From positions 1 to 64,000 of the forward strand of contig NZ_JAFKCU010000007.1 of the NCBI RefSeq assembly GCF_017254845.1: a stretch of 64,000 nt of DNA, read 5' to 3'. The DNA comes from Algoriphagus pacificus. GTDB lineage: Bacteria; Bacteroidota; Bacteroidia; Cytophagales; Cyclobacteriaceae. Positions within the stretch are counted from its first letter, which is position 1, and each line of letters opens with the position of its first letter. The position numbers and the translations under genes are program-made. The notes beneath the pieces were generated by a model. It was given only the letters and a program-made list of their open reading frames with translations, had not been told where the DNA came from and searched no databases. Shown here one piece after another: positions 1 through 64,000 of this stretch.

Positions 1-1
1 C

Positions 2-1465
2 AACAGTCTGGAGGTAATCGAAACGGCTTCCGCTTATCTGGAAGAAAACTACGGCAAGAAAAGACCTGTCTTCGGGGGACAGAAAACAGAATCTCTTCCT
101 GCAGCACAGCGTGCCTCACAGGCAGCATTGCTTGCTCCGGTACTACGCGGATTGGCTTCTTCCTATAAAAAAATGGTCGGTACTTTCACCGACACAGACG
201 TGGTCTTACAGTTCATCAATTCAAATGATCTGGGTAAGTTGGCTCCTATGGGAACTTCCTGTCCTGATCACTTCCTGCGTACCAAGATCTCTCCTTTGGT
301 TCTTGATATTCCAGCAGATATTGATCTTTCTGATCCAACTTCCCTGAAGGCTGATCTTGAAAAGGAATTCCAGGCTTATCGGGAGATGTATGCGGATTAT
401 TACGAAAAGCACAAGCATCCCAATTCCCCTGCCATGCGGGATCCCAATCCGGTGATCATTCTCTGGCCGGGAGTAGGGCTATTCTCCTTTGCCAAGGACA
501 AGCAGACTTCCCGAGTGGCCTCTGAGTTTTACATCAACGCCATCAACGTGATGCGTGGTGCTGAAGCGGTTTCTTCTTATGTCTCTTTGCCTTTGCAGGA
601 AGCTTTCAACATTGAATACTGGTTGCTCGAAGAAGCCAAGCTACAACGCATGCCTAAGGAAAAACCACTTTCAAGAAGAATAGCCCTGATCACGGGAAGT
701 GCCGGGGGAATCGGAAAAGGAATTGCAGAAAGATATATCCAGGAAGGAGCATGTGTGGTGGTCACTGACATCAATGCGGAGCGTCTGGCAGAAACTGAAG
801 CTGCCATGCAGAAAAAATACGGAAAGGATGTTTTCCTGGGGGTTACCTTGGACGTAACTGATCCGAAAAGTCTGAAGAAAGCCATGCAGGCAATCTGTCT
901 GAAATTCGGAGGACTGGACATCATCGTCAACAATGCAGGCATCTCCATCTCCAAGGCTTTTGAATCACATACCGAAGAAGATTGGTCCAAGCTCTTGGAT
1001 ATCCTGGTCAAAGGTCAGTTTGACGTTTCCCAGGCCGGGGTCAAGATCCTCAGACAGCAGGGACTCGGTGGAGACATCATCAACATCGTCAGCAAAAACG
1101 CTTTGGTCGCAGGGCCTAAAAACGTGGCTTATGGAACTGCCAAAGCAGCGCAACTCCACATGTCACGGCTTATGGCAGCCGAACTCGGAGAGGACAAGAT
1201 CCGCGTCAATGTGGTAAATCCCGATGCGGTCATCGAAAACTCCAACATCTGGGAAGGCGGATGGGCTGAAAACAGGGCCAAGGCTTATGGCATCGAGGTC
1301 AAGGACCTTCCTGCCTACTATGCCAACAGAACCCTGCTCAAAGAATCCGTCAAGACTTCAGATATCGCAGATGCTGCTTTCGCTTTCGTCTCCGGAATGC
1401 TTGACAAATCAACCGGAAACATGCTCAATGTCGACGGTGGACTCGCGGCAGCTTTCCCTAGATAG
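2..1465 (+). CDS. rhaEW: Bifunctional rhamnulose-1-phosphate aldolase / L-lactaldehyde dehydrogenase, 5'-truncated by the window
   Basis: The reading frame is open from the first bases, so the start lies upstream and about 487 C-terminal residues are visible. The first part is the end of a class II aldolase domain, including the HFLRTK metal-site region near nt 270. The second part, from about nt 665, is a short-chain dehydrogenase with the NAD motif TGSAGGIGKG, NNAGIS, and the catalytic serine and YGTAK motif (nt 1130-1144). This fusion is the known RhaE-RhaW type. It cleaves L-rhamnulose-1-phosphate to DHAP and L-lactaldehyde and oxidises the aldehyde to lactate in the cytoplasm. The downstream regulator, sugar kinase and lactate-oxidation genes on the same strand fit that chemistry. 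A related L-fuculose or other deoxysugar substrate cannot be excluded. Confidence 0.87.
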   Translation, partial: NSLEVIETASAYLEENYGKKRPVFGGQKTESLPAAQRASQAALLAPVLRGLASSYKKMVGTFTDTDVVLQFINSNDLGKLAPMGTSCPDHFLRTKISPLVLDIPADIDLSDPTSLKADLEKEFQAYREMYADYYEKHKHPNSPAMRDPNPVIILWPGVGLFSFAKDKQTSRVASEFYINAINVMRGAEAVSSYVSLPLQEAFNIEYWLLEEAKLQRMPKEKPLSRRIALITGSAGGIGKGIAERYIQEGACVVVTDINAERLAETEAAMQKKYGKDVFLGVTLDVTDPKSLKKAMQAICLKFGGLDIIVNNAGISISKAFESHTEEDWSKLLDILVKGQFDVSQAGVKILRQQGLGGDIINIVSKNALVAGPKNVAYGTAKAAQLHMSRLMAAELGEDKIRVNVVNPDAVIENSNIWEGGWAENRAKAYGIEVKDLPAYYANRTLLKESVKTSDIADAAFAFVSGMLDKSTGNMLNVDGGLAAAFPR

Positions 1466-1505
1466 AAAAGAATGATTACCCATACCCAACATAACCCAAA
1501 ATATC

Positions 1506-2540
1506 ATGCTAGTGGACAAATCGGAAAGAATCCACACGGATTCAAGGACCCCTAAATATCTGCAAGTGGTGAATTTGATCCTCGATGAAATTGAAAAAGG
1601 AAAACTAAACATCGGGGATCGAATACCTTCCATCAATGAAACCAGCTTTGATTTTCTACTCTCGAGAGATACGGTGGAGAAAGCTTATAACGAGCTGAAA
1701 GATCGTGGAATCATTACCTCTGTAAGAGGCAAAGGTTTCTATGTTAGTTCGACTAATGTGGAAAACAAGATCAAGGTACTCTTGCTTTTCAATAAGCTGA
1801 GTTCCTATAAAAAGATCATTTATTATTCCATCATTGAGACCCTCGGAGACAATGCCACCGTGGATATGCAGGTGCATCATTACAATGCCGATTTGTGTGA
1901 GGATTTGATCAGCCAGAGTATTGGTAAATACAATTATTATGTTGTCGCTCCCCACTTCTTTGACAAAGAAACCCATCCGGTTAGCGGTTATGAGTTATTG
2001 AAAAAGATTCCAAAAGATAAGATTCTGATTATAGACAGAGCGGTAAAGGGTCATGAAAATGAGTTCCCTGGGATTTTCCAGGATTTTGCAAAAGACATCT
2101 TTGCAGCTTTGGAATCAGGGCTCGACCATTTGCGAAAATACAAGCGCATGATCTTGGTTTTTCCTAAAGGAGACATGTACCCTCTTGAAATCATCGATGG
2201 CTTTAAGCGATTCTGCTTCTTCCATGATTTTGAAAATATGATCCTGGACGGTATTGATGATGAGCCTTTATATGATGGAGATTTATTCTTGGTGATGGCT
2301 GAATCTGATTTGGTAAACATCATCAAAAAATCAAGAGAGCAATTACTGGTTTTGGGTCAGGATATCGGGCTGATTTCTTACAATGAAACGCCTTTGAAAG
2401 AGATTCTGGACAAAGGTATCTCGACGATTTCCACTGATTTCATCCATATGGGCAAGTCAATAGCGAACCAGATTTTAGGAAGCGAAGACAAAATTCCTAT
2501 CAAAAACCCATTCCGATTAATTGTGAGAAAATCACTTTAA
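1506..2540 (+). CDS. GntR-family transcriptional regulator with sugar-binding-like C-terminal domain
   Basis: A 344-residue protein. Residues about 15-85 form a GntR winged helix: TPKYLQVVNLILDEIEKG, then a helix with LSRDTVEKAYNELK and the wing GIITSVRGKGFYV. The remaining 250 residues resemble the periplasmic-binding-protein fold seen in LacI/GntR hybrid regulators (for example YVVAPHFFD and DIGLISYNETPLKEIL). It starts 40 bases after the aldolase gene and ends 38 bases before the kinase gene, so it is inside the operon and probably controls it in response to a sugar or sugar phosphate. The effector is not readable from sequence. Other Bacteroidota use AraC-type rhamnose regulators, so a GntR in this place is a lineage-specific choice. 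Confidence 0.83.
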   Translation: MLVDKSERIHTDSRTPKYLQVVNLILDEIEKGKLNIGDRIPSINETSFDFLLSRDTVEKAYNELKDRGIITSVRGKGFYVSSTNVENKIKVLLLFNKLSSYKKIIYYSIIETLGDNATVDMQVHHYNADLCEDLISQSIGKYNYYVVAPHFFDKETHPVSGYELLKKIPKDKILIIDRAVKGHENEFPGIFQDFAKDIFAALESGLDHLRKYKRMILVFPKGDMYPLEIIDGFKRFCFFHDFENMILDGIDDEPLYDGDLFLVMAESDLVNIIKKSREQLLVLGQDIGLISYNETPLKEILDKGISTISTDFIHMGKSIANQILGSEDKIPIKNPFRLIVRKSL

Positions 2541-2578
2541 AACCCTGTCTTTTGCCAGATTTTAGGCTTTGAAATTTC

Positions 2579-3919
2579 ATGAATAAAACACCTGTTACAG
2601 CTATTTTTGATATTGGTAAGACCAATAAGAAATTTTTCCTTTTTGATGAAAATCTGGAGGTTGTCTATCAAACCTATCATAGGCTGGAAGCGGGAGTAGA
2701 TGAGGACGGTTTTCAATCCGAACCAATCGATGAGTTGAAAGCATGGATGATTGATACCTTCAATCAAGCTAGGGGAATCCAAGATTATGAAATCGTCCGA
2801 ATCAATTTCACCAGCTATGGAGCCACTTTGGTGCATACAGATGAAAAAGGTATTCCTGTCACTCCATTATATGATTACCTAAAACCATTTCCAGAGGGAT
2901 TATTGGAGAGGTTCTATCAGGAGCAAGGCGGAAAAATGAACTTCTGCACCAGGACTGCTTCTCCTCCTTTGGCCATGCTGAACTCAGGTTTGCAGCTTTA
3001 TTTTATCAAAAACGAAAAGCCAGAGCTCTTTAAGAAAATCAGGCATACCTTTCATTTACCTCAGTATCTGAGTTCTATTTTCACAGGCAAATTCGTTTCT
3101 GACTTTACCAGCATCGGCTGTCATACTGGCCTTTGGAATTTTCAGGAGCAGGATTACCACAAGTGGCTGACTGAAAATGAAGTACTGGATTTGCTACTTC
3201 CAGCCATGGCAAGCTCCACGATTTTCAGCACCCTACCTGAATTTGGAAGCATTCCTTCAGGAATCGGGGTACATGATTCTTCCTCTGCGTTATTGCCATA
3301 TTTGAAAAGGGAAAATGAACCCTTTATGTTGCTATCAACCGGAACTTGGGCGATCAGCATCAATCCTTTCAATAAAAGCCCACTCACAGAATCGGAACTA
3401 TTGAAAGACTGCCTGCAATTTATCGGGATTACTGGCGATCCGATCAAAATAAGCCGCTTGTTTATCGGGGAAGAGCATAAATACCAAGTGGAAAAAATGT
3501 ATGAGTTTTTCCAAAAACCGATGGGAACTTATAAAAAACTTAAATTTGATCAGGAGAGATTCAGTAAGGTCCAATCCCAGCCAAAACGTATTAAATTCCA
3601 TTATCTGAAACCAGAGGCTTATGGATTATCTCAGGCGGAGTCTATGGATTTCAAGGATTTTGAAGACTTTGAAGATGCTTATTATAGCTTCATTCACGAA
3701 CTGACTGATTTGCAAATCGCAGCGCTAAAATTGGTCTGGGCAGATACTTCTGTTTCCAGGATGTTTATTGATGGAGGGTTTAATGCCAATGAAATCTTTG
3801 TGGGAATGCTGCGAAAGAAACTTCCAAATCTGGAGATCCTGACGAGTGATTTTGCTTTGGGAACCGCATTGGGAGCAGCTTTGCTTGTTCAACCAGATTT
3901 TAAACCTCCGGTAATTTAA
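2579..3919 (+). CDS. FGGY-family sugar kinase, probable L-rhamnulokinase
   Basis: A 446-residue protein with features of the FGGY/actin-like ATPase fold: an N-terminal phosphate-binding strand FDIGKTNKK, the central GVHDSSSALLPYL segment carrying the likely catalytic Asp, LLSTGTWAISI, and the C-terminal adenosine motif FIDGGFNANEIF followed by ALGTALGAALL. Such kinases phosphorylate a ketose such as L-rhamnulose using ATP in the cytoplasm. The assignment to rhamnulose rests on the neighbouring fused aldolase/dehydrogenase. On sequence alone it could equally be an L-fuculokinase or xylulokinase relative. No isomerase gene is visible in the window, so that step must be encoded upstream or elsewhere. 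Confidence 0.8.
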   Translation: MNKTPVTAIFDIGKTNKKFFLFDENLEVVYQTYHRLEAGVDEDGFQSEPIDELKAWMIDTFNQARGIQDYEIVRINFTSYGATLVHTDEKGIPVTPLYDYLKPFPEGLLERFYQEQGGKMNFCTRTASPPLAMLNSGLQLYFIKNEKPELFKKIRHTFHLPQYLSSIFTGKFVSDFTSIGCHTGLWNFQEQDYHKWLTENEVLDLLLPAMASSTIFSTLPEFGSIPSGIGVHDSSSALLPYLKRENEPFMLLSTGTWAISINPFNKSPLTESELLKDCLQFIGITGDPIKISRLFIGEEHKYQVEKMYEFFQKPMGTYKKLKFDQERFSKVQSQPKRIKFHYLKPEAYGLSQAESMDFKDFEDFEDAYYSFIHELTDLQIAALKLVWADTSVSRMFIDGGFNANEIFVGMLRKKLPNLEILTSDFALGTALGAALLVQPDFKPPVI

Positions 3920-3997
3920 AATTTTCTTCTGTAGGATTACCTCCTTATTTTAGTTTTGAGACTCTTCGGAGAAGCGTCGAATTTAATTTCAACTTCC

Positions 3998-4741
3998 ATG
4001 AAAGTAGCTTTATTTATCCCTTGTTACATTGACCAGTTTTATCCTCATGTGGCAAAAGCTACATTGGAACTTCTGGAGAAACTTGGATGCGATGTCAGTT
4101 ACCCAATGGATCAAACCTGCTGTGGTCAGCCTATGGCAAATTCCGGTTTTGAAAGAGAAACGGTAGGCACCACCAAACAATTTTTAGAGACTTTCAAGGA
4201 TTTTGATTTCATCGTGGCTCCATCAGGCAGTTGCGTACTTCATGTGAAGGAACATCAACCGAAAATTGAACGTCAGGAAGCAGAGCAAAAAGAAATTCAA
4301 CACAAGGTCTACGAACTCAGTGAATTTCTTATCGATATCCTAAAAATAGGCACAATCAAAGGATCCTTCCCCCACAAAATCGGTTTCCATTCCTCTTGCC
4401 ATGGACAAAGAGGATTGCGCTTAAGTTCTTCTTCAGAACTCAATGAAAAACCCTTCAACAAAGCAAAAGATCTTTTTGCAGGTATTCAGGGATTGGAAGT
4501 GGTGGAATTGACCAGAAAAGATGAGTGCTGTGGATTCGGTGGAACTTTCGCAGTGACAGAAGAAGCACTCTCCATTCAAATGGGAAAAGATCGTTTATCT
4601 GATCATTTAGCCCATCAAGTTGAAATCATCTGCGGAGGGGACACCTCTTGCCTGATGCATTTGCAGGGCATTGCAGAAAGAAATAACAAACCCGTCAAAT
4701 TTATGCATTTGGCAGAAATCTTAAATCAAGCCATCTCATGA
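3998..4741 (+). CDS. lutA: L-lactate oxidation complex subunit LutA (YkgE type), (Fe-S)-binding
   Basis: A 247-residue protein of the usual family length. It has the two cysteine-rich CCG motifs of this family: DQTCCGQPMANSG near residue 45 and DECCGFGGTFAVTEEALS near residue 180. These bind iron-sulfur cofactors in heterodisulfide-reductase-like proteins. I take the ATG at 3998 (MKVALFIPCYIDQFYP) rather than the in-frame ATG at 3956, because the family begins with MKVALFIPC and the extension has no homologous look. With LutB and LutC it forms the cytoplasmic LutABC complex that oxidises L-lactate to pyruvate. Its stop overlaps the lutB start by four bases (ATGA), so translation is probably coupled. 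Confidence 0.92.
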   Translation: MKVALFIPCYIDQFYPHVAKATLELLEKLGCDVSYPMDQTCCGQPMANSGFERETVGTTKQFLETFKDFDFIVAPSGSCVLHVKEHQPKIERQEAEQKEIQHKVYELSEFLIDILKIGTIKGSFPHKIGFHSSCHGQRGLRLSSSSELNEKPFNKAKDLFAGIQGLEVVELTRKDECCGFGGTFAVTEEALSIQMGKDRLSDHLAHQVEIICGGDTSCLMHLQGIAERNNKPVKFMHLAEILNQAIS

Positions 4742-6096
4742 GCCATCCAAATCAAGCAGCCAATTTTCTGAAGGATGAAAAAAGAGCCCATTGGCATGAT
4801 GAGACGCTGTGGTTTGTCAGAGAAAAAAGAGACATCTCCAGCAAAGGCATCCCAGAATGGGAAGAACTCCGAAAGCTTGCCTCTGGAATCAAAGACCATG
4901 TCTTGTCCAAACTTGATTATTACCTGGAGGAACTGGAAAAAACTGCCTCTGCAAACGGCATCAAAGTTCATTGGGCCAAAGATGCTGCTGAGCATAATGA
5001 GATAGTTTTAAGCATTCTCCAGGAAAAGAAATGCAAAGCGATTGTGAAGAGCAAATCCATTCTCACTGAAGAATGTCATCTCAATCCTTTTTTGGAAAAA
5101 CATGGAGTAGAAGTAGTCGATACGGATCTTGGAGAGCGAATCGTTCAGTTTTTAAATCAGCCACCGAGCCATATTGTACTTCCGGCGATCCATTTGAAAA
5201 AAAGGGATATTTCAGAAATTTTCCACGAAAAACTTCAAACTGAAAAGGGAAATGAAGACCCTGCCTATTTGACTAATGCGGCGAGGATCCATCTTCGTGA
5301 TAAGTTTATGAAAGCCAAAGTGGCGATCACAGGAGTCAATTTTGCAATTCCGGAAACAGGTGAGTTTGTAGTCTGTACCAATGAAGGAAATGCCGACATG
5401 GGTGTTCATCTGGCGGATGTACATATTGCCTGCATGGGAATTGAAAAAATCATCCCAAAAAGAGAGCACCTCGGGGTTTTTCTCAGACTCTTGGCAAGAT
5501 CAGCCACAGGACAATCCATCACAAATTACAATTCACATTTCCGTAGTCCCGCACCTGGCAAAGAGATCCATTTGATCCTTGTGGACAATGGAAGAACAGA
5601 ACAGCTGTCAAGGGAAAAGTTCAAGAATTCTCTTAAATGCATCAGATGTGGTGCTTGTATGAATACCTGCCCGATTTACAGAAGAAGCGGAGGATACAGC
5701 TACGGAAGTACCGTTCCCGGTCCAATCGGTTCGATTTTATCTCCGGGAATTGATGTAAAAAAATACAGTACGCTACCTTTTGCCTCCACCTTATGTGGAA
5801 GTTGCTCGGATGTCTGCCCTGTAAAAATCAATATCCATGAGCAGCTCTATGAATGGCGTCAGGAAATAACCAAGGCCCAAGGCTGGTCTGCGAAAGAAAT
5901 GTCTATGAAAATGGCAAATGGGATTTTCAAAAGTCCATTGGCTTATAAAGTTTCCGGAAAAGTATTGAGAGCTACTTTGAAGACCTTGCCAGACAGCCTT
6001 ATTTACAATCCTTTGAATGCCTGGGGAAAAGGAAGGAATGTTCCTGAAGTGCCGAAAGAATCATTTAAAGAATGGTATCAAAAAAACAGATCATGA
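4738..6096 (+). CDS. lutB: L-lactate oxidation complex subunit LutB, iron-sulfur protein
   Basis: A 452-residue protein. The N-terminal part is an LUD domain (TGVNFAIPETGEFVVCTNEGN, about residues 195-215). The C-terminal part is a ferredoxin-like region with a full [4Fe-4S] motif starting at Cys301 (CIRCGACMNTCP) and a second cluster at Cys353 (CGSCSDVCP). This is the LutB/YkgF pattern, the electron-transfer core of the L-lactate dehydrogenase complex. It overlaps lutA by four bases and lutC by four bases, so the three subunits are probably made in fixed ratio. The link to rhamnose is that lactaldehyde oxidation upstream yields L-lactate, the substrate of this complex. Confidence 0.93.
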   Translation: MSHPNQAANFLKDEKRAHWHDETLWFVREKRDISSKGIPEWEELRKLASGIKDHVLSKLDYYLEELEKTASANGIKVHWAKDAAEHNEIVLSILQEKKCKAIVKSKSILTEECHLNPFLEKHGVEVVDTDLGERIVQFLNQPPSHIVLPAIHLKKRDISEIFHEKLQTEKGNEDPAYLTNAARIHLRDKFMKAKVAITGVNFAIPETGEFVVCTNEGNADMGVHLADVHIACMGIEKIIPKREHLGVFLRLLARSATGQSITNYNSHFRSPAPGKEIHLILVDNGRTEQLSREKFKNSLKCIRCGACMNTCPIYRRSGGYSYGSTVPGPIGSILSPGIDVKKYSTLPFASTLCGSCSDVCPVKINIHEQLYEWRQEITKAQGWSAKEMSMKMANGIFKSPLAYKVSGKVLRATLKTLPDSLIYNPLNAWGKGRNVPEVPKESFKEWYQKNRS

Positions 6097-6653
6097 GCAG
6101 CAAATCAATGATACTTTCGAAAATCAAAAAACTGGCTCAGGAGGAGAAACCTTTGCCTGAAATCCCATCTTTTGAAGTCGTTGGAGATTTGGTGGAGACT
6201 TTTAAGAATTCTGTTGCCATGAACAAAGGAACTGTAATTTCAGCGATGGAATTACAGGATCTGGTCAATTCAGGAGCTTATCCAAAAGTCTACTCAGGAT
6301 CAAAATTGATTGAAGATCTAAAAACATTTGACCTTCCAGCTCATCCAAAAGATCTGAACGATCTGGATTTGGCTATTATTGACGGTCAATTGGGAGTGGC
6401 AGAAAATGCAGCGATCTGGCTGGAAGATGATAACCTGGGTTTGAGAGCCGTTCCTTTTATCACCCAACACTTGGTTATCGTGTTAGAGCAGTCCAAAATC
6501 CTTGGAAATATGCATGAAGCTTATGGCATGATCGGAGCACATTATTCAGGGTTCGGACTTTTTATCGCAGGTCCTTCCAAAACAGCGGATATAGAACAAT
6601 CCTTGGTGATTGGAGCTCATGGAGCAAAAAGCCTTCGAGTGGTATTAGTCTAA
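6093..6653 (+). CDS. lutC: L-lactate oxidation complex subunit LutC (LUD domain)
   Basis: A 186-residue protein from the ATG at 6093, which overlaps the lutB stop as ATGA. An ATG 21 bases earlier is in frame but would lie deeper inside lutB, so the coupled start is preferred. The single LUD domain spans about residues 70-186 and includes DLAIIDGQLGVAENAAIWLE, FITQHLVIVLE and the terminal GAHGAKSLRVVLV. Bacillus LutC is about 240 residues; this shorter form is common in Bacteroidota. It is the last gene of the operon and is followed by a hairpin, where transcription meets the convergent VOC gene. Confidence 0.9.
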   Translation: MSSKSMILSKIKKLAQEEKPLPEIPSFEVVGDLVETFKNSVAMNKGTVISAMELQDLVNSGAYPKVYSGSKLIEDLKTFDLPAHPKDLNDLDLAIIDGQLGVAENAAIWLEDDNLGLRAVPFITQHLVIVLEQSKILGNMHEAYGMIGAHYSGFGLFIAGPSKTADIEQSLVIGAHGAKSLRVVLV

Positions 6654-6656
6654 AAG

Positions 6657-6692
6657 AAAAAATCCCAGCAAGATCCACTCACTGGGATTTCA
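6657..6692. terminator. Hairpin between convergent lutC and VOC gene
   Basis: An inverted repeat with arms AAATCCCAG and CTGGGATTT and a loop of about 13 bases lies between the two convergent stops. On the minus strand the stem runs into a clear T tract, so it fits best as a rho-independent terminator for the VOC gene. It may act weakly in the lutC direction too. Confidence 0.6.
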
Positions 6693-6697
6693 GAATT

Positions 6698-7078
6698 TTA
6701 TTCTTGGGAATGGATCGCAATCCTATTTCCTTCAGAATCCAAGAATACCCCCATATATCCAATGTCTGGAGCAATCAGTCTTTTGGGAATCTGAACTGTC
6801 CCTCCTGCTTCCTCCACTTTCCCTAACTCAACGCTACAGTCTTTTGAAGAAAAGTAAATTAAGACCCCTGCTAAATTACTAATAGCATAAAAATCCTTGT
6901 GATAAACCAGACTTCCCTGAGCTCCCATGCCTGATTGATCTCCTGGGAACCAGCCCATTTGAAAATCTCCCATGACTTGTTTGTTCAGCTTGCAATCGAA
7001 AACTTTCTCATAAAAAGCGATGGCTCGATCCATGTCAGCTACAGGTATCTCAAACCATCCAACAGTTACTCTTTCCAT
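6698..7078 (-). CDS. VOC (glyoxalase/bleomycin-resistance) family protein
   Basis: A 126-residue protein with one vicinal-oxygen-chelate module pair: it opens with VGWFEIPVADMDRAIAFYEKVF, contains GDFQMGWFPGD and ends GYMGVFLDSEGNRIAIHS. Single-domain proteins of this kind usually dimerise to build a metal site, but the reaction varies widely (isomerase, dioxygenase, resistance protein) and cannot be named here. It is cytoplasmic with no signal peptide. It lies 28 bases downstream of the NHL-propeller gene on the same strand, so the two probably share a transcript. Confidence 0.82.
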   Translation of the reverse strand: MERVTVGWFEIPVADMDRAIAFYEKVFDCKLNKQVMGDFQMGWFPGDQSGMGAQGSLVYHKDFYAISNLAGVLIYFSSKDCSVELGKVEEAGGTVQIPKRLIAPDIGYMGVFLDSEGNRIAIHSQE

Positions 7079-7106
7079 AGTGGGTGGGGTTAGGTTTTAT
7101 AAATAA

Positions 7107-8150
7107 TTAAGTTCTTGTCAATTTGATCGGATAAGTTTTGCCGGCATTCCATTGGCAGACATAGATATTTTCATCTTGATCTATGCAGACATCATGGCAA
7201 TGCTTGAAAATCGGCTGAGACTGTACCATTAGCTGTAATTCTCCATTTCTATATTCCGGAGCTGTTCCACCCGGATTGGAAACTACTTTATTTTCTTGGT
7301 TCAAAATGGTAACAAACCCAGAATCCGGTGTCTGCTCCAAATACCTCAATCGTGACCAGCAAACACCAGCATAAAGATTATCTCCATGAATTACAGGGCG
7401 GCATACAAAAGCACCCGGAAGAAAAATCGTCTCCATATATTCTCCATCCAAACTGAATCGCTTGAATGAATTATGTCCTCTTGAAGTACAAAGCAAGGTA
7501 GGTGCTTTGCCTCCTCTTTGATCAACCGTGATCCCATGGGCAGTGCTGAACTGGGCATCTCCAGAACCCGGGCCTCCGAATTTTCTTTTGAAGATCCCAT
7601 CTTTATCGTATTGCAAAAAATACTGGGAGCCATAGCCATCGGCAATGTATAAATCACCATTTGGTGCGACAGTTGTTTCGGTAGGAACCCAATTCATTTT
7701 ATCAGTATAAATCCCTTCTTGCTTTGGGGAAACAATCTCGGCCACAACAACTCCATCGAGGGTAGTTTTAACTACTCTTCCACCATTGTCGCAGATCCAG
7801 AAATATTCTGCATCTCCCTCGTCCACCAAGGTCAGGCCGTGCGCACGATCCAAACCAAGCGTCCAGGTTTTCAACAACTTCCCAGACTGGTCATAGATGA
7901 TGACATTGTTTTTTGCCTCATCAGTCAGCATGATCATCCGACCTTTGCGGTCCATCACCATTTCATGACAGTTGACAACCGGTACTTTTTCAGGGTCCAG
8001 CATACCCCATTTTGCATCTACTTTGTATTGAAAATCACCATGTCCGATGATTTCATCTGTATTAAATCCGAAAGAAAATGATGGTGCTATACTCATGGCT
8101 AATCCCGCTAGGGAGGTTTGTTTGACAAAGTCTCTGCGACTTGCTTTCAT
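7107..8150 (-). CDS. Tat-exported NHL-repeat / six-bladed beta-propeller protein
   Basis: A 347-residue protein starting MKASRRDFVKQTSLAGLAMS, a twin-arginine signal (SRRDF) followed by a hydrophobic stretch, so it is exported folded to the periplasm. The rest has repeated blade motifs of the NHL type: GRMIMLTDEAKNNVIIYDQSG, GDLYIADGYGSQYFLQYDKDG, HGITVDQRGG and CIDQDENIYVCQWNAGKT. Export by Tat hints at a bound cofactor or metal, but none is obvious. The role may be ligand or sugar binding, or a peptidylamidoglycolate-lyase-like reaction; the sequence does not decide. The gene is divergent from the exported sugar isomerase at 8332 across a 181-base spacer, which suggests a joint theme of sugar-derivative metabolism. 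Confidence 0.78.
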   Translation of the reverse strand: MKASRRDFVKQTSLAGLAMSIAPSFSFGFNTDEIIGHGDFQYKVDAKWGMLDPEKVPVVNCHEMVMDRKGRMIMLTDEAKNNVIIYDQSGKLLKTWTLGLDRAHGLTLVDEGDAEYFWICDNGGRVVKTTLDGVVVAEIVSPKQEGIYTDKMNWVPTETTVAPNGDLYIADGYGSQYFLQYDKDGIFKRKFGGPGSGDAQFSTAHGITVDQRGGKAPTLLCTSRGHNSFKRFSLDGEYMETIFLPGAFVCRPVIHGDNLYAGVCWSRLRYLEQTPDSGFVTILNQENKVVSNPGGTAPEYRNGELQLMVQSQPIFKHCHDVCIDQDENIYVCQWNAGKTYPIKLTRT

Positions 8151-8331
8151 AATTTCAGGTTATTGAGGTATTGAATAAATTCTGCTTATTAGCCGAACAA
8201 TCTTTGTAATTTACGAGAAACAAAACATTAAACCCAGATGAAATCGAGCATTTAAACAACAGTAAAAATTTTAGATCAGTTAACAATTATGCAAGATTCC
8301 ATGTGCCCATTGAAAAATAAACTATAAACAC

Positions 8332-9168
8332 ATGAATAAGCAGTTTTACCTTTTAGTATTCGCCCTATTGGGAATACTTCCTATTTCCCAAACTTTCGCG
8401 CAAGAAATCGCCTTACAACTCTATTCCCTTCGAAATGAAATGAAGGAAGACCCCGTCAAATACCATCAGATGATTTCAGAATGGGGTATCAAAAATCTCG
8501 AAGGAGGAGGAACTTATGGGATGTCGGATTTTGAATATGAAAAACTTCTGGCAGACAATAATCTGCAGTTTGTAGGTGTAGGTGCTGACTACGCTCAGCT
8601 GACCAAAACTCTCCAGCCAATTATTGATCAGGCTAAAAAATACGGAGCCAAGTACGTGACTTGCTATTGGATTCCACATACTGAAGGACCGATCTCATTG
8701 GATGAAATCAAAGTTGCCACTGCCCTTTTCAATCAAACAGGCAAGGAATTAAAAAAGCATGGTTTGGAGTTTTTATATCATCCACATGGCTATGAATTTG
8801 CTCCAGCCGGAAAGGGTGTGGTACTGGATTACATGTTGGAAAATGCAACTGACTTTGCTTTCAACATGGATGTTTTTTGGATAAAAATGGGTGGTGGTGA
8901 TCCTCTCAAAATCATGAAAAAGCACAAAGGAAAATTCCCAATGCTGCATCTAAAAGACCGTTTGATAGGCACTCAAAATACCAACGACGGCCATGCGGAT
9001 GTGGAAGCAAATGTGGTCCTTGGAACTGGGGATGTGAATATTGCAGGCATCATCAAAGAGGCAAAAAAACAAGGAACAAAATACTTGACTATTGAGGACG
9101 AAAGCTCCAGATCTGTGGCTCAAATTCCTTTGAGCGTAGCCTTCATCAAAAAGGAGCTAGCTAAATAA
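8332..9168 (+). CDS. Exported sugar phosphate isomerase/epimerase-like TIM barrel
   Basis: A 278-residue protein with a Sec signal peptide (MNKQFYLLVFALLGILPISQ, probable cleavage TFA-QE). The mature part is an AP-endonuclease-2-like TIM barrel: EIALQLYSLRNEM at the start, YHPHGYEF, FNMDVFW, MLHLKD and YLTIEDE supply the Glu/His/Asp residues that bind the divalent metal in this family. A signal peptide on a family named for phosphorylated sugars argues against a phosphorylated cytosolic substrate. Related exported proteins in Bacteroidota act on 3-keto-glycosides as lyases or hydratases, and that is a reasonable but unproven guess here. It stands with DUF2911 and the large cytochrome c fusion downstream on the same strand. 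Confidence 0.85.
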   Translation: MNKQFYLLVFALLGILPISQTFAQEIALQLYSLRNEMKEDPVKYHQMISEWGIKNLEGGGTYGMSDFEYEKLLADNNLQFVGVGADYAQLTKTLQPIIDQAKKYGAKYVTCYWIPHTEGPISLDEIKVATALFNQTGKELKKHGLEFLYHPHGYEFAPAGKGVVLDYMLENATDFAFNMDVFWIKMGGGDPLKIMKKHKGKFPMLHLKDRLIGTQNTNDGHADVEANVVLGTGDVNIAGIIKEAKKQGTKYLTIEDESSRSVAQIPLSVAFIKKELAK

Positions 9169-9227
9169 ATTCGCCTCTTTTGATGAAAATGAGTTAGATT
9201 GCTACCGTTTTAAACCCAATTTATTTT

Positions 9228-9830
9228 ATGAACAAAAAATCTTTTTTCATGCTTTTGGCATTTTCTCTATGCCTGGCATTCAGCACACAATCTTTCGCAC
9301 AGCTTCAAGCTCCGGCTCCAAGCCCTGCAGCATCAGTTTCTGCAAATGTAGGTTTCACCAAAATCAGCATTGATTACTCAGCACCTGCTGTGAAAGGTAG
9401 AAAAGTATTCGGTGAACTTGAAAAGTATGGAGTCACTTGGAGAGCAGGTGCAAACGGCCCAACTTTCATTGAATTCAGCACTCCTGTAAGTGTAGGAGGT
9501 AAGAATTTGGCAGCTGGTAAGTATTCACTTTTCATCACGCCTATGGAAACAGGTGACTGGACTATCCATTTGAATGCAAAAGGAAAATCAGTTTTTGAAT
9601 ACATGAAAGATGGCAAAATCGATGAGGCAGCAGTTTTAGCTGATGATGCAGTAACTATTAAAACTGCACCGATTCCTGCACCTGAAAACTTTGAAAGACT
9701 GGCTTATTTTGTCTCTGCAGAAGACAACAAAGTAGCATCTGTAACCTTTATGTGGGCCGATGTGATGCTTACTTTCTATGTTGACACGCAAGTGGACCAG
9801 AAAATGGAACAGTTTAAATCTATCTTCTAA
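9228..9830 (+). CDS. DUF2911 domain exported protein
   Basis: A 200-residue protein with a Sec signal (MNKKSFFMLLAFSLCLAFST, cleavage near SFA-QL). The mature part is a DUF2911 domain (about residues 30-150): ISIDYSAPAVKGRKVFG, YGVTWRAGANGPTFIEFSTP, LAAGKYSLFITPMETGDWTIHLN. The family is widespread in Bacteroidota, always exported, and has no settled function. The gene is 59 bases after the isomerase and is closed by a strong terminator, so it may share a transcript with the isomerase or use its own promoter in the gap. Confidence 0.88.
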   Translation: MNKKSFFMLLAFSLCLAFSTQSFAQLQAPAPSPAASVSANVGFTKISIDYSAPAVKGRKVFGELEKYGVTWRAGANGPTFIEFSTPVSVGGKNLAAGKYSLFITPMETGDWTIHLNAKGKSVFEYMKDGKIDEAAVLADDAVTIKTAPIPAPENFERLAYFVSAEDNKVASVTFMWADVMLTFYVDTQVDQKMEQFKSIF

Positions 9831-9847
9831 AAGGACTGAAAAGAATT

Positions 9848-9875
9848 AAGCGCAGCCAAAAGCTGCGCTTTTTTT
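9848..9875 (+). terminator. Rho-independent terminator after DUF2911 gene
   Basis: A perfect GC-rich stem AAGCGCAGC / GCTGCGCTT with a five-base loop is followed by seven T residues, 18 bases after the DUF2911 stop. It is a textbook intrinsic terminator on the plus strand. Confidence 0.9.
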
Positions 9876-10039
9876 ATGCCCAAATTATAAGAATCACCTA
9901 CCAGTACAGGATGCGGGCTAATTAAAAAAAACTAATTATGCGGGTCAATTACCCTTAACCCAAAACCATCCAAAAGACACTTTTGCCTTGTTAAAAACTG
10001 ATTTTCTGGCTAAACTACATTTGGATGACAATTTTGAAA

Positions 10040-13000
10040 ATGAGAAAAATAAATTCTTTAGCTCCCGTGCTGCTTTTGGTACTGGGACTTGCTGCCACTA
10101 GCTGTAAACCTGATCGAGTTTTTGATGTCCAAAAAGACACCCACATCATGATGGTGGGAAATAACCTTGGTTCGAGAATGATGAACTTCGGTTATTTTGA
10201 AACAGAAATTTATGAACGCTTTCCTGATCAACAACTGATCATCAGAAACATGAGTGACCCGGGTGATACGCCGGGATTCAGGCCTAGATCCAGTACGAAT
10301 GACCCTTGGGCATTTCCAGGAGCAGAAGAATTTCAAGAGGAATACGCTACACCTTCCGGAAGTATCGGTTTTTTTGAAAAGCCTGATGAATGGCTGACCA
10401 GATTAGAAGCTGATATTATCATCGGTTTTTTTGGCTTCAATGAAAGCTTTCAAGGAGAAGCAGGACTTGAAAATTACAAAGCTGAATTGGATGCATTTAT
10501 CCGTCATACCCTAGCCCAGAAATACAATGACAGCATTGCTCCGCAGCTAGCATTGGTTTCCCCTATTGCCTTTGAAGACTTAAGCGACCAGCTGGATGTG
10601 CCAAATGGTGAAAAGGAAAACAAAAACCTATTGATGTATACCGAAGCGATGGAAGAAGTCGCGTCGAAACACGAAAATGTCATTTTTGTGGATGCTTTTG
10701 GACCAAGTGAAAAATGGTATGCGCTGGAAGATGAGCCCCTGACAATTGATGGTTCGCAATTGAATGACAAAGGCTATAAGATGTTTTCGGAATTTCTTGC
10801 CAATGAACTTTTTGGAGGAAATAAAGTAGCCACTGCGCATGAGGAGTTGATTCATGAAGCCGTGATGGAGAAAAACTGGATCTGGCACAATGACTATAAA
10901 ATCCCGAATGGAGTTCATGTTTTTGGAAGGAGATACGATCCTTTCGGTCCCGACAATTACCCTTTTGAATTGGAGAAAATCCGCCAGATGACCGCTATCA
11001 GAGATACTGCGATCTGGATGGCAACCAAAGGAGAAAAGAAAGATTTGGCAGCAGCAGATGCTTTGACCAGAAGTCTGCCAGAGGTCAAAACTAATTACAA
11101 TCCCGATGCAAATGGGGATTTGGAATACAAATATGGAGAGGAAGCTCTCAAAACTATTACTGTTCCAGAAGGCTACAAAATTGAATTGTTTGCTTCGGAA
11201 GAAGAGTTTCCTGAACTAGCCAACCCAGTTCAAATGTCCTTTGACAACAAAGGTCGACTTTGGGTAGCAGTGATGCCAAGTTATCCGCATTACAAGCCGG
11301 GAGATTCCAAACCAAATGATAAATTGATCATTTTGGAAGACACTGATAAGGATGGAAAAGCCGATAAAGAAACTGTCTTTGCTGATGGCCTTTCGATTCC
11401 AGTAGGTTTTGAGATTGCTCCGGAAGGAGTCTATGTTTCACAAGCGCCTAATTTGGTTTTACTGACCGACACCGATGGGGATGATAAAGCAGATAAGACA
11501 GAAATCCTACTGAGTGGTTTTGACGATCACGACACGCACCATGCGATTTCAGCTTTTACTACAGATGAAAGTGGCGCTATCCATATGGCAGAAGGAGTTT
11601 TTCTTCATACCAATGTGGAAACTTCTTATGGTCCTGTGAGAGGAACGAATGGGGGATTTTATAGATACGAACCAAAAAGACATAAGCTGGAGCGGGTCAA
11701 TCAGGTCAGTATCCCGAATCCATGGGGAATTGCATTCGACGATTGGGGACAGAACTTTTACGCAGAAACCTCTGGTCCAAATGTCAATTGGATGCTTCCT
11801 GGCTCGGTACTGCCGAGGTATGGAAATGCCAACTTCAAAGGTCCAAATTTGATTGAACCGAAGCATATGGTTCGCCCTACATCAGGTTTAGAATTTATTT
11901 ACAGCCGCCATTTTCCGGATGATATTCAAGGTGATTTGATCATCAACAATACCATCGGATTCTTGGGTACCAAGCAACATAAAGTCCATGAGGATACAGT
12001 AGGTTTTACCACCAATTGGGCCCAGGATCTGATTACTTCGACAGACGGAAATTTCCGTCCGGTGGATATGGAAATCGCTCCTGATGGTTCACTTTACGTG
12101 GTAGATTGGCATAATATCCTGATCGGCCACATGCAGCATAATGCCAGAGATCCTTACAGAGATCATGTGCATGGAAGGATTTATCGATTGACGTACCCTT
12201 CCAGACCTTTGGTAGAACCAGCAAAAATAGATGGTGCAAGTATTCCTGAATTGCTGGAGAACCTAAAACTACCAGAATACAGGTCCCGATACAGAACCAG
12301 AAGAGAACTCAGAGGAAGAGATGCGGAAGAAGTGTATCAGGCTGTTGAAAAATGGCTTTCTGAGCTGGATCCAAATGATCCCCGCTATGAGCACCATCGT
12401 TTAGAAGCCCTTTGGGTCACTTGGGGCATCAATAAAATCAATCAGGATCTCCTGAAGCAACTCCTAAAATCGGATGATTACAGAGTGAGAGCAGCTTCTG
12501 TGAGAGCTTTGAGATATACCAGACATCAGGTAAAAGATCAAGCGGAATTAATGATGCAAGCGGTCAAAGACCCTCATGGAAGAGTGAGGATGGAAGCCAT
12601 CGCAGCAGCTTCTTGGCTCCCTGCCGAAACCGGAGTTCCGATTTTGGCGGAAGCCGAAAAACAGGAAAAGGACAATACCTGGATCCCTAGAACTCTCGAA
12701 ACAGCCATCGCTCATATCAACGGACTTTCCGTTGCAGAGAAAAAAGAAGAAGATATCAAGTCTTCTTTAACTGGTTCGGATAGAGAGCTTTTTGTCTTAG
12801 GAAAAGAGATTTATGCCAGAGAAGGCTTCTGCTCCACCTGTCATCAACCCAATGGAAATGGCTTGGTAGCTTCTGGCTTCCCTCCATTGGCTGGGACGCC
12901 ATGGGTTACAGGTAGCGAGGAACGTATGATCAAGATTGTATTGAAAGGACTGATGGGACCAATCACAGTTTTGGGACAAGATTATCCAGGACAGGTACCG

Positions 13001-13192
13001 ATGACTCCTTTTGAGGGAATGCTGGATGATACGGAAGTGGCTGCTGTGATGACTTATGTAAGAAACTCCTTTGGCAACCAAGCTTCTGCCATCTCTCCTG
13101 AATTGGTGAAAAAGGTGCGAGAAGAAATCAAGGATATGGAAGGCTTTTATAAACCAGCTGATTTGCTGAAAGAACATCCGTTGGAAAAGTAA
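10040..13192 (+). CDS. Lipoprotein fusion: SGNH/GDSL-like domain, PVC-type propeller, HEAT repeats and cytochrome c
   Basis: A protein of about 1050 residues. I prefer the ATG at 10040 (MRKINSLAP) to the one at 10025, because it places a standard lipoprotein signal with lipobox LAATSC at the start. Residues about 30-260 look like an SGNH/GDSL-type fold (MMVGNNLGSRMMN, IIGFFGFNESF, LNDKGYKMFSEFLANELF). Residues about 375-720 are the propeller of PVC-type dehydrogenases, with Ca-type repeats DTDKDGKADKET and DTDGDDKADKTE. HEAT-like helices follow (VRAASVRALRYTR, GRVRMEAIAAASW). A class I cytochrome c closes the protein, with heme motif CSTCH at Cys931 and a likely Met ligand in VPMTPFEGML. It should sit on the cell envelope and pass electrons from an oxidised sugar or alcohol. 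The substrate is unknown. Confidence 0.85.
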   Translation: MRKINSLAPVLLLVLGLAATSCKPDRVFDVQKDTHIMMVGNNLGSRMMNFGYFETEIYERFPDQQLIIRNMSDPGDTPGFRPRSSTNDPWAFPGAEEFQEEYATPSGSIGFFEKPDEWLTRLEADIIIGFFGFNESFQGEAGLENYKAELDAFIRHTLAQKYNDSIAPQLALVSPIAFEDLSDQLDVPNGEKENKNLLMYTEAMEEVASKHENVIFVDAFGPSEKWYALEDEPLTIDGSQLNDKGYKMFSEFLANELFGGNKVATAHEELIHEAVMEKNWIWHNDYKIPNGVHVFGRRYDPFGPDNYPFELEKIRQMTAIRDTAIWMATKGEKKDLAAADALTRSLPEVKTNYNPDANGDLEYKYGEEALKTITVPEGYKIELFASEEEFPELANPVQMSFDNKGRLWVAVMPSYPHYKPGDSKPNDKLIILEDTDKDGKADKETVFADGLSIPVGFEIAPEGVYVSQAPNLVLLTDTDGDDKADKTEILLSGFDDHDTHHAISAFTTDESGAIHMAEGVFLHTNVETSYGPVRGTNGGFYRYEPKRHKLERVNQVSIPNPWGIAFDDWGQNFYAETSGPNVNWMLPGSVLPRYGNANFKGPNLIEPKHMVRPTSGLEFIYSRHFPDDIQGDLIINNTIGFLGTKQHKVHEDTVGFTTNWAQDLITSTDGNFRPVDMEIAPDGSLYVVDWHNILIGHMQHNARDPYRDHVHGRIYRLTYPSRPLVEPAKIDGASIPELLENLKLPEYRSRYRTRRELRGRDAEEVYQAVEKWLSELDPNDPRYEHHRLEALWVTWGINKINQDLLKQLLKSDDYRVRAASVRALRYTRHQVKDQAELMMQAVKDPHGRVRMEAIAAASWLPAETGVPILAEAEKQEKDNTWIPRTLETAIAHINGLSVAEKKEEDIKSSLTGSDRELFVLGKEIYAREGFCSTCHQPNGNGLVASGFPPLAGTPWVTGSEERMIKIVLKGLMGPITVLGQDYPGQVPMTPFEGMLDDTEVAAVMTYVRNSFGNQASAISPELVKKVREEIKDMEGFYKPADLLKEHPLEK

Positions 13193-13195
13193 AGA

Positions 13196-13315
13196 GATTT
13201 ATGATTTCAGATATAAGATTTATGATTTATTCGAACGTCATTGCGAGAAGGCCAAAAGCCGACTAAGCAATCCATTCTTTGATTTAAGATTTATGATTTC
13301 AGATATAAGATTTAA
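13196..13315. repeat. Short interspersed and direct repeats in an intergenic spacer
   Basis: The 239-base spacer between the cytochrome c fusion and the FG-GAP gene holds two copies of a 28-base unit beginning AGATTTATGATTTCAGATAT (13196 and 13288). Between them lies a segment with CGTCATTGCGAG and AAGCAATCC, which matches my memory of the common extragenic repeat of Bacteroidota genomes (a GTCATTGCGAGGAG-type element). A degraded second piece with GGAAGGCAAAAAACCGACGAAG follows at about 13327-13350. No gene is seen here. Confidence 0.6.
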
Positions 13316-13431
13316 AACATCGATGTGGGAAGGCAAAAAACCGACGAAGATCCAGATTTATGAATCCTGATTTTAATCTTCAATTCTTTGTACATGGTAC
13401 TTGATACTTTGTTCAATAACCTAATAATAAC

Positions 13432-14565
13432 ATGAACCCAATCAAACACAGTCTTATATTTTTTTTGGCAGCAATTCCATTCTCTCTTTTTGCTCAGGAA
13501 ACAACCGTGAAGTTTCAGAAGCAGGTAATTGCCTATGAAAGCACGGAATCGGTTGGTGTTTTTGATGTGGATAATGATGGGGTTTTGGATTTGATATCGG
13601 GTAGTTTTTGGTACAAAGGACCGCAATTTATTGATCGATCTCTGATTGGACAGGTGAAGCGATACGGGGAATATTACGAGGATTTTTCTACCATTCCAAT
13701 GGATGTGAATGAGGATGGAAAAATGGATTTTGTAAGTGGAGGATGGTTTGAGGGAACGCTCATCTGGAAAGAAAATCCGGGAGACGGTTCGGAATGGCCT
13801 ATTCACGAAATCGCCAAAACAGGAAATATAGAAACTACCCGAGGTTGGGATATTGATGGAGATGGGGTATTGGAGATTTTCCCAAACACTCCCCGAAAAG
13901 CACTCGCTTTTTACAAAAAAACCGGCCCCGACCATTTCGAAAAATACCCTGTTGCAGAGATGCATGGACATGGATTGGGTTTGGGAGATATCAACGGTGA
14001 TGGAAGAAAAGACCTGGTTATTTCTACAGGTTGGCTGGAAGCTCCTAGTGATTTAAAAACCGGAAAATGGACCCTTCATGAGGATTTTGATTTAGGCGAT
14101 GCCAGCATTCCGATGATCGTTGCTGATGTGAATGGAGATGGACTGAATGACATCATCGTAGGACAGGCGCATGCATTTGGACTCTTTTGGCTGGAGCAGG
14201 AAAAATCCGGCGATTCCATCAGCTTTGTGAAACATGAAATCGATCCATTTCAATCTCAATACCACACGATGGAATGGGTGGACATCGATAATGACGGACA
14301 AAATGAATTGGTCACAGGCAAGCGCTATCGAGCCCATAATGGAAAAGATCCGGGAGGAAAAGATTACGCAGGTTTGTATTATTTCAAATGGAATGGAGAA
14401 AGCTTTTCCAAAAATATCATAAGCTATGGACCTATTGGAGAAGGAAAAGGTTCTGGGCTTTACTTTTCGGTTGCAGACTTGAATTCTGACGGTTGGAAGG
14501 ATATTGCAGTAGCAGGAAAAGATGGCTTGGTTGTTTTTAAAAATCTTGGGAGACCAAATAATTAA
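13432..14565 (+). CDS. Exported FG-GAP/VCBS-repeat protein
   Basis: A 377-residue protein with a Sec signal (MNPIKHSLIFFLAAIPFSLF, cleavage after FAQ). The mature chain is made of FG-GAP repeats, each with a calcium-binding DxDxDG-like loop: DVDNDGVLDLISG, DVNEDGKMDFVSGG, DIDGDGVLEIFPN, DINGDGRKDLVIS, DVNGDGLNDIIVG, DIDNDGQNELVTG and DLNSDGWKDIAVAG. Seven loops fit one closed integrin-like propeller. It probably binds a carbohydrate or protein outside the cytoplasm; no catalytic motif is visible. It lies between the cytochrome c fusion and the sulfatase gene on the same strand, within the region of exported catabolic functions. Confidence 0.85.
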   Translation: MNPIKHSLIFFLAAIPFSLFAQETTVKFQKQVIAYESTESVGVFDVDNDGVLDLISGSFWYKGPQFIDRSLIGQVKRYGEYYEDFSTIPMDVNEDGKMDFVSGGWFEGTLIWKENPGDGSEWPIHEIAKTGNIETTRGWDIDGDGVLEIFPNTPRKALAFYKKTGPDHFEKYPVAEMHGHGLGLGDINGDGRKDLVISTGWLEAPSDLKTGKWTLHEDFDLGDASIPMIVADVNGDGLNDIIVGQAHAFGLFWLEQEKSGDSISFVKHEIDPFQSQYHTMEWVDIDNDGQNELVTGKRYRAHNGKDPGGKDYAGLYYFKWNGESFSKNIISYGPIGEGKGSGLYFSVADLNSDGWKDIAVAGKDGLVVFKNLGRPNN

Positions 14566-14693
14566 GATATCTGATTAAATTTTGGTAAGCTCCCTAGGGC
14601 TTTATTACTTTTTCCAAACATGTTTTAAGTTCATATTTTTTGTAGATTATCATACATTTTTAAATCATTTTTAAAATCTTCAATATTTCGAAT

Positions 14694-16274
14694 ATGAAAA
14701 GATCAATAATCACAGTACTTTTTCTTGTACTATATTCAGTTTGCTACAGTCAAGAAAAAATCAGCGTTTTTGATGAAACGGTAGTGGTCAAAGACAATTT
14801 GGAACCCGTGATTCCAAGACCTTACCAAGAAAGCATTGCAGAAAAGAAACTTGCCTCGTTGGAAAGCCGAACCGGAACCAAACCTAACATTCTTATCTTT
14901 TTGGCAGATGACTTGGGATGGGGAGATATCGGCGTCAATGGTGGCGGTGTAGCAGTGGGGGCTCCCACTCCAAACGTAGATAAGCTCGCTCGAGAAGGCA
15001 AACAATTCAAGTCATTTTACTCCACGCCAACTTGTACCTCTTCTAGAGCGGCGATGCTTACAGGCAGACTTCCTATCCGTAGTGGCTTGACTCGTCCTCT
15101 TTTGAGTGGGGATAAGGTCTCCACCAACCCATGGGAGATCGAAGTTTCGCAGGCCAAGCTATTGGCCAAAGCAGGCTATAAATCAGCACTCATTGGAAAA
15201 TGGCATATAGGAGAAGCCGAAAATATGCTTCCACATGAGGTAGGTTTTGATTATTTCTATGGACTACCTGCTGTACAATCTGACTACACACAATTTTTGG
15301 TTGAAAGACAGTATGCGGACATGATCCGCAACAAAGACCTACATGACAAAGCATTCCAATTGCAACCAGAAGGTTTGATCATGGGACATAAAGGTGGTCC
15401 CAGAGAAGTTGGATTTGAGATATCTACAATTGACGAATTAAGAATGATCGATGAAAAGTTGAAGGATGAATCCATCAAGTTCATCCAAGAAAATGCTGGA
15501 GAAAACCCATTCTTTCTGGTACACTCTTTCACCGCGATTCACAATGATACCTACTCAGGAAAAGACTTTATAGGAAAAAGCCCAGCTGCCATGCCTGTGA
15601 AAGATGCCATTGTAGAAATGGATGCTTATGTAGGTGAAATAATGGATGCTTTGGAAAAATCAGGACAGTTGGAGAACACGCTGGTTTTCTTTACTTCTGA
15701 CAACGGTGCAAATGAAGACGTTTTTCCTGATTCAGGATACCATCCTTGGAGAGGTGGTAAGGGAACTACTTGGGAAGGTGGAGTGAGAGTTCCTGGAATC
15801 GCCTATTGGAAAGGAATGATTGAACCAGGTCAGGAAACCAACGAATTGATTGACCTGACCGACTTGTATATGATCTCTTTAAGGCTGGGAGGAGTGATAG
15901 ACCAGCTTCCCTCCAATCTCTATTTTGATGGTATAGATCAAACCGCCTATCTGCTTGCAGAAAATGGCCATTCTCAAAGGCAAGCTGTTTTCTTGTGGAA
16001 CAGCACAGATTTCTGCGCAGTGAGATGGAAAGATTATAAAGTACATTTCCAGATTTTTGAAACGCATGTGCCAAGAAGAAATTTAGATGCAACAACAATG
16101 ACTAGAGTGGGAACCGCTCCTTGGGTATTCAATCTAAATGTAGATCCTAAAGAAATGAGCAGTGAGGGTCACCGTTATTTTGAATGGGGAATGCCTGCCG
16201 TCATCGCTTTTCAAAAAAGACACTTGGCAACCATGAAAAAATATCCAAATACTGATTTGGGATTGGGATTTTAA
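14694..16274 (+). CDS. Exported arylsulfatase (type I formylglycine sulfatase)
   Basis: A 526-residue protein with a Sec signal (MKRSIITVLFLVLYSVCYSQ). Sulfatase signatures: metal-binding FLADDLGWGDIG (about residues 69-80), the formylglycine site CTSSR with Cys114 in PTCTSSRAAMLTG, GKWHIGE and FFTSDNGANEDVF. The third position of the site is Ser where the common pattern CxPSR has Pro; Cys and Arg are intact, so maturation is still expected. It removes sulfate esters outside the cytoplasm, probably from algal or host polysaccharides. No formylglycine-generating enzyme is seen in the window, so it must be encoded elsewhere. It ends head-on with a second sulfatase, separated by a shared terminator. 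Confidence 0.9.
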   Translation: MKRSIITVLFLVLYSVCYSQEKISVFDETVVVKDNLEPVIPRPYQESIAEKKLASLESRTGTKPNILIFLADDLGWGDIGVNGGGVAVGAPTPNVDKLAREGKQFKSFYSTPTCTSSRAAMLTGRLPIRSGLTRPLLSGDKVSTNPWEIEVSQAKLLAKAGYKSALIGKWHIGEAENMLPHEVGFDYFYGLPAVQSDYTQFLVERQYADMIRNKDLHDKAFQLQPEGLIMGHKGGPREVGFEISTIDELRMIDEKLKDESIKFIQENAGENPFFLVHSFTAIHNDTYSGKDFIGKSPAAMPVKDAIVEMDAYVGEIMDALEKSGQLENTLVFFTSDNGANEDVFPDSGYHPWRGGKGTTWEGGVRVPGIAYWKGMIEPGQETNELIDLTDLYMISLRLGGVIDQLPSNLYFDGIDQTAYLLAENGHSQRQAVFLWNSTDFCAVRWKDYKVHFQIFETHVPRRNLDATTMTRVGTAPWVFNLNVDPKEMSSEGHRYFEWGMPAVIAFQKRHLATMKKYPNTDLGLGF

Positions 16275-16299
16275 AGACTTATGACACTTTGGTAAAAAT

Positions 16300-16338
16300 A
16301 AAAAAGGCAGTTCTATCATCCGTAGAACTGCCTTTTTA
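16300..16338. terminator. Bidirectional terminator between two convergent sulfatase genes
   Basis: A perfect stem AAAAAGGCAGTTCTA / TAGAACTGCCTTTTT with a seven-base loop lies between the convergent stops at 16274 and 16400. A tracts on one side and T tracts on the other let it terminate transcription from both directions. Confidence 0.88.
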
Positions 16339-16399
16339 CTTTTTTGACTTCCAGGTTTTTGGATAAGAATTTAGGGAAATATGAGGTTTACTTTTAAAC

Positions 16400-17785
16400 C
16401 TACTTTACTTTCTCAGCTTCCAATTCGGCAGCTTGTCTTTCGAAGACCTCTCTCATTTCCTCTAGGATTTCTTTGAAATTTGGATTTTTCGCAAGGTTTT
16501 TTGTCTCCATGGGATCCTTTTCCAGATCATACAATTCCTCATGTGCCAAATCATCCTGGTATCGGAAATACTTCCATTGCTTGGTTCGTAATCCCTCACT
16601 TGCTGGAATGATATTCACTTTCCAAAGGTGCTCCACAATAAAATCTTTTCGCTCCAGCGCCGGGTTTTGCCCAATCACATAATCTGCTAGGCTGATCCCC
16701 TGCCAAGTGTTTGGAATTATCCCATTTGCAAATTCCAAGATCGTTGGAGCCACATCTATGTTCAAGGTAAAATCACTGATCGTGCGATGTCCGGGATTCC
16801 TTGGATCATAAATAATCAATGGCACCCGGATGGAATTATCATACATCAACCACTTTCCTGCGAGTTGACGCTCTCCCTGAAAATACCCATTATCCCCCAT
16901 CAGGATGATGACTGTATTTTTATCCAGCCCTTTTTCTTCCAAGGTTTTACGGATTTTTCCAATCTCTAAGTCCACTTCCGAAATCATACGATAATAACCC
17001 TTCATGCTATGCTGAAACTTTTCAGGGGTATCGTATCTCCAATACCAGCGGGTTCGGTTCTCCCCTTTCTGAACATATTCAGGTTGTGCTTCAAAATATT
17101 TTTTACTGCTCAAAGGAGCTTTTGGAAACTTAAATTCCTCGTACAAATGATCCACATCCTCTGTCCAGAAGTATTGATCTTCGGCTGGGTCATGGGCATG
17201 AGGTGCGGAAAAACTCAAAGACAACATAAATGGCTGATCAGACGATGAATTCCTGATAAACTCCTGAGCTTGATAGGAAGTGTATTTGGTCAAATGGACT
17301 GAATCGCCATTGATGGTTTTGTAAAAATAGCCTCTGCGATCTGGATATTGCACATCTCGATCGTAGCTATCTCCTTGGTCAAAGAGATTTTCAAATCCTG
17401 AATACCTAACCCCAAACTTTCCAAAAAACCCGGTTTTGTAACCTGCTTTTTTAAGCTGATTTGGATAGGAATTAGCTGCATAAGCTTCTTGGAGTTCATT
17501 TGGCCCAAAAGTATAGCCATGAGTTCGTTCATACAGTCCTGTCAATAGCGAAGCTCTGCTCGCTGCGCAAATAGGAGTGGTAACAAAAGCATTTTTGAAG
17601 TAAATTCCCTCTCCTGCCAAACGATCCATTTCCGGCGTTTGGATGATTTCATTTCCCGAAAAACCCAAGGCATCCCAACGCTGATCATCGGTGAGGATAA
17701 AAATGATGTTTGGATTTTCGCTTTGGGCAAAGAGAGAAAAGGCAAAAGAAAAAACGATACTAAATAAGAAAAAGGCTTTTTTCAT
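16400..17785 (-). CDS. Exported sulfatase (iduronate-2-sulfatase / N-sulfoglucosamine sulfohydrolase-like)
   Basis: A 461-residue protein when started at the ATG at 17785 (MKKAFFLFSIVFSFAFSLFA, Sec signal). An upstream in-frame ATG at 17848 would hide the signal and is rejected. Motifs: FILTDDQRWDALGFSG, formylglycine site CAASR with Cys73 in TTPICAASRASLLTG, GKFGVRYSGF and ILMGDNGYFQGE. The pattern LTDDQRWDALG followed by CAASR and a C-terminal LYDLEKDPMETKNLA is typical of the iduronate/heparan-type sulfatase branch, distinct from its convergent neighbour. The two enzymes probably attack different sulfate positions. The exact substrate is not decidable from sequence. Confidence 0.89.
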   Translation of the reverse strand: MKKAFFLFSIVFSFAFSLFAQSENPNIIFILTDDQRWDALGFSGNEIIQTPEMDRLAGEGIYFKNAFVTTPICAASRASLLTGLYERTHGYTFGPNELQEAYAANSYPNQLKKAGYKTGFFGKFGVRYSGFENLFDQGDSYDRDVQYPDRRGYFYKTINGDSVHLTKYTSYQAQEFIRNSSSDQPFMLSLSFSAPHAHDPAEDQYFWTEDVDHLYEEFKFPKAPLSSKKYFEAQPEYVQKGENRTRWYWRYDTPEKFQHSMKGYYRMISEVDLEIGKIRKTLEEKGLDKNTVIILMGDNGYFQGERQLAGKWLMYDNSIRVPLIIYDPRNPGHRTISDFTLNIDVAPTILEFANGIIPNTWQGISLADYVIGQNPALERKDFIVEHLWKVNIIPASEGLRTKQWKYFRYQDDLAHEELYDLEKDPMETKNLAKNPNFKEILEEMREVFERQAAELEAEKVK

Positions 17786-18110
17786 GGGGTTATTGCTAGG
17801 AGTTATTCTGCAAGAAAGAGGTAAAAACCGATTAACTATCCTGCTCAAAGGGGATTGGGATTTACGAAAGACGAAGTACGATTGACGAATTACGAAATGG
17901 GGAATGAGGAATTAAGAATGTAGAATTAGGAATGAAAAATGAGGAATTAGGAATTTGCCCAAGTTCCTGTCTTCACGAACGCTAATCTTCACCCTTCGAT
18001 TTCGAGACTCTCTTCTCTCAAGTGCTCAGGGTGACATTACTAAATTTAACAACCTCCTTCTTCCCAACTTCCAACCTCCTACTTCCTTGCTTCCCAGCTT
18101 CCCAGCTTCC
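17786..18110. other. Gene-free spacer rich in simple repeats
   Basis: No credible gene. The left part repeats GAATTAGGAAT-like units (about 17907-17955). The middle carries a piece with TTTCGAGACTC and CTCAGGGTGACA, which I recall as a frequent Bacteroidota extragenic repeat. The right part (about 18058-18120) is a pyrimidine-rich run of near-repeats of CTTCCCAGCTTCC that ends just inside the DUF1593 gene. Confidence 0.6.
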
Positions 18111-19646
18111 CTACTTCCCCACCTCAACTACAAATCTCTGATATCTTGTCATCGGATGAACTCCATTATCAGTTACTTCTGCAATAACATGGAGTTGGCC
18201 GAGAGAGCTAGGATCTAAGGAAACGGTCACTTGATTTCCATCCACACTGAGTGTTGCGTCTCCCAGATAGGTTCCCACTTCCTGATAGATCCAAAACTTA
18301 GTTTCCAATTCATCTCCATCCGGATCTGAAGTTTCTACCTGCAAAGTCAAACTTTCACCTGCCTTGGCATTTACCTGATTGGAACCAACAGCTTTTACTA
18401 TAGGAGAATGGTTAGCATCCGCATAATCCATCACACACCAATCTGCTCTGGCCGCAAAATCCTGCTGAATCGCCTTCACCCAACGGATTTGGGGGTAGGT
18501 AGCATCCAACTTTTCTGTAAAAGGATTGTAATCCAAGACGTTTTGCCCGTCTTCCCAACGGTTAGGTAGCGAGTCAGACTGCTCCAATCTTCCTCCCCAT
18601 CCACCCCATTCGGGATGATTGAGGTTATTCAATCCCACATCGATCAAATGCAGATAGGCCGGTGAGTCACCTTCTGAAATAAAGTCATAGACACCAAAAG
18701 TACCCCATTGTGCATTTTCCAACTTGGTCGGATCTCCATGGATATGTTCATCATCTCCTTCCTGCTTTTGCCCATCTCCATAGCTGTAATATTGCTTCAA
18801 TAAAGGCCCGTGATTGTTGATGATTTCATTGCCCATAAATTCTCCTTCAAAAAGGTAATGTTGGGATTCTGGAACGGCCCTTTTCCAGGCGTATGCAAAA
18901 CACCAAAACTGACTGGAATTGTAGAAAATCTTCAGATCCGGCCAGTTGGGAGCAATGTATTTTCTATAGGTCGCATCCTGATCCAAAATCGCATAGATGA
19001 TCGCCTTATCAATTACCTTTTTATAAATAGCTTCCCATTCCGGTTTGTCTTTGTATTCATCTTCAATGGACTTCAAAGCCCGGGCAATGGTATTCGTACC
19101 ACCCCAAACCTGCAGATACAGCGGTTCCTGATTATCATCCAATAATTTGGCTTTGATAAAATCCGAACCCTCGGTATCCTCTTCCATTTCCCCTTCAAAA
19201 TCAATATTCCCAACTTTGACTAGGCTTTCCAGATATTCCGCTGTTGGAAAGCCTTCTGCATGCTGACTGAGTTTCGGATAAACTTCCCCATAGGCATCCA
19301 GCAAGGGATCCATCCACTTCACTCCCGGCCAACGCAGATCTGGGATAGCACCATACATAGTTTTGGTCATTTCCATTTCGGAGGTGAAAAGCGTGCCTTT
19401 TCCATCGCCTTTGTAATGCCACATGGAACTGCTGATTACCAGACCCTCGATCTGAAACTCATTGGCATAAAGCAGCATTCGGATAAAAGAATCCACATCG
19501 TCAATCTCCCCATCTGTAGTGACAATGGTTCTGGGTTTGCTGATCTCTGGACTTGTTTCTTCAAGAACTTCAGGTTTCTGCTCACAGGAACTCAGAACTA
19601 AAAAAAGAAAAAAAGCAAAGAAGGAGTAGCAAGGGAATGACTTCAT
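18111..19646 (-). CDS. DUF1593 (nucleoside-hydrolase-like) lipoprotein
   Basis: A 511-residue protein with a lipoprotein signal (lipobox VLSSC near residue 21). The N-terminal domain, about residues 40-330, is DUF1593: IVTTDGEIDDVDSFIRMLLY carries the Asp cluster that in nucleoside hydrolases binds calcium, followed by LYLQVWGGTNTIARAL. The last 90 residues form an Ig-like domain (GESLTLQVETSDPDGDELET to the C-terminus). In the related nucleoside hydrolases the Asp cluster hydrolyses N-ribosides, and DUF1593 proteins have been linked to cellulose or sugar binding, so the substrate is open. It is probably anchored at the outer membrane. A NarL-type palindrome lies about 120 bases upstream of the start. 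Confidence 0.85.
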   Translation of the reverse strand: MKSFPCYSFFAFFLFLVLSSCEQKPEVLEETSPEISKPRTIVTTDGEIDDVDSFIRMLLYANEFQIEGLVISSSMWHYKGDGKGTLFTSEMEMTKTMYGAIPDLRWPGVKWMDPLLDAYGEVYPKLSQHAEGFPTAEYLESLVKVGNIDFEGEMEEDTEGSDFIKAKLLDDNQEPLYLQVWGGTNTIARALKSIEDEYKDKPEWEAIYKKVIDKAIIYAILDQDATYRKYIAPNWPDLKIFYNSSQFWCFAYAWKRAVPESQHYLFEGEFMGNEIINNHGPLLKQYYSYGDGQKQEGDDEHIHGDPTKLENAQWGTFGVYDFISEGDSPAYLHLIDVGLNNLNHPEWGGWGGRLEQSDSLPNRWEDGQNVLDYNPFTEKLDATYPQIRWVKAIQQDFAARADWCVMDYADANHSPIVKAVGSNQVNAKAGESLTLQVETSDPDGDELETKFWIYQEVGTYLGDATLSVDGNQVTVSLDPSSLGQLHVIAEVTDNGVHPMTRYQRFVVEVGK

Positions 19647-19962
19647 TAGGCTTGGGTTTAATGGAAGTTCAAAATAGGAAAGCTAGCTGGAAAATCAATC
19701 TCTGAACCAAAAGGTATTGAAATGTAATGGCTAATAAGACCAACGAAGGGGAAGTTTAAGGCAAAATACCCTGTACTGGGTATTATGAGGGGAATGAGTT
19801 GGGATATTGGTATTGAACAAAGAAATTGTCTTGCTTTTGATTTAATTGAAAGAATATTAAACCAATTAAAAAATGGTTAAGCGATAAGAGTGGAATTACA
19901 AATCCCTCATAGTATAAACCGATATTTGACTTCGCCCAAGATGGGGATATCATTTTGAAAAA
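19647..19962. other. 316-base upstream region of the DUF1593 gene
   Basis: No gene is visible. The region is AT-rich and holds the palindrome at 19765-19784. It is the likely promoter region of the DUF1593 gene, read leftward, and also the downstream region of the HEPN-like gene. No good rho-independent terminator was found for the latter. Confidence 0.5.
19765..19784. promoter_or_regulatory. Palindrome AATACCC-N6-GGGTATT, NarL-type 7-2-7 operator candidate
   Basis: The 20-base sequence AATACCCTGTACTGGGTATT is a perfect inverted repeat with seven-base arms. Read as heptamers it is TACCCTG-TA-CTGGGTA, the 7-2-7 layout used by NarL-family response regulators. It has the same geometry as the two palindromes beside the histidine kinase/response regulator pair at 39.7 and 41.7 kb. 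It lies about 120 bases upstream of the DUF1593 start. Confidence 0.5.
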
Positions 19963-20874
19963 TCATTGGGAACTCGGGTAGCTATTACTTGAAAAACAAG
20001 CCATTTGTAGATTACTTAATCGTTTATTCTTATTTACTAGCGCTATTCTTTCATTATCATATTCGAGAAATAAAGATGTTTTCTCTTCATAATCATGTCC
20101 ATTTAGATTTTTTTTTACAAGATACAAGTTGGTTGGATTTTGATTAAAGCTATTCTTGTAATCTTCCAAAATTGTTTGAATATCCATCCTTGCATCTTCA
20201 ATTATCTTAGAAATCATATCTCTAATTTGGATATGGCAGTTATTTAAACACTCTATATACTTTCTTAACAAGAAAATTAAATCAATTTTATCATCAAATT
20301 TTGAAAGAATTCCTCTCTTAAATCTCGAGTTTTCAATTAAAAAAGATTTCAAAGCCCAAATAGAAATTGAATACTCATTTCTAATTAAATCACCTACTTT
20401 CAAATTATTTGCTTGAAAGGAAACACTGTGAACAGCTTGACCACCGTGTTGTGTATGATTTCTCAATGCTTCCATAAACTGATACTCTAAATAATTATCA
20501 AATTCATTAGAAAATATAATCTTAGTTTCATTTAACAATCCACTATTTCCTAAACAATTGCGGACATGACTTGGAGCTTGGTCCTGATACATTTTTATAC
20601 TACTCAAAAGATTTAAAAACAACCTATTCATTGTATTCCGCAAATCATTTGATTCTTTATAAACATCATTTCTCAAAAAATACTTTTCTATTGTCCTTGA
20701 TATAATTTCATTTTCAAGAACCAAATAATTAGATAAAAAAGCATCATACTTTTCTTCTAAATACATCGCTTCTAGGAGCTGAGATTTAGATTTTTTTAAA
20801 GAATTATATCTTTCTTCACTTAGAACGAGCTGATTATTTGAATAATCTCTTTTTAGAAAAAATCTCTTATCCAT
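19963..20874 (-). CDS. Unknown AT-rich protein with HEPN-like RX4H motif
   Basis: About 303 residues from the ATG at 20874 (MDKRFFLKRDYSNN). An in-frame ATG at 21000 would add 42 residues and neither start has a decisive ribosome-binding site. The protein is largely alpha-helical by composition, with no signal peptide or membrane segment. The segment EALRNHTQHGG (nt 20446-20478) contains Arg-Asn-x3-His, which fits the RX4-6H active-site motif of HEPN ribonucleases; the following GGQAVHSVSF resembles the strand after the motif in several uncharacterised HEPN-like proteins. I do not recognise the family otherwise. The codons are clearly more AT-rich than those of its neighbours, which suggests horizontal transfer. 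No partner nucleotidyltransferase is next to it. Confidence 0.65.
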   Translation of the reverse strand: MDKRFFLKRDYSNNQLVLSEERYNSLKKSKSQLLEAMYLEEKYDAFLSNYLVLENEIISRTIEKYFLRNDVYKESNDLRNTMNRLFLNLLSSIKMYQDQAPSHVRNCLGNSGLLNETKIIFSNEFDNYLEYQFMEALRNHTQHGGQAVHSVSFQANNLKVGDLIRNEYSISIWALKSFLIENSRFKRGILSKFDDKIDLIFLLRKYIECLNNCHIQIRDMISKIIEDARMDIQTILEDYKNSFNQNPTNLYLVKKNLNGHDYEEKTSLFLEYDNERIALVNKNKRLSNLQMACFSSNSYPSSQ

Positions 20875-21071
20875 CGTATAAATTAGAATGTATGTTTCGA
20901 ATTTCGTGAAAAATTCAGGATAAAACTTAGCCCCACCTATTTTAACCATCTCGACCGGCTGTCTTGATGCAATTGGTTTAATATCATTACCAATAATCAA
21001 CCTAATTCAGACTTGCCGGATATATTAAACCGTGTTAGCTAGGATGTAGTCTAGCACTGGACCTAAACTCT

Positions 21072-21365
21072 CTATTTCTTTTCTTCGTCTGCGTTGCTAT
21101 AAAGGTTGTTTTCTTCATCTTCAGAGCCGATTCTTTCCTGCTCGTCGTCTAATTCACTTCCTGGAACGTCCAATTGATCACCTGAAAAATCGACTTTCCT
21201 TTTTCTTTCTATTAATTGCTCATCATCTCCACCATCATGACTCAGATTTGCATCTTTTGGCCCCAAAGCCTGTAGATCTTCCTTCGTCACTTTAGCTTCT
21301 TTTGCTAGTTCTTCGGCGGTTTTATCTTTAGAATTCTGTGGGTTTTGTGCTTTATTCGTTTTCAT
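21072..21365 (-). CDS. Small acidic, probably disordered protein
   Basis: A 97-residue protein with no signal or membrane segment. The N-terminal 35 residues are Lys-rich and helical (KTAEELAKEAKVTKEDLQAL); the rest is strongly acidic, with LGPKDANLSHDGGDDEQL, DFSGDQLDVPGSELDD and a Glu/Asp-rich tail. I recall similar conserved small proteins in many Bacteroidota, often near stress genes, but no function is assigned. It is the only credible reading in this stretch. It could act as a charged stress or desiccation protein; that is inference from composition only. Confidence 0.7.
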   Translation of the reverse strand: MKTNKAQNPQNSKDKTAEELAKEAKVTKEDLQALGPKDANLSHDGGDDEQLIERKRKVDFSGDQLDVPGSELDDEQERIGSEDEENNLYSNADEEKK

Positions 21366-21739
21366 GATATTTCGTTTTTCTTATATAGATGCAACTTGCC
21401 TGCCTTTCAGTGGCTAGTCCAAGGAAAAAACCATCAATCCCATTTTAAGAGGAATAAGAGCAATTAAGTAATCTGGTAAAGCATCGAAAAAATGGTATAA
21501 CACTAAAGTTGATGTGAATAAATCTGCCCAAAATGGGCAGTTGAGCCTGTTATGGATGTTAAAAAGTTGATAGGTGAAAGCCTTTTTGATTCTACTCCTG
21601 AAGAAATAAGATTGGAATTGCTTCCCTAAAGATGACCTTCGTTGTCAAAGAAAACGATTCCGTAGTCTTGGAGAATCTCAAGACCTCTCTTTGGCTTGCA
21701 TTTGCTAAATTGGATGACAATAACTCCTAAAATGACATT
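21366..21739. other. 374-base spacer upstream of exported isomerase
   Basis: No convincing gene. Two tiny frames start at 21552 (25 codons) and 21632 (32 codons); neither resembles a known family. A small hairpin CTGCCC-N5-GGGCAG lies at 21524-21540 without a T tract. The region probably holds promoters for the divergent genes on either side. Confidence 0.45.
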
Positions 21740-22570
21740 ATGAAAACCTTATTAACCCTTTTATTTGCATTTTCCCTGATGGTTTGCAAAGCCCAGGAAA
21801 GCAGACCAGGACCGCAGCTTCCACCTGAAACCGGTGAAACATTCAAAGTAGGAATTGCCGGCTATACCTTCGTGAAATTCGACCTGGATAAGACACTGGA
21901 AACTTTGAAGGCCTTGGATGTGCATTATCTATGCATCAAAGATTTTCATTTGCCGATGGCAAGTACTGATGCCGAAATTGCTGCTTTTCATGAGAAGCTG
22001 AAAGCCCATGATATCACAGGATATGCTGTTGGTCCGATCTATATGAAATCCGAAGCAGAAATTGATCGAGCGTTTGATTATGCAAAACGAGTTGGGGTAA
22101 AGCTGATTGTGGGTGTGCCCAATGTGGAACTGCTTCCCTATGTAGATAAAAAGGTGAAGGAATATGACTTTAAGTTCGCCATCCATTTGCACGGACCAGA
22201 TATCAATATCTACCAAGATGCTGACGATGTTTGGAATCATACCAAAGATCTCGATCCTAGAATTGGGATGTGCCTGGATATTGGACATGACACAAGAAAT
22301 GGCAAAGACCCTGTTGCTGATATGGAAAAATATCATACCCGCGTATTTGATATGCACATCAAGGATGTGACAGGACCGACAAAACAGGGATATTCACTCG
22401 AAGTAGGCCGTGGGATCATCGACTTTCCTTCTATGGTTCGAATGATCAGAAAAGTTGGCTATACTGGAGTTTGCAGTCTGGAACACGAGCGAAATATGGA
22501 TAATCCGTTTATGGGAATAGCCGAATCGCTCGGGTATTTCCGTGGAGTTATTGAGACAACCAAGGAATAG
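21740..22570 (+). CDS. Exported sugar phosphate isomerase/epimerase-like TIM barrel
   Basis: A 276-residue protein with a Sec signal (MKTLLTLLFAFSLMVCKAQ; no clean lipobox). The mature chain is a TIM barrel of the AP-endonuclease-2 type: FKVGIAGYTFVKFDLDKTL, IHLHGPD, CLDIGHD, DMHIKDVTG, GRGIIDF and SLEHE give the Glu/His/Asp metal site. It differs clearly from the 8332 protein, so this is a second exported member and not a recent duplicate. As with that protein, a periplasmic sugar derivative is the likely substrate, and a 3-keto-glycoside is a plausible candidate. It is followed by a strong terminator and appears to be transcribed alone. Confidence 0.84.
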   Translation: MKTLLTLLFAFSLMVCKAQESRPGPQLPPETGETFKVGIAGYTFVKFDLDKTLETLKALDVHYLCIKDFHLPMASTDAEIAAFHEKLKAHDITGYAVGPIYMKSEAEIDRAFDYAKRVGVKLIVGVPNVELLPYVDKKVKEYDFKFAIHLHGPDINIYQDADDVWNHTKDLDPRIGMCLDIGHDTRNGKDPVADMEKYHTRVFDMHIKDVTGPTKQGYSLEVGRGIIDFPSMVRMIRKVGYTGVCSLEHERNMDNPFMGIAESLGYFRGVIETTKE

Positions 22571-22595
22571 CTTCCGAATTGATCACCCTTTTAAG

Positions 22596-22629
22596 AAGGC
22601 TGAATTCTAAAGAGTTCAGCCTTTTTTTT
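22596..22629 (+). terminator. Rho-independent terminator after exported isomerase
   Basis: The stem AAGGCTGAA / TTCAGCCTT with a ten-base loop is followed by a run of T residues, 25 bases after the isomerase stop. The same stem and loop recurs at 23763. Confidence 0.87.
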
Positions 22630-22867
22630 GTTTTGGGATTTCTAATCTTGTCCAATGCTTTCATATTTTTTTGGCTAGAATTTGTTTTGTCTTTACCACT
22701 ATCAACAGCAGTTTCTAACCACGCCTAGCGCAGAATTCTTTTAGTAAAATTTGCCAAAATTGAATATCCCATTAGGATTTTTTCAGGATCTATATAAGCT
22801 AATAATCCAGAACTTTAATAAGGTAAAAGTATCAGGGATTTTATAAATCAATTTAAGGGACTCAATT

Positions 22868-23290
22868 ATGAAGAAACTCGTTCTTATTTTCGCAATACTC
22901 TTTTCTTCTTTTTTTGAGCTTATTGCTCAAACCCAAGACACCAAGTTTTTAATTGAAGAATACATTAAGCAAAGTGAAAGGCAGAAAAAGACTGCTACAA
23001 TCTTAATGGGCGCAGGTGGTGGCGCTATTGCACTCAGTTTTCTATTAGCTCTAACAGCAGATGATTGGAATAGTCCAGGTTTTGAAGGAGGGGTTTTTCT
23101 CTTCTTCGCAGGATCGGCAACTGTATTAATTGGCATACCAATTATTGTCAGTTCTGCGGCCAATGCCCGAAAGGCAGGACGACTGAGTTTGGAATTAAAT
23201 TCAGCAAGAGTTTTAAACCCAGAGAATCCCCCAAAGACGATTTACCCTGCTTTAAAAATTTCTCTTCCACTCAACTCCTCAAGACGATGA
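22868..23290 (+). CDS. Small exported/membrane protein of unknown function, tandem paralog 1
   Basis: A 140-residue protein with an N-terminal signal (MKKLVLIFAILFSSFFELIAQ), a charged segment (YIKQSERQKKTATI), then two hydrophobic helices: ILMGAGGGAIALSFLLAL and GVFLFFAGSATVLIGIPIIV. It ends in an amphipathic tail, SSAANARKAGRLSLELNSAR. The next gene encodes the same architecture with a matching tail, so the two are paralogs. No function is known to me. Its stop overlaps the start of the next gene by four bases, so the two are probably translated together. Confidence 0.75.
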   Translation: MKKLVLIFAILFSSFFELIAQTQDTKFLIEEYIKQSERQKKTATILMGAGGGAIALSFLLALTADDWNSPGFEGGVFLFFAGSATVLIGIPIIVSSAANARKAGRLSLELNSARVLNPENPPKTIYPALKISLPLNSSRR

Positions 23291-23694
23291 AATATTTATT
23301 CATAGCATTATTGATTATTGGAATCATATTCCAATCTAGCGCTCAATCAGAAAACTCGACTAGCGAACAAACTAGGTTAATGGAAAAAAGTGACGACCAA
23401 TACACCGGAGGCTTGATTTTTCTTGGTACTGGCACGGCGTTAATTGTAACCGCACTGGTAATACCTAACAAATATGATTATTATGAAGGAACAAATAATG
23501 GTAGACTAATTTCTATTTTAGCTTGGACAGGTACACTTGCAGTAATTACAAGCGTACCCTTGTTTTTAAGTGCTGGGCAAAATGCAAGGCTTGCTGCCAG
23601 ATTATCCCTTCAAAATCACAGCTTGTACCAACCTATTCCTCTTGGGCAACCTTACCCAAATATTCCATCCTTAAGCTTGAAAATCCCTCTTTGA
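23287..23694 (+). CDS. Small exported/membrane protein of unknown function, tandem paralog 2
   Basis: A 135-residue protein with signal MKYLFIALLIIGIIFQSSAQ, then GGLIFLGTGTALIVTALVIP and ILAWTGTLAVITSVPLFLSA as hydrophobic helices, and the tail GQNARLAARLSLQNHSLYQP that mirrors NARKAGRLSLELNS in the preceding protein. The start codon overlaps the previous stop (ATGA at 23287). The shared layout points to an ancient tandem duplication; identity outside the tail is low by eye. The pair could form a hetero-oligomeric membrane complex. Confidence 0.75.
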   Translation: MKYLFIALLIIGIIFQSSAQSENSTSEQTRLMEKSDDQYTGGLIFLGTGTALIVTALVIPNKYDYYEGTNNGRLISILAWTGTLAVITSVPLFLSAGQNARLAARLSLQNHSLYQPIPLGQPYPNIPSLSLKIPL

Positions 23695-23762
23695 GGATTT
23701 TTTATAAAAATCTGAAATCTAAACCATCTTGTAATAGACAAAGAATCAATCTTAGGTCTATA

Positions 23763-23793
23763 AAGGCTGAATTCTAAAGAGTTCAGCCTTTTT
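23763..23793 (+). terminator. Terminator identical to the one at 22596
   Basis: The stem AAGGCTGAA / TTCAGCCTT, with the same ten-base loop and trailing T run, closes the two-gene paralog unit about 70 bases after the stop. About 31 bases are identical to the terminator at 22596. Confidence 0.82.
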
Positions 23794-24013
23794 CTATTGA
23801 AATCTCTCCCATGTGTGCGGTATAAACTTTACCTAATACAGGCACTGAGTAAGAAATGTAGAATAATAAATGATGGATGTTGAATTATGTATAGAGAAGT
23901 AAAGGTGCCCTACTTAAAAATTAGAGCAAAAGAAAATTCAGAACCATCTAAAACATAAGAAATTAAATGTTGAAATTAGGATAGGTTCAGTGATTCTTTA
24001 ATATCATTTCAAC

Positions 24014-25093
24014 ATGAAAAAGATTGTATTCAGCTTTTTGCTACTCTGCATTTCATTCGCCGGTATTGCTCAAGGGAAACTTGAAAGAAGGGAGTTTGTA
24101 GCTGCTTCCTTGGAAAACAATCCCGCCGGAGAAGATCCCCTGCGTCAATTATCAATCTACCTGCCCCCGGATTATGAAAATGGAACTCAGCGCTATCCGG
24201 TAATTTATGTTTTGCATGGCTATGGTGGTACTGACAGTCTGATGATGAATGTTTGGATTGATTTTAAGCCTTTGCTGGATGAAGCAATCAAGACTGGTAA
24301 AATGCGCCCCATGATTGTGGTTGCACCAAATAGTATGACCCATATGCAGGGGAGTTTTTACACCAATTCAGCTGCGTCGGGAAATTGGGCAGACTATATC
24401 GGAAAAGATGTTGTCCAATACATGGATGCCAATTTCAGAACCATTCCAGAGCGGGAAAGCAGAGGACTTTGTGGGCATTCGATGGGAGGAAACGGCGCAC
24501 TAAAACTAGGGATGCTTTATGCAGATACTTTCAGCGCGGTTTATGCACTCAGCCCAGCTGTTCTAAATTGGTATGGAGACTTATCGCTTTCCAGTCCGGC
24601 CTTCAAGCGCATCAGCCAACTGAAAACTCAAGATGCCATCCTCAAGGGCATTTTTGAAACAGATGAGACAGGTTATTTCAATGGTTTTTTTGCGGCGGTT
24701 TTTACTGCTATGGCACAGGTTTATTCACCTAATATTTCAAACAAGGAGTTGTGGGCCGACTTCCCTGTTTCTTACATAGGAGACAGTGCGGTTTATGATT
24801 CGGATGTAATACAAAAATGGGATTCAGAGTTTCCCTATAATATGATCGACGATCATCTCCCGCAGTTAAGGAGCCTTACAGCTTTGAAAATGGACTGGGG
24901 GCGAAATGAGGAGTTTTCTCATATACCTTTCACCAGCATGCAGTTCAGCAAGAAATTAGAGTCCTACAAAATCAAGCATTTTGCTGAAGAATACATCGGA
25001 GATCATGGGAGTATGTTGGATGGATTTGAGGGGAGGGTTTATACTGAGCTCTTGCCGTTTTTTGATCAGTATTTGAAGTTTCAAAAACCTTAA
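24014..25093 (+). CDS. Exported esterase (esterase D/feruloyl-esterase-like alpha/beta hydrolase)
   Basis: A 359-residue protein with a Sec signal (MKKIVFSFLLLCISFAGIAQ). The alpha/beta hydrolase core shows SIYLPPDYENGTQRYPVIYV, LHGYGGTDS as the oxyanion loop, the nucleophile elbow GHSMGG with Ser156, and a C-terminal EYIGDHGSMLDGF that supplies the catalytic His. This is the putative-esterase (PF00756) group that includes acetylxylan and feruloyl esterases and S-formylglutathione hydrolases. The signal peptide favours deacylation of a polysaccharide over the formaldehyde pathway. It stands alone with long spacers on both sides. Confidence 0.85.
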   Translation: MKKIVFSFLLLCISFAGIAQGKLERREFVAASLENNPAGEDPLRQLSIYLPPDYENGTQRYPVIYVLHGYGGTDSLMMNVWIDFKPLLDEAIKTGKMRPMIVVAPNSMTHMQGSFYTNSAASGNWADYIGKDVVQYMDANFRTIPERESRGLCGHSMGGNGALKLGMLYADTFSAVYALSPAVLNWYGDLSLSSPAFKRISQLKTQDAILKGIFETDETGYFNGFFAAVFTAMAQVYSPNISNKELWADFPVSYIGDSAVYDSDVIQKWDSEFPYNMIDDHLPQLRSLTALKMDWGRNEEFSHIPFTSMQFSKKLESYKIKHFAEEYIGDHGSMLDGFEGRVYTELLPFFDQYLKFQKP

Positions 25094-25454
25094 AGTGAAA
25101 TATTCCTGTCATTTCAATTAAAGATTATTTAGTCCTACAAAGGAAAATGAAAGACTTTAAACTGAAATTTATCCTTGTCAAAATTTATCATTTCCCGCAA
25201 TCCTATTATACTTTGAGCAACTCAAAATCCAAAGTTTCAAGGTGAATCATAATTTTTAAAATTCTTGTCAAAAAAATCAGAGGCAAATCAATTGAAATTG
25301 AATTTATCTGAAGATATTCGCGCGCTAAATCGAAGATTACTAAGCTATTGAATCAAATCAGGTGAACAAATCTTATCGGTTGGAGTCTATTTCTAGCATT
25401 TATTTCAACGCATAAGATTCAATCCTTGGGATTGATCATTAAAATTTGATTCAC
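25094..25454. other. 361-base gene-free spacer with short inverted repeat
   Basis: No gene is seen. An inverted repeat TCAATCC-TTG-GGATTGA lies at 25419-25435, about 20 bases before the histidine kinase start. It could be an operator for that gene. The rest is AT-rich and without recognisable signals. Confidence 0.45.
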
Positions 25455-26522
25455 ATGAATTGGATAGCAAGTCTAAAAACCAAATCCATCAATCTTCCAG
25501 CGGCACTTTTCATTATTTTACTGATTGGTTTTATTGACTACATGACGGGTGATGAGTTTGCCTTTTCATTTTTCTATCTATTACCCATCGCTGCTTTATC
25601 TATTTCTCCCAAGACCAATGTTTCTGCAATTATATTTTGTTCGGTTTTGGCATCCATCGAATGGTTTGTATCTGAATACCTGACCAGAGAATATACGATG
25701 CTATTCTTTCCTATCTGGAATGCAGGTGTGCGCTTGTTTTTCTTCGTTTCCATTGGCCTGCTTTTATACTACCTCAAAGCAAATGAAACGAAGCTCATCT
25801 CTCTCAATTCCCATCTGAAAGCTATTAACAACGAAAAAAACAAATTTATCGGAATAGCTGCACACGATATTAAAGGGCCACTGGGAATCATTCAAGCCTT
25901 TTCGGAAATCCTAGTGGAAGATTATAAAGAGGAGTTGAAACCTGAGGTTATTGAGATTGTGGAAATCATCAAAAAGACCAGTACTGATAGCATTACTGTC
26001 GTGCGAAACCTCTTGGATGTTTCAAAAATTGAATCTGGAAAATTGGCTTTAACCTACAAAACCCAAGACTACATTCCATTTATCAATAACCAGGTACACA
26101 TCAACCAAATCTTGGCTAAGAATAAGGACATTGAAATCAAGCTTCTTGCCCCTACTGAATCTGTAATGGTGGATTTTGACGAGCATTATTTCAGTGAGGT
26201 GATCGGAAACCTGCTTTCCAATGCCATCAAATATTCCAATCGAAATACAGAAATCACTGTGAAAGTCAGCCTTCCAAATCCTAATCAATTGCTGACAGAA
26301 GTGCTGGATAATGGAATAGGGATATCGGAAGCAGAGCAGCAAAACCTGTTCAATTATTTCCAAAAGACAAGTTCCCGACCAACAGAAGGAGAAGAAAGTA
26401 CAGGTTTGGGTTTGGCTATTTCCAAACAAATCATCAGCCTTCACCAAGGTCAAATCGGCGTCAAAAGTGCTAAAAACCAGGGCTCCAACTTCTACTTTAG
26501 CATTCCTTTGAAAAAGTCCTAA
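25455..26522 (+). CDS. Orphan membrane sensor histidine kinase
   Basis: About 355 residues from the ATG at 25455; a TTG three codons earlier is in frame but unneeded. The N-terminal 105 residues contain four or so membrane helices (FIILLIGFIDYMTG, FFYLLPIAALSISP, IIFCSVLASIEWF, LFFFVSIGLLLYYL). A short coiled linker leads to a HisKA domain with the phosphoacceptor His137 in AAHDIKGPLGIIQAF, and an HATPase with EVIGNLLSNAIKYSN, DNGIGISEAEQQNLF and GLGLAISKQII. No response regulator is adjacent, so the partner is elsewhere. The membrane part has no extracytoplasmic sensor domain, which suggests sensing within the membrane. Confidence 0.88.
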   Translation: MNWIASLKTKSINLPAALFIILLIGFIDYMTGDEFAFSFFYLLPIAALSISPKTNVSAIIFCSVLASIEWFVSEYLTREYTMLFFPIWNAGVRLFFFVSIGLLLYYLKANETKLISLNSHLKAINNEKNKFIGIAAHDIKGPLGIIQAFSEILVEDYKEELKPEVIEIVEIIKKTSTDSITVVRNLLDVSKIESGKLALTYKTQDYIPFINNQVHINQILAKNKDIEIKLLAPTESVMVDFDEHYFSEVIGNLLSNAIKYSNRNTEITVKVSLPNPNQLLTEVLDNGIGISEAEQQNLFNYFQKTSSRPTEGEESTGLGLAISKQIISLHQGQIGVKSAKNQGSNFYFSIPLKKS

Positions 26523-26763
26523 ATCTGATTCTTCTCTCTAGGAAGAGAATAAGCCTTGGCTTTTACTTTTATAATATTGAAATCCTTTCTTTTTGAAATT
26601 ACTTCCCTGTGCTATTGTCTCGGAAAGGCATACTTAGCATATTGTAAACCAAACAATTAGAAAACCCAATGTTTTTTGGGTTTTGAAGCTGAAAGAAAGG
26701 ATGAGATTTAAAAGATCATTCATCCCACTTCGATCTTGTTTTTTATTGCCCGATTGCCACCTT

Positions 26764-27546
26764 ATGATAAATTTTTTCAGAAAAATCCGCCAAAAAATAA
26801 TGAGTGATAACATTGCAAATCGACCCGCTGGAAAACTCAGCAAATACCTTCTTTATGCATTTGGTGAAATCATCTTGGTGGTCATTGGAATATTGATAGC
26901 CTTACAGATCAATAATTGGAATGAAGAGAGAAAAAACAACTTGGAAGAAATCGCAATTCTAGAAAGTCTCGATAAAAATCTAATTCTTGCTCAAAAGCAG
27001 TCCAAAACCTTAGTCACTTCTGAGAAGGATACAAAGAAAATCCTGCTTTTGGTTTTAGGCTTGGATTCTCTCCAATCCGATTTTAGCGAGCAACCAATTA
27101 CTGATAAGTTATTCAAAGATGCCTTTTGGAATTTGGAAAATGATATTCCTGTCATCAATACCTATACAGATCTCAAAAACACCAATAAACTGGTACTTAT
27201 CAAAAATCAGCAAATCAAAGAGAAATTCACCAGCTTGGAAGTGAATTTAAATGAATTAAAAGGGATGCTTGAAGATCGCTTAAACGTGCAGCAGATTCGA
27301 ATTGATGTAATCGCTGAAAACGAGATCAATTTTATCCCACTTATCAAATCTGCCATCCCTTCCATTGTCATCAAAGAAGAAAAGCAAAATGATTACGCAC
27401 AAATTCTTACTGACCGGCGAATAAGAAATCTTTTAGGGATCAAATTGAATATGACTGAAGATGTTTTGGACTACCGGGAGAATCTTGACAAAGATATCAG
27501 CGAGTTGACCATGCTGATTGAATCAGAACTACAAAAAAATCAATAA
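26764..27546 (+). CDS. DUF6090 family membrane protein, copy 1
   Basis: About 260 residues from the ATG at 26764, chosen because it begins the family signature MINFFRKIRQKIM; an upstream in-frame ATG at 26683 has no family match. A short basic N-terminus, then the diagnostic KYLLYAFGEIILVVIGILIA transmembrane segment with QINNWNEERK, then a helical domain of about 200 residues rich in Glu and Lys. The family is frequent in Bacteroidota and always anchored by this one helix. Its function is unknown. The next gene, 16 bases on, is a second member. Confidence 0.85.
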   Translation: MINFFRKIRQKIMSDNIANRPAGKLSKYLLYAFGEIILVVIGILIALQINNWNEERKNNLEEIAILESLDKNLILAQKQSKTLVTSEKDTKKILLLVLGLDSLQSDFSEQPITDKLFKDAFWNLENDIPVINTYTDLKNTNKLVLIKNQQIKEKFTSLEVNLNELKGMLEDRLNVQQIRIDVIAENEINFIPLIKSAIPSIVIKEEKQNDYAQILTDRRIRNLLGIKLNMTEDVLDYRENLDKDISELTMLIESELQKNQ

Positions 27547-27562
27547 GAGAAAGACAGCTATC

Positions 27563-28333
27563 ATGATCAATTTCTTTAGAAAACTCCGACAAAAAATATT
27601 GGCAGAAAACTTATCCAGTTTAAAGTCAGGCAAATTTGGCAGGTATTTGATTTATGCAATTGGAGAAATTTTACTGGTAGTAATCGGTATCCTGATAGCA
27701 CTTTACATAAACACGAGCAGAGAAGATTTTTTAAAAGAGCAATACACAGCGAGTGTATTTGAACAAATCCAAAAAGACCTTCAAAATGATAACTTAAAAC
27801 TGATTCAGGATATTGAAAAAATCGAAACTACTAATCGATTTATCCTCGATATGCTTGGAAATAAAATTCCAGATTCCTTTTACGCCAGCATTGATTCGAT
27901 CTCATATGATGATGACAAAATCAGACCCATCCGGAGCTTGTGCACTGATTTTATTGCTTTTCTCCCAAATACAAAAGGATACGATTTACTCAAAATGCTA
28001 AACAACCAGGAATTGGTCAACGACTCATTGACCAATGACATCATCAGTTATTATTCCAAGCTGGAAACTGTTCTGCCAGAATATAATAAAGTTACTGTTG
28101 AGATTTCAAAAAGGAACATCCATGAATACAAGCAGTATGATTGGTTTGAAAACTGGGCTATCGGAACATATGATCCGGGCTTTATCGAATATCTCAAAGA
28201 AAATAAGGACAATAAAAAGAGGCTTGCCGAATTCTATTCCTACAATTCCGTTAATGAAACCTATTGGAAAGAACTGAAGCAAACCACGGATGAACTGATC
28301 AAAAGGATTGAAGAAAAAAATGTAACTCCCTGA
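27563..28333 (+). CDS. DUF6090 family membrane protein, copy 2
   Basis: About 256 residues from the ATG at 27563, which again opens MINFFRKLRQKILAEN. The helix YLIYAIGEILLVVIGILIAL followed by YINTSRED is the same anchor as in the previous gene. The helical domain after it differs strongly from copy 1, so the two are old paralogs. The close spacing suggests one transcript and possibly a heteromeric complex at the inner membrane. I cannot assign a role. Confidence 0.85.
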   Translation: MINFFRKLRQKILAENLSSLKSGKFGRYLIYAIGEILLVVIGILIALYINTSREDFLKEQYTASVFEQIQKDLQNDNLKLIQDIEKIETTNRFILDMLGNKIPDSFYASIDSISYDDDKIRPIRSLCTDFIAFLPNTKGYDLLKMLNNQELVNDSLTNDIISYYSKLETVLPEYNKVTVEISKRNIHEYKQYDWFENWAIGTYDPGFIEYLKENKDNKKRLAEFYSYNSVNETYWKELKQTTDELIKRIEEKNVTP

Positions 28334-28519
28334 AGATTATAACTACAACTTGAAAATTTGGATAATTGATTCATTTCAAGGCTAAAATGAGTTTCTTCAA
28401 TTTTTATATTGTGACATTTTTTTTGACTTCAAAATTTGATTCAGTATCGAAAGTTCATTGCCTCCTTAATTTCCAGAAATTCCCGAACTTCAACCTTTCA
28501 TATTATTTAATCCACCACC

Positions 28520-29467
28520 ATGCTTATTATTCCAGATGCCGAGATCATCCAATTACTCGATTACAAAAAACTGATTGAAGCACTAAGAGAAATTTTTCAA
28601 ACTGATTATACCATGCCCGTCAGGCATCATCATTTTTATAAAACGGCAGAAGGCGATGAAAACACTTTGATTTTGATGCCTGTTTGGAACAGCCAGTTCA
28701 TGGGCATGAAGCAAGTGACGGTGGCTCAGGCAAATGCCTCTAAAAACATGCCTTCTATTTTTGCACAATACATCCTCAGTGATGCAACAACTGGCCAGCC
28801 TTTGGCAATGATGAATGCAACGGAATTAACAGCTAGAAGAACTGCTTGCACCTCAGCTTTGGCCGCATCTTTTTTATGTAAAGAGGATGCCGAAAATCTT
28901 TTGATTGTTGGAGGCGGAAAAGTTGCCCAGCATCTGATTCAGGCACATTTGGCTGTCAGGAATTTTAAAAAAGTTAGTGTCTGGATGCGAAATCCCTCCA
29001 AGCTTGAGGCATTCATAGCTAGTTTGAAGGAGCAGGGGATTCCCGCTGAGGCTGTTACTAATTTAGAAGAATCAGCTCGTCAAGCGGATTTGATTTCATG
29101 CGCTACACTCTCCAAAACTCCAATCATCAAAGGAGAATGGATCAAGCCAGGAACCTACATGGATATGATTGGTTCCCATAAACCTGACACCAGAGAAACC
29201 GACGATGATGCAATTCGCAAGAGTTCTATTTTCGTGGACTCAAGAGCAGGAGCCTTACACGAAACAGGGGAACTAGCACTTCCAATTGCAGCTGGAATCA
29301 TCTCAGAAAAAGATGTCAAAGCTGATATAGTGGAATTAGTAAAGGGCATTCACCCTGGAAGAACTTCCGCTCAAGAAATAACACTTTTCAAATCTGCCGG
29401 CCTAGCGATCGAAGATCTTGCTGCAGCGCTTCTGGTTTATAAAAGTTTGAATACCAACCCAGTTTAA
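28520..29467 (+). CDS. Ornithine cyclodeaminase / mu-crystallin family enzyme
   Basis: A 315-residue protein of the family's usual length. It shows the N-terminal dimerisation part (MLIIPDAEIIQLLDYKKLIE), the segment LTARRTACTSALAASFLC with the substrate arginine, the NAD(P) Rossmann motif LLIVGGGKVAQHLIQAHLA, ADLISCATLSKTPIIKG, and the C-terminal FKSAGLAIEDLAAALLVY. Family members make proline from ornithine, or act as ketimine or alanine reductases on related amino acids, in the cytoplasm. The exact substrate is not decidable. It is read on its own, with about 95 bases to the peptidase gene. Confidence 0.87.
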   Translation: MLIIPDAEIIQLLDYKKLIEALREIFQTDYTMPVRHHHFYKTAEGDENTLILMPVWNSQFMGMKQVTVAQANASKNMPSIFAQYILSDATTGQPLAMMNATELTARRTACTSALAASFLCKEDAENLLIVGGGKVAQHLIQAHLAVRNFKKVSVWMRNPSKLEAFIASLKEQGIPAEAVTNLEESARQADLISCATLSKTPIIKGEWIKPGTYMDMIGSHKPDTRETDDDAIRKSSIFVDSRAGALHETGELALPIAAGIISEKDVKADIVELVKGIHPGRTSAQEITLFKSAGLAIEDLAAALLVYKSLNTNPV

Positions 29468-29562
29468 AAAAAATATCAACAGGAGAATTTTTACGAAAAG
29501 CCATAGGGAAAGGCGCTTTGTATTCTTTTTAGTTTAAATTATAATCGAAAAACCACCACCCC

Positions 29563-30990
29563 ATGAAAAAAATCTTTCTTGGCTTGCTTATTCTTCTCAT
29601 AGGATTAGCAGCCATCTTGCTTATCAATACGTTTCGATTCACATCCAAGCAGGTGGAGCCGGAACCTATAGAACCTGTGAGCTTCTCTGATCAGGTATTC
29701 GAAAATCTCTCCAAAGCTATCACTTACCAGACTATCTCTGTAAGTGAAGATGCTATTCCTGATTCAGCTGCATTCTTTGGTTTTCATCGCTTTTTGGAAG
29801 AAACTTTTCCATTAACCCATGCAAATCTTACGTTGGAGAAAATCAACACCTACAGTCTTCTATACAAGTGGGAAGGTTCGTATCCATCCAAAAAACCAAT
29901 CATCATGATGTCCCATCAAGATGTGGTGCCTGTAGATCAACCTACGCTTGGTGACTGGGAAGCAGCTCCATTTGAAGGAAAAATCACCGATACGCATATC
30001 ATCGGTAGAGGAACGATGGATGACAAAAGTACTTTGATCGCCGTGCTTGAATCAGTTGAAAGACTACTTTCTGAAAATTTTAAGCCTACGCGAACCATTT
30101 ACATCGCTTCAGGACATGATGAAGAAGTGGGTGGCGGAAAAGGTGCAGCAAAAATCGCTGAGCATCTGAAAGCTCAAGGAGTTCAGGCAGCAATGACTAT
30201 GGATGAAGGCGGTTTTATTGCCGAAGGAATGGTTCCCGGTGTAGACGTACCTGTAGCCATGATTAATTTAGGAGAAAAAGGATTTGCCTCTTTCCGCTTG
30301 ATCGTGGAAACAAAGGGAGGCCATAGCTCCGCGCCTCCACGGGAAAACACAATCGGGATGTTAGCCCAAGCCATCGTAGATCTGGAAAACAATCAGTTGC
30401 CTTACAAACTTGTACCTCCTATCGATTCTCAATTGGAATATATGGGTCCTGAACTCCCTTTTATGACCCGACTTGCATTTGCAAACCCTTGGCTATTCAA
30501 AAAGCAGCTTTTGGAAGGGCTTAATGCTCATACAACCACTGCACCTACGATTATTGATGGAGGGGTAAAAAACAATGTTATCCCTACTGTTGCGGAGGCA
30601 ACGATAAATTTTAGAATCCTTCCAGGAGAAACTATAGAATCTGTTCAAGCCCATATCGAATCTGTTATTTCAGATAAAGTAAAAGTGGAGCCAGTGGGAT
30701 TTCTTACTGATCCTCCACAAGTTTCCACCGTAAATTCAGAAGCTTATAAAACGCTGGAAAAGACAATTCGTAGCCTTCATCCAAACACTGTGGTAGTACC
30801 TGGATTACTAGGAGGAGCTACGGATTCCCGGTATTTCTATTCAGTTTCGGAAGAGGTTTATCGCTTTTATCCTATGCGGGTGGACTCTGAGTCCATGACG
30901 AAATTCCATGGTATCGATGAAAAAATAAGTAAGTCAAACTATCTGGAAATCCTTCAATTCAGCTATCAGCTTATCAAGAATTTCAATTGA
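29563..30990 (+). CDS. M20 family peptidase (carboxypeptidase S-like) with membrane anchor
   Basis: A 475-residue protein starting with an uncleaved hydrophobic segment (KIFLGLLILLIGLAAILLIN), so it is membrane-attached with an extracytoplasmic catalytic part. The dizinc site is visible: His118 in MSHQDVVPVD, the bridging Asp in GRGTMDDKSTL, and the acid pair in SGHDEEVGGGKGA. The dimerisation domain follows (RLIVETKGGHSSAPP) and the last metal His lies in MTKFHGIDEKIS. The pattern is close to yeast carboxypeptidase S and PM20D1, which release or make N-acyl amino acids. The substrate is probably a peptide or acyl amino acid. Confidence 0.9.
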   Translation: MKKIFLGLLILLIGLAAILLINTFRFTSKQVEPEPIEPVSFSDQVFENLSKAITYQTISVSEDAIPDSAAFFGFHRFLEETFPLTHANLTLEKINTYSLLYKWEGSYPSKKPIIMMSHQDVVPVDQPTLGDWEAAPFEGKITDTHIIGRGTMDDKSTLIAVLESVERLLSENFKPTRTIYIASGHDEEVGGGKGAAKIAEHLKAQGVQAAMTMDEGGFIAEGMVPGVDVPVAMINLGEKGFASFRLIVETKGGHSSAPPRENTIGMLAQAIVDLENNQLPYKLVPPIDSQLEYMGPELPFMTRLAFANPWLFKKQLLEGLNAHTTTAPTIIDGGVKNNVIPTVAEATINFRILPGETIESVQAHIESVISDKVKVEPVGFLTDPPQVSTVNSEAYKTLEKTIRSLHPNTVVVPGLLGGATDSRYFYSVSEEVYRFYPMRVDSESMTKFHGIDEKISKSNYLEILQFSYQLIKNFN

Positions 30991-31007
30991 TTTTTAATGC
31001 TGTCAAT

Positions 31008-31041
31008 AAAATAGCCCGATCAGTTTTGATTGGGCTATTTT
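31008..31041. terminator. Bidirectional terminator between M20 peptidase and molybdoenzyme genes
   Basis: The stem AATAGCCCGATCA / TGATTGGGCTATT with a short T loop sits between the convergent stops at 30990 and 31044, with flanking A and T runs on both sides. Confidence 0.85.
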
Positions 31042-31043
31042 TG

Positions 31044-31787
31044 TTAAAAGCCATTATACCAGGCCCAACCATAATCTCCTGGATCGATGTACTCTTCCGA
31101 GACTACGATTTTTTCAATGTATTTCATGCTTTTAAAACCTATTTGCCTTTCCAGTCTTAAGCGAACTGGCGCTCCATGAGGGATGGATAAGTTTTTCCCA
31201 TTCATGCCATAAGCCAAAATAGTCTGTGGATGAAAAGCATCTATTAAATCCAAGCCATCTAACCATCCATCATAGGAATAAAAATTTACCCAGCGTGCTT
31301 TGGGCATGATTCCCGCATGCTCCAAAAGAGCCCGCAAAGGCACTCCTGTCCATTCTGCAATGGCTGTCCAACCTTCCTCACAGGTATGCCTTGTGATTTG
31401 GGTTCGGGCATTAAATTTCTTGAGTTGATTCAATGAATAAGATCCTGGTCTAGCCACTAGTCCTTCTACTGGAAGCTGCCAGTTTTCAAAACCAGTCCTT
31501 AAATGCTTATCGTAAGCTTCACTAAAATAGTCTTTTGAAGTATCCGCAGGATTGATGGTACCAGTGGCAGGCATGGAGGAAATATCACTGAAGCTATATT
31601 CTTTGGCCAAGGATTTACTGGACAACAAGGCTCGATGTGCGGCGTAAGTGAAATTATCACCCATTCGCAGGATATTCCCATAATTCGGTGGCATTGGCCG
31701 ATTACATCCTGGAATAAGTAATGCTCCCAAAGCAGCCACTCCTGTGCTGATTGCTGCCCGTCTTGTTATGATCTGCTTCTTCTTCAT
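31044..31787 (-). CDS. Exported molybdopterin-dependent oxidoreductase (MsrP/sulfite-oxidase fold)
   Basis: A 247-residue protein. The N-terminus has twin arginines (ITRRAAIS), a hydrophobic run and a lipobox-like LIPGC at Cys28, so it is probably Tat-exported and possibly lipidated. The molybdopterin fold shows the metal-binding cysteine Cys136 in RHTCEEGWTAIAEW, then VNFYSYDGWLDGLD, LAYGMNGKNLSIPHGAPVRL and a final WAWYNGF. This is the MsrP/YedY branch, whose members reduce protein methionine sulfoxide with electrons from a membrane cytochrome b. The partner cytochrome gene lies two bases upstream. The substrate of this one is inferred, not shown. Confidence 0.87.
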   Translation of the reverse strand: MKKKQIITRRAAISTGVAALGALLIPGCNRPMPPNYGNILRMGDNFTYAAHRALLSSKSLAKEYSFSDISSMPATGTINPADTSKDYFSEAYDKHLRTGFENWQLPVEGLVARPGSYSLNQLKKFNARTQITRHTCEEGWTAIAEWTGVPLRALLEHAGIMPKARWVNFYSYDGWLDGLDLIDAFHPQTILAYGMNGKNLSIPHGAPVRLRLERQIGFKSMKYIEKIVVSEEYIDPGDYGWAWYNGF

Positions 31788-31789
31788 TT

Positions 31790-32554
31790 CTATTTTCCTA
31801 TAGTCATGTATCTGATTTGAGCTTTAAAACCTGAGAGTACTATCATCAGCACATGAACCACCATAAAAATCTCTAAAGACGTCGAGGTAAAGAAATGGAT
31901 GGTTCGAGCGGATTGATATCCTCCAAAAATATCCAGTAAGAAAGGATATGCCGCAGTAATCGCTGGTGACATGGTAAAGCCTGTAATTATTGCCATAGGC
32001 AAAGCGATAAAGATAATGCCCATGTAGGATAGCTTTTGCAAAAGCCCGTATTGAGGACCTCCAGTAGGAGGTGAAATTTTAAGCTTGAAATGTTCTTTCA
32101 AATCCCGGAAGAACTTCTTTGGTGTCAATTCCTTCAGCTTAGGCCAAATATGTTTTTGAAAATGCCCACTGAGTAAGCCAATAATCAGGTAAAAAAGTCC
32201 TGTCAAAACCAGAAACCAAGCCGCCAATAAATGAAGGCTTCTACCCCATCCATTTTGGTTAAACATTTCCTCTTCTCCAAGTCTACCTGCACTTACAGGA
32301 GAGTCTTCACTATCAAAAAAAGGAATTTGCTCTTCCCAGTCAGATCGTTGGTAATTTCTACTAATCGGAAATTCCAAAAAAGCAGGTGTCAATTCATTCC
32401 CTACTTCTCCCCAATACAATCTGGGATGAACCATCAAGATTTCAATCCCGGTAAAAACCAAAATCAAAAAACTAAGAGTAATTATCCAATGGGAAGTTTT
32501 GACCCAAGGTTTATGTTTTGCTTTTTCTATTTGGCTAGACTCGGAATAATCCAT
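31790..32554 (-). CDS. Cytochrome b/b6 domain membrane protein, electron partner of the molybdoenzyme
   Basis: A 254-residue protein with four or five hydrophobic helices. Candidate heme-ligand histidines lie in KTSHWIITLSFLILVFTG, GRSLHLLAAWFLVLTGLFYL, ARTIHFFTSTSLEIFMVVHV and VHVLMIVLSGF. A soluble insert of about 60 residues separates helix 1 and 2. It is the first gene of a two-gene unit; its stop is two bases before the molybdoenzyme start, so translation is probably coupled. It would pass quinol electrons across the inner membrane to the exported molybdoenzyme, the role of MsrQ in better-known systems, although the protein is of a different cytochrome family. Confidence 0.85.
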   Translation of the reverse strand: MDYSESSQIEKAKHKPWVKTSHWIITLSFLILVFTGIEILMVHPRLYWGEVGNELTPAFLEFPISRNYQRSDWEEQIPFFDSEDSPVSAGRLGEEEMFNQNGWGRSLHLLAAWFLVLTGLFYLIIGLLSGHFQKHIWPKLKELTPKKFFRDLKEHFKLKISPPTGGPQYGLLQKLSYMGIIFIALPMAIITGFTMSPAITAAYPFLLDIFGGYQSARTIHFFTSTSLEIFMVVHVLMIVLSGFKAQIRYMTIGK

Positions 32555-32764
32555 AGGATAAAATGAAGTGCTTCTGACCTAAATCACTGAAAATAAATGT
32601 ACTATTTTATTTGAATATCAGAAAAATACAAGCTTAAACCACTTTTATTCATAGAAATAATCGAATTGAGAGGAGGGTATTCGATTTGAAACAAGTTTTT
32701 TAAATTGGAATATCGCTAGATTAGAGAGATCGAGTTGGATCAATAATTCGCAAAATCTCCAGAT

Positions 32765-33772
32765 ATGAAAGCTCCTTATGTTCTTTTTATTCTATCACTG
32801 GTCAGCTTTGGATGTGAAACTCCAAAAGAGCAGAAACCGATTTTCAAACATGATATTCCAAGCGGACCAACTCCTTGGAACAGCGATTCCTTTGAACTGG
32901 AAGAGGAAGACTTCACTTTTGCGATCATATCAGACCTTACCGGAGGAGAGCGTCCAAATATCTATGCCACTGCAGTTGGCCAATTAAATCGTCTGGATCC
33001 CACTTTTGTATTGAGTGTTGGGGATCTGATTGAAGGGGGAACTGAAGATACTGCACAGCTAGAAAAAGAATGGGAATCCTTTGATGGAAGAACGTCCTTC
33101 TTAAACATGCCATTTTTTCACTTGGGTGGAAATCATGACCTCACCAATCCTGTGATGCGTAGATTTTGGGAAAACCGATTTGGCCGGAGATACTATCATT
33201 TTGTATATGAGAACGTGTTGTTCTTGATGCTTGATTCGGAAGATTACGAGGAGCAGCGAATGATGGAAATCTATGAAGCCCGGGCAAAAGCACTTCAGAT
33301 TATCAATGGTGAAATTGAGGGAGTTTATGAAGAATCAGACTATTATAAGATGCCTGAGAGAAACCTTGGAGGCATGAGTGATGATCAGGTTGCCTATTTC
33401 AAGAGCGTCCTTGAAAAATATTCAGAAGTCAAATGGACCTTCTTATTGATGCACAAACCACTCTGGATGCATGAGGATAATAAAGGTTTGGAGAGATTGG
33501 AAGCTTTATTAGCAGATAGACCTTATACTGTTTTTAATGGACACGTACATTCTTATTCCCATCGCAAAAGATTAGGAAAAGACTACATTATGTTGGGCAC
33601 TACAGGTGGCTCTCAAAACCCTAGAGATTCCATGGCTTTTGATGAGGTCACTTTGGTTAGGATGGACAAAGAACCTGTAATTACTACTTTAAAAATGGCT
33701 GGCATTCTGGATGAAACAGGAAAAGTTGATGTGGTTTATGATAGTTTGTATCAAGGGAAAAAAGAGTTTTAA
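32765..33772 (+). CDS. Metallophosphoesterase family lipoprotein
   Basis: A 335-residue protein with a lipoprotein signal (lipobox VSFGC near residue 18). Calcineurin-like motifs: AIISDLTGG, SVGDLIEGG, HLGGNHDLTN, LLMHKPLW and FNGHVHSYSH. The first motif normally reads DxH; here it is Asp-Leu-Thr, so one ligand of the first metal is missing. Other ligands are in place, so the site may still hold two metals with altered geometry. It is likely anchored facing the periplasm, acting on a phosphoester or nucleotide. It is transcribed with the DAAO-like gene 38 bases downstream. Confidence 0.85.
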   Translation: MKAPYVLFILSLVSFGCETPKEQKPIFKHDIPSGPTPWNSDSFELEEEDFTFAIISDLTGGERPNIYATAVGQLNRLDPTFVLSVGDLIEGGTEDTAQLEKEWESFDGRTSFLNMPFFHLGGNHDLTNPVMRRFWENRFGRRYYHFVYENVLFLMLDSEDYEEQRMMEIYEARAKALQIINGEIEGVYEESDYYKMPERNLGGMSDDQVAYFKSVLEKYSEVKWTFLLMHKPLWMHEDNKGLERLEALLADRPYTVFNGHVHSYSHRKRLGKDYIMLGTTGGSQNPRDSMAFDEVTLVRMDKEPVITTLKMAGILDETGKVDVVYDSLYQGKKEF

Positions 33773-33810
33773 GAAAACTAGCTACGAAAATTTTTAAGCG
33801 AACATTCAAA

Positions 33811-34746
33811 ATGAAATCAGTCACTGACGTAGGCTCTGGGATCATTGGTTTAACAACCGCTATTGCCCTACAAGAAGCGGGCTTTGTAGTAAAAATCATC
33901 GCTAAAGAACACTTCGAAAAGAGTCTTTCTAATAAAGTCGGTGCTATCTGGTTTCCTTTTGAAATAGCACCTAAAGAAAAAACCAATACTTGGGCTTCCC
34001 AATCTTATTCTCGCTATTTATTGGATTTGATCCACCCTTCCGGAGTTTTAATGATCCCTTTTATCAATGCCTATACCGAAGGTTCGAATACGGATTGGAA
34101 AGAACAATTACCTCCTGGAACGGTGCGAGAAGCGACAAAGGAAGAGCTTCCCAAAGGAATGGATCAAGCACTTTATGCGGAAGTTCCTTTGGTCGAACCC
34201 GGACTTTATCTGCCTTTTTTATTCCGGCAATTCCAAGCCAATGGAGGTCAATTTGAACTGGCTTTGATATCCTCTTTGGAAGAAATGGCAACACTTGATG
34301 AGATCGTAGTGAATTGTACAGGACTTGGAGCAAAAGAAATTTGTGAAGATCCCGAACTCTACCCAATTCGTGGGCAGATTTTGCGATGCGAAAAACTGGA
34401 ACAAGTGTCTTTTGCTGATCCAACTAAAAAAGGGGCTTTGCGCTACATTATCAATCGTAGCAATGACACCATCATCGGCGGAACGGATTATGAGAATGAT
34501 TGGAATCCTGAAATAAACCCAGAAGACACTGCTTTAATTCTGAAACGGATCAAGGATTCAGGAATATCTAAGTCTCCCAAAATCTTGGAGGAATTAGTTG
34601 GCTTACGACCCAAGAGAACTTCTGTTCGCTTTGAGTTTGATCAAGATTTCCCAAATGTTTTCCATAATTACGGACATGGAGGAGCAGGATTTACAGTGGC
34701 TTGGGGATGTTCGTTGGAACTGGCAGAGGTATTAAAAAGGGGATAA
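33811..34746 (+). CDS. FAD-dependent oxidoreductase, D-amino-acid oxidase type
   Basis: A 311-residue protein of normal DAAO length. The FAD-binding dinucleotide motif is at the start (DVGSGIIGLTTAIALQEAGF). Further family segments are GAIWFPFEIAP, EIVVNCTGLGAKEI, PIRGQILRC, DTIIGGTDYENDW and the C-terminal FAD contact HNYGHGGAGFTVAWGCS. The enzyme would oxidise a D-amino acid, or a related amine such as glycine, to the keto acid with release of hydrogen peroxide. No signal peptide, so cytoplasmic. It probably shares a transcript with the preceding phosphoesterase gene; the functional link is not clear. Confidence 0.88.
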   Translation: MKSVTDVGSGIIGLTTAIALQEAGFVVKIIAKEHFEKSLSNKVGAIWFPFEIAPKEKTNTWASQSYSRYLLDLIHPSGVLMIPFINAYTEGSNTDWKEQLPPGTVREATKEELPKGMDQALYAEVPLVEPGLYLPFLFRQFQANGGQFELALISSLEEMATLDEIVVNCTGLGAKEICEDPELYPIRGQILRCEKLEQVSFADPTKKGALRYIINRSNDTIIGGTDYENDWNPEINPEDTALILKRIKDSGISKSPKILEELVGLRPKRTSVRFEFDQDFPNVFHNYGHGGAGFTVAWGCSLELAEVLKRG

Positions 34747-34853
34747 AAATGGTCTGAGAAGGAACAGACCAAAGCAGAAGAGAATATAGCTTTTAAGTCC
34801 TTTTGCCTGAATTCATTTAACTTGGTAAGAAATACACCATTACAATAATTACG

Positions 34854-35777
34854 ATGAAGCACTTTTTCGGTTTTCTATTTCTCGCTTTCCTATTCATATT
34901 CCAAGCTACCGCTCAGGAACGATTTGTAGAATTGAATGGATCTAAAATCTGGATCAATACCAAAGGCATAGAACAAAGGGAAGAAGGTCAGCCCTTAGTG
35001 ATTTTTGAAAGCGGTCATGGAACACCTATGGGAAATTGGGATAAGGTAATCGGAACAGTAGCTGAATTTGCCCCTATCCTAACCTATGACAGACCTGGAA
35101 TAGGTAAATCTGAAGCAACAGACTATTTGCCTACCCTAAAAAACGTCTCTGAGCAATTGGTGAACCTCTTGGATAAATTGGAGTTAGCTCCTCCCTATAT
35201 TTTGGTCGGACACTCATTGGGAGGAGTGTATGTCAGAGGATTTGCCAATTACTTTTCGGAAAAATTAGCCGGCTTAGTGATCATTGACCCAGGGGATTTT
35301 ACCGAAACCCAAGAAAACCGGAATGAGGATTACAATATTCTCAATTGGGAATCTTCAAAGGTTGATAGTTTGATTCAATCATTTATTGACATCAGAGTTT
35401 CCAGAAATGAGAAATCCCCCGCACCAATTAGAAGAGAGGGGCAGGTGTTGGAAGAACTCAGAGAAAATAATTTCAAGGAAATAACCAGCACTCAACTTCC
35501 CAACATTCCTGTTCACATGATCGCCGGAGGAAGATTTGATATGCCAGCAGAATTTCAATCTAAAGAATATGATGATGAAGCACTGTTCCGATCCAAAATT
35601 AAACACCGCATTGCCCGTTGGACGGATGTGATCCAGTCAGTAGAAAAAGGCATGTTACTTTATAGTGGGGATGCAGGTCACTTTGTGCAATGGGATGACC
35701 CAGAATTAGTGATTTCAAGTATTCGGATGGTCATGCAGGATTATTATATACTACAGGAAGAAAAGAACAATAATTAA
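34854..35777 (+). CDS. Exported alpha/beta hydrolase
   Basis: A 307-residue protein with a Sec signal (MKHFFGFLFLAFLFIFQATA). The fold shows FESGHGTPMGNWDKV as oxyanion loop, TYDRPGIGKSE, the nucleophile elbow GHSLGG with Ser121, VIIDPGDF, and the catalytic His in GDAGHFVQWDDPE. The family is broad (esterases, haloalkane and epoxide hydrolases, proline iminopeptidase-like). The nucleophile is Ser, which excludes dehalogenases. Substrate unknown. A hairpin TGGTCTG-N8-CAGACCA between it and the upstream oxidoreductase (34750-34771) lacks a T run. Confidence 0.83.
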   Translation: MKHFFGFLFLAFLFIFQATAQERFVELNGSKIWINTKGIEQREEGQPLVIFESGHGTPMGNWDKVIGTVAEFAPILTYDRPGIGKSEATDYLPTLKNVSEQLVNLLDKLELAPPYILVGHSLGGVYVRGFANYFSEKLAGLVIIDPGDFTETQENRNEDYNILNWESSKVDSLIQSFIDIRVSRNEKSPAPIRREGQVLEELRENNFKEITSTQLPNIPVHMIAGGRFDMPAEFQSKEYDDEALFRSKIKHRIARWTDVIQSVEKGMLLYSGDAGHFVQWDDPELVISSIRMVMQDYYILQEEKNNN

Positions 35778-35847
35778 TATGTATTTCCACTTTCTTACTA
35801 GTAGCCAAAGAAAAAAGGGTTTGAAGTATAATTCAACGTGCTGCGGA

Positions 35848-35926
35848 CAGTGGACTGTCGTCAGTGGACGATTATCCGCGACTTTCTAGACTCATTCTTA
35901 AACTACTGGCACCATTGCGGATAATC
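35848..35926. repeat. Direct and inverted repeats in a 239-base spacer
   Basis: The spacer 35778-36016 has no gene. It holds the direct repeat CAGTGGAC twice (35848 and 35862) and a perfect ten-base inverted repeat GATTATCCGC / GCGGATAATC (35870-35879 and 35917-35926) around a 37-base loop. The element may be an old mobile-element footprint or a regulatory hairpin. A weakly similar segment with ATGGAC and GTCCAT arms lies at 46242-46257. Confidence 0.5.
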
Positions 35927-36016
35927 ATGATAATTAGTCTTTTTCAAGGGGTTTTCACTAACATCCTGTAAAGACTTCCAATGTTTTACTAATTTAATAG
36001 GCTAACCACCAAACCT

Positions 36017-37690
36017 ATGAAATCTATTTTTCTTTTTTGTTGTGCTACCCTTATTCTTGGAAGTTGTTCCAATCCTCCAACCTATGATGTCTTAATCAAA
36101 AACGGTCAAATCGTTGATGGCTCTGGCACTGCTTCTTATGTCGGAGATGTTGGAATCAATGCAGATACCATTGCTGCAATCGGTGATCTTCAAGATGCCA
36201 AAGGCAAATTGGAGATTGATGCTAAAGGATTGGTCGTGGCTCCAGGTTTTATCAATATGCTAAGCTGGGCTGTGGAATCCCTTATTGAAGACGGAAGATC
36301 CATCAGTGACATCAAACAGGGAGTTACCTTGGAAGTTTTTGGTGAAGGTGAATCAATGGGTCCTCTTAGTGATTTCATGAGAAATGATTACCTCAATTCT
36401 CAGGGTGACATCAAATTTCCCATAGAATGGACCACTTTATCTGAGTACCTTGATTTCTTGGTTGAAAAAGGGATTTCTACGAATGTTGCCTCCTTTATTG
36501 GAGCAACCACTGTCAGAATACATGAACTGGGATATGAGGACAGAGCTCCGACTCCTGAAGAATTGGAATCCATGAAAAAACTGGTTCGACAAGCTATGGA
36601 AGAAGGTGCTTTGGGTGTAGGATCTTCCTTGATCTATGCTCCGGCTTTTTATGCCAGCACGGAGGAACTTATTGAACTCTGCAAAGTAGCTGCTGAATAC
36701 GATGGAATGTATATCTCTCACATGCGGAGCGAGGGAGGAAGACTTCTGGAAAGCTTGGACGAACTGATCCGAATCGCAGATGAAGCCGATATCCGAGCAG
36801 AAGTTTACCATCTCAAAATGAGCGGTCAGGATAATTGGGGCAAGTTCGAAGCAGTAGTGGCTAAAATCGATTCTGCTAGAGCTGCCGGTTTGGAAATAAC
36901 TACTGACATGTACAATTATGTAGCTGGAGCAACTGGTTTGGATGCTTCCATGCCACCATGGGTACAAGAAGGTGGCTATAATAAATGGGCTGAGCGACTT
37001 CAGGATCCAGCCATTCGGAAGCAGGTATTGAAAGAAATGACTACTCCAACCAATGAATGGGAAAGTCTAATGCAAGCTGTGGAAGGCCCTGAAAAAATTA
37101 TTTTGGTTGGTTTTAAAAACGATAGTCTGAAATATTTGACAGGAAAAACATTGGCCGAAGTAGCTGCCATGAGAAATCTTTCCCCTGAAGAAACTGCCAT
37201 GGATTTGGTGGTTCAGGATGGTAGCCGAGTGGGAACGATATATTTCCTGATGTCTGAAGAAAATGTCAAAAAGCAAATCGCACTTCCATACATGAGTTTT
37301 GGTTCTGATGCGGGTTCCTATTCTATCGAAGGAGTATTTCTGAAGTCCAGCTATCATCCTAGGGCTTTTGGAAATTTTTCCAGGTTACTGGGTAAATATG
37401 TTAGAGATGAAAAAGTGATTCCTTTAGAAGAGGCTATTTCCAAATTGACCACTTTACCAGCCAGCAATCTAAAAATCAAAAAGAGGGGCGCTTTGAAAGA
37501 AGGATTCTTTGCTGATCTGGCAATTTTTGACCCAAATGAAATTCAGGATCATGCGACTTTTGAAGAACCTATGCAGTATGCGACGGGGATGGTGCATGTC
37601 TTTGTTAATGGAACCCAAGTTTTAAAAGAAGGTGAACATACAGGAGCATTTCCTGGACAGGTCGTCAAAGGGCCAGGGTTTAAGGAATAA
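36017..37690 (+). CDS. Amidohydrolase-family lipoprotein, D-aminoacylase-like, altered metal site
   Basis: A 557-residue protein with a lipoprotein signal (lipobox ILGSC). The composite beta domain and barrel are of the D-aminoacylase/N-acyl-D-amino-acid deacylase type: DVLIKNGQIVDGSG, VAPGFINMLSW, YISHMRSEGG, VYHLKMSGQDNWGK, SFGSDAGSYSIEG and LKKRG-like C-terminal sequence ending in FVNGTQVLKEG. The family normally has PGFIDxHxH, which binds the first metal; here it reads FINMLSW with no His, and the usual Cys-containing loop reads EVFGEGESMGP. The other ligands remain. It is either a one-metal enzyme, as D-aminoacylases effectively are, or a divergent activity. Anchored outside the cytoplasm. 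Confidence 0.85.
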   Translation: MKSIFLFCCATLILGSCSNPPTYDVLIKNGQIVDGSGTASYVGDVGINADTIAAIGDLQDAKGKLEIDAKGLVVAPGFINMLSWAVESLIEDGRSISDIKQGVTLEVFGEGESMGPLSDFMRNDYLNSQGDIKFPIEWTTLSEYLDFLVEKGISTNVASFIGATTVRIHELGYEDRAPTPEELESMKKLVRQAMEEGALGVGSSLIYAPAFYASTEELIELCKVAAEYDGMYISHMRSEGGRLLESLDELIRIADEADIRAEVYHLKMSGQDNWGKFEAVVAKIDSARAAGLEITTDMYNYVAGATGLDASMPPWVQEGGYNKWAERLQDPAIRKQVLKEMTTPTNEWESLMQAVEGPEKIILVGFKNDSLKYLTGKTLAEVAAMRNLSPEETAMDLVVQDGSRVGTIYFLMSEENVKKQIALPYMSFGSDAGSYSIEGVFLKSSYHPRAFGNFSRLLGKYVRDEKVIPLEEAISKLTTLPASNLKIKKRGALKEGFFADLAIFDPNEIQDHATFEEPMQYATGMVHVFVNGTQVLKEGEHTGAFPGQVVKGPGFKE

Positions 37691-37794
37691 TTAACCTTGG
37701 AGCCTAATAGTTAAGCAGACGTTTTTTGTAAAACAAAATCAATAATGCACTGCTTCGATAAAAGATAAAGCCAACTCCTTTTAAAAAAATTTAG

Positions 37795-37824
37795 TTTGAC
37801 TAAATGAATGCATCTTGTAATTTG
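37795..37824 (+). promoter_or_regulatory. Bacteroidetes-type promoter for the 37849 gene
   Basis: TTTG at 37795-37798 is followed by exactly 19 bases and then TAATTTG at 37818-37824. This matches the Bacteroidetes housekeeping promoter TTTG-N19-TAnnTTTG, one base short in the second box. It lies 24 bases before the ATG at 37849, giving a leader of roughly 18-20 bases. Confidence 0.6.
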
Positions 37825-37848
37825 CCCTACAAGCTATTTTAAACTTTC

Positions 37849-38568
37849 ATGAAAAAATATATCCTTTCTCTATTTTTATTAACCTCTTTAATTTCCTGCT
37901 CTAAAAAAAGCGCTCCGATTCAGGAAAATCCAAAAATCACCACGACAGTAACTACCGTAGCCTCAACTACGCGCTTTAGCCTAGATGGAAAATTATTTAA
38001 CAAAATCACTGGAGAGCCTATTCCCATGGAGGACTTTGCTAAAATGATTAAGGAAAATCCATCGATTCCTTTAGAAAAAGTTTATAACAAATATGGTGTA
38101 CCCGAAAAGGTTTTTTACCACCCTAATCCCCCGGCAAATTTTGGGAAACGAGATCCTGAATTAAAACCAAAAGTAGGAGAGCCATTTCCGGAATTTGTTT
38201 TTCAAACAGTTGAAGGAGATGAAATCGAATCGAAAAAATTAAATGGCCAATGGATTTTAGTAAGGTTTGATTTTTTTACAAATATGATGAATAAAGAAGA
38301 TTATGCTATGCTAGTAGATGCAATAGACCAAATCCCAAAATCTTCAAAGATCACCACTATTTTATGTTCCTTAGATACCAAAGAAAATGTAATTAAAGAG
38401 CTCGGTAAATCATCTAAAAAGATTGAATTAGTCAGTGATGGACAAGGGTTTAGTGCTAAATATCAAATCGGAAAATTCCCTACAACTATGCTGATTGCTC
38501 CAGATCAAACCTTGTACAAATTCTTGGAAAAAAGCGAATATCAGGAAATTGGCTCCATCATAGAGTAA
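37849..38568 (+). CDS. Lipoprotein with thioredoxin-like fold, function unknown
   Basis: A 239-residue protein with a lipoprotein signal (lipobox SLISC, near residue 17). Residues about 100-235 look like a thioredoxin/peroxiredoxin-type fold: KPKVGEPFPEFVFQTVEGDEI, GQWILVRFDFFT, ITTILCSLDTKENV and the cis-Pro region KFPTTMLIAPDQTL. No CxxC motif is present, so redox catalysis by a dithiol is unlikely; one Cys remains in ILCSLD. It may be a chaperone or binding version of the fold. It has its own promoter and a terminator shared with the convergent gene. Confidence 0.75.
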   Translation: MKKYILSLFLLTSLISCSKKSAPIQENPKITTTVTTVASTTRFSLDGKLFNKITGEPIPMEDFAKMIKENPSIPLEKVYNKYGVPEKVFYHPNPPANFGKRDPELKPKVGEPFPEFVFQTVEGDEIESKKLNGQWILVRFDFFTNMMNKEDYAMLVDAIDQIPKSSKITTILCSLDTKENVIKELGKSSKKIELVSDGQGFSAKYQIGKFPTTMLIAPDQTLYKFLEKSEYQEIGSIIE

Positions 38569-38593
38569 AAACAGATAGGAAAAAAAATAATTA

Positions 38594-38628
38594 GAAAGGG
38601 GAAGTCGAATGACCTCCCCTTATTTTTA
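38594..38628. terminator. Bidirectional terminator
   Basis: The stem AAGGGGAAGTC / GACCTCCCCTT with one mismatch and a four-base loop is flanked by A and T runs between the convergent stops at 38568 and 38626. Confidence 0.8.
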
Positions 38629-39627
38629 ATTATTCAAACTCGCTATAAATTTCTCGACTACTAAATCCAGATATTCATCCAATGCCTGTTGGGTTTTGGT
38701 TTTGAAAGCTTCTCTATCCGCCTTCACTTGATGCGATACTTCCAATTCTTTATCTCTTGTGTAAACAATTCCAGAATAAGAAGTATTGTAGCTTCTATCT
38801 GGTGAAACATACTCTGTGAATTTCTTTTGTTCTACAACTCCCGGGATTTCTACAGAGCCTTTTGGAGAATAAGAGAGAATCGTATTTGCTCCTGCTCCTG
38901 TCATGCCACCTTTCCAAACAATTCGTGCAACCACTGGTGATACTTCTATCTTGGAACCGAAAATACCCTCAGCGGATTTGGCTATAGCCGCCTCTGGAAG
39001 CTGGTAATCTACCACTCCTTTCATTTTAGTAGCATCAGTTACATATGAACTGCGCCCTTCGATTGTCACAAACTGGAAACTGATATTTGCTTCAAAAACA
39101 GGAATATCTCCCATTTGCTTTGAAAGAGCCGGTGTGGAATCCAAAAATGTTCCCTTGGTCTTTCCTTTGTTAGTGATCTTCTTTACAAAATAATCAAACC
39201 CTGAAGGAACAGTAGATACATATCCCATCAACTGGGCCTGGGAAGGAGTACCCCCAGTCATCTTGGTCCAATCACTGTAGAATTCTGTTTTCTCTGCTTC
39301 CTCAAAACCCACTATTTCAATTCCTGCGTCCTGCAGTTTTTTGACCACCTTCGCAAAGGCATTGTCTGTGATTTCCTGCATATCCTCTAATTCCACCCCA
39401 ATCAATCCAACAGCCATTTCTACCCTGGTCTTTCCTCCTGTACTTGCTTCAGAGCTTGCTGCAAGCATCTGATAATTGACAAAAAATTGATTGAGAAATA
39501 TTTTCTTGGGAGCACTTTTTAATTTTTTCTCCCCATAGCTATTGTCACTTATATTTTTTTCAGTGACTATTTGCCCATTGGCTACCATGCAGACAAAAAA
39601 GGCAAGGATTAATAAAGAGTTTTTCAT
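38626..39627 (-). CDS. Exported protein of unknown function, divergent from the two-component genes
   Basis: A 333-residue protein with a Sec signal (MKNSLLILAFFVCMVANGQ). I do not recognise the family. Visible features: a basic segment KKLKSAPKKIFLNQFFVNYQ, a Ser/Gly-rich loop AASSEASTGGKTRVEMAVGL, an alpha/beta segment VVKKLQDAGIEIVGFEEAEK, and a C-terminal helix of mixed charge. Similar secreted proteins in Bacteroidota are annotated as hypothetical. Its start faces the TPR histidine kinase start across a 111-base spacer that carries the 39688-39718 palindromes, so it may be controlled by the same response regulator. Confidence 0.75.
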   Translation of the reverse strand: MKNSLLILAFFVCMVANGQIVTEKNISDNSYGEKKLKSAPKKIFLNQFFVNYQMLAASSEASTGGKTRVEMAVGLIGVELEDMQEITDNAFAKVVKKLQDAGIEIVGFEEAEKTEFYSDWTKMTGGTPSQAQLMGYVSTVPSGFDYFVKKITNKGKTKGTFLDSTPALSKQMGDIPVFEANISFQFVTIEGRSSYVTDATKMKGVVDYQLPEAAIAKSAEGIFGSKIEVSPVVARIVWKGGMTGAGANTILSYSPKGSVEIPGVVEQKKFTEYVSPDRSYNTSYSGIVYTRDKELEVSHQVKADREAFKTKTQQALDEYLDLVVEKFIASLNN

Positions 39628-39687
39628 GATTGTTGTCTTTTTCTTACAAAGAACTCTGTTTCAACACCTTGTTTCAATACAGTTGAT

Positions 39688-39718
39688 TAGGTATTTTGGC
39701 ATACCTAATGGTAGGTAT
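39688..39718. promoter_or_regulatory. TACCTA half-sites and 7-2-7 palindrome before the histidine kinase
   Basis: ATACCTAATGGTAGGTAT at 39701-39718 is a perfect inverted repeat; as heptamers it reads TACCTAA-TG-GTAGGTA, the NarL-family 7-2-7 layout. A further half-site TAGGTA lies at 39688-39693 in the opposite orientation. The site is 21 bases before the TTG start at 39739 and also lies in the shared promoter region of the divergent gene at 39627. Confidence 0.65.
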
Positions 39719-39738
39719 ATGACATTAACTCCAGCACA

Positions 39739-41733
39739 TTGAGAATTATCGGAATCTTCCTTTTTTGCCTACTAAGTTTTGTAAGCTACGGACAATCTCA
39801 ATTGGTGGACAGCCTTCAAAATATATTGAAATCCCAGCCTGATGATTCAACCAGAGCTTCGGTTCTTGGGGATCTTTGTTGGCATCTCAAATATTCAGAT
39901 CCTTCCAAAGCTTTGGAATATGGGCATCAAGCCATTTCTATTGCAGCCAAAAATGGATATGATGCTTTACAAGCCTATGCATCCAATAATGTGGGAGTTG
40001 TATTTTGGGCGAAATCGGATTACGATTCAGCAACTTATTATCTAGAAGAAACCCGGAAAATCTATCAATCGCTCAACAATGAACGTGGTGTGGCGGTAAC
40101 TTCTGTCAATCTAGGCTTGATTCTTCAAAATAAGGGCGATTATGACACTTCCTTAGAATATCAATTAGAAGCCCTTCGAATCATCAATAGTCTGGAAGAT
40201 CAGGGATCAAAAGGAAGTGTGTTAACCAATATTGGGAATGTGCACTTCCTGAATGAAAAGTTTGACAAGGCGAAAACCTATTACTTTGAAGCTTTGGAAT
40301 TTAAGAAGTCCTTACCTGATGATCAATTCCGGCAAAACCTCCATAAAACTCTTTTGAATATCGGAAATGTGTATGATCGTATGGAAAATACAGATTCGGC
40401 GATTTATTATTTTCAAGAAGCCTTGCCATATGCCATAGATAGTGATGATACAAAAAGCCAGGCATTGATTTACACAGATTTGGGTCATGCCTTTTCGGAG
40501 AAAGGAGAATTTAATCTGGCCAATGACTATTTTGATAAGGCTATGTCAATTTATTCTAATGGTTTTTATGAAAATGATTACGATTACTCCATTCTTCTTT
40601 ATTCCTTAGCTCAGAATGAACTGAGAAGAAAAAACATCGGCGCAGCCGTAAAATTGGCGGAGCAAAGTCTTGAGCTATCCAAGAAAATCCAAAATCCCAA
40701 CCGCCTGAAAGATAGTTATGGCCTTTTAGCAGAAGTCTATGAGGCAAATAGACAATTTGCACCAGCGCTGGAAGCTCAAAAATTATTTAGAGTATATGAA
40801 GACAGTCTTTTGAATTTGGAAACCAATAAGGAAATAGCCGAGTTGGAAACAAAATATGAGACTGAAAAGAAAGACCAACAGATTCTCCTTTTGGATCAGC
40901 AAAACAGTTTGCAGCAGGCGAAAAACCAACGAAACAGCATCATCATTGGAGCTCTTTTCTTAGTGGTCCTGCTGCTTTTATTGGTATTTTATCTTTGGAG
41001 AAAACAAAGTCAAATCAATCAACAAAAAGTACTTAGTGAGCAGAAAACCAGATTGCGAGAAGCTCAGATCCAAGCGGTGATTTCAAGTGAGGAAAAAGAA
41101 AGAAAACGATTTGCAGCAGATCTTCACGATAGCATGGGACAATTGGTAAGTGCTTTGAATATGAATATTCAAGGTCTGAAAAGTAGCTCCAATGACCCGC
41201 TTGTTCGCAATGAAATTGTTGATAATTCAGCCACTATCCTAGATGATATCCAAAGGGAAATTCGGAACATCGCTTTCAACCTTATGCCTCAGGTCCTGAC
41301 AAATGAAGGGCTGATTTCGGCTTTGGAGGAATTGATTGCGCGGATCAACAAATCACATCAAATACAAGCAAAAGTTCAGGTGTTTGGATTAGGGGAACGC
41401 TTAAATGAAGTTTTTGAAATCTCTCTTTATCGAATTTTGCAGGAGTGGATCTCGAATGTTCTAAAGTATTCTGATGCCACTGAGCTTTTTATCCAATTCA
41501 AAGCACATGAGGAAGAAATCATCATTACCGTAGAGGATAACGGGATGGGTTTTGATCTAAGCACTTTTGAAAACAGCAAGGGAAATGGCTGGAGAAACAT
41601 CCATACCCGACTGAATTTGATCAAAGGGGAAATGGAAATTGACACCCAGTCCGGCAGAAAAAACAATACTTTGCTCCTGACAATCGATAAATCATTAGCG
41701 CTCCAAAACAATCCACAAATGATAAATACCTAG
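39739..41733 (+). CDS. TPR-containing sensor histidine kinase (NarX/DesK-type, HisKA_3)
   Basis: A 664-residue protein. The start is a TTG at 39739, needed because the Sec signal (MRIIGIFLFCLLSFVSYGQ) begins there and no ATG precedes it in frame. The extracytoplasmic part, about residues 40-350, is tetratricopeptide repeats (for example ALEYGHQAISIAAKNG, DTSLEYQLEALRIINS, AKTYYFEALEFKKSL). A coiled coil and a membrane helix (IIIGALFLVVLLLLLVFYLW, about 398-417) lead to HisKA_3 with the phosphorylated His463 in RFAADLHDSMGQLVSAL and an HATPase with EDNGMGFDL. It pairs with the response regulator 90 bases on. Palindromes before both genes suggest autoregulation. Confidence 0.9.
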   Translation: MRIIGIFLFCLLSFVSYGQSQLVDSLQNILKSQPDDSTRASVLGDLCWHLKYSDPSKALEYGHQAISIAAKNGYDALQAYASNNVGVVFWAKSDYDSATYYLEETRKIYQSLNNERGVAVTSVNLGLILQNKGDYDTSLEYQLEALRIINSLEDQGSKGSVLTNIGNVHFLNEKFDKAKTYYFEALEFKKSLPDDQFRQNLHKTLLNIGNVYDRMENTDSAIYYFQEALPYAIDSDDTKSQALIYTDLGHAFSEKGEFNLANDYFDKAMSIYSNGFYENDYDYSILLYSLAQNELRRKNIGAAVKLAEQSLELSKKIQNPNRLKDSYGLLAEVYEANRQFAPALEAQKLFRVYEDSLLNLETNKEIAELETKYETEKKDQQILLLDQQNSLQQAKNQRNSIIIGALFLVVLLLLLVFYLWRKQSQINQQKVLSEQKTRLREAQIQAVISSEEKERKRFAADLHDSMGQLVSALNMNIQGLKSSSNDPLVRNEIVDNSATILDDIQREIRNIAFNLMPQVLTNEGLISALEELIARINKSHQIQAKVQVFGLGERLNEVFEISLYRILQEWISNVLKYSDATELFIQFKAHEEEIIITVEDNGMGFDLSTFENSKGNGWRNIHTRLNLIKGEMEIDTQSGRKNNTLLLTIDKSLALQNNPQMINT

Positions 41734-41744
41734 CGATAGGTATT
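41725..41744. promoter_or_regulatory. Palindrome AATACCTA-N4-TAGGTATT before the response regulator
   Basis: A perfect 20-base inverted repeat with eight-base arms overlaps the stop of the kinase gene and precedes the response regulator start by about 80 bases. Heptamers: TACCTAG-CG-ATAGGTA. It matches the 39701 palindrome in sequence and spacing, so the regulator probably binds here and drives or modulates its own gene. Confidence 0.65.
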
Positions 41745-41822
41745 GAAAGCTACTTTTGAGCCTGCGTTCTTTGTCATAAAAAAATGTTGCGCTTATTTAA
41801 AAGTAGGACAGATAAACTGACG

Positions 41823-42449
41823 ATGAAAAAACATCAGATACTTTTAATAGACGACCATAAAATTCTACTGGAAGGCACTCAACGGCTTTTGAGTGGGCTG
41901 GAAGCCTATGAAGTTACTGCAACTGCCAGCAGTGGAAAACAAGCTATCGAGCTTTTAAAGTCTCAGGATTTTGACATCGTGGTGACTGATTACCAGCTTC
42001 CAGATTACTCTGGGCTTGATATCATCAAAGTGGCCCATGCTGTCAATTCTGAAATGAAAATCATTGTATTGAGCATGCATGATGATCCATCTGTGGTGAA
42101 GGAGTTATTGAAGGCGAATATTGATAGCTTTATTTTAAAGAACGATGCTCCCTCCTCTCTGATGCAGGCGCTGGACAAAGTGACTGCTGGGAAGAAGTTT
42201 TTCAGTGATGACATCTCAGAAATTTTGGTTCGTCAAATCAATGAGCCAAGCGAAAAAAACGAGCTCTCTCCCAGAGAAATGGAAATCCTAAAGCTTGTCG
42301 TTCGAGACTTTTCTACCAAACAGATTGCAGAGGTTTTATTTATCAGTAAGAAAACCGTAGAAACACATCGGAAAAACATCCTCAGAAAAACGGACTGCTC
42401 CAGCCTAGTTAGTCTGGTAAATTATGCTCATGCGCACAGTCTAGTTTAG
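41823..42449 (+). CDS. NarL/FixJ-family response regulator (REC + LuxR HTH)
   Basis: About 208 residues from the ATG at 41823, which begins MKKHQILLIDDHKILLEG, the canonical receiver start; an upstream ATG at 41784 adds 13 residues that no receiver has. The receiver shows the acidic pair DD, phospho-Asp56 in VVTDYQLPDYSG, and the conserved Lys in FILKNDAPSS. The DNA-binding domain spans about residues 140-205 (LSPREMEILKLVV, TKQIAEVLFISKKTVETHRKNI). It is the cognate partner of the TPR kinase upstream. Proteins of this class bind 7-2-7 TACYYMT-type inverted repeats, which are present before both genes. Confidence 0.93.
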   Translation: MKKHQILLIDDHKILLEGTQRLLSGLEAYEVTATASSGKQAIELLKSQDFDIVVTDYQLPDYSGLDIIKVAHAVNSEMKIIVLSMHDDPSVVKELLKANIDSFILKNDAPSSLMQALDKVTAGKKFFSDDISEILVRQINEPSEKNELSPREMEILKLVVRDFSTKQIAEVLFISKKTVETHRKNILRKTDCSSLVSLVNYAHAHSLV

Positions 42450-42593
42450 AATTTCAAGAAATACGAATATCTAAAACTAAGATTCCAATAAACTCCTGGC
42501 AATTCGATTTCATTCAATCCGACACTTATCAATTTGCTCTTTTTAAACTGAGAATTTGAAGATATCTTGGGCGATAACCTTTCAAATTTCAAC

Positions 42594-43904
42594 ATGCTTC
42601 ATAAACCCAAATTTTTAGCCTTCATTGTTTTTGCCTTACTGCTAGGCAATAGTTATCCCAACTTTGCCCAAACTGCTCCCAAGCAATTTATTTATGGAGA
42701 CTTATTACCAGATGCTCCTGAATTGGCAGCTAGAGGAGAATATGCTGTAGGTGTGCAGACTTTGGATTTGATTAATAAAGACCAACTGGATATTCTCAAT
42801 TATGGTAAAGGTGGTGATTCACTTTACAACCGTCCTTTGAAAGTTGAAATTTGGTATCCAGCAGAAGCAATGGAAGGAGCAAATGAAATCATTTCTTATG
42901 ATGAAGTGATGGGGCAAAACGGCTCTCCAACCAGACCAATTATTCCTTTTACCTTTCTTGGAAGAGCCACGAGAGCTGCCAAACCTAAGCTAGATGGAGA
43001 GCCATTTCCTTTGGTAATTGTATCTCATGGATATACGGGTTCCCGATACTTGATGACTTACCTGACAGAAAACCTGGCTTCCAAAGGCTATGTTGTTGTG
43101 GCGATAGACCATACGGAATCAACTTTTAGAGATGCAGGAGGCTTTCAAAGCACCTTGCTAAATCGGTCTTTGGACGACCTTTTTGTTTTGAATGAAATGG
43201 CCAGATTGAGCGAAGATCAGACTTCTTTCCTGAATGGTTTGGTAGATGCTGACAATACTGCATTGATTGGTTACTCCATGGGAGGTTATGGAGCGGTGAA
43301 TGTCGCTGGAGCTGGCTATAGCCCTCAGGCTGCCCAACTTTTTGGAACGATGGCCGGAGGAAGCAAAGCTCTGCTAAAACGAAGTGTTGGGAATCCTGAA
43401 TATGAGGCATCCATAGATCCAAGAATCAAAGTCATCGTGGCTTTTGCTCCATTGGGCATGCAACGAGGTGTTTGGAATGCTGAAGGTTTGGCTGGCATCA
43501 AAATCCCATCCTTATTCATTGCAGGAAGTAAGGATGATATTTCAGGCTATGAAGATGGAATCAAAGCAATCTATGATGGTGCTATCAATTCAGACAGAAT
43601 CCTCCTGACCTATGAAAATGCCCGACATAATGTTGCTCCAAATCCAGCCCCAATGGAATCAATGGCTCAGGGTAGACATTTGGATGAATACCTTAGATAT
43701 GCCGATTCAGTCTGGGATTCCCGCCGAATGAATAATATCAACCAGCATTTTGTAACCGCTTTTTTAGGCAAATACCTGAAGGGAGAAAGTAGCTATCAGA
43801 AATATTTGGAAGTGGATGCTGATCCTGAAGCCAAAGAATGGCCTGGTTTCAAACCGAGAACTACAGTTGGTCTAAAGCTGGAACATCAAAGTCCAAAAAA
43901 CTAA
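42594..43904 (+). CDS. Exported alpha/beta hydrolase, PAF-acetylhydrolase/dienelactone-hydrolase-like
   Basis: About 436 residues from the ATG at 42594 (MLHKPKFLAFIVFALLLGNS, Sec signal, cleavage near NFAQ). A TTG nine codons upstream is in frame but unnecessary. The fold shows LKVEIWYPAEAMEG, PLVIVSHGYTGSRY as oxyanion loop, YVVVAIDHTEST, nucleophile elbow GYSMGG with Ser228, a late Asp in FIAGSKDDISG and His in ENARHNVAPN. The layout is that of the platelet-activating-factor acetylhydrolase p-II group. It would cleave a short ester or amide outside the cytoplasm; the substrate is not known. Confidence 0.84.
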   Translation: MLHKPKFLAFIVFALLLGNSYPNFAQTAPKQFIYGDLLPDAPELAARGEYAVGVQTLDLINKDQLDILNYGKGGDSLYNRPLKVEIWYPAEAMEGANEIISYDEVMGQNGSPTRPIIPFTFLGRATRAAKPKLDGEPFPLVIVSHGYTGSRYLMTYLTENLASKGYVVVAIDHTESTFRDAGGFQSTLLNRSLDDLFVLNEMARLSEDQTSFLNGLVDADNTALIGYSMGGYGAVNVAGAGYSPQAAQLFGTMAGGSKALLKRSVGNPEYEASIDPRIKVIVAFAPLGMQRGVWNAEGLAGIKIPSLFIAGSKDDISGYEDGIKAIYDGAINSDRILLTYENARHNVAPNPAPMESMAQGRHLDEYLRYADSVWDSRRMNNINQHFVTAFLGKYLKGESSYQKYLEVDADPEAKEWPGFKPRTTVGLKLEHQSPKN

Positions 43905-44050
43905 AATTCTTCAACTTGTAATTTGAAAGCCATAGGGTAGTTAATTTCTCTAAACTAAGACTTAAAAAATCAAAAAATAATTATCTTGGATAGCTCTTAG
44001 AATTAAGGAACTCAGGTATGGGTTTGCTTAATCAGCGAGGCACTGCGGTT

Positions 44051-44743
44051 ATGAAATTATTGATCACCTTTCTTTCTATTCTTTTTTTCTGGTTTGAATC
44101 ACACAAAGAAAACTCTGACTTTCTCGTGATAAATAGCTTGGGTGCCAAGGTATTTGAAGCCCATACTTTTGAATCTGGAATAATCGACACCCTTTCTTTG
44201 GGACAAAAAATTCAAGTCGAAAAATCAATACCCACAGGAGAGAAATATTATGTAGGACCAGATTGGGGCTTGGAAGGAAATTGGATCAAAGCAAAAGGAA
44301 TCGAGGGTTATATTTTCAGCTCGGACCTAACAGATAAAGAAGTTGAATTCACCTTGGATGATTTCGAGGAAACCAAGTTTGATATAAAGGGAAAAATATT
44401 GGATCAAAAAGAGGAAGAGAAAAAAATCAAGAACGAAGAAGGAGAGTTCCCTGTTCATTTGACTTATGAATATTATGAAAATGGAACCTATTCCAGGAAA
44501 TCTTTCGACGGATGTTTCGATCATCTCTGGGAATTCAAAAATCTAAGCTTGAGCGAAGTTTACCACCAAATGCTCAATGATTATTCAGAATATTCTTCAA
44601 ACCTAGAATTCTCAAGTCCTATTTTTATTGAAAAATCGGGGAATGTCCTCCGGTTTCAGGTAAAAGATGGACCAACCGAAGATTTGAAAATTGAAATAAA
44701 AGAGAATGGAATTTTTGAAGTCTCATCTTATGACTGCACCTAA
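44051..44743 (+). CDS. Exported protein with SH3-like domain, unknown
   Basis: About 230 residues from the ATG at 44051 (MKLLITFLSILFFWF). An in-frame ATG 33 bases upstream would put a charged stretch before the hydrophobic segment and is less likely. Residues about 25-95 resemble a bacterial SH3-like fold: INSLGAKVFEAHTFESGII, VGPDWGLEGNWIKAKGIEGYIFSS. The rest is not recognised. It may bind cell-wall peptide. The gene is AT-rich and lies 34 bases before the GRAM-like gene on the same strand, so the two may be cotranscribed. Confidence 0.65.
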   Translation: MKLLITFLSILFFWFESHKENSDFLVINSLGAKVFEAHTFESGIIDTLSLGQKIQVEKSIPTGEKYYVGPDWGLEGNWIKAKGIEGYIFSSDLTDKEVEFTLDDFEETKFDIKGKILDQKEEEKKIKNEEGEFPVHLTYEYYENGTYSRKSFDGCFDHLWEFKNLSLSEVYHQMLNDYSEYSSNLEFSSPIFIEKSGNVLRFQVKDGPTEDLKIEIKENGIFEVSSYDCT

Positions 44744-44777
44744 AAATGTAATCTTCTTACATAAAATTGAAAGATAA

Positions 44778-45284
44778 ATGAACCTCAAAAAACATATTAA
44801 ACCTGCCCTGATAATGGGTTTAATTTACGGATTAGGAGATATCTTATTCTCTTATATTTTTTCCACTGAGCTGACTGCTCTAGGAATTCTATTCAAAATT
44901 CTTGGTGGATTTCTCTTTGGTTTTATACTAGCTTGGTGGTTTAAGCGATACTCTGACTTGCAGTTGAAAAAAATTGAAGTTAAAGTACCTGAAGAGGAGA
45001 CAATTTTAAAAGTTGGAGGGGCTAATTACCATTTTAAAAATAAAGTTGCCATGGGCAAACTTGTTTTAACTGATAGACATTTGATTTTTGAATCCCCTAA
45101 AAATTATAACTCAAACTTACCCTGTTCCTTTACTCACGAACAGATTAAAAATCTTCGGCCTGCAAAATCCATGTATGTTATTGAAAACAGTTTTGAGTTT
45201 GAATCTGGAAAACTGGAACCTCACAAATTTGTAGTGGAAAATCCTAAGGAATGGATTGAAGAGATCAACAATCAAAATAACTGA
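44778..45284 (+). CDS. Membrane protein with GRAM-like/PH-like domain
   Basis: A 168-residue protein. Two hydrophobic helices come first (IMGLIYGLGDILFSYIF and LGILFKILGGFLFGFILAWW). Residues about 80-165 look like a GRAM-type PH domain: ANYHFKNKVAMGKLVLTDRH LIFES as strands, the conserved pattern of L-x-T-D-x-x-L-x-F, and a final helix VENPKEWIEEINNQ. PH-like bacterial proteins of this kind sit on the inner membrane and bind lipid or protein. The role is unknown. It ends 90 bases before the convergent epimerase gene, with no clear terminator between. Confidence 0.7.
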   Translation: MNLKKHIKPALIMGLIYGLGDILFSYIFSTELTALGILFKILGGFLFGFILAWWFKRYSDLQLKKIEVKVPEEETILKVGGANYHFKNKVAMGKLVLTDRHLIFESPKNYNSNLPCSFTHEQIKNLRPAKSMYVIENSFEFESGKLEPHKFVVENPKEWIEEINNQNN

Positions 45285-45373
45285 ATATTGACCTAATTGG
45301 CTCAATTGCGTCAATTAGAAGGGTTACATTCCCAGACACCTTCTTTTAATTCTATCCTAGAATCAAAAACTGA

Positions 45374-46225
45374 TTATATCCCATACTTTTCACCCATGGA
45401 TCGGATCAGCTCATATCCTTTCTCAGCCATATCCCAAGGTTCAGAAAAATTCCTCCACACACCTATGGAATTCGCAAAAGCAGGGTCATTTCTGGTAAAT
45501 CCTTCAATGGTGAGCCAACCTTTGTAATTCACCTCCGCTAGGGCTTTAAAAGTTTCATCAAAGTTGACATGCCCTGAACCCGGAGTTCCTCGATCATTTT
45601 CAGAAATATGAAAATGACCTAATTGAGGTGCAATAAACCTAATTGCATCACCCAATTTTTTCTCCTCAATATTAGCATGATGGGTATCAAACATTGCCTG
45701 AACATTCGAATGAGCCGTTTTCTTCAGCAAATAAGAAAGTTGCTCCATGGTATTGCATAAATAGCATTCAAAGCGGTTCAAAGCCTCTGGAGTCAATAAA
45801 ACCCCGGCATCTTTGGCGTAATCCCCTATCCCATTCAAGACCTCGGCTGACCAGTTGTATTCATCCTCAATAGGTTCTCTGGAAGCAAAAACAGTAAACG
45901 CAGAATGAAAGGGACCACAAAGAACCTGTGAATTCAAATCATGCGCGCGATCGATTACCCATTTGAGTTGCTCGCTTGCTGCGGCTCTGATTTTAGCATC
46001 TGGTGAAATGGGATTTTGATCTGGGCCCATCACAGTTACAGCAGTTACCTCCAATCCGATATCTGCACAATGCTTCCCTACTAATTTGAAAGATTCTTCT
46101 GGTGATCCACCAATAAAAAATTCGGCTCCATCGTACCCGATAGTTTTCAATCTATCCAAAATGGGTAAAAGAGATTCCGACATCTCCGCTGACCATGCCA
46201 GCACGTTAAATCCTATTTTGTTCAT
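45374..46225 (-). CDS. Cytoplasmic sugar epimerase, D-psicose/D-tagatose 3-epimerase or hydroxypyruvate isomerase type
   Basis: A 283-residue TIM-barrel protein without a signal peptide. Metal-site residues lie in TPEALNRFECYLCNT (Glu), MFDTHHANIEE (Asp/His), HISENDRGTPGSG (His) and TIEGF (Glu). The block HxSENDRGTPGSG is characteristic of the ketose 3-epimerase branch, which also includes hydroxypyruvate isomerases. It epimerises a free ketose using a divalent metal. It is the last gene of a minus-strand run with PhyH-like and ThuA genes, about 80 bases after ThuA. This is the third TIM-barrel member in the window, and the only one kept in the cytoplasm. Confidence 0.85.
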   Translation of the reverse strand: MNKIGFNVLAWSAEMSESLLPILDRLKTIGYDGAEFFIGGSPEESFKLVGKHCADIGLEVTAVTVMGPDQNPISPDAKIRAAASEQLKWVIDRAHDLNSQVLCGPFHSAFTVFASREPIEDEYNWSAEVLNGIGDYAKDAGVLLTPEALNRFECYLCNTMEQLSYLLKKTAHSNVQAMFDTHHANIEEKKLGDAIRFIAPQLGHFHISENDRGTPGSGHVNFDETFKALAEVNYKGWLTIEGFTRNDPAFANSIGVWRNFSEPWDMAEKGYELIRSMGEKYGI

Positions 46226-46308
46226 TGTTTCTATTTTGTCAATGGACCACAGTCCATGGTCGTTAGCCTCTCATCGGTGAGCTGCTGAACGTGTACTGTT
46301 ACCAAATT

Positions 46309-47331
46309 TTATTTAAAATCCTCCACTTTCATCCCCTTTCGAAAGCTATCGAAGCCAAACATGGTTGGTTCGTAGTTCCCAACAATATCAACCGAAAGCT
46401 CAGGAGTGATCACATCCGACATTTCCAGCAACCAAAAGGAAGCGTTTAAAATCAGTCGTCTCATATCTTCGCTTTCAAAGTCAAGTGAAGATCCTAAAGT
46501 ACTGCCAAAAACTGTCCCGCTCTTTCCGCCTTCCAGCGAATATTCCTTGGTCCAGGCAATAGGCATAATGGATTTATCATACATCAAAGGTGCTTCCGCG
46601 GTCATTCCAGCGGTTGATTGTCCAAAAAGCAAGACGTTGGCCGAAGCTGGGAGATTTTTGATGGAATACACATCGGTTGGAGCCCAAATATCATCCACAC
46701 CCCGAAGAATCGGATGATCCGCATCTCTATCCACTCCATCTACTAATGCACGGGTTCCTTCAGATTTGTGGATTCCATGGTGCGCTACCCAAGTTTCGCC
46801 TACGACCTGTTGACCAAAACCACCTTCCCAACCTGGGAATTTACTATTATAAGTCCATTTGAAATAAGGTGAATCTTTATCTTTTATTGCAAAAGGGTGT
46901 GTGGACGTCCGAAGGGCTATAAATGGTTTTCCTGCTTTAAAATAATCCTCCAGATGCTTCATTTGATCCAAAGGCAGATCCCTGAAACGGATCAGCATGA
47001 TCATCAAATCTGCATCTTTTAAATGTTCTAACCCTGGGATGTTATTTTGAAAACTTGGAACAATGTCTCCGGTACTTGGCTCTATTGGAAATAAGACCGT
47101 CGTCGTGAACCCATATTTTTCAGAAAGAATTTTGGCCAACATGGGCATGGATTCTTCAGAACGATATTCATCATCACCCGAGATCAGCACAACTTTTTTA
47201 CCTTTTCCGGGACCTGATTTACCCTCGAATTGAAGAAAAGTTTCACCATTTTGAGCACAAGCCAAAGAGATGGTAAATGGTAATATAAGCGCAATTAAGG
47301 CAGCTATTCTCCTTATAAAAGTGGTTTTCAT
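46309..47331 (-). CDS. Exported ThuA-domain protein
   Basis: About 340 residues from the ATG at 47331 (MKTTFIRRIAALIALILPFT, Sec signal, cleavage near ACAQ). An in-frame ATG at 47382 would precede a poor signal and is rejected. The ThuA domain is a glutamine-amidotransferase-like fold of about 220 residues: KVVLISGDDEYRSEESMP, DLMIMLIRFRDLP, FIALRTSTHPFAI, VGETWVAHHGIH. ThuA proteins are linked to trehalose and keto-sugar utilisation in Rhizobium and Bacteroidota, with no settled reaction. The gene lies between the PhyH-like gene (64 bases upstream) and the epimerase gene. Confidence 0.86.
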   Translation of the reverse strand: MKTTFIRRIAALIALILPFTISLACAQNGETFLQFEGKSGPGKGKKVVLISGDDEYRSEESMPMLAKILSEKYGFTTTVLFPIEPSTGDIVPSFQNNIPGLEHLKDADLMIMLIRFRDLPLDQMKHLEDYFKAGKPFIALRTSTHPFAIKDKDSPYFKWTYNSKFPGWEGGFGQQVVGETWVAHHGIHKSEGTRALVDGVDRDADHPILRGVDDIWAPTDVYSIKNLPASANVLLFGQSTAGMTAEAPLMYDKSIMPIAWTKEYSLEGGKSGTVFGSTLGSSLDFESEDMRRLILNASFWLLEMSDVITPELSVDIVGNYEPTMFGFDSFRKGMKVEDFK

Positions 47332-47395
47332 GGTATTTTGGATTTGATTAGGGAAGAAATAAAAATAATAACCCCAATCCAAACGATTTTAGAGA

Positions 47396-48274
47396 TTAGG
47401 GTTCTTGATGCTTAAAAATCAAAGGAAAAAACTTTCCATCCATTTTTTCTCCTTTTGGAATGACCGGAACACCTTGGAGCAAGGGCTCATCAGAATCCGA
47501 AACTGTACCATCAGCAAAGACATTGAGTACGAAAGCTCTTCTGGAATAATCCGAGGTATTTGCAAAACTGCCATGAACCATCAAAGGATGGTGGAAGGTG
47601 GCGTATCCAGCTTTTAATGGAACTGAAACCGGATTAAAAGAAGCCAGTTGCTCAGGATTTAGCATCGTTTTAAGTCCGTCCATTTCACCAGCTAAAGCCG
47701 GTTTGTCAAGCAAACCCCAGCGATGACTGCCTGGAATATAATTCAAACAACCATTTGCGTCGGTGGCATCATCCAATCCACACCAACAGGTAAGATGCTG
47801 CATTTTCACAGTTCTGGTCCAATAGGAGTAATCCTGATGCCAAGCGACATTCCCTCCATGTCTGGCAGGTTTGCAAAAAAGTTGGTCATGCCAAAAGCGA
47901 ACGGATTTATCCCCTAATAATTGGCTTGCTGCCATAAGAAAAGCCGGATTCCATATCACATCATGAAATGCCGGATGAATTCTCCAATGGCCTAAAGAAT
48001 GGAAAAGTACTTTGTTGGGATCTGAAGATTCATTGCTATGGAACTCATGAAACAAATGATGCATCGGGTGTTGAGGATCAGCCACTTCATCCAAAGCAGC
48101 TTTCAATACATTAATCTGATCTTCGTCCAATAGCTTTATTCCTGAAACATAGCCATTCTCATGAAAAAACTCCACTTGCTCTTTGCTCAGCTTATATTTT
48201 TCCCATTCTTCAGTATTTTTTGGTTGATCAAAAAGATCAGTGAGGGGTTGAGAATAATCAGAAAGATCTCTCAT
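47396..48274 (-). CDS. Phytanoyl-CoA dioxygenase (PhyH) family Fe(II)/2-oxoglutarate oxygenase
   Basis: A 292-residue cytoplasmic protein of the usual family length. The iron triad is visible: His and Asp of HxD in VAWHQDYSYWT, the distal His in HHPLMVHGSFANTS, and the 2-oxoglutarate Arg in SRRAFVLNVFADG. PhyH-type enzymes hydroxylate small molecules next to a carboxylate or in secondary metabolites. Its position in a row with ThuA and the sugar epimerase suggests a sugar-derived or osmolyte-like substrate, such as an ectoine-type or betaine-type compound, but this is inference. It starts the three-gene minus-strand unit. Confidence 0.88.
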   Translation of the reverse strand: MRDLSDYSQPLTDLFDQPKNTEEWEKYKLSKEQVEFFHENGYVSGIKLLDEDQINVLKAALDEVADPQHPMHHLFHEFHSNESSDPNKVLFHSLGHWRIHPAFHDVIWNPAFLMAASQLLGDKSVRFWHDQLFCKPARHGGNVAWHQDYSYWTRTVKMQHLTCWCGLDDATDANGCLNYIPGSHRWGLLDKPALAGEMDGLKTMLNPEQLASFNPVSVPLKAGYATFHHPLMVHGSFANTSDYSRRAFVLNVFADGTVSDSDEPLLQGVPVIPKGEKMDGKFFPLIFKHQEP

Positions 48275-48471
48275 AATTTCAACAGCGTTAAGTTTTATTG
48301 AAGTTAAAAAAAGTATATGAGGAAAAGATGAAAGGGATTAAAAACGAAGAAATTTTCCGAAATCCATTCCGTTAGTTTTAAGTTCGGAAGGGGCTTTGCA
48401 AAAGAAATTTTAAGCTATTATTTCTTACTTTTTGCCTGAGATTAAGAAAAGAACCCATTAATAATCAAGAT

Positions 48472-49884
48472 ATGAATCAAAAGAGAAGACATTTCCTGAA
48501 AGCCAGTGCACTGGGGATCGCAGGGGTATCCTTTATACCTTCCTTCGTTCTCGGAAAACCACTGGGCTACGTGGCTCCAAGTGACAAAGTCAATCTGGCT
48601 TGTTGTGGAATCGGAAATCGAGGAGGAGAAATCATCAAAGCCCTTCACGCTACAGGGCTGTGTAATGTAGTGGCGCTTTGCGATACCGACATGGGAGCTC
48701 CACATACATTGGAGGTCATGAAAATGTTCCCAGATGCCAAAAAATTCCAGGATTTCCGCGTGATGTTTGATGAATTCGGAAGCGGATTTGAAGCGATAAC
48801 AGTCGGAGTTCCTGATTTTGCGCATTTCCCTATTACCATGCTGGCGATGTCGGAAGGCAAGCATGTCTATGTCGAGAAACCAATGGCCCGAACTTTCAAC
48901 GAAGTCGAGCTGATGATGAAAGGTGCCAAAAAGCATAAGGTAGTCACTCAAATGGGGAACCAAGGGCATTCAGAAGGAAATTACTTTCAATTCAAGGCTT
49001 TCGTAGATGCTGGAATCATCAAAGATGTGACGTCTATGACTGCCCACATGAATAGCCGAAGAAGATGGCATGGCTGGGATCCAAACATTAAGAGTTTCCC
49101 CCCTGCCGAGCAAATCCCAAGTACTTTGGACTGGAATACCTGGTTGATGGCAAGAGATCATCACGATTACAATAAAGATTTCATTAATGGTCAGTGGAGA
49201 TGCTGGTATGACTTCGGCATGGGAGCTTTAGGCGACTGGGGAGCTCATATCATGGACACAGCCCATCAGTTTTTAGACCTTGGGCTTCCCTATGAAGTAG
49301 ACCCTATTTTATTGAAAGATCACAATGACTTTTTCTTCCCAATGTCAACCACTTTATCCTTTAAATTTCCAAAAAGAGGTAAAATGCCTGCAATGGAAAT
49401 TAATTGGTATGATGGATTAGACAATATCCCTCCTGTTCCGGAAGGTTATGGGGTTTCCGAATTGGATCCAAACATTCCACCACCAAGCAATGGTCAGATC
49501 CAGCCTGCAAGACTGAATCCTGGAAAAATCATTTATAGTAAAGAGTTGACTTTCAAAGGTGGATCTCACGGAAGTACGCTTTCGATCATCCCAAGTGAGA
49601 AGGCCCAAGAATGGGAATCAAAACTTCCTGAAGTTCCTGAAAGCCCTTCCAACCATTTTGCAAACTTCCTAAAAGCCTGCAAAGGTGAAGAAGAAACCCG
49701 TTCTCCTTTTGAGATCGCTGGTCCTTTGAGTCAGGTCTTTTGTCTAGGAGTTCTTGCCCAGCAAACTGGAGAGAAGATCCTATTTGACCGTAAAAAGAAA
49801 GTTGTCACCAACAATGCAATGATCAATGAAATGTTGGTAGGTGATCCTCCAAGAAAAGGTTGGGAAGAGTTTTATACACTTTAA
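48472..49884 (+). CDS. Tat-exported Gfo/Idh/MocA family oxidoreductase
   Basis: A 470-residue protein with a twin-arginine signal (KRRHFLKASALGIAGVSF), so it is exported with its NAD(P) bound. The Rossmann motif is CCGIGNRGGEIIKAL (about residues 43-58), the catalytic Lys in the EKP triad VEKPMARTFNEVE, and the His/Asp of WGAHIMDTAHQF. Members of this exported group in Bacteroidota oxidise and reduce the 3-OH of sugars in the periplasm, as in Bacteroides glycoside work. It is divergent from the ThuA/PhyH/epimerase unit across a 197-base spacer, and it would complement the exported TIM barrels at 8.3 and 21.7 kb. Confidence 0.89.
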   Translation: MNQKRRHFLKASALGIAGVSFIPSFVLGKPLGYVAPSDKVNLACCGIGNRGGEIIKALHATGLCNVVALCDTDMGAPHTLEVMKMFPDAKKFQDFRVMFDEFGSGFEAITVGVPDFAHFPITMLAMSEGKHVYVEKPMARTFNEVELMMKGAKKHKVVTQMGNQGHSEGNYFQFKAFVDAGIIKDVTSMTAHMNSRRRWHGWDPNIKSFPPAEQIPSTLDWNTWLMARDHHDYNKDFINGQWRCWYDFGMGALGDWGAHIMDTAHQFLDLGLPYEVDPILLKDHNDFFFPMSTTLSFKFPKRGKMPAMEINWYDGLDNIPPVPEGYGVSELDPNIPPPSNGQIQPARLNPGKIIYSKELTFKGGSHGSTLSIIPSEKAQEWESKLPEVPESPSNHFANFLKACKGEEETRSPFEIAGPLSQVFCLGVLAQQTGEKILFDRKKKVVTNNAMINEMLVGDPPRKGWEEFYTL

Positions 49885-49903
49885 AAAGACTCGCATTAAA
49901 AAT

Positions 49904-49941
49904 AAAAAAGCTGAAACAATTCCTGTTTCAGCTTTTTTTTT
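49904..49941. terminator. Bidirectional terminator between Gfo/Idh and PorP/SprF genes
   Basis: The stem AAAAAGCTGAAAC / GTTTCAGCTTTTT with a short loop is followed by a long T run between convergent stops at 49884 and 49968. Confidence 0.88.
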
Positions 49942-49967
49942 GTCTATAAATTAAGTGTTCTTTCTTA

Positions 49968-51014
49968 TTAGAATTTTGGACAAGGGAGAATGGTATCTCG
50001 TCTATTTGGTTTTCCTTCGTATTTGTTTGGAAGGGTCCAAGACAAACTAAGCTCATGTGCTCCACCAGATTGAATTCCAAGCTGGGAAACCGTATAATCA
50101 AAGCTATATCCGATATTCAATCCGCTAAGTAAATTCACTCCTACCATCATCACAATAGCATCACGATTGCTTTGTTCTTCAACAGGTTTATAAGGAAGAC
50201 CTCTATACCAAAGGCCAAATACAATAGGTTCTACATAAAAATATGCTCCTACATCCAACTGCTCAAACGGCCCCTGTCTCTTATAATTTATAGTTGGAGT
50301 CAAATATCTCTGACGACGCATGTGCGTAAAATCCTGTCTCATACTTCCTTCGCCCAAGTCGAAACGATAGCCAGCATGCAAAGAGAACTTGGCTGGTAAT
50401 TTACTGACTCCATCTAAGAAAGATTGGTTAGGCTCGTTAACATGATGTGCTGATACCCCCACCCAAAAATCTTCGGTGAAAAACATGCCTCCTAAGGACA
50501 AGGAAAGCATATTCACAGGATCTCCAAGTCCAGCCAAATCAGTCCCTGGGAAAATCGGTCCAAAAGGATCATTGGGATTAATCTGATTTGCAAATACTAA
50601 ATTTTCATAGAAACCAATCTCTCTTCTGATATAAGAAGCTTGAAAACCAGGACGAAAATAGGCGTTGTCACTGATTTTTAATTCGTAAGAATATAAAGCA
50701 GAGATAGTGGTTGATCGCAATTTGGAAGCTCCCTCTGTGTCCTGCATAACCATTACACCGATGCCAGAGTTATAATTTGGTAAGTAAGTATCGTAGTATG
50801 CAGAGAAAGTCTTGAACTGCGCATCAATACTTGGCCACTGGTTGCGATAATTAAATCCAATACGTCCAGTTAATTCAGCCCCTGCCATCGCTGGATTTAG
50901 ATAAAGAGGGGCTGCATAATATTGGCTATATTGTGGGTCTTGCCCATAGGCATTAAACTGCAACAATAAAGTGCAGATTGAAAAAAAAACAATAAAAGCC
51001 AGAGACCGTAACAA
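49968..51014 (-). CDS. PorP/SprF-family type IX secretion outer-membrane protein
   Basis: A 348-residue protein with a Sec signal (LRSLAFIVFFSICTLLLQF) beginning at a TTG codon at 51014; no in-frame ATG precedes the signal. The mature N-terminus has the family hallmark QDPQYSQYYAAPLYLNPAMAG. The rest alternates beta strands and ends with an aromatic-poor tail. PorP/SprF proteins span the outer membrane and work with T9SS cargo bearing type-B sorting domains; in Flavobacterium SprF is needed for surface display of the giant adhesin SprB. The divergent gene 82 bases away encodes just such a giant cargo, so these two are a probable pair. Confidence 0.92.
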   Translation of the reverse strand: MLRSLAFIVFFSICTLLLQFNAYGQDPQYSQYYAAPLYLNPAMAGAELTGRIGFNYRNQWPSIDAQFKTFSAYYDTYLPNYNSGIGVMVMQDTEGASKLRSTTISALYSYELKISDNAYFRPGFQASYIRREIGFYENLVFANQINPNDPFGPIFPGTDLAGLGDPVNMLSLSLGGMFFTEDFWVGVSAHHVNEPNQSFLDGVSKLPAKFSLHAGYRFDLGEGSMRQDFTHMRRQRYLTPTINYKRQGPFEQLDVGAYFYVEPIVFGLWYRGLPYKPVEEQSNRDAIVMMVGVNLLSGLNIGYSFDYTVSQLGIQSGGAHELSLSWTLPNKYEGKPNRRDTILPCPKF

Positions 51015-51096
51015 GGTTTTGTTCGTTTATTTGAATATTCAGTTGGCTTTTAAAACGATTAACCTCTTTGGTTGTTTTAAAAGCAGTTCGAAAATT

Positions 51097-54000
51097 ATGA
51101 AAAGCAACCCTAAATCCATAAGGTTCAAGTATATTTTTACCCTATTAGCTCTATTTACACTTTTAGGAATAGAATCAAAAGTCTTTTCCCAAGGTTTCAA
51201 TGAAAATGAGTGGATTTTCGGAAGTTGCGACACTGGTGCCAGTAATTATTTGTCATTTGGCAAGGGTGGCTCACCAACGGTGCAATCTTTACCAAATACC
51301 GTGCTACTTGGTAAAAACAATAGCGCAATTGCAATTGATCCAATTACGGGACAGCCACTCTTTCAGACAAATGGGGAATTAGTCTACGATTTTAGCCAAG
51401 CCCCCATCGAAGGTTCAGCACCTGGCTTGAATGGAAATGTTGACAGCGCGCAACAAGTCGCAACAGGTTTTTTGGAATACGATCCGAACGGGAATAAATT
51501 ATTCTACATTTTTTACATCTCACTTGGCGGTGAACTTCAATATTCCCTGGTGGACATGAATGCTCCAGGTCAGGCAACTGGAAATGAAAGACCTTTGGGT
51601 GAAGTGATTTCCAAAGACATTAGCATGGGCAATGCTTCCGGAGCGCTACTTGTTGTGAAGAGTTCTTCTTCACCTTCTTATTTGATAAGTTTTAATGGAG
51701 GGAATTTAGTATCCCAAAGATTAGATGCCGGTGAGGGAAATTTCACCACCACAGACACTCAAAGTTTACCATTTATGCCTGAAAGAATCATTTTCAATGA
51801 GGAGACCGGCAAACTGATTTTAATTCCTGCAGACAGCAGTGACCCGATCACTGTGATGGATTTCAATACCGGAAGTGGAACCTTTAGTAACCCTACCCCA
51901 ATCAGCAATATTACTGGTTCTGGAAACTACGGTGGAGCAGATTTTAGTCCAGACGGAAGTTATATTTATTATTCTTTGGGAAATCAACTATTCCGAGTTC
52001 CTGCGGATAATTTATCTGCGGCTCCTGAAGAAATTCCTTTAACTGCTGGTTTGGAAGCGGTGTACGATGTGAAAGTTGGTCCGGATGGGAGCTTGTATTA
52101 TATCTACGAGGAAACAGCCGGAGGACCTCAGTTGATTGGAAGAGTCACTAATCCTGATGAACCGGATTTAAGTCTTTTTACTTTGGAAGAAGATCCATTT
52201 ATGGGTGCTGATTTTTGTGGGAGGATTTTCCCTGTTTTTGCTCCCAATGCTGATATCAACCCAAGCGTGGATTTCACTTGGGATCCAGAAATGCCCTGTG
52301 CAAACAATCCAGTTCAGTTAAATAGCACTGTCACTCCAGAAAATTACAGTCCAGCAAGCTATAGCTGGGAATTTAGCCCACCTCTTACCGATTCTGATGG
52401 CAATCCCATTGATGCGGATTACACACAACAGCACTTCTTGATTCCTGCTGATGCAGCACAAGGAACTGATATCACGGTAACTCTGACAGTTACATATGAA
52501 GATGGAGAAACCCAAACCTCCACCAAAACCATTCCTCTGACTGAAAACAACCTAGAAGCAAATTTCACTCCTTCAGACACTACTTTATGTATGACCTGTA
52601 TAGATATTGGGCCTCTTTTGATGGCACAAGCTGCGGGTCAGGATGGTGAAGCTCCTGATACTGGGGGAGGCTCCAATTACGAATATTTCTGGTCTAATTA
52701 TAGGGATGAAGGGTGGGGAACCAGACAAGAGAATGAAGTTTGTTTACCGGGTTTATATTGGGCTTTGGTTAGAGAACCAGGTTCATCTTGTTATGCCTAT
52801 GCAGAGATCAGAATCAAAATCTGGGACATGGATGATCAAAGCAATAACATCTGGTATTTTGGAGATGGGGCTGGGTTGGATTTCAATCCTGATCCAGATG
52901 ATCCTGATGCTCCTACTCCAAGACCGATCGCCAACAGACATCCACAAAATATCCCTGCAGGAACGACTACCATTTCGGACCAAACTGGCCAAGTACTATT
53001 TTTTACAGATGGGGCAACTGTATGGGACCTGAATGGTAATGTGATGGAAAATGGCGATTCCATTGGCGGAGATAATACTTCCAGCCAATCCGTACTTGCT
53101 GTCCCAGTTCCTGACGAACAAACGCTCTTTTATTTATTCACTACCCAACAATCTTCAAACGGCACGAATGAAGTCAGCTATTCTTTAGTTGATATCAAAG
53201 CCGAAAATCAAACTGGTGTTGGAAATGTAGTTACCAAAAATAATTTCCTTTTCAGCCCATCCACTGAGCATACCGCTGCTTTCAATGCAGGTGACACTAC
53301 TTGGATGATGTTCCATGAACTAGGAAACAATACGTTTAGAGCCTACCCAGTCTCTTCCTTGGGGATTGGACAACCTGTTTTAAGTTCTGTTGGAAGTAAT
53401 CACGGATTCAACTCAGGAGTTGGGGCGATGAAGTTCAATTCCGATGGGGACAAAGTGGCGGTTACTATTTCAGAAGGAGGATGTAACAAGCTGGAAATTT
53501 TCAACTTCGATCAAGATACCGGAGAAATGACAGAATATGCCCGGATTGATTTGGGGTGTGATGGAGATGTCTATGGTTTGGAATTTTCGGAAGATGGAGA
53601 TAAAGTATTGGTCTCCTTTAGAAATGGTGGACCTGGGATCCAGGAATTCAATATAAAACCTGTGGATAACGATGATCCAGATGCCGCAGTCTGCCCTTCT
53701 TGTTTCGATGGGGCAAGCACCAGAGCAGAAATTGAAGCTTGTATTAACAGTACCAAAAAGACAGTAAGTCAAACTTCAGGACTGGATTTAGGAGCTTTGC
53801 AAATAGGCCCTAACGGTCAGATTTATGTGGCTGTAGTTGGAGATAATAGGATAGGTCAAATCAATGTTGGAACAGGATGTAATTCTTCAAGCACTTTTAC
53901 TTTAGACGGAGTAGAACCAATGCCAGGAACATCCAATCTTGGTCTTCCCTCTTTTGTCCAGAATTCTGGAAGCTCAATTCCAGAGCCTGCACTTTCAGGG

Positions 54001-56604
54001 CCTCCGAGAATTTGTTTAGACCCGGACTTGGGAGGCGGAGCTCTTTTCGAAGGTGCTGGCGAGCCTGATATTGATAGTTATTTCTATACAATCACCGATG
54101 AAAATGGTGTAGTAGTGCTGGATAATTTTGGTGGACCAGGTGATCAGTTCCAAACCTATGAACATATCTTCACTGAACCTGGACTATATACTGTTGACCT
54201 AAGAGTTGATCGATGCGGAGATCCAACTTACTATGAAGCAAGTATGGAAGTACGGGTTGATGCTCCTCCAGTTTTAACGCTAGTTGATGATGTTACTTTA
54301 TGTTCGGGAGCACCAGTTACTTTGACAGCAATCGACGGATATGACCCAGCTGAAGGAATCTATGACTTTCAATGGACAAATGCTGCAGGTCAGGTTTTTG
54401 GAGATGAAAACTCAAATGAAATCACTGTTGAGGAGGAAAGCATTTACACTGTGACCGTTTCTTACAGACTTCCTGAAGGCCTTTCTGAAGAAGAAGCATT
54501 GCTTTATGAAACCTGTCCTTCGACTGCTGAGGTTTTCGTTGGTCCTGCATTTGAATTTGATTTGACCCAAACTTCAACAGAAGTTTGTTACGAGGAAACA
54601 ACGGTAGTTTTTGCTCCAAACACTCCTATTTCCGGCGAATGGTTTTATACATTGGATGGTGATCCTAACAGGACCTCTTTGGGAGTATTTTTCGAATTGG
54701 AATTATTCATCAATACACTTCCAGGTCCAGGCCAATATGAAATCATTTTTGTCACACAAGATCCAATTCTGGAAGGCTGTACTGTAGAGAAAAAGCTGGA
54801 CTTAATCGTAAATGAACTACCCATATTTACGGCTGTTCAAACAACTCCAGCCACTGATTGTAATTCGGCGGATGGATCTTTTGAAATTACCATGCAGGGT
54901 ACGGCGCAGACTTTAACAGTTTTGGAAACCGGAGAAACCTTCTCCAATATTTCTGCAGGCAATACCGTATCTGTAAGCAATTTGCTTCCTGGGGTGTATA
55001 CCATCGAAGCAGAAAACAGTTTTGGATGTCTATATACCGGGACAGTCACCATAGAAAACAGTAATCCACCGGCAGGTTTTGAATACACAGTTTCAACTCA
55101 AGATGAAGTCTGTAGTCCTTTGGGTGTAGAAAATGGGGTTCTTATCATAGATTTCACAACATCTCCTCAATCTGGAAGCTATACTGTAACAAGACAAGGG
55201 GACGGACAGGTTTTCACAGGAACATTTACAAACACCTCTCAAGTCTTGATAAATGTACCTTATGGTGAATATGCTGTGGAGATCCAAGATCCAACCAATT
55301 GTGCGATTCCTGATCCTGACATTTATACGATCAATCAGAAGTTCCAAGTGGTATTCTCTGTGCCATCAGATTTTACCGCCTGCGAAAGTTTCACCTTTAC
55401 ACCAGATTCTCCAGAGACGCTTAATTATACGGTAACCAATATTTCCGGAGGTACTGTAGCTCCTAATGATGATGGAAGTTTTACAATAACCCAGAGTGGC
55501 ACCTATACAGTATTAGCAGAAGATCCGACGGGAGAGGATTGCCCGAAGGAGCTAGAAATGATCGCAAACATTACCCAGCCTATTGACTTTGAGGTTTCAG
55601 AACCAATCATTGATTGTCAAGTAGGTGTCAGGTATGAAGCCATTTTGAATAACGCCCTTCCTGAAGATGTTATTTTCCTATGGAAAGATGAGGGAGGAAT
55701 CATTGTCGGTCGCTCACAAACATTTACTCCAAGCAGATCCGGAAATTATACTTTAGAGGTTCAGCCAATCGCTGGAGGTCTTTGCCCAGTTGATAAAAAA
55801 CCATTTGAGGCAGTAGTCTTGACCGAAAGTCTTGAAGTGGCACTCGATGTGGTTCCTTTCTGTGCGGATCAAACCAGCACCACCATTACAGTTGTTGCTG
55901 ATTTGAGTAATGTGGCAGAAATTGAATGGTATTCTGTTCAGGGAAATACGCGAACAAGGATTCCTGCTTTTGACAATCTTCCTATCATTGAAGTATCTCA
56001 AGAAGGCACCTATGAAGTTTTATTGAGAAGTGCTGCAGGATGTGATTTGGGAAGAGCAAATGGAGTAGTTGCCAAATCTGTTATTATTCCACCTGTGATA
56101 CCTACTTCAATTACGATCTGTGCTTTAGAAGGAGTAACCGAGAGTATAGATCCTGGAGATTACGATAATTATTCTTGGCAGTTAAATGGAGAGGAAATCT
56201 CTCAGGACGCAATATTCACTCCTACCTTGCCAGGGATTTATACGCTTGTCGTTTCTGACAACCTGGGCTGCGAATACATTGCTACCATGGAGGTTATTGA
56301 AGATTGCGCTCTTAAAATTTCTTTTCCAAATGGAGTTGTCTTAGATGATCCAACAAGAAATTTCATTTTGTATGCCAATGAATACATAGACTATGTAGAG
56401 GTTTATATTTACAACCGATGGGGTGAATTGATCTTCTATTGTAATCACGAAAATGTGGAACCGGCTCAGGCATTTTGCCCTTGGGATGGACAATTGAATG
56501 GAAAATTTGTGCCAAACGGAACATATGCAGTCGTTGTGAAGTTGACTAGTGAAGACCAAAATATCACTCAAAAAATCACCAAAGCGATTACAGTAATTCA
56601 ATAA
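51097..56604 (+). CDS. Giant secreted T9SS cargo protein with two propellers, Ig/PKD modules and type-B CTD
   Basis: A 1835-residue protein from the ATG at 51097 (MKSNPKSIRFKYIFTLLALF, Sec signal); an in-frame ATG at 50971 adds a cysteine-containing segment before the signal and is rejected. Two beta-propeller-like regions open it, about residues 30-390 (NEWIFGSCDTGASNYLSF) and 580-960 (NNIWYFGDGAGLDF), split by a PKD-like domain. From about residue 964 come repeated Ig/PKD modules, including one copy of the 240-residue module shared with the next giant genes (nt about 55350-56060). The last 98 residues are a T9SS type-B sorting domain (EVYIYNRWGELIFYC, CPWDGQLNGKFVPNGTY). It is exported to the surface, probably through the divergent PorP/SprF partner, as an adhesin or gliding component. 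Confidence 0.9.
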   Translation: MKSNPKSIRFKYIFTLLALFTLLGIESKVFSQGFNENEWIFGSCDTGASNYLSFGKGGSPTVQSLPNTVLLGKNNSAIAIDPITGQPLFQTNGELVYDFSQAPIEGSAPGLNGNVDSAQQVATGFLEYDPNGNKLFYIFYISLGGELQYSLVDMNAPGQATGNERPLGEVISKDISMGNASGALLVVKSSSSPSYLISFNGGNLVSQRLDAGEGNFTTTDTQSLPFMPERIIFNEETGKLILIPADSSDPITVMDFNTGSGTFSNPTPISNITGSGNYGGADFSPDGSYIYYSLGNQLFRVPADNLSAAPEEIPLTAGLEAVYDVKVGPDGSLYYIYEETAGGPQLIGRVTNPDEPDLSLFTLEEDPFMGADFCGRIFPVFAPNADINPSVDFTWDPEMPCANNPVQLNSTVTPENYSPASYSWEFSPPLTDSDGNPIDADYTQQHFLIPADAAQGTDITVTLTVTYEDGETQTSTKTIPLTENNLEANFTPSDTTLCMTCIDIGPLLMAQAAGQDGEAPDTGGGSNYEYFWSNYRDEGWGTRQENEVCLPGLYWALVREPGSSCYAYAEIRIKIWDMDDQSNNIWYFGDGAGLDFNPDPDDPDAPTPRPIANRHPQNIPAGTTTISDQTGQVLFFTDGATVWDLNGNVMENGDSIGGDNTSSQSVLAVPVPDEQTLFYLFTTQQSSNGTNEVSYSLVDIKAENQTGVGNVVTKNNFLFSPSTEHTAAFNAGDTTWMMFHELGNNTFRAYPVSSLGIGQPVLSSVGSNHGFNSGVGAMKFNSDGDKVAVTISEGGCNKLEIFNFDQDTGEMTEYARIDLGCDGDVYGLEFSEDGDKVLVSFRNGGPGIQEFNIKPVDNDDPDAAVCPSCFDGASTRAEIEACINSTKKTVSQTSGLDLGALQIGPNGQIYVAVVGDNRIGQINVGTGCNSSSTFTLDGVEPMPGTSNLGLPSFVQNSGSSIPEPALSGPPRICLDPDLGGGALFEGAGEPDIDSYFYTITDENGVVVLDNFGGPGDQFQTYEHIFTEPGLYTVDLRVDRCGDPTYYEASMEVRVDAPPVLTLVDDVTLCSGAPVTLTAIDGYDPAEGIYDFQWTNAAGQVFGDENSNEITVEEESIYTVTVSYRLPEGLSEEEALLYETCPSTAEVFVGPAFEFDLTQTSTEVCYEETTVVFAPNTPISGEWFYTLDGDPNRTSLGVFFELELFINTLPGPGQYEIIFVTQDPILEGCTVEKKLDLIVNELPIFTAVQTTPATDCNSADGSFEITMQGTAQTLTVLETGETFSNISAGNTVSVSNLLPGVYTIEAENSFGCLYTGTVTIENSNPPAGFEYTVSTQDEVCSPLGVENGVLIIDFTTSPQSGSYTVTRQGDGQVFTGTFTNTSQVLINVPYGEYAVEIQDPTNCAIPDPDIYTINQKFQVVFSVPSDFTACESFTFTPDSPETLNYTVTNISGGTVAPNDDGSFTITQSGTYTVLAEDPTGEDCPKELEMIANITQPIDFEVSEPIIDCQVGVRYEAILNNALPEDVIFLWKDEGGIIVGRSQTFTPSRSGNYTLEVQPIAGGLCPVDKKPFEAVVLTESLEVALDVVPFCADQTSTTITVVADLSNVAEIEWYSVQGNTRTRIPAFDNLPIIEVSQEGTYEVLLRSAAGCDLGRANGVVAKSVIIPPVIPTSITICALEGVTESIDPGDYDNYSWQLNGEEISQDAIFTPTLPGIYTLVVSDNLGCEYIATMEVIEDCALKISFPNGVVLDDPTRNFILYANEYIDYVEVYIYNRWGELIFYCNHENVEPAQAFCPWDGQLNGKFVPNGTYAVVVKLTSEDQNITQKITKAITVIQ

Positions 56605-56605
56605 C

Positions 56606-57358
56606 ATGTTAATACTTATTTCCCCTGCTAAGACTTTAGACTACAGCGTCCCCACATTAAAAGACCACACATTACCAGATTTTCAAACTGACGCACATTC
56701 TTTAGTTAGGATCATGAAAAAGAAATCTGCCAAGGAAATTTCCAGTTTGATGAATATCAGTGATTCTCTTGCCACGCTGAATGAGAAGCGCTACAAGACT
56801 TTTCAAAAGGAATTCAATTTTGACAATTCCAAACAGGCATTGTTAGCATTCAAAGGAGATGTATACACCAAAATAGAAGTTGAGGAGTATACGGAACATG
56901 ATTTTGACTTTGCACAAAATCATTTGAGAATACTTTCAGGTTTATATGGACTTCTTAAGCCTTTGGACTTGATCCAACCTTATCGCCTTGAAATGGGAAC
57001 CAAGCTAGAGAATAAAAAAGGAAAGAATCTTTATGAATTTTGGGATAAGAAAATAGCAAAGGCAATAAATCAAGTAGCAGAAGGTAAACCTATTGTTAAT
57101 CTAGCTTCGCAAGAATATTTCAAAGCTGTTGATCAAAAAAGCCTCAAGTCAAAAGTGATCACGATCCACTTCAAGGAATTTAAAGATGACAGTTACCAAG
57201 TTGTAGGCTTTTTTGCAAAACAGGCAAGAGGTATGATGACTAATTATGCAATTAAAAACAGGATTACAGATCCATTGCAACTCAAAGCCTTTAATCAGGA
57301 ACGTTATGAATTTTCTGAGAATCTGAGTTCAGAATTTGATTGGGTATTTGTTAGGTAA
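56606..57358 (+). CDS. yaaA: YaaA-family peroxide stress / DUF328 protein
   Basis: A 250-residue cytoplasmic protein of normal family length. Signatures: MLILISPAKTLDYSVPT at the start, GDVYTKIEVEEYTEHDFDFA, RILSGLYGLLKPLDLIQPYRLEMG, NLASQEYFKAV, and VVGFFAKQARGMMTNYAIKNR. E. coli YaaA lowers free iron and oxidative DNA damage under hydrogen peroxide. The start codon is one base after the stop of the giant T9SS gene, so translation may be coupled, and a terminator follows. This is an unexpected neighbour for a secreted adhesin. Confidence 0.95.
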   Translation: MLILISPAKTLDYSVPTLKDHTLPDFQTDAHSLVRIMKKKSAKEISSLMNISDSLATLNEKRYKTFQKEFNFDNSKQALLAFKGDVYTKIEVEEYTEHDFDFAQNHLRILSGLYGLLKPLDLIQPYRLEMGTKLENKKGKNLYEFWDKKIAKAINQVAEGKPIVNLASQEYFKAVDQKSLKSKVITIHFKEFKDDSYQVVGFFAKQARGMMTNYAIKNRITDPLQLKAFNQERYEFSENLSSEFDWVFVR

Positions 57359-57379
57359 ATAATCTAATTTTAAGTTGTT

Positions 57380-57412
57380 CCAGAGGCTGAAATCAGTCTC
57401 TGGATTTTTTTT
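57380..57412 (+). terminator. Rho-independent terminator after yaaA
   Basis: The stem CCAGAGGCTG / CAGTCTCTGG, with one G-T pair and a four-base loop, is followed by a run of eight T residues, 22 bases after the yaaA stop. It separates the first giant gene and yaaA from the second giant gene. Confidence 0.85.
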
Positions 57413-57468
57413 GGCTTGTATTAAGTAGTAGCTTAGAGGTCTGATTCTCACTCTTTTTATATAAGAAA

Positions 57469-60400
57469 TTGGATTTCGTCAGAAAAAAATCAATACGAGT
57501 TACTATTCCCCTAATGCTTCTTGCAATAGTAAGTATTGGTTTGTGCTTTTCTTATGTTATAGCGAAAAACCCAGAAAACAGAGACTTTTCAAACAGCAAA
57601 TTAGCAGACCCTGAACTCATTGGGCCTGAAAAACTATGCATGGTGTTCGGAAGTGTTATTGGTGAATTCTCCGGTGGGGGCAATCCAATTGAAGATGTTT
57701 ATTCTTGGGTAATCAAAGATGCTTCGGGTACAAAAGTGTTTTCAAGAAACGGAGGATATCCAACGATTACTTATACCTTTTCTAAACCTGGTAATTATTC
57801 AATTGAACTTCAAGTCAACCGAGGCATAGAATTTTTCCCTTTACTCAAAAAGAACATATCGGTCCTAAATTCTCCAGAAAGTAAACTAAATCCGAATTAT
57901 CAAATTTGTGGAAATGATCCATTGTCTCTAACAGCAATTGATAATTCTGACCCTGAGACACCCTTATTTACTTTTGAATGGCGGGATGAAAATGACCAAA
58001 TCATTGGAAATTCAAACACAATAAATATTTCTACTCCTGGAACATATTCTGTAGAGTATTATATTTTGAATTCTCTTGGAGAAAAAGACTGTACAAGAAC
58101 ATTAACAACAACAATTGTTGATTCATCTGATTTTGAAGTTCTAAGTGATCAAGATATTTTATGTCCTAATCAAACTGTCAATTTTTATTCAGACTCAGGA
58201 ATTATTGGAGATTGGTATTACCAAAAAGTAGGCACATCAGATAAAATCTTTATTGAAACAAATTCACAAATAATTATCAACCCAAATGTCAATTTGGTGG
58301 AGCCAGGAGAATATGAAATTATCTTAGAAGTAACTAATGATGACGTTTCTGGTTGTGTTAATAGTAAATCCAAAGTTTTAACCTACTATCCACTACCAGA
58401 TTTTACTGTATTAACACCTATAGCTTCTAGTGGATGCAATGTTCTTGATGGAAAAATTAGAATCCAAGCGATTACTGACTTAGACTATGTGTATATAGAA
58501 GGGACTTTTTATCAAACACCTTCAATTAAAGCAGGAGAAATTTTTGAAATACCCAGCTTAGAATCAGGAGCTTACAACTTAATTGCTGTTTTAGGAAATT
58601 GTATAAATTCATATGCTTCTGTTGTTCCACTTTCAAATCCCCCAAGTGATTTAGAGTATCAATTGATTGATGATTTTGGAGAATCTTGCTCAGAAACAGG
58701 TAAGTTGAATGGAGGCGTTTCATTGAATTTCATTAACGGTAATCAAGATGGGTACTACCGCGTTTTAAATGAAAAAGGAGGTACTTTTACAAGCGATAGT
58801 TTTTTAAATCAAGACACCATTCCTATCTCTCTCCCAGGAGGACGTTTTGTGATTGAAGTATTTAATCTTGATAGTTGTAATGTTCCAAAAAAAGAATTCA
58901 TTGAAATCCCTGGAAAAGATCAAGTCTCTTTTATAATTCCCTCAGAGCTTTCTATTTGCCAATCCTTTGATTTGATCCCTGAAACCTCTGAAGATTTGGA
59001 ATTTACATTAACCAAACCAGATGGTAGTGTGGAAATCAAACTAGCAGGAGATGGTTTTACTTTGGATCAAGCGGGCACCCACATTCTTCTTGGGAAAACA
59101 AGAACAGCAACAGATTTTTGTCCAACATTAAAGGAATTCAATGTTAAACTAGTTGATCCTGTTGAATTTGAACCAAGGCTTGTCCAGGAAAACTGTTTTG
59201 GTACCCGAACATTCGAAGCAAACATTTTTGGGAGAGATCCCTCAACTGTCATTTTTACTTGGTATAATGAATTAGATGAAATTGTTGGAAGAGGGCAATA
59301 TTTATTCCCAACTTCCCTCGGTGAATTTAAACTAGATGTTCAACCAGCAAATAGCGCTGCCTGTCCGATCCCTCCCAAAACCTTTCTGATTGAGGAACCA
59401 ATTCTTGAAGTTGATGTGACACTTACAAGCACTAAACTCTGCGAATTGGGACCAGGGGCAGTTCTTAATTTAGAAAGCACATTTCCTGATGAGATCACTG
59501 ATATCAATTGGAGGAGGTACGATGCTTCGGGAGCAATAGAAAATCTGGATCAATTTAAAGATCTCAAAGAAATTACAGTTTTTGATGATGGCGTTTATGA
59601 GGCTTCGGTATTCAGTATTATCCCAGAAATCGGGAAAGATTGTGAACTGGGAAGAAACTCGATTGAATTAAATTTCACTTTAGATCGAGTTGAATTTACA
59701 ATTCCTGATTCTCTTTCTATCTGTGAAACATTTGATATCATTCCTGAAACTACACAGCCGCTGCTATTTGAACTGACTCAACCGGATGGATCTATTGTAC
59801 AAAAGAATGCTGGAGAGCCCTTTACACTAGATCAAAATGGAATCTATAGCCTCTATGGATATGACCCAGAAGTAAGCTCTCCAAATTGCCCGGAAATCAA
59901 AGAATTTTATGTTCAGGTTAACCAGCCTATCCCATTTGAACCCGTTTTATTTAGTGAAGATTGTAATGGTGTCAAAGTCTATCAAGCAAAACTAACCGGA
60001 GCAACAGCTGCCGACGCAAACATTTCTTGGTACGACCCAAATGGAACGCTTGTCGGAACAGATGAATTCTTAACCTTAGATAATGTTTTTGGAACTTATG
60101 CTTTAGAAGTACAGCCAAAAAACAGTGAGCGGTGTGATTTATCACCGATGGAATTTGATGTTCCAGAACCAATTTTTAATGTAGATGTAAGCCTAATAGC
60201 AGCGGCTTTATGTCCTGATGCACCTGATGCAGCTATCTCTATTGAAACAGATTTTGATAAAGTAACCTTTATCGAATGGTGGTTTACGGACCTCAATGGA
60301 AACCAAACAGAATTGACCAACCAAAAAAATAAACCAGAGATTTTAGCAACTCAAGAAGGTACTTATGAAGCAAGAGTTTTTAATAATGTTCCTTGTTTGA

Positions 60401-60960
60401 TAGGTTCTGATCTAGTTTTACTTACTAGAAGTATGGATCAGGTTCGGCCTATTGTTGAGGAAAGTTATCAGGTATGCCCTCGCTATGAAATTGCTCCTAA
60501 CATTAACCCTGGAGATTTTGCAGCCTACGAATGGTACCACGAAGACAAATTGGTTTCGACTAGTGCAGCCTATAAGCCTTTGCTTGTTGGAAATTTTGAA
60601 TTGATTGTTTACAGTGCTGAAGGATGCGCGTATTCTACAACTTTTGAGACATTGGAAGAATGCGAGCTGAAAGTGGTATTCCCGAATGCTATTGAGCTTG
60701 ATAATCCGGATAAGAACTTTTTAATCTATACAAATTACCTAGTAGATGAACTTGAACTATGGATCTTTAATCAGTGGGGTCAATTGATCTACCATTGTAA
60801 AAACACAGAGCTGATAGATGAGGAATCTACCTGTGCTTGGGATGGCACTCTAAATGGGGAAAAAATACCCAATGGGGCCTATTCTATTCGAGTAAACTAT
60901 AGAAATTATGCTAAAAACATCAATGAAGAATACCTAGGATCATTGATGGTTATCGAATAG
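57469..60960 (+). CDS. Giant secreted T9SS cargo protein 2, with internal tandem duplication
   Basis: A 1163-residue protein. It starts at a TTG (57469) directly before a Sec-type segment (VTIPLMLLAIVSIGLCFSYV). The N-terminal domain (GPEKLCMVFGSVIGEFSGGG) matches residues about 964 onward of the first giant protein and the start of the third. It carries two copies of a module of about 250 residues: copy A about nt 58921-59660 (SELSICQSFDLIPET) and copy B about 59689-60410 (DSLSICETFDIIPET). The last 100 residues are a type-B sorting domain (LWIFNQWGQLIYHC, CAWDGTLNGEKIPNGAY). Surface-exported by the T9SS. Its size suggests a filament or adhesin; no enzyme motif is seen. Confidence 0.9.
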   Translation: MDFVRKKSIRVTIPLMLLAIVSIGLCFSYVIAKNPENRDFSNSKLADPELIGPEKLCMVFGSVIGEFSGGGNPIEDVYSWVIKDASGTKVFSRNGGYPTITYTFSKPGNYSIELQVNRGIEFFPLLKKNISVLNSPESKLNPNYQICGNDPLSLTAIDNSDPETPLFTFEWRDENDQIIGNSNTINISTPGTYSVEYYILNSLGEKDCTRTLTTTIVDSSDFEVLSDQDILCPNQTVNFYSDSGIIGDWYYQKVGTSDKIFIETNSQIIINPNVNLVEPGEYEIILEVTNDDVSGCVNSKSKVLTYYPLPDFTVLTPIASSGCNVLDGKIRIQAITDLDYVYIEGTFYQTPSIKAGEIFEIPSLESGAYNLIAVLGNCINSYASVVPLSNPPSDLEYQLIDDFGESCSETGKLNGGVSLNFINGNQDGYYRVLNEKGGTFTSDSFLNQDTIPISLPGGRFVIEVFNLDSCNVPKKEFIEIPGKDQVSFIIPSELSICQSFDLIPETSEDLEFTLTKPDGSVEIKLAGDGFTLDQAGTHILLGKTRTATDFCPTLKEFNVKLVDPVEFEPRLVQENCFGTRTFEANIFGRDPSTVIFTWYNELDEIVGRGQYLFPTSLGEFKLDVQPANSAACPIPPKTFLIEEPILEVDVTLTSTKLCELGPGAVLNLESTFPDEITDINWRRYDASGAIENLDQFKDLKEITVFDDGVYEASVFSIIPEIGKDCELGRNSIELNFTLDRVEFTIPDSLSICETFDIIPETTQPLLFELTQPDGSIVQKNAGEPFTLDQNGIYSLYGYDPEVSSPNCPEIKEFYVQVNQPIPFEPVLFSEDCNGVKVYQAKLTGATAADANISWYDPNGTLVGTDEFLTLDNVFGTYALEVQPKNSERCDLSPMEFDVPEPIFNVDVSLIAAALCPDAPDAAISIETDFDKVTFIEWWFTDLNGNQTELTNQKNKPEILATQEGTYEARVFNNVPCLIGSDLVLLTRSMDQVRPIVEESYQVCPRYEIAPNINPGDFAAYEWYHEDKLVSTSAAYKPLLVGNFELIVYSAEGCAYSTTFETLEECELKVVFPNAIELDNPDKNFLIYTNYLVDELELWIFNQWGQLIYHCKNTELIDEESTCAWDGTLNGEKIPNGAYSIRVNYRNYAKNINEEYLGSLMVIE

Positions 60961-61073
60961 CAAGATTTTTAAGACTACCTTTTTCTTTGGAATATTTTTT
61001 GCCTGCTTAGCACAGAATAAAATTGTAATGGCAAAAGCGCAATTTTTGCCCCCACCCTAAAAGAAATAAACCC

Positions 61074-63809
61074 TTGTGTGCTAAGACTCAATTTCCTGAT
61101 TGGAAGATTGGGGTCCTCTTCGTTTGGATTGTTTTGTTTTGCTGCCAAGCTTCATTTGCAGCAGAGCTGATTTCATTCGAAAGAAATTTAAACCTCCTTT
61201 CTGAAGAATATGCGGACCTGCAATTGGATGGTCCTGAAAACCTATGCATGGTTGCTGGAGGAGTATTAGGCACATTCAATGCCGGTGGTGAACCAGGAGA
61301 TGTCTATGAATGGACAGTGACTAGAGTTCCTTCAGGAGAAATTCTAGAGCAGAAGTCAAGTGGCCAGTTAGAAACATTCAAATTTTATTTTTCAGAAGTT
61401 GGGGATTACAATGTCAATCTAAAGGTAAGGCGCGGAACAGATGCTAATTTTTACGAAGAAAACAAACCCGTTCGTGTTGAAAAGGGCCCTGATTTAGCCC
61501 TTCTGCCTGATTATTTACTTTGCGCTGGTTCTACTACATTGTTAACAGCCTTAGACCCAAATACTCCAAATTTATCTGATTATGATATTACTTGGTACGC
61601 ACTAGACAATGATGGAGAACGTGTTGAATTAGGGAAAGGAAATGAATATGAAACCTATAATGCTGGATACCATATTGTTGAGTTATTTAAAACCAATGCA
61701 GATGGAAGTCAGGCATGTTTAATTACCGGTTCTACCTTTGTAGGCCCTCCTATTGATTTCCAAATTATTCCTTCATCCACGACTATTTGTGAAGGGGAAT
61801 CTATTCAGATTGGTTTAGACACTCCACTTTCTGGTGAATGGTTTATTCAGAAAGATTTTACGGGTGTGAGAAGTTCTGCAGGAGAAGGTTTTGAGATTGA
61901 ATTTAACTCTAGCGAATTATCAGGCCCTGGACTTTATCTTGTTACATTTCAAACAACGAATGAAGATTTTCCAGACTGTATCTCAGAAAGGATAATTGGT
62001 TTTGAATTGAAAGAATCTCCTTCTGCTACTACTCAGATTTTAGCACAACCTAGTGATTGCTCAGCATCAAATGGAAGCTTTCAACTGACTTTAGACACAG
62101 ATGTAGACGCACTTTATATCCCTGAATTAAACATTGTAGAAGGCCCTTCAGCTTCAGGAACTTTAAAGACCTTTTCCAATCTTTTACCTCAGGTATATTC
62201 CATTGTATTGGAGAAAGATGGTTGCCAAACAACAAGCTTACTAAGTATAGATGCGGCCCAGTCTCCTACGCAACTTTCACCTGTTTACACCATAATTTCT
62301 GAAAAATGTAATGATAATGGAGTGGATCCAGGATCGATTACCCTTGATTTTGGGACTGCAATCACAAATGGCAAATACAGAATATTGACAGAAGGAAGAG
62401 GAGAAATTCAATCTGGCGCCATTCCCGATTCAGGCTCAGTAACAGTTAATCTTTCGAATGGAAACTACCTTTTTGAAGCTATTGTAGGCGATTGTACCTA
62501 TCCTATAGAGGCGTTTGAAATAATAGACGCACCGCAGGTTAGTTTTACCATTCCGACGGAGTTGAATATCTGCGAGACTTTTGAACTGATTCCAGATACA
62601 GGTCAAGATTTGATATTTACATTGACTTTCCCTGATGGCTCCACCCAAGTGATTGAGTCCGGAGATTCTTATACTTTAGTAGATGCTGGATCCTATTCCA
62701 TTTTAGGAGAAACCAAAGACCCTAGTTCTCCGCTTTGCGCCAGAACTATTGCCTTTACAGCTACCTATTCAACAAACATCACTTTTGCTCCGGTTTTGGC
62801 AGTAGAAAAGTGCTTTGATCCCATCAAATACGAAATTGAGCTCACAGGAATCCCATTAGAAGAGGCAAGTATTCGTTGGTATAATGACCAAGGTAAAATT
62901 GTAGGAAGAGGAGCTGAATTTTACCCTACCAACTTAGGATTCTATTCCCTTCAAGTTCAGCCTTTAAAAAGTGGTTATTGCCCAGTGGAACCAGTTTCGT
63001 TTGAAGTAGTTCCTCAGATCGTAGCCGTACCGATGGAATTAGAAGCAACCAAACTTTGTCCAAGTCCAAGTATAGGATTAGTGACGCTGGCTACTGATGA
63101 AGAAGAAGTCTTCAATACAGAATGGATTTATTACGATTCATTAAATAATCGAACTGAACTGGCCCAGTTTAATGGGCAATTTGAAATTGAAGTAGATTTA
63201 GCTGGAACCTATGAGGCCATCGCTTACAACGAATTGGGCTGTGAAATCGGTAGAGGATTGGTAGAAGTTGAAGCAAGTGAATTTACTACTCCTCCTGCTG
63301 TTGAAGATTCATATGCATATTGTACGGTAGAAAACAATAGGATTCCAGCAATCGATCCAGGAGAATATGCTACTTATGAATGGTATTTTGAGGACCAGCT
63401 TGTCTCTACTGCTTCAACTTATAAACCTGAACAAGTCGGAAATTATCTTCTGGTAGTAACTACCGAAGATGGTTGTGAATTCACCAAGGAGTTTACCACT
63501 TATGATGCTTGTAAATTTAATGTTGTCTATCCCAATGCTATGATTCTTGGGAATCCAGATAAAGACTTCAGAGTCATCTTGAGCGAAGGCGTGAATGAAG
63601 CGGAATTATTTGTCTTGAATAGGCAAGGAGCATTGATATATCATGACCTTACTTCTGAAATACCAGTTGAGTCACCTGTATTGCAGTGGGATGGAAAAGT
63701 AGGAGATCGGTTCATACCTGAAGGCACCTACGTCTTGATTTTACTTTTAAGAAATGAAGAATTTGGTTTTGAGGACAAGCTAACCAGCTCACTTTTAGTG
63801 TTACAGTAA
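61074..63809 (+). CDS. Giant secreted T9SS cargo protein 3
   Basis: A 911-residue protein from a TTG at 61074, followed by a hydrophobic Sec signal (IGVLFVWIVLFCCQASFA). The domain order is the same as in protein 2 but with one copy of the shared module (about nt 62539-63256; TELNICETFELIPDT). N-terminal GPENLCMVAGGVLGTFNAGG matches the N-terminal domain of protein 2. The C-terminus is a type-B sorting domain, more divergent than the others (LFVLNRQGALIYHD, WDGKVGDRFIPEGTYVL), lacking the usual Trp-Gly of NRWG. Probably secreted by T9SS with the other two. It stands 113 bases after protein 2. Confidence 0.88.
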   Translation: MCAKTQFPDWKIGVLFVWIVLFCCQASFAAELISFERNLNLLSEEYADLQLDGPENLCMVAGGVLGTFNAGGEPGDVYEWTVTRVPSGEILEQKSSGQLETFKFYFSEVGDYNVNLKVRRGTDANFYEENKPVRVEKGPDLALLPDYLLCAGSTTLLTALDPNTPNLSDYDITWYALDNDGERVELGKGNEYETYNAGYHIVELFKTNADGSQACLITGSTFVGPPIDFQIIPSSTTICEGESIQIGLDTPLSGEWFIQKDFTGVRSSAGEGFEIEFNSSELSGPGLYLVTFQTTNEDFPDCISERIIGFELKESPSATTQILAQPSDCSASNGSFQLTLDTDVDALYIPELNIVEGPSASGTLKTFSNLLPQVYSIVLEKDGCQTTSLLSIDAAQSPTQLSPVYTIISEKCNDNGVDPGSITLDFGTAITNGKYRILTEGRGEIQSGAIPDSGSVTVNLSNGNYLFEAIVGDCTYPIEAFEIIDAPQVSFTIPTELNICETFELIPDTGQDLIFTLTFPDGSTQVIESGDSYTLVDAGSYSILGETKDPSSPLCARTIAFTATYSTNITFAPVLAVEKCFDPIKYEIELTGIPLEEASIRWYNDQGKIVGRGAEFYPTNLGFYSLQVQPLKSGYCPVEPVSFEVVPQIVAVPMELEATKLCPSPSIGLVTLATDEEEVFNTEWIYYDSLNNRTELAQFNGQFEIEVDLAGTYEAIAYNELGCEIGRGLVEVEASEFTTPPAVEDSYAYCTVENNRIPAIDPGEYATYEWYFEDQLVSTASTYKPEQVGNYLLVVTTEDGCEFTKEFTTYDACKFNVVYPNAMILGNPDKDFRVILSEGVNEAELFVLNRQGALIYHDLTSEIPVESPVLQWDGKVGDRFIPEGTYVLILLLRNEEFGFEDKLTSSLLVLQ

Positions 63810-63930
63810 TTTTTATATTAGGATAGCTGAAAATATTATATAATTGGAAAAGCCCGAATCCAATATTTTTCCTATTTTCAAAGCCATATCTTTAACTTAA
63901 ATCTGACCCTGTAACCAAAATACCTAGCTT

Positions 63931-64000
63931 ATGACTCAAACCATCAACAAAAGTGCGCTCTTCAACGCAAGCTGTTTCGCACTTATCACCACTGCATTTA
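63931..64000 (+). CDS. Start of a gene truncated by the window, possible MFS transporter
   Basis: Only the first 23 codons are visible (MTQTINKSALFNASCFALIT). The short polar start followed by a hydrophobic run is consistent with the first helix of a transporter such as an MFS permease, but this is a guess from composition. An AATACCTAG half-site lies about 10 bases before the start codon. Confidence 0.4.
   Translation, partial: MTQTINKSALFNASCFALITTAF

What the first reader, a model, noticed from the sequence alone, without database searches (positions are those of the whole stretch)
49968..63809. SprF-like protein with three giant T9SS paralogs formed by truncation and module duplication
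The second and third giant proteins correspond to about the C-terminal half (residue 964 on) of the first, 1835-residue protein. The N-terminal domain with GPE(K/N)LCMV...GG, the 250-residue module with the (S/D/T)xLxICxxFxxIP pattern, a pre-CTD domain with ATYEWY/AAYEWY, and the type-B sorting domain all recur in order. Protein 2 has one extra module, which accounts for its length over protein 3 (1163 against 911). The divergent PorP/SprF gene next to protein 1 is the expected export partner. Such an array, with propellers only in the first member, looks like a surface filament or adhesin system that I cannot match to a described one.
Basis: partly seen in the sequence, partly recalled or inferred. 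Interest (0 to 1): 0.72.

Follow-up and report, generated by a model that had tools for sequence, protein, structure and literature searches.

The report
Surface protein array with swapped tips
A bacterium related to Algoriphagus carries three related giant proteins, probably on its cell surface, beside the gene for a likely exporter, and the outer half of one of them is swapped between species by recombination, which hints at a variable recognition or attachment surface.

Summary
In detail: sprF (49968-51014, -) is divergent from p1 (1835 aa); two headless paralogs, p2 (1163 aa) and p3 (911 aa), follow, collinear with p1 from about residue 960. The extra length of p2 is a second 250-aa module. 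In the family, yaaA follows p1 in 45 of 45 loci and sprF faces p1 in 35 of 35 with visible flank; sprF also faces 11 of 12 more distant p1 homologues. So SprF-p1 is an old pair and fits the published type-B cargo/PorP-SprF shuttle scheme. The surprise is p2: its N-terminal half falls into deeply diverged alleles (down to 34% identity within the genus, against at least 64% for the p1 head) that contradict relationships given by neighbouring regions (AU p 6.8e-8 and 5.7e-17), with mosaic breakpoints just after the signal peptide in the clearest cases. Recombination is not confined to p2: p1 shows it too, with shallower alleles. All 40 p3 orthologs read lack the tryptophan of NRWG in the sorting domain. 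Function was not tested.

The parts
49968..51014 (-). sprF: PorP/SprF-family outer-membrane shuttle/anchor, 348 aa
   Evidence: PF11751 238.8 bits (cut-off 22.3), TIGR03519 258.6 (cut-off 90.55)
49904..49938 (.). bidirectional terminator-like hairpin between the upstream oxidoreductase gene and sprF
   Evidence: consensus match; 9 terminator-like sites found against 12.1 expected from shuffles, so not significant as a class
51097..56604 (+). p1: 1835-aa type-B T9SS cargo with conserved N-terminal head (residues ~40-963), Ig/PKD-like region A (966-1405), module B (1417-1676), CTD region (1680-1834)
   Evidence: 46-86% identity to 19 family orthologs
51097..53985 (+). p1 head, possibly tandem beta-propellers (W[IY]FG motifs at residues 39 and 586)
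   Evidence: weak PD40/WD40 matches, 2ojh at E 0.0076; residues ~590-963 match in many genomes of the order
56606..57358 (+). yaaA, starts 1 nt after the p1 stop; conserved next to p1
   Evidence: PF03883 299.4 bits; next to p1 in 45 of 45 family loci and 50 of 50 genus loci with p1 (the two sets overlap)
57379..57404 (+). intrinsic-terminator-like hairpin plus T run ending p1-yaaA
   Evidence: (z -4.44, 0 of 200 shuffles as stable)
57469..60960 (+). p2: 1163-aa headless paralog with two modules B
   Evidence: CHU_C 30.1 bits
57616..58887 (+). p2 region A (residues 50-473), the most variable part, exchanged between species
57733..59307 (+). segment (residues 89-613) of this window's p2 that matches a more distant species (L057) better than its close relative (L112)
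   Evidence: walk statistic 137 against a maximum of 45 in 2000 permutations
58921..59673 (+). p2 module B1 (residues 485-735)
59686..60477 (+). p2 module B2 (residues 740-1003)
60493..60954 (+). p2 pre-CTD and type-B CTD (residues 1009-1162)
61074..63809 (+). p3: 911-aa headless paralog with one module B and a diverged CTD
   Evidence: NRQG in place of NRWG
61224..62504 (+). p3 region A (residues 51-477)
62535..63323 (+). p3 module B (residues 488-750)
63342..63803 (+). p3 pre-CTD and diverged CTD region (residues 757-910)

Best explanation
This is a T9SS type-B surface-display locus. Shown by sequence: SprF and p1 are an old, divergently transcribed pair; p2 and p3 are collinear with the C-terminal half of p1 and sit downstream of p1-yaaA; p2 alleles are mosaics in the genus. 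Inferred: the three proteins are exported by Sec and then the T9SS with the C-terminus as signal and anchor, p1 held by SprF, so that the N-terminus faces outward. p1 is the more constant member with a possible propeller head. p2 and p3 lack the head and present a row of Ig/PKD-like domains. The outward half of p2 is replaced as a block by homologous recombination between species (in the clearest cases from just after the signal peptide to near or inside the second module), while its CTD follows the host lineage. The result is a surface protein with a constant anchor and a variable tip, used for attachment or recognition of a changing partner (substrate, neighbour cell, phage or grazer).
For: SprF-p1 synteny. 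Domain order: two modules in 32 of 32 long paralogs, one in 27 of 27 p3 (p2 and p3 were sorted mainly by length, so this mostly shows that no intermediate forms exist). Trees: p1 and p2 one clade each for region A; p2 B1 and B2 one clade each for module B. Genus medians: SprF 84, YaaA 74, p1 head 73, p1 CTD region 76, p2 A 42, p2 CTD region 63. Sisters L116/L140: p1 head 95, p2 A 45, p2 CTD 92, while L116/L136 (p1 head 87) have p2 A 83. Mosaic walks. AU rejection of two groups of relatives for p2 A and none for YaaA, p1 CTD, p2 CTD. In 9 pairs of the same allele class with measurable dS, p2 A has dN/dS 0.05-0.11, so the alleles are maintained, not decaying. Type B cargo/PorP-SprF pairing: PMC12618676, PMC9143113 (named sections read).
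Against: Recombination is not private to p2: under one rule 24 of 47 p2, 16 of 50 p1 and 6 of 39 p3 show a long mosaic segment, and L145/L149 seem to have exchanged the p1 C-half. PHI is low for p2 (0 of 300 permutations as low) but also for p1 (2 of 300) and YaaA (5 of 300). p2 A classes mostly follow the p1-head tree (16 changes, 12 the least possible, 28.6 for shuffled labels; 7 of 13 classes are single clades). p3 A is about as variable as p2 A over the genus (median 45 vs 42). No structure could be predicted, so 'outward tip' rests on the C-terminal anchor rule. p1-p2-p3 CTD identities (27-38%) are below the >44% at which one shuttle was seen to serve three cargoes in F. johnsoniae. The genomes are one per species, so within-species polymorphism was not seen.
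Confidence: 0.6

Rival explanations
1. The p2 alleles persist because p2 is a target of phages or grazers: variation is escape at a surface receptor, and the protein's own task (adhesion) needs no variation.
For: Block replacement of a presumably exposed region with conserved anchor and purifying selection inside classes; p2 or p3 can be lost altogether (p2 absent in 3 of 51, p3 in 11 of 51 genus loci), as expected of a costly receptor.
Against: No phage link was searched for; p1, presumably also exposed, is more conserved.
Confidence: 0.25
2. Hidden paralogy: ancestors held several p2 and p3 genes, and different species kept different ones; no selection for diversity is needed.
For: One relative has two p2 and two p3 in a row (L063, L090); p3 differences span the whole gene (L116/L142 25-56% in 60-aa steps) and p3 A rejects two groups of relatives.
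Against: In p2 the N-half and CTD of the same gene give different relatives with sharp breakpoints, which loss alone cannot give; the window's genome showed no spare p2 copy.
Confidence: 0.2
3. Self/kin recognition: p2 tips bind like tips on neighbours, as TraA does in myxobacteria.
For: Many discrete alleles across species (23 classes at 60% single linkage among 48 p2) at one locus with a constant anchor; a kind of polymorphism also reported for TraA (PMC6372800, abstract).
Against: Homology to TraA was not tested; no social behaviour is known from these calls; variation is measured between species, not within.
Confidence: 0.12
4. SprB-like gliding adhesins: the array moves on the cell surface and drives gliding.
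For: No PorE-like gene among the neighbours scanned; absence of a linked porE goes with mobile cargo in F. johnsoniae (PMC12618676 and PMC9143113, discussions).
Against: GldJ reaches only 110 bits against a cut-off of 458.2 in this genome; none of p1-p3 is highly repetitive, as SprB is said to be (PMC9143113, discussion).
Confidence: 0.1

Closest known systems
T9SS type-B CTD cargo with cognate PorP/SprF shuttle (SprB/SprF, Fjoh_3952/Fjoh_3951, PG1035/PorP)
   Same: CHU_C/type-B C-terminus (p1, p2), large surface-type protein next to a PorP/SprF gene
   Different: Divergent rather than downstream SprF; three paralogous cargoes with one local shuttle; yaaA in between; p3 CTD lacks the NRWG tryptophan
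Fjoh_1677, one orphan shuttle serving three cargoes (PMC12618676)
   Same: One PorP/SprF may serve several cargoes
   Different: There the shuttle gene is not directly beside a cargo gene and the CTDs share >44% identity; here the cargoes sit in one array and share 27-38%
Allelic exchange of surface proteins in Porphyromonas gingivalis (PMC5266723, abstract and section list seen)
   Same: Variants of surface proteins, among them Kgp, form a mosaic unrelated to the genome phylogeny
   Different: Within one species and in proteinase, fimbrial and other proteins; here between species, in a type-B array with a more constant sister protein
TraA of myxobacteria (PMC6372800, abstract and section list seen)
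   Same: One polymorphic surface locus with many recognition types
   Different: No sequence relation tested; recognition role not shown here

Membership tests
PorP/SprF family | PF11751 / TIGR03519 match over the whole length | tested here: met
   238.8 bits (cut-off 22.3) and 258.6 bits (cut-off 90.55)
T9SS type-B cargo (p1, p2) | C-terminal CHU_C (PF13585) above cut-off | tested here: met
   p1 30.9 and p2 30.1 against 27
T9SS type-B cargo (p1, p2) | TIGR04131 above cut-off | tested here: not met
   p1 22.1, p2 20.2 against 35; 27.5 and 24.8, still under it, in the whole-genome search
T9SS type-B cargo (p3) | CHU_C above cut-off and NRWG motif | tested here: not met
   17.0 against 27; TIGR04131 not listed; W of NRWG in 0 of 40 p3, against 50 of 50 p1 and 48 of 48 p2. 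p3 is filed as a homologue of the cargo, not as a proven type-B member
T9SS type-B cargo | adjacent porP/sprF gene | tested here: met
   for p1: 35 of 35 family loci with visible flank; for p2 and p3 it is only in the same array
T9SS type-B cargo | secretion that depends on the cognate shuttle | not testable with these tools
   needs deletion and secretion assay
SprB-type gliding adhesin | gliding machinery (GldJ) in the genome | tested here: inconclusive
   partial matches, best 110 bits against cut-off 458.2; other gld genes not searched
PorE-anchored static type-B complex | PorE-like gene in the operon | tested here: not met
   neighbours scanned are GFO_IDH_MocA, PhyH, ThuA, YaaA, MFS, apiosidase-like and OMP_b-brl_2 genes
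TraA-like recognition receptor | same-allele binding between cells | not tested
   bench test proposed

The most novel reading that the evidence does not exclude
p2 is a polymorphic cell-cell recognition receptor of Bacteroidota: a T9SS-exported protein whose outer half is one of many alleles shuffled between species, on a constant anchor, with p1 and SprF as the fixed platform.
Probability: 0.12. Interest if true: 0.85.

Novelty: new variant of a known kind. Interest (0 to 1): 0.5.

Why it matters
In the two T9SS papers read, type-B cargo is studied in Flavobacterium johnsoniae and Porphyromonas gingivalis, and what the cargo touches is largely open. This locus offers a natural experiment: a more constant member (p1) and a variable member (p2) of one array. 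Exchanging natural p2 alleles in one strain would show what the variable part touches. It also offers a test of how many cargoes one shuttle can serve and whether the NRWG tryptophan is needed, since p3 lacks it in all 40 orthologs read.

Tried and rejected
Considered and set aside. A filament: no test was possible and nothing in the domain hits suggests it. A polymorphic toxin with variable N-terminus: the variable half still aligns along its length with invariant cysteines and glycines in 27 rows, so no swap to an unrelated enzyme. Relaxed constraint: dN/dS inside classes is low. Silent donor cassettes: none seen in the window's genome. A special role for yaaA: it is fixed after p1 in the family set but was not found in the 12 distant loci (tblastn for two of them); a search for papers holding 'YaaA' and 'type IX secretion' gave one paper, not read. 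Promoter scan: as many sites as in shuffles, nothing concluded. PHI as sole evidence was not used, because p1 and YaaA also come out low. The mosaic triplets were picked after seeing the identity table; searches are the wider runs. One search searched many donors per locus without correction and gave many tiny segments, also in p1 (37 of 50 beat the permutations, p2 33 of 47, p3 24 of 39, YaaA 11 of 50), so the long-segment rule is quoted; it too picks the best donor without correction.

L131 has no p1; 48 p2 and 40 p3 remain, 47 of the 48 p2 with p1. Weak hits (single matches of about 1e-12 to 1e-21) were not followed.
Full report
WHAT IS THERE. The window lies in a 5.28-Mb genome in 50 contigs (contig C48); the 12 named loci found with p3 are all Algoriphagus. 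sprF (49968-51014, -) faces p1 (51097-56604, +; 1835 aa from ATG; a longer GTG start is possible). yaaA (56606-57358) starts one base after the p1 stop and is followed by a strong hairpin with a T run (57379-57404). p2 (57469-60960, 1163 aa) and p3 (61074-63809, 911 aa) follow, each from a TTG start with a hydrophobic N-terminus that looks like a signal peptide (by eye). Downstream is an MFS transporter.

ANATOMY. Profile segments: region A, about 430 aa, Ig/PKD-like, p1 966-1405, p2 50-473, p3 51-477; module B, about 250 aa, p1 1417-1676, p2 485-735 and 740-1003, p3 488-750; CTD region, p1 1680-1834, p2 1009-1162, p3 757-910. p1 alone has a head of about 960 aa. Pfam gives CHU_C above cut-off in p1 and p2, and PKD-type domains above cut-off in p2 and p3 (below it in p1). 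Among 27 aligned p2, p3 and p1 C-halves CHU_C matched 22 at E up to 0.001. The head may be two beta-propellers, but every profile match to it in the window's p1 is below cut-off or weak.

DISTRIBUTION AND ORDER. A p3 query matched 69 of 245 family genomes (E up to 1e-10; at most three candidates scored in each). Of 47 loci read, 45 hold p1 and all 45 have yaaA next to it; sprF is divergent in all 35 whose flank is visible (one cut by the locus edge; L048 and L057 are one assembly; recount). In the stretches read, some loci carry p1-yaaA only (L074, L076, L078, L089, and L085 of this genus), others p1-yaaA plus one 880-950-aa paralog ('px': L068, L071-L073, L075, L077, L082), others p2, p3 or both. 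In the genus, read 51 loci: p1 in 50, yaaA after it in 50 of 50, sprF in 49 (L045 begins inside p1), p2 in 48, p3 in 40. Farther out, 12 loci were read: a p1 homologue (26-30% identity) stands divergent to a SprF homologue in 11; in the twelfth (L154) 2 kb upstream of p1 hold no SprF match. No yaaA was found in the 12; one (L158) has, two genes downstream of p1, a 1068-aa frame whose end resembles the p2 CTD (25% over p2 880-1144). So SprF-p1 is the old unit, and the headless paralogs look later. px groups with p1 and p2 with p3 in the module B tree (97) and px with p1 in the region A tree (100), so headless paralogs may have arisen twice downstream of yaaA; but the roots are midpoint roots, p3 is not one clade in either tree, and in the A tree five p3 of this genus join p1-px with weak support (47). 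The two modules of p2 form one clade each (96 and 99), an old single duplication.

THE SURPRISE: p2 ALLELES. Between the window and A. iocasae (L044) the p1 regions are 75-91% identical, the p2 CTD region 83%, but p2 region A 38%. DNA identity to L044 falls to 48-55% over roughly 57700-59200 and returns to 69-78% from 59500 to the end of p2. Over the genus the medians are SprF 84.0, YaaA 74.1, p1 head 72.8, p1 A 68.2, p1 B 63.3, p1 CTD 76.0, p2 A 42.0, p2 B1 53.0, p2 B2 46.4, p2 CTD 63.4, p3 A 45.0, p3 B 51.0, p3 CTD 55.2. Of 14 pairs with p1 heads at least 93% identical, 3 have p2 A at 45-53% (L117/L121, L116/L140, L112/L045), the other 11 at 78-99%. L116 and L140 differ at p2 A (45%), yet L116 is 83% identical there to L136 and L140 80% to L142, both more distant by p1 head. 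In 60-aa steps L116 matches L136 at 75-88% over residues 61-780 and L140 at 92-95% from about residue 960.

TESTS. In two-parent walks the L116 p2 segment 54-818 beats 2000 permutations (495 against at most 372), L140 53-917 (652 against 568), the window 89-613 (137 against 45); the same three triplets in p1 give 8 against permutation maxima of 11, 12 and 18. Two more p2 triplets were clear (95 against 32, 76 against 30), and one (window, L112, L045) was weak (230 against 233). p2 A rejects {L116, L140} (p 6.8e-8) and {window, L112, L045} (p 5.7e-17) but not {L117, L121} (p 0.35). On the p1-head tree {L116, L140} has 99 and {window, L112, L045, L113} 87. YaaA, p1 CTD and p2 CTD reject neither of the first two groups. 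p3 A recovers both yet rejects {L116, L140, L142} (6e-64) and {window, L112, L045, L113} (3e-70); p3 differences span the whole gene, so p3 looks replaced whole or drawn from old paralogs. The 13 p2 A classes with more than one member need 16 changes on the p1-head tree, 12 being the least and 28.6 the mean for shuffled labels: classes mostly follow the tree, and six of them break it. dN/dS for p2 A is 0.05-0.11 in the 9 same-class pairs where it could be measured. Against a p2-only story: with one rule for all (segment of at least 150 aa, beats 300 permutations, flanks favour the nearest relative) 24 of 47 p2, 16 of 50 p1 and 6 of 39 p3 qualify, and PHI gives z -3.4 for p2, -2.3 for p1, -2.2 for YaaA, -0.5 for p3 and -0.6 for SprF. 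What sets p2 apart is the depth of the alleles that it exchanges within an otherwise lineage-true gene.

SORTING DOMAINS. The W of NRWG is kept in 50 of 50 p1 and 48 of 48 p2 and in 0 of 40 p3 (26 Q). That NRWG belongs to the five motifs shown to be needed for SprB secretion is my inference; the text read does not spell the motifs. So SprF is the likely shuttle of p1, an open question for p2, and doubtful for p3.

MECHANISM. Shown by sequence: old SprF-p1 pair, headless paralogs, exchange of diverged p2 alleles. From the literature: type-B cargo needs a PorP/SprF protein for secretion and seems to stay bound to it at the cell surface (PMC12618676, PMC9143113). Inferred: the N-terminus faces out, and the variable half of p2 is the contact surface. 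Which partner drives the variation is not known.

LITERATURE. Read: PMC12618676 (abstract, introduction, first of three parts of the results, two further results sections, discussion, passages), PMC9143113 (abstract, discussion), PMC5266723 and PMC6372800 (abstract and section list). Searches for a described variable type-B array or T9SS cargo under balancing selection (20 of 27 papers listed, 12 of 21 listed, none, 7 listed) showed none by title and abstract start, apart from P. gingivalis allelic exchange; the library lacks most subscription journals, so this is not proof of absence. One search (Algoriphagus, gliding, type IX secretion) listed three papers, none on this array by title; not read.

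Noticed in passing
56606-57358: yaaA is tightly coupled to the surface gene p1 (start -1 to +10 nt from its stop in the 25 of 45 loci where the script could measure it), though YaaA is known as an intracellular peroxide-stress protein (recalled); no reason is known.
   Followed up: partly
G000:C1:415735-416592 and 448793-449650 (L001, L002): Two PorP/SprF hits with the same score (283.8 bits) and length 33 kb apart, beside open frames of 8906 and 1772 aa with type-B ends; the fetched loci around them are not identical. Perhaps a duplicated shuttle with two cargoes, one very large.
   Followed up: partly
L057:16854-18095: An M48 (CAAX-protease-like) gene follows sprF in the six relatives printed (L047, L056, L057, L059, L072, L074; Pfam run for L057); in the window an oxidoreductase gene stands there instead.
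   Followed up: partly
L119 and L087: p2 and p3 have dS 0.05-0.14 where the p1 head has 0.47: the p2-p3 block seems to have passed between the two species recently.
   Followed up: no
L068, L071-L073, L075, L082: In these six loci with 'px', p1 is shorter (1673-1766 aa) and its module B is partial (5) or not found (L082).
   Followed up: partly
51097-53985: The second half of the p1 head (about residues 590-963) also matches open frames of about 370-530 aa in many genomes of the order.
   Followed up: no
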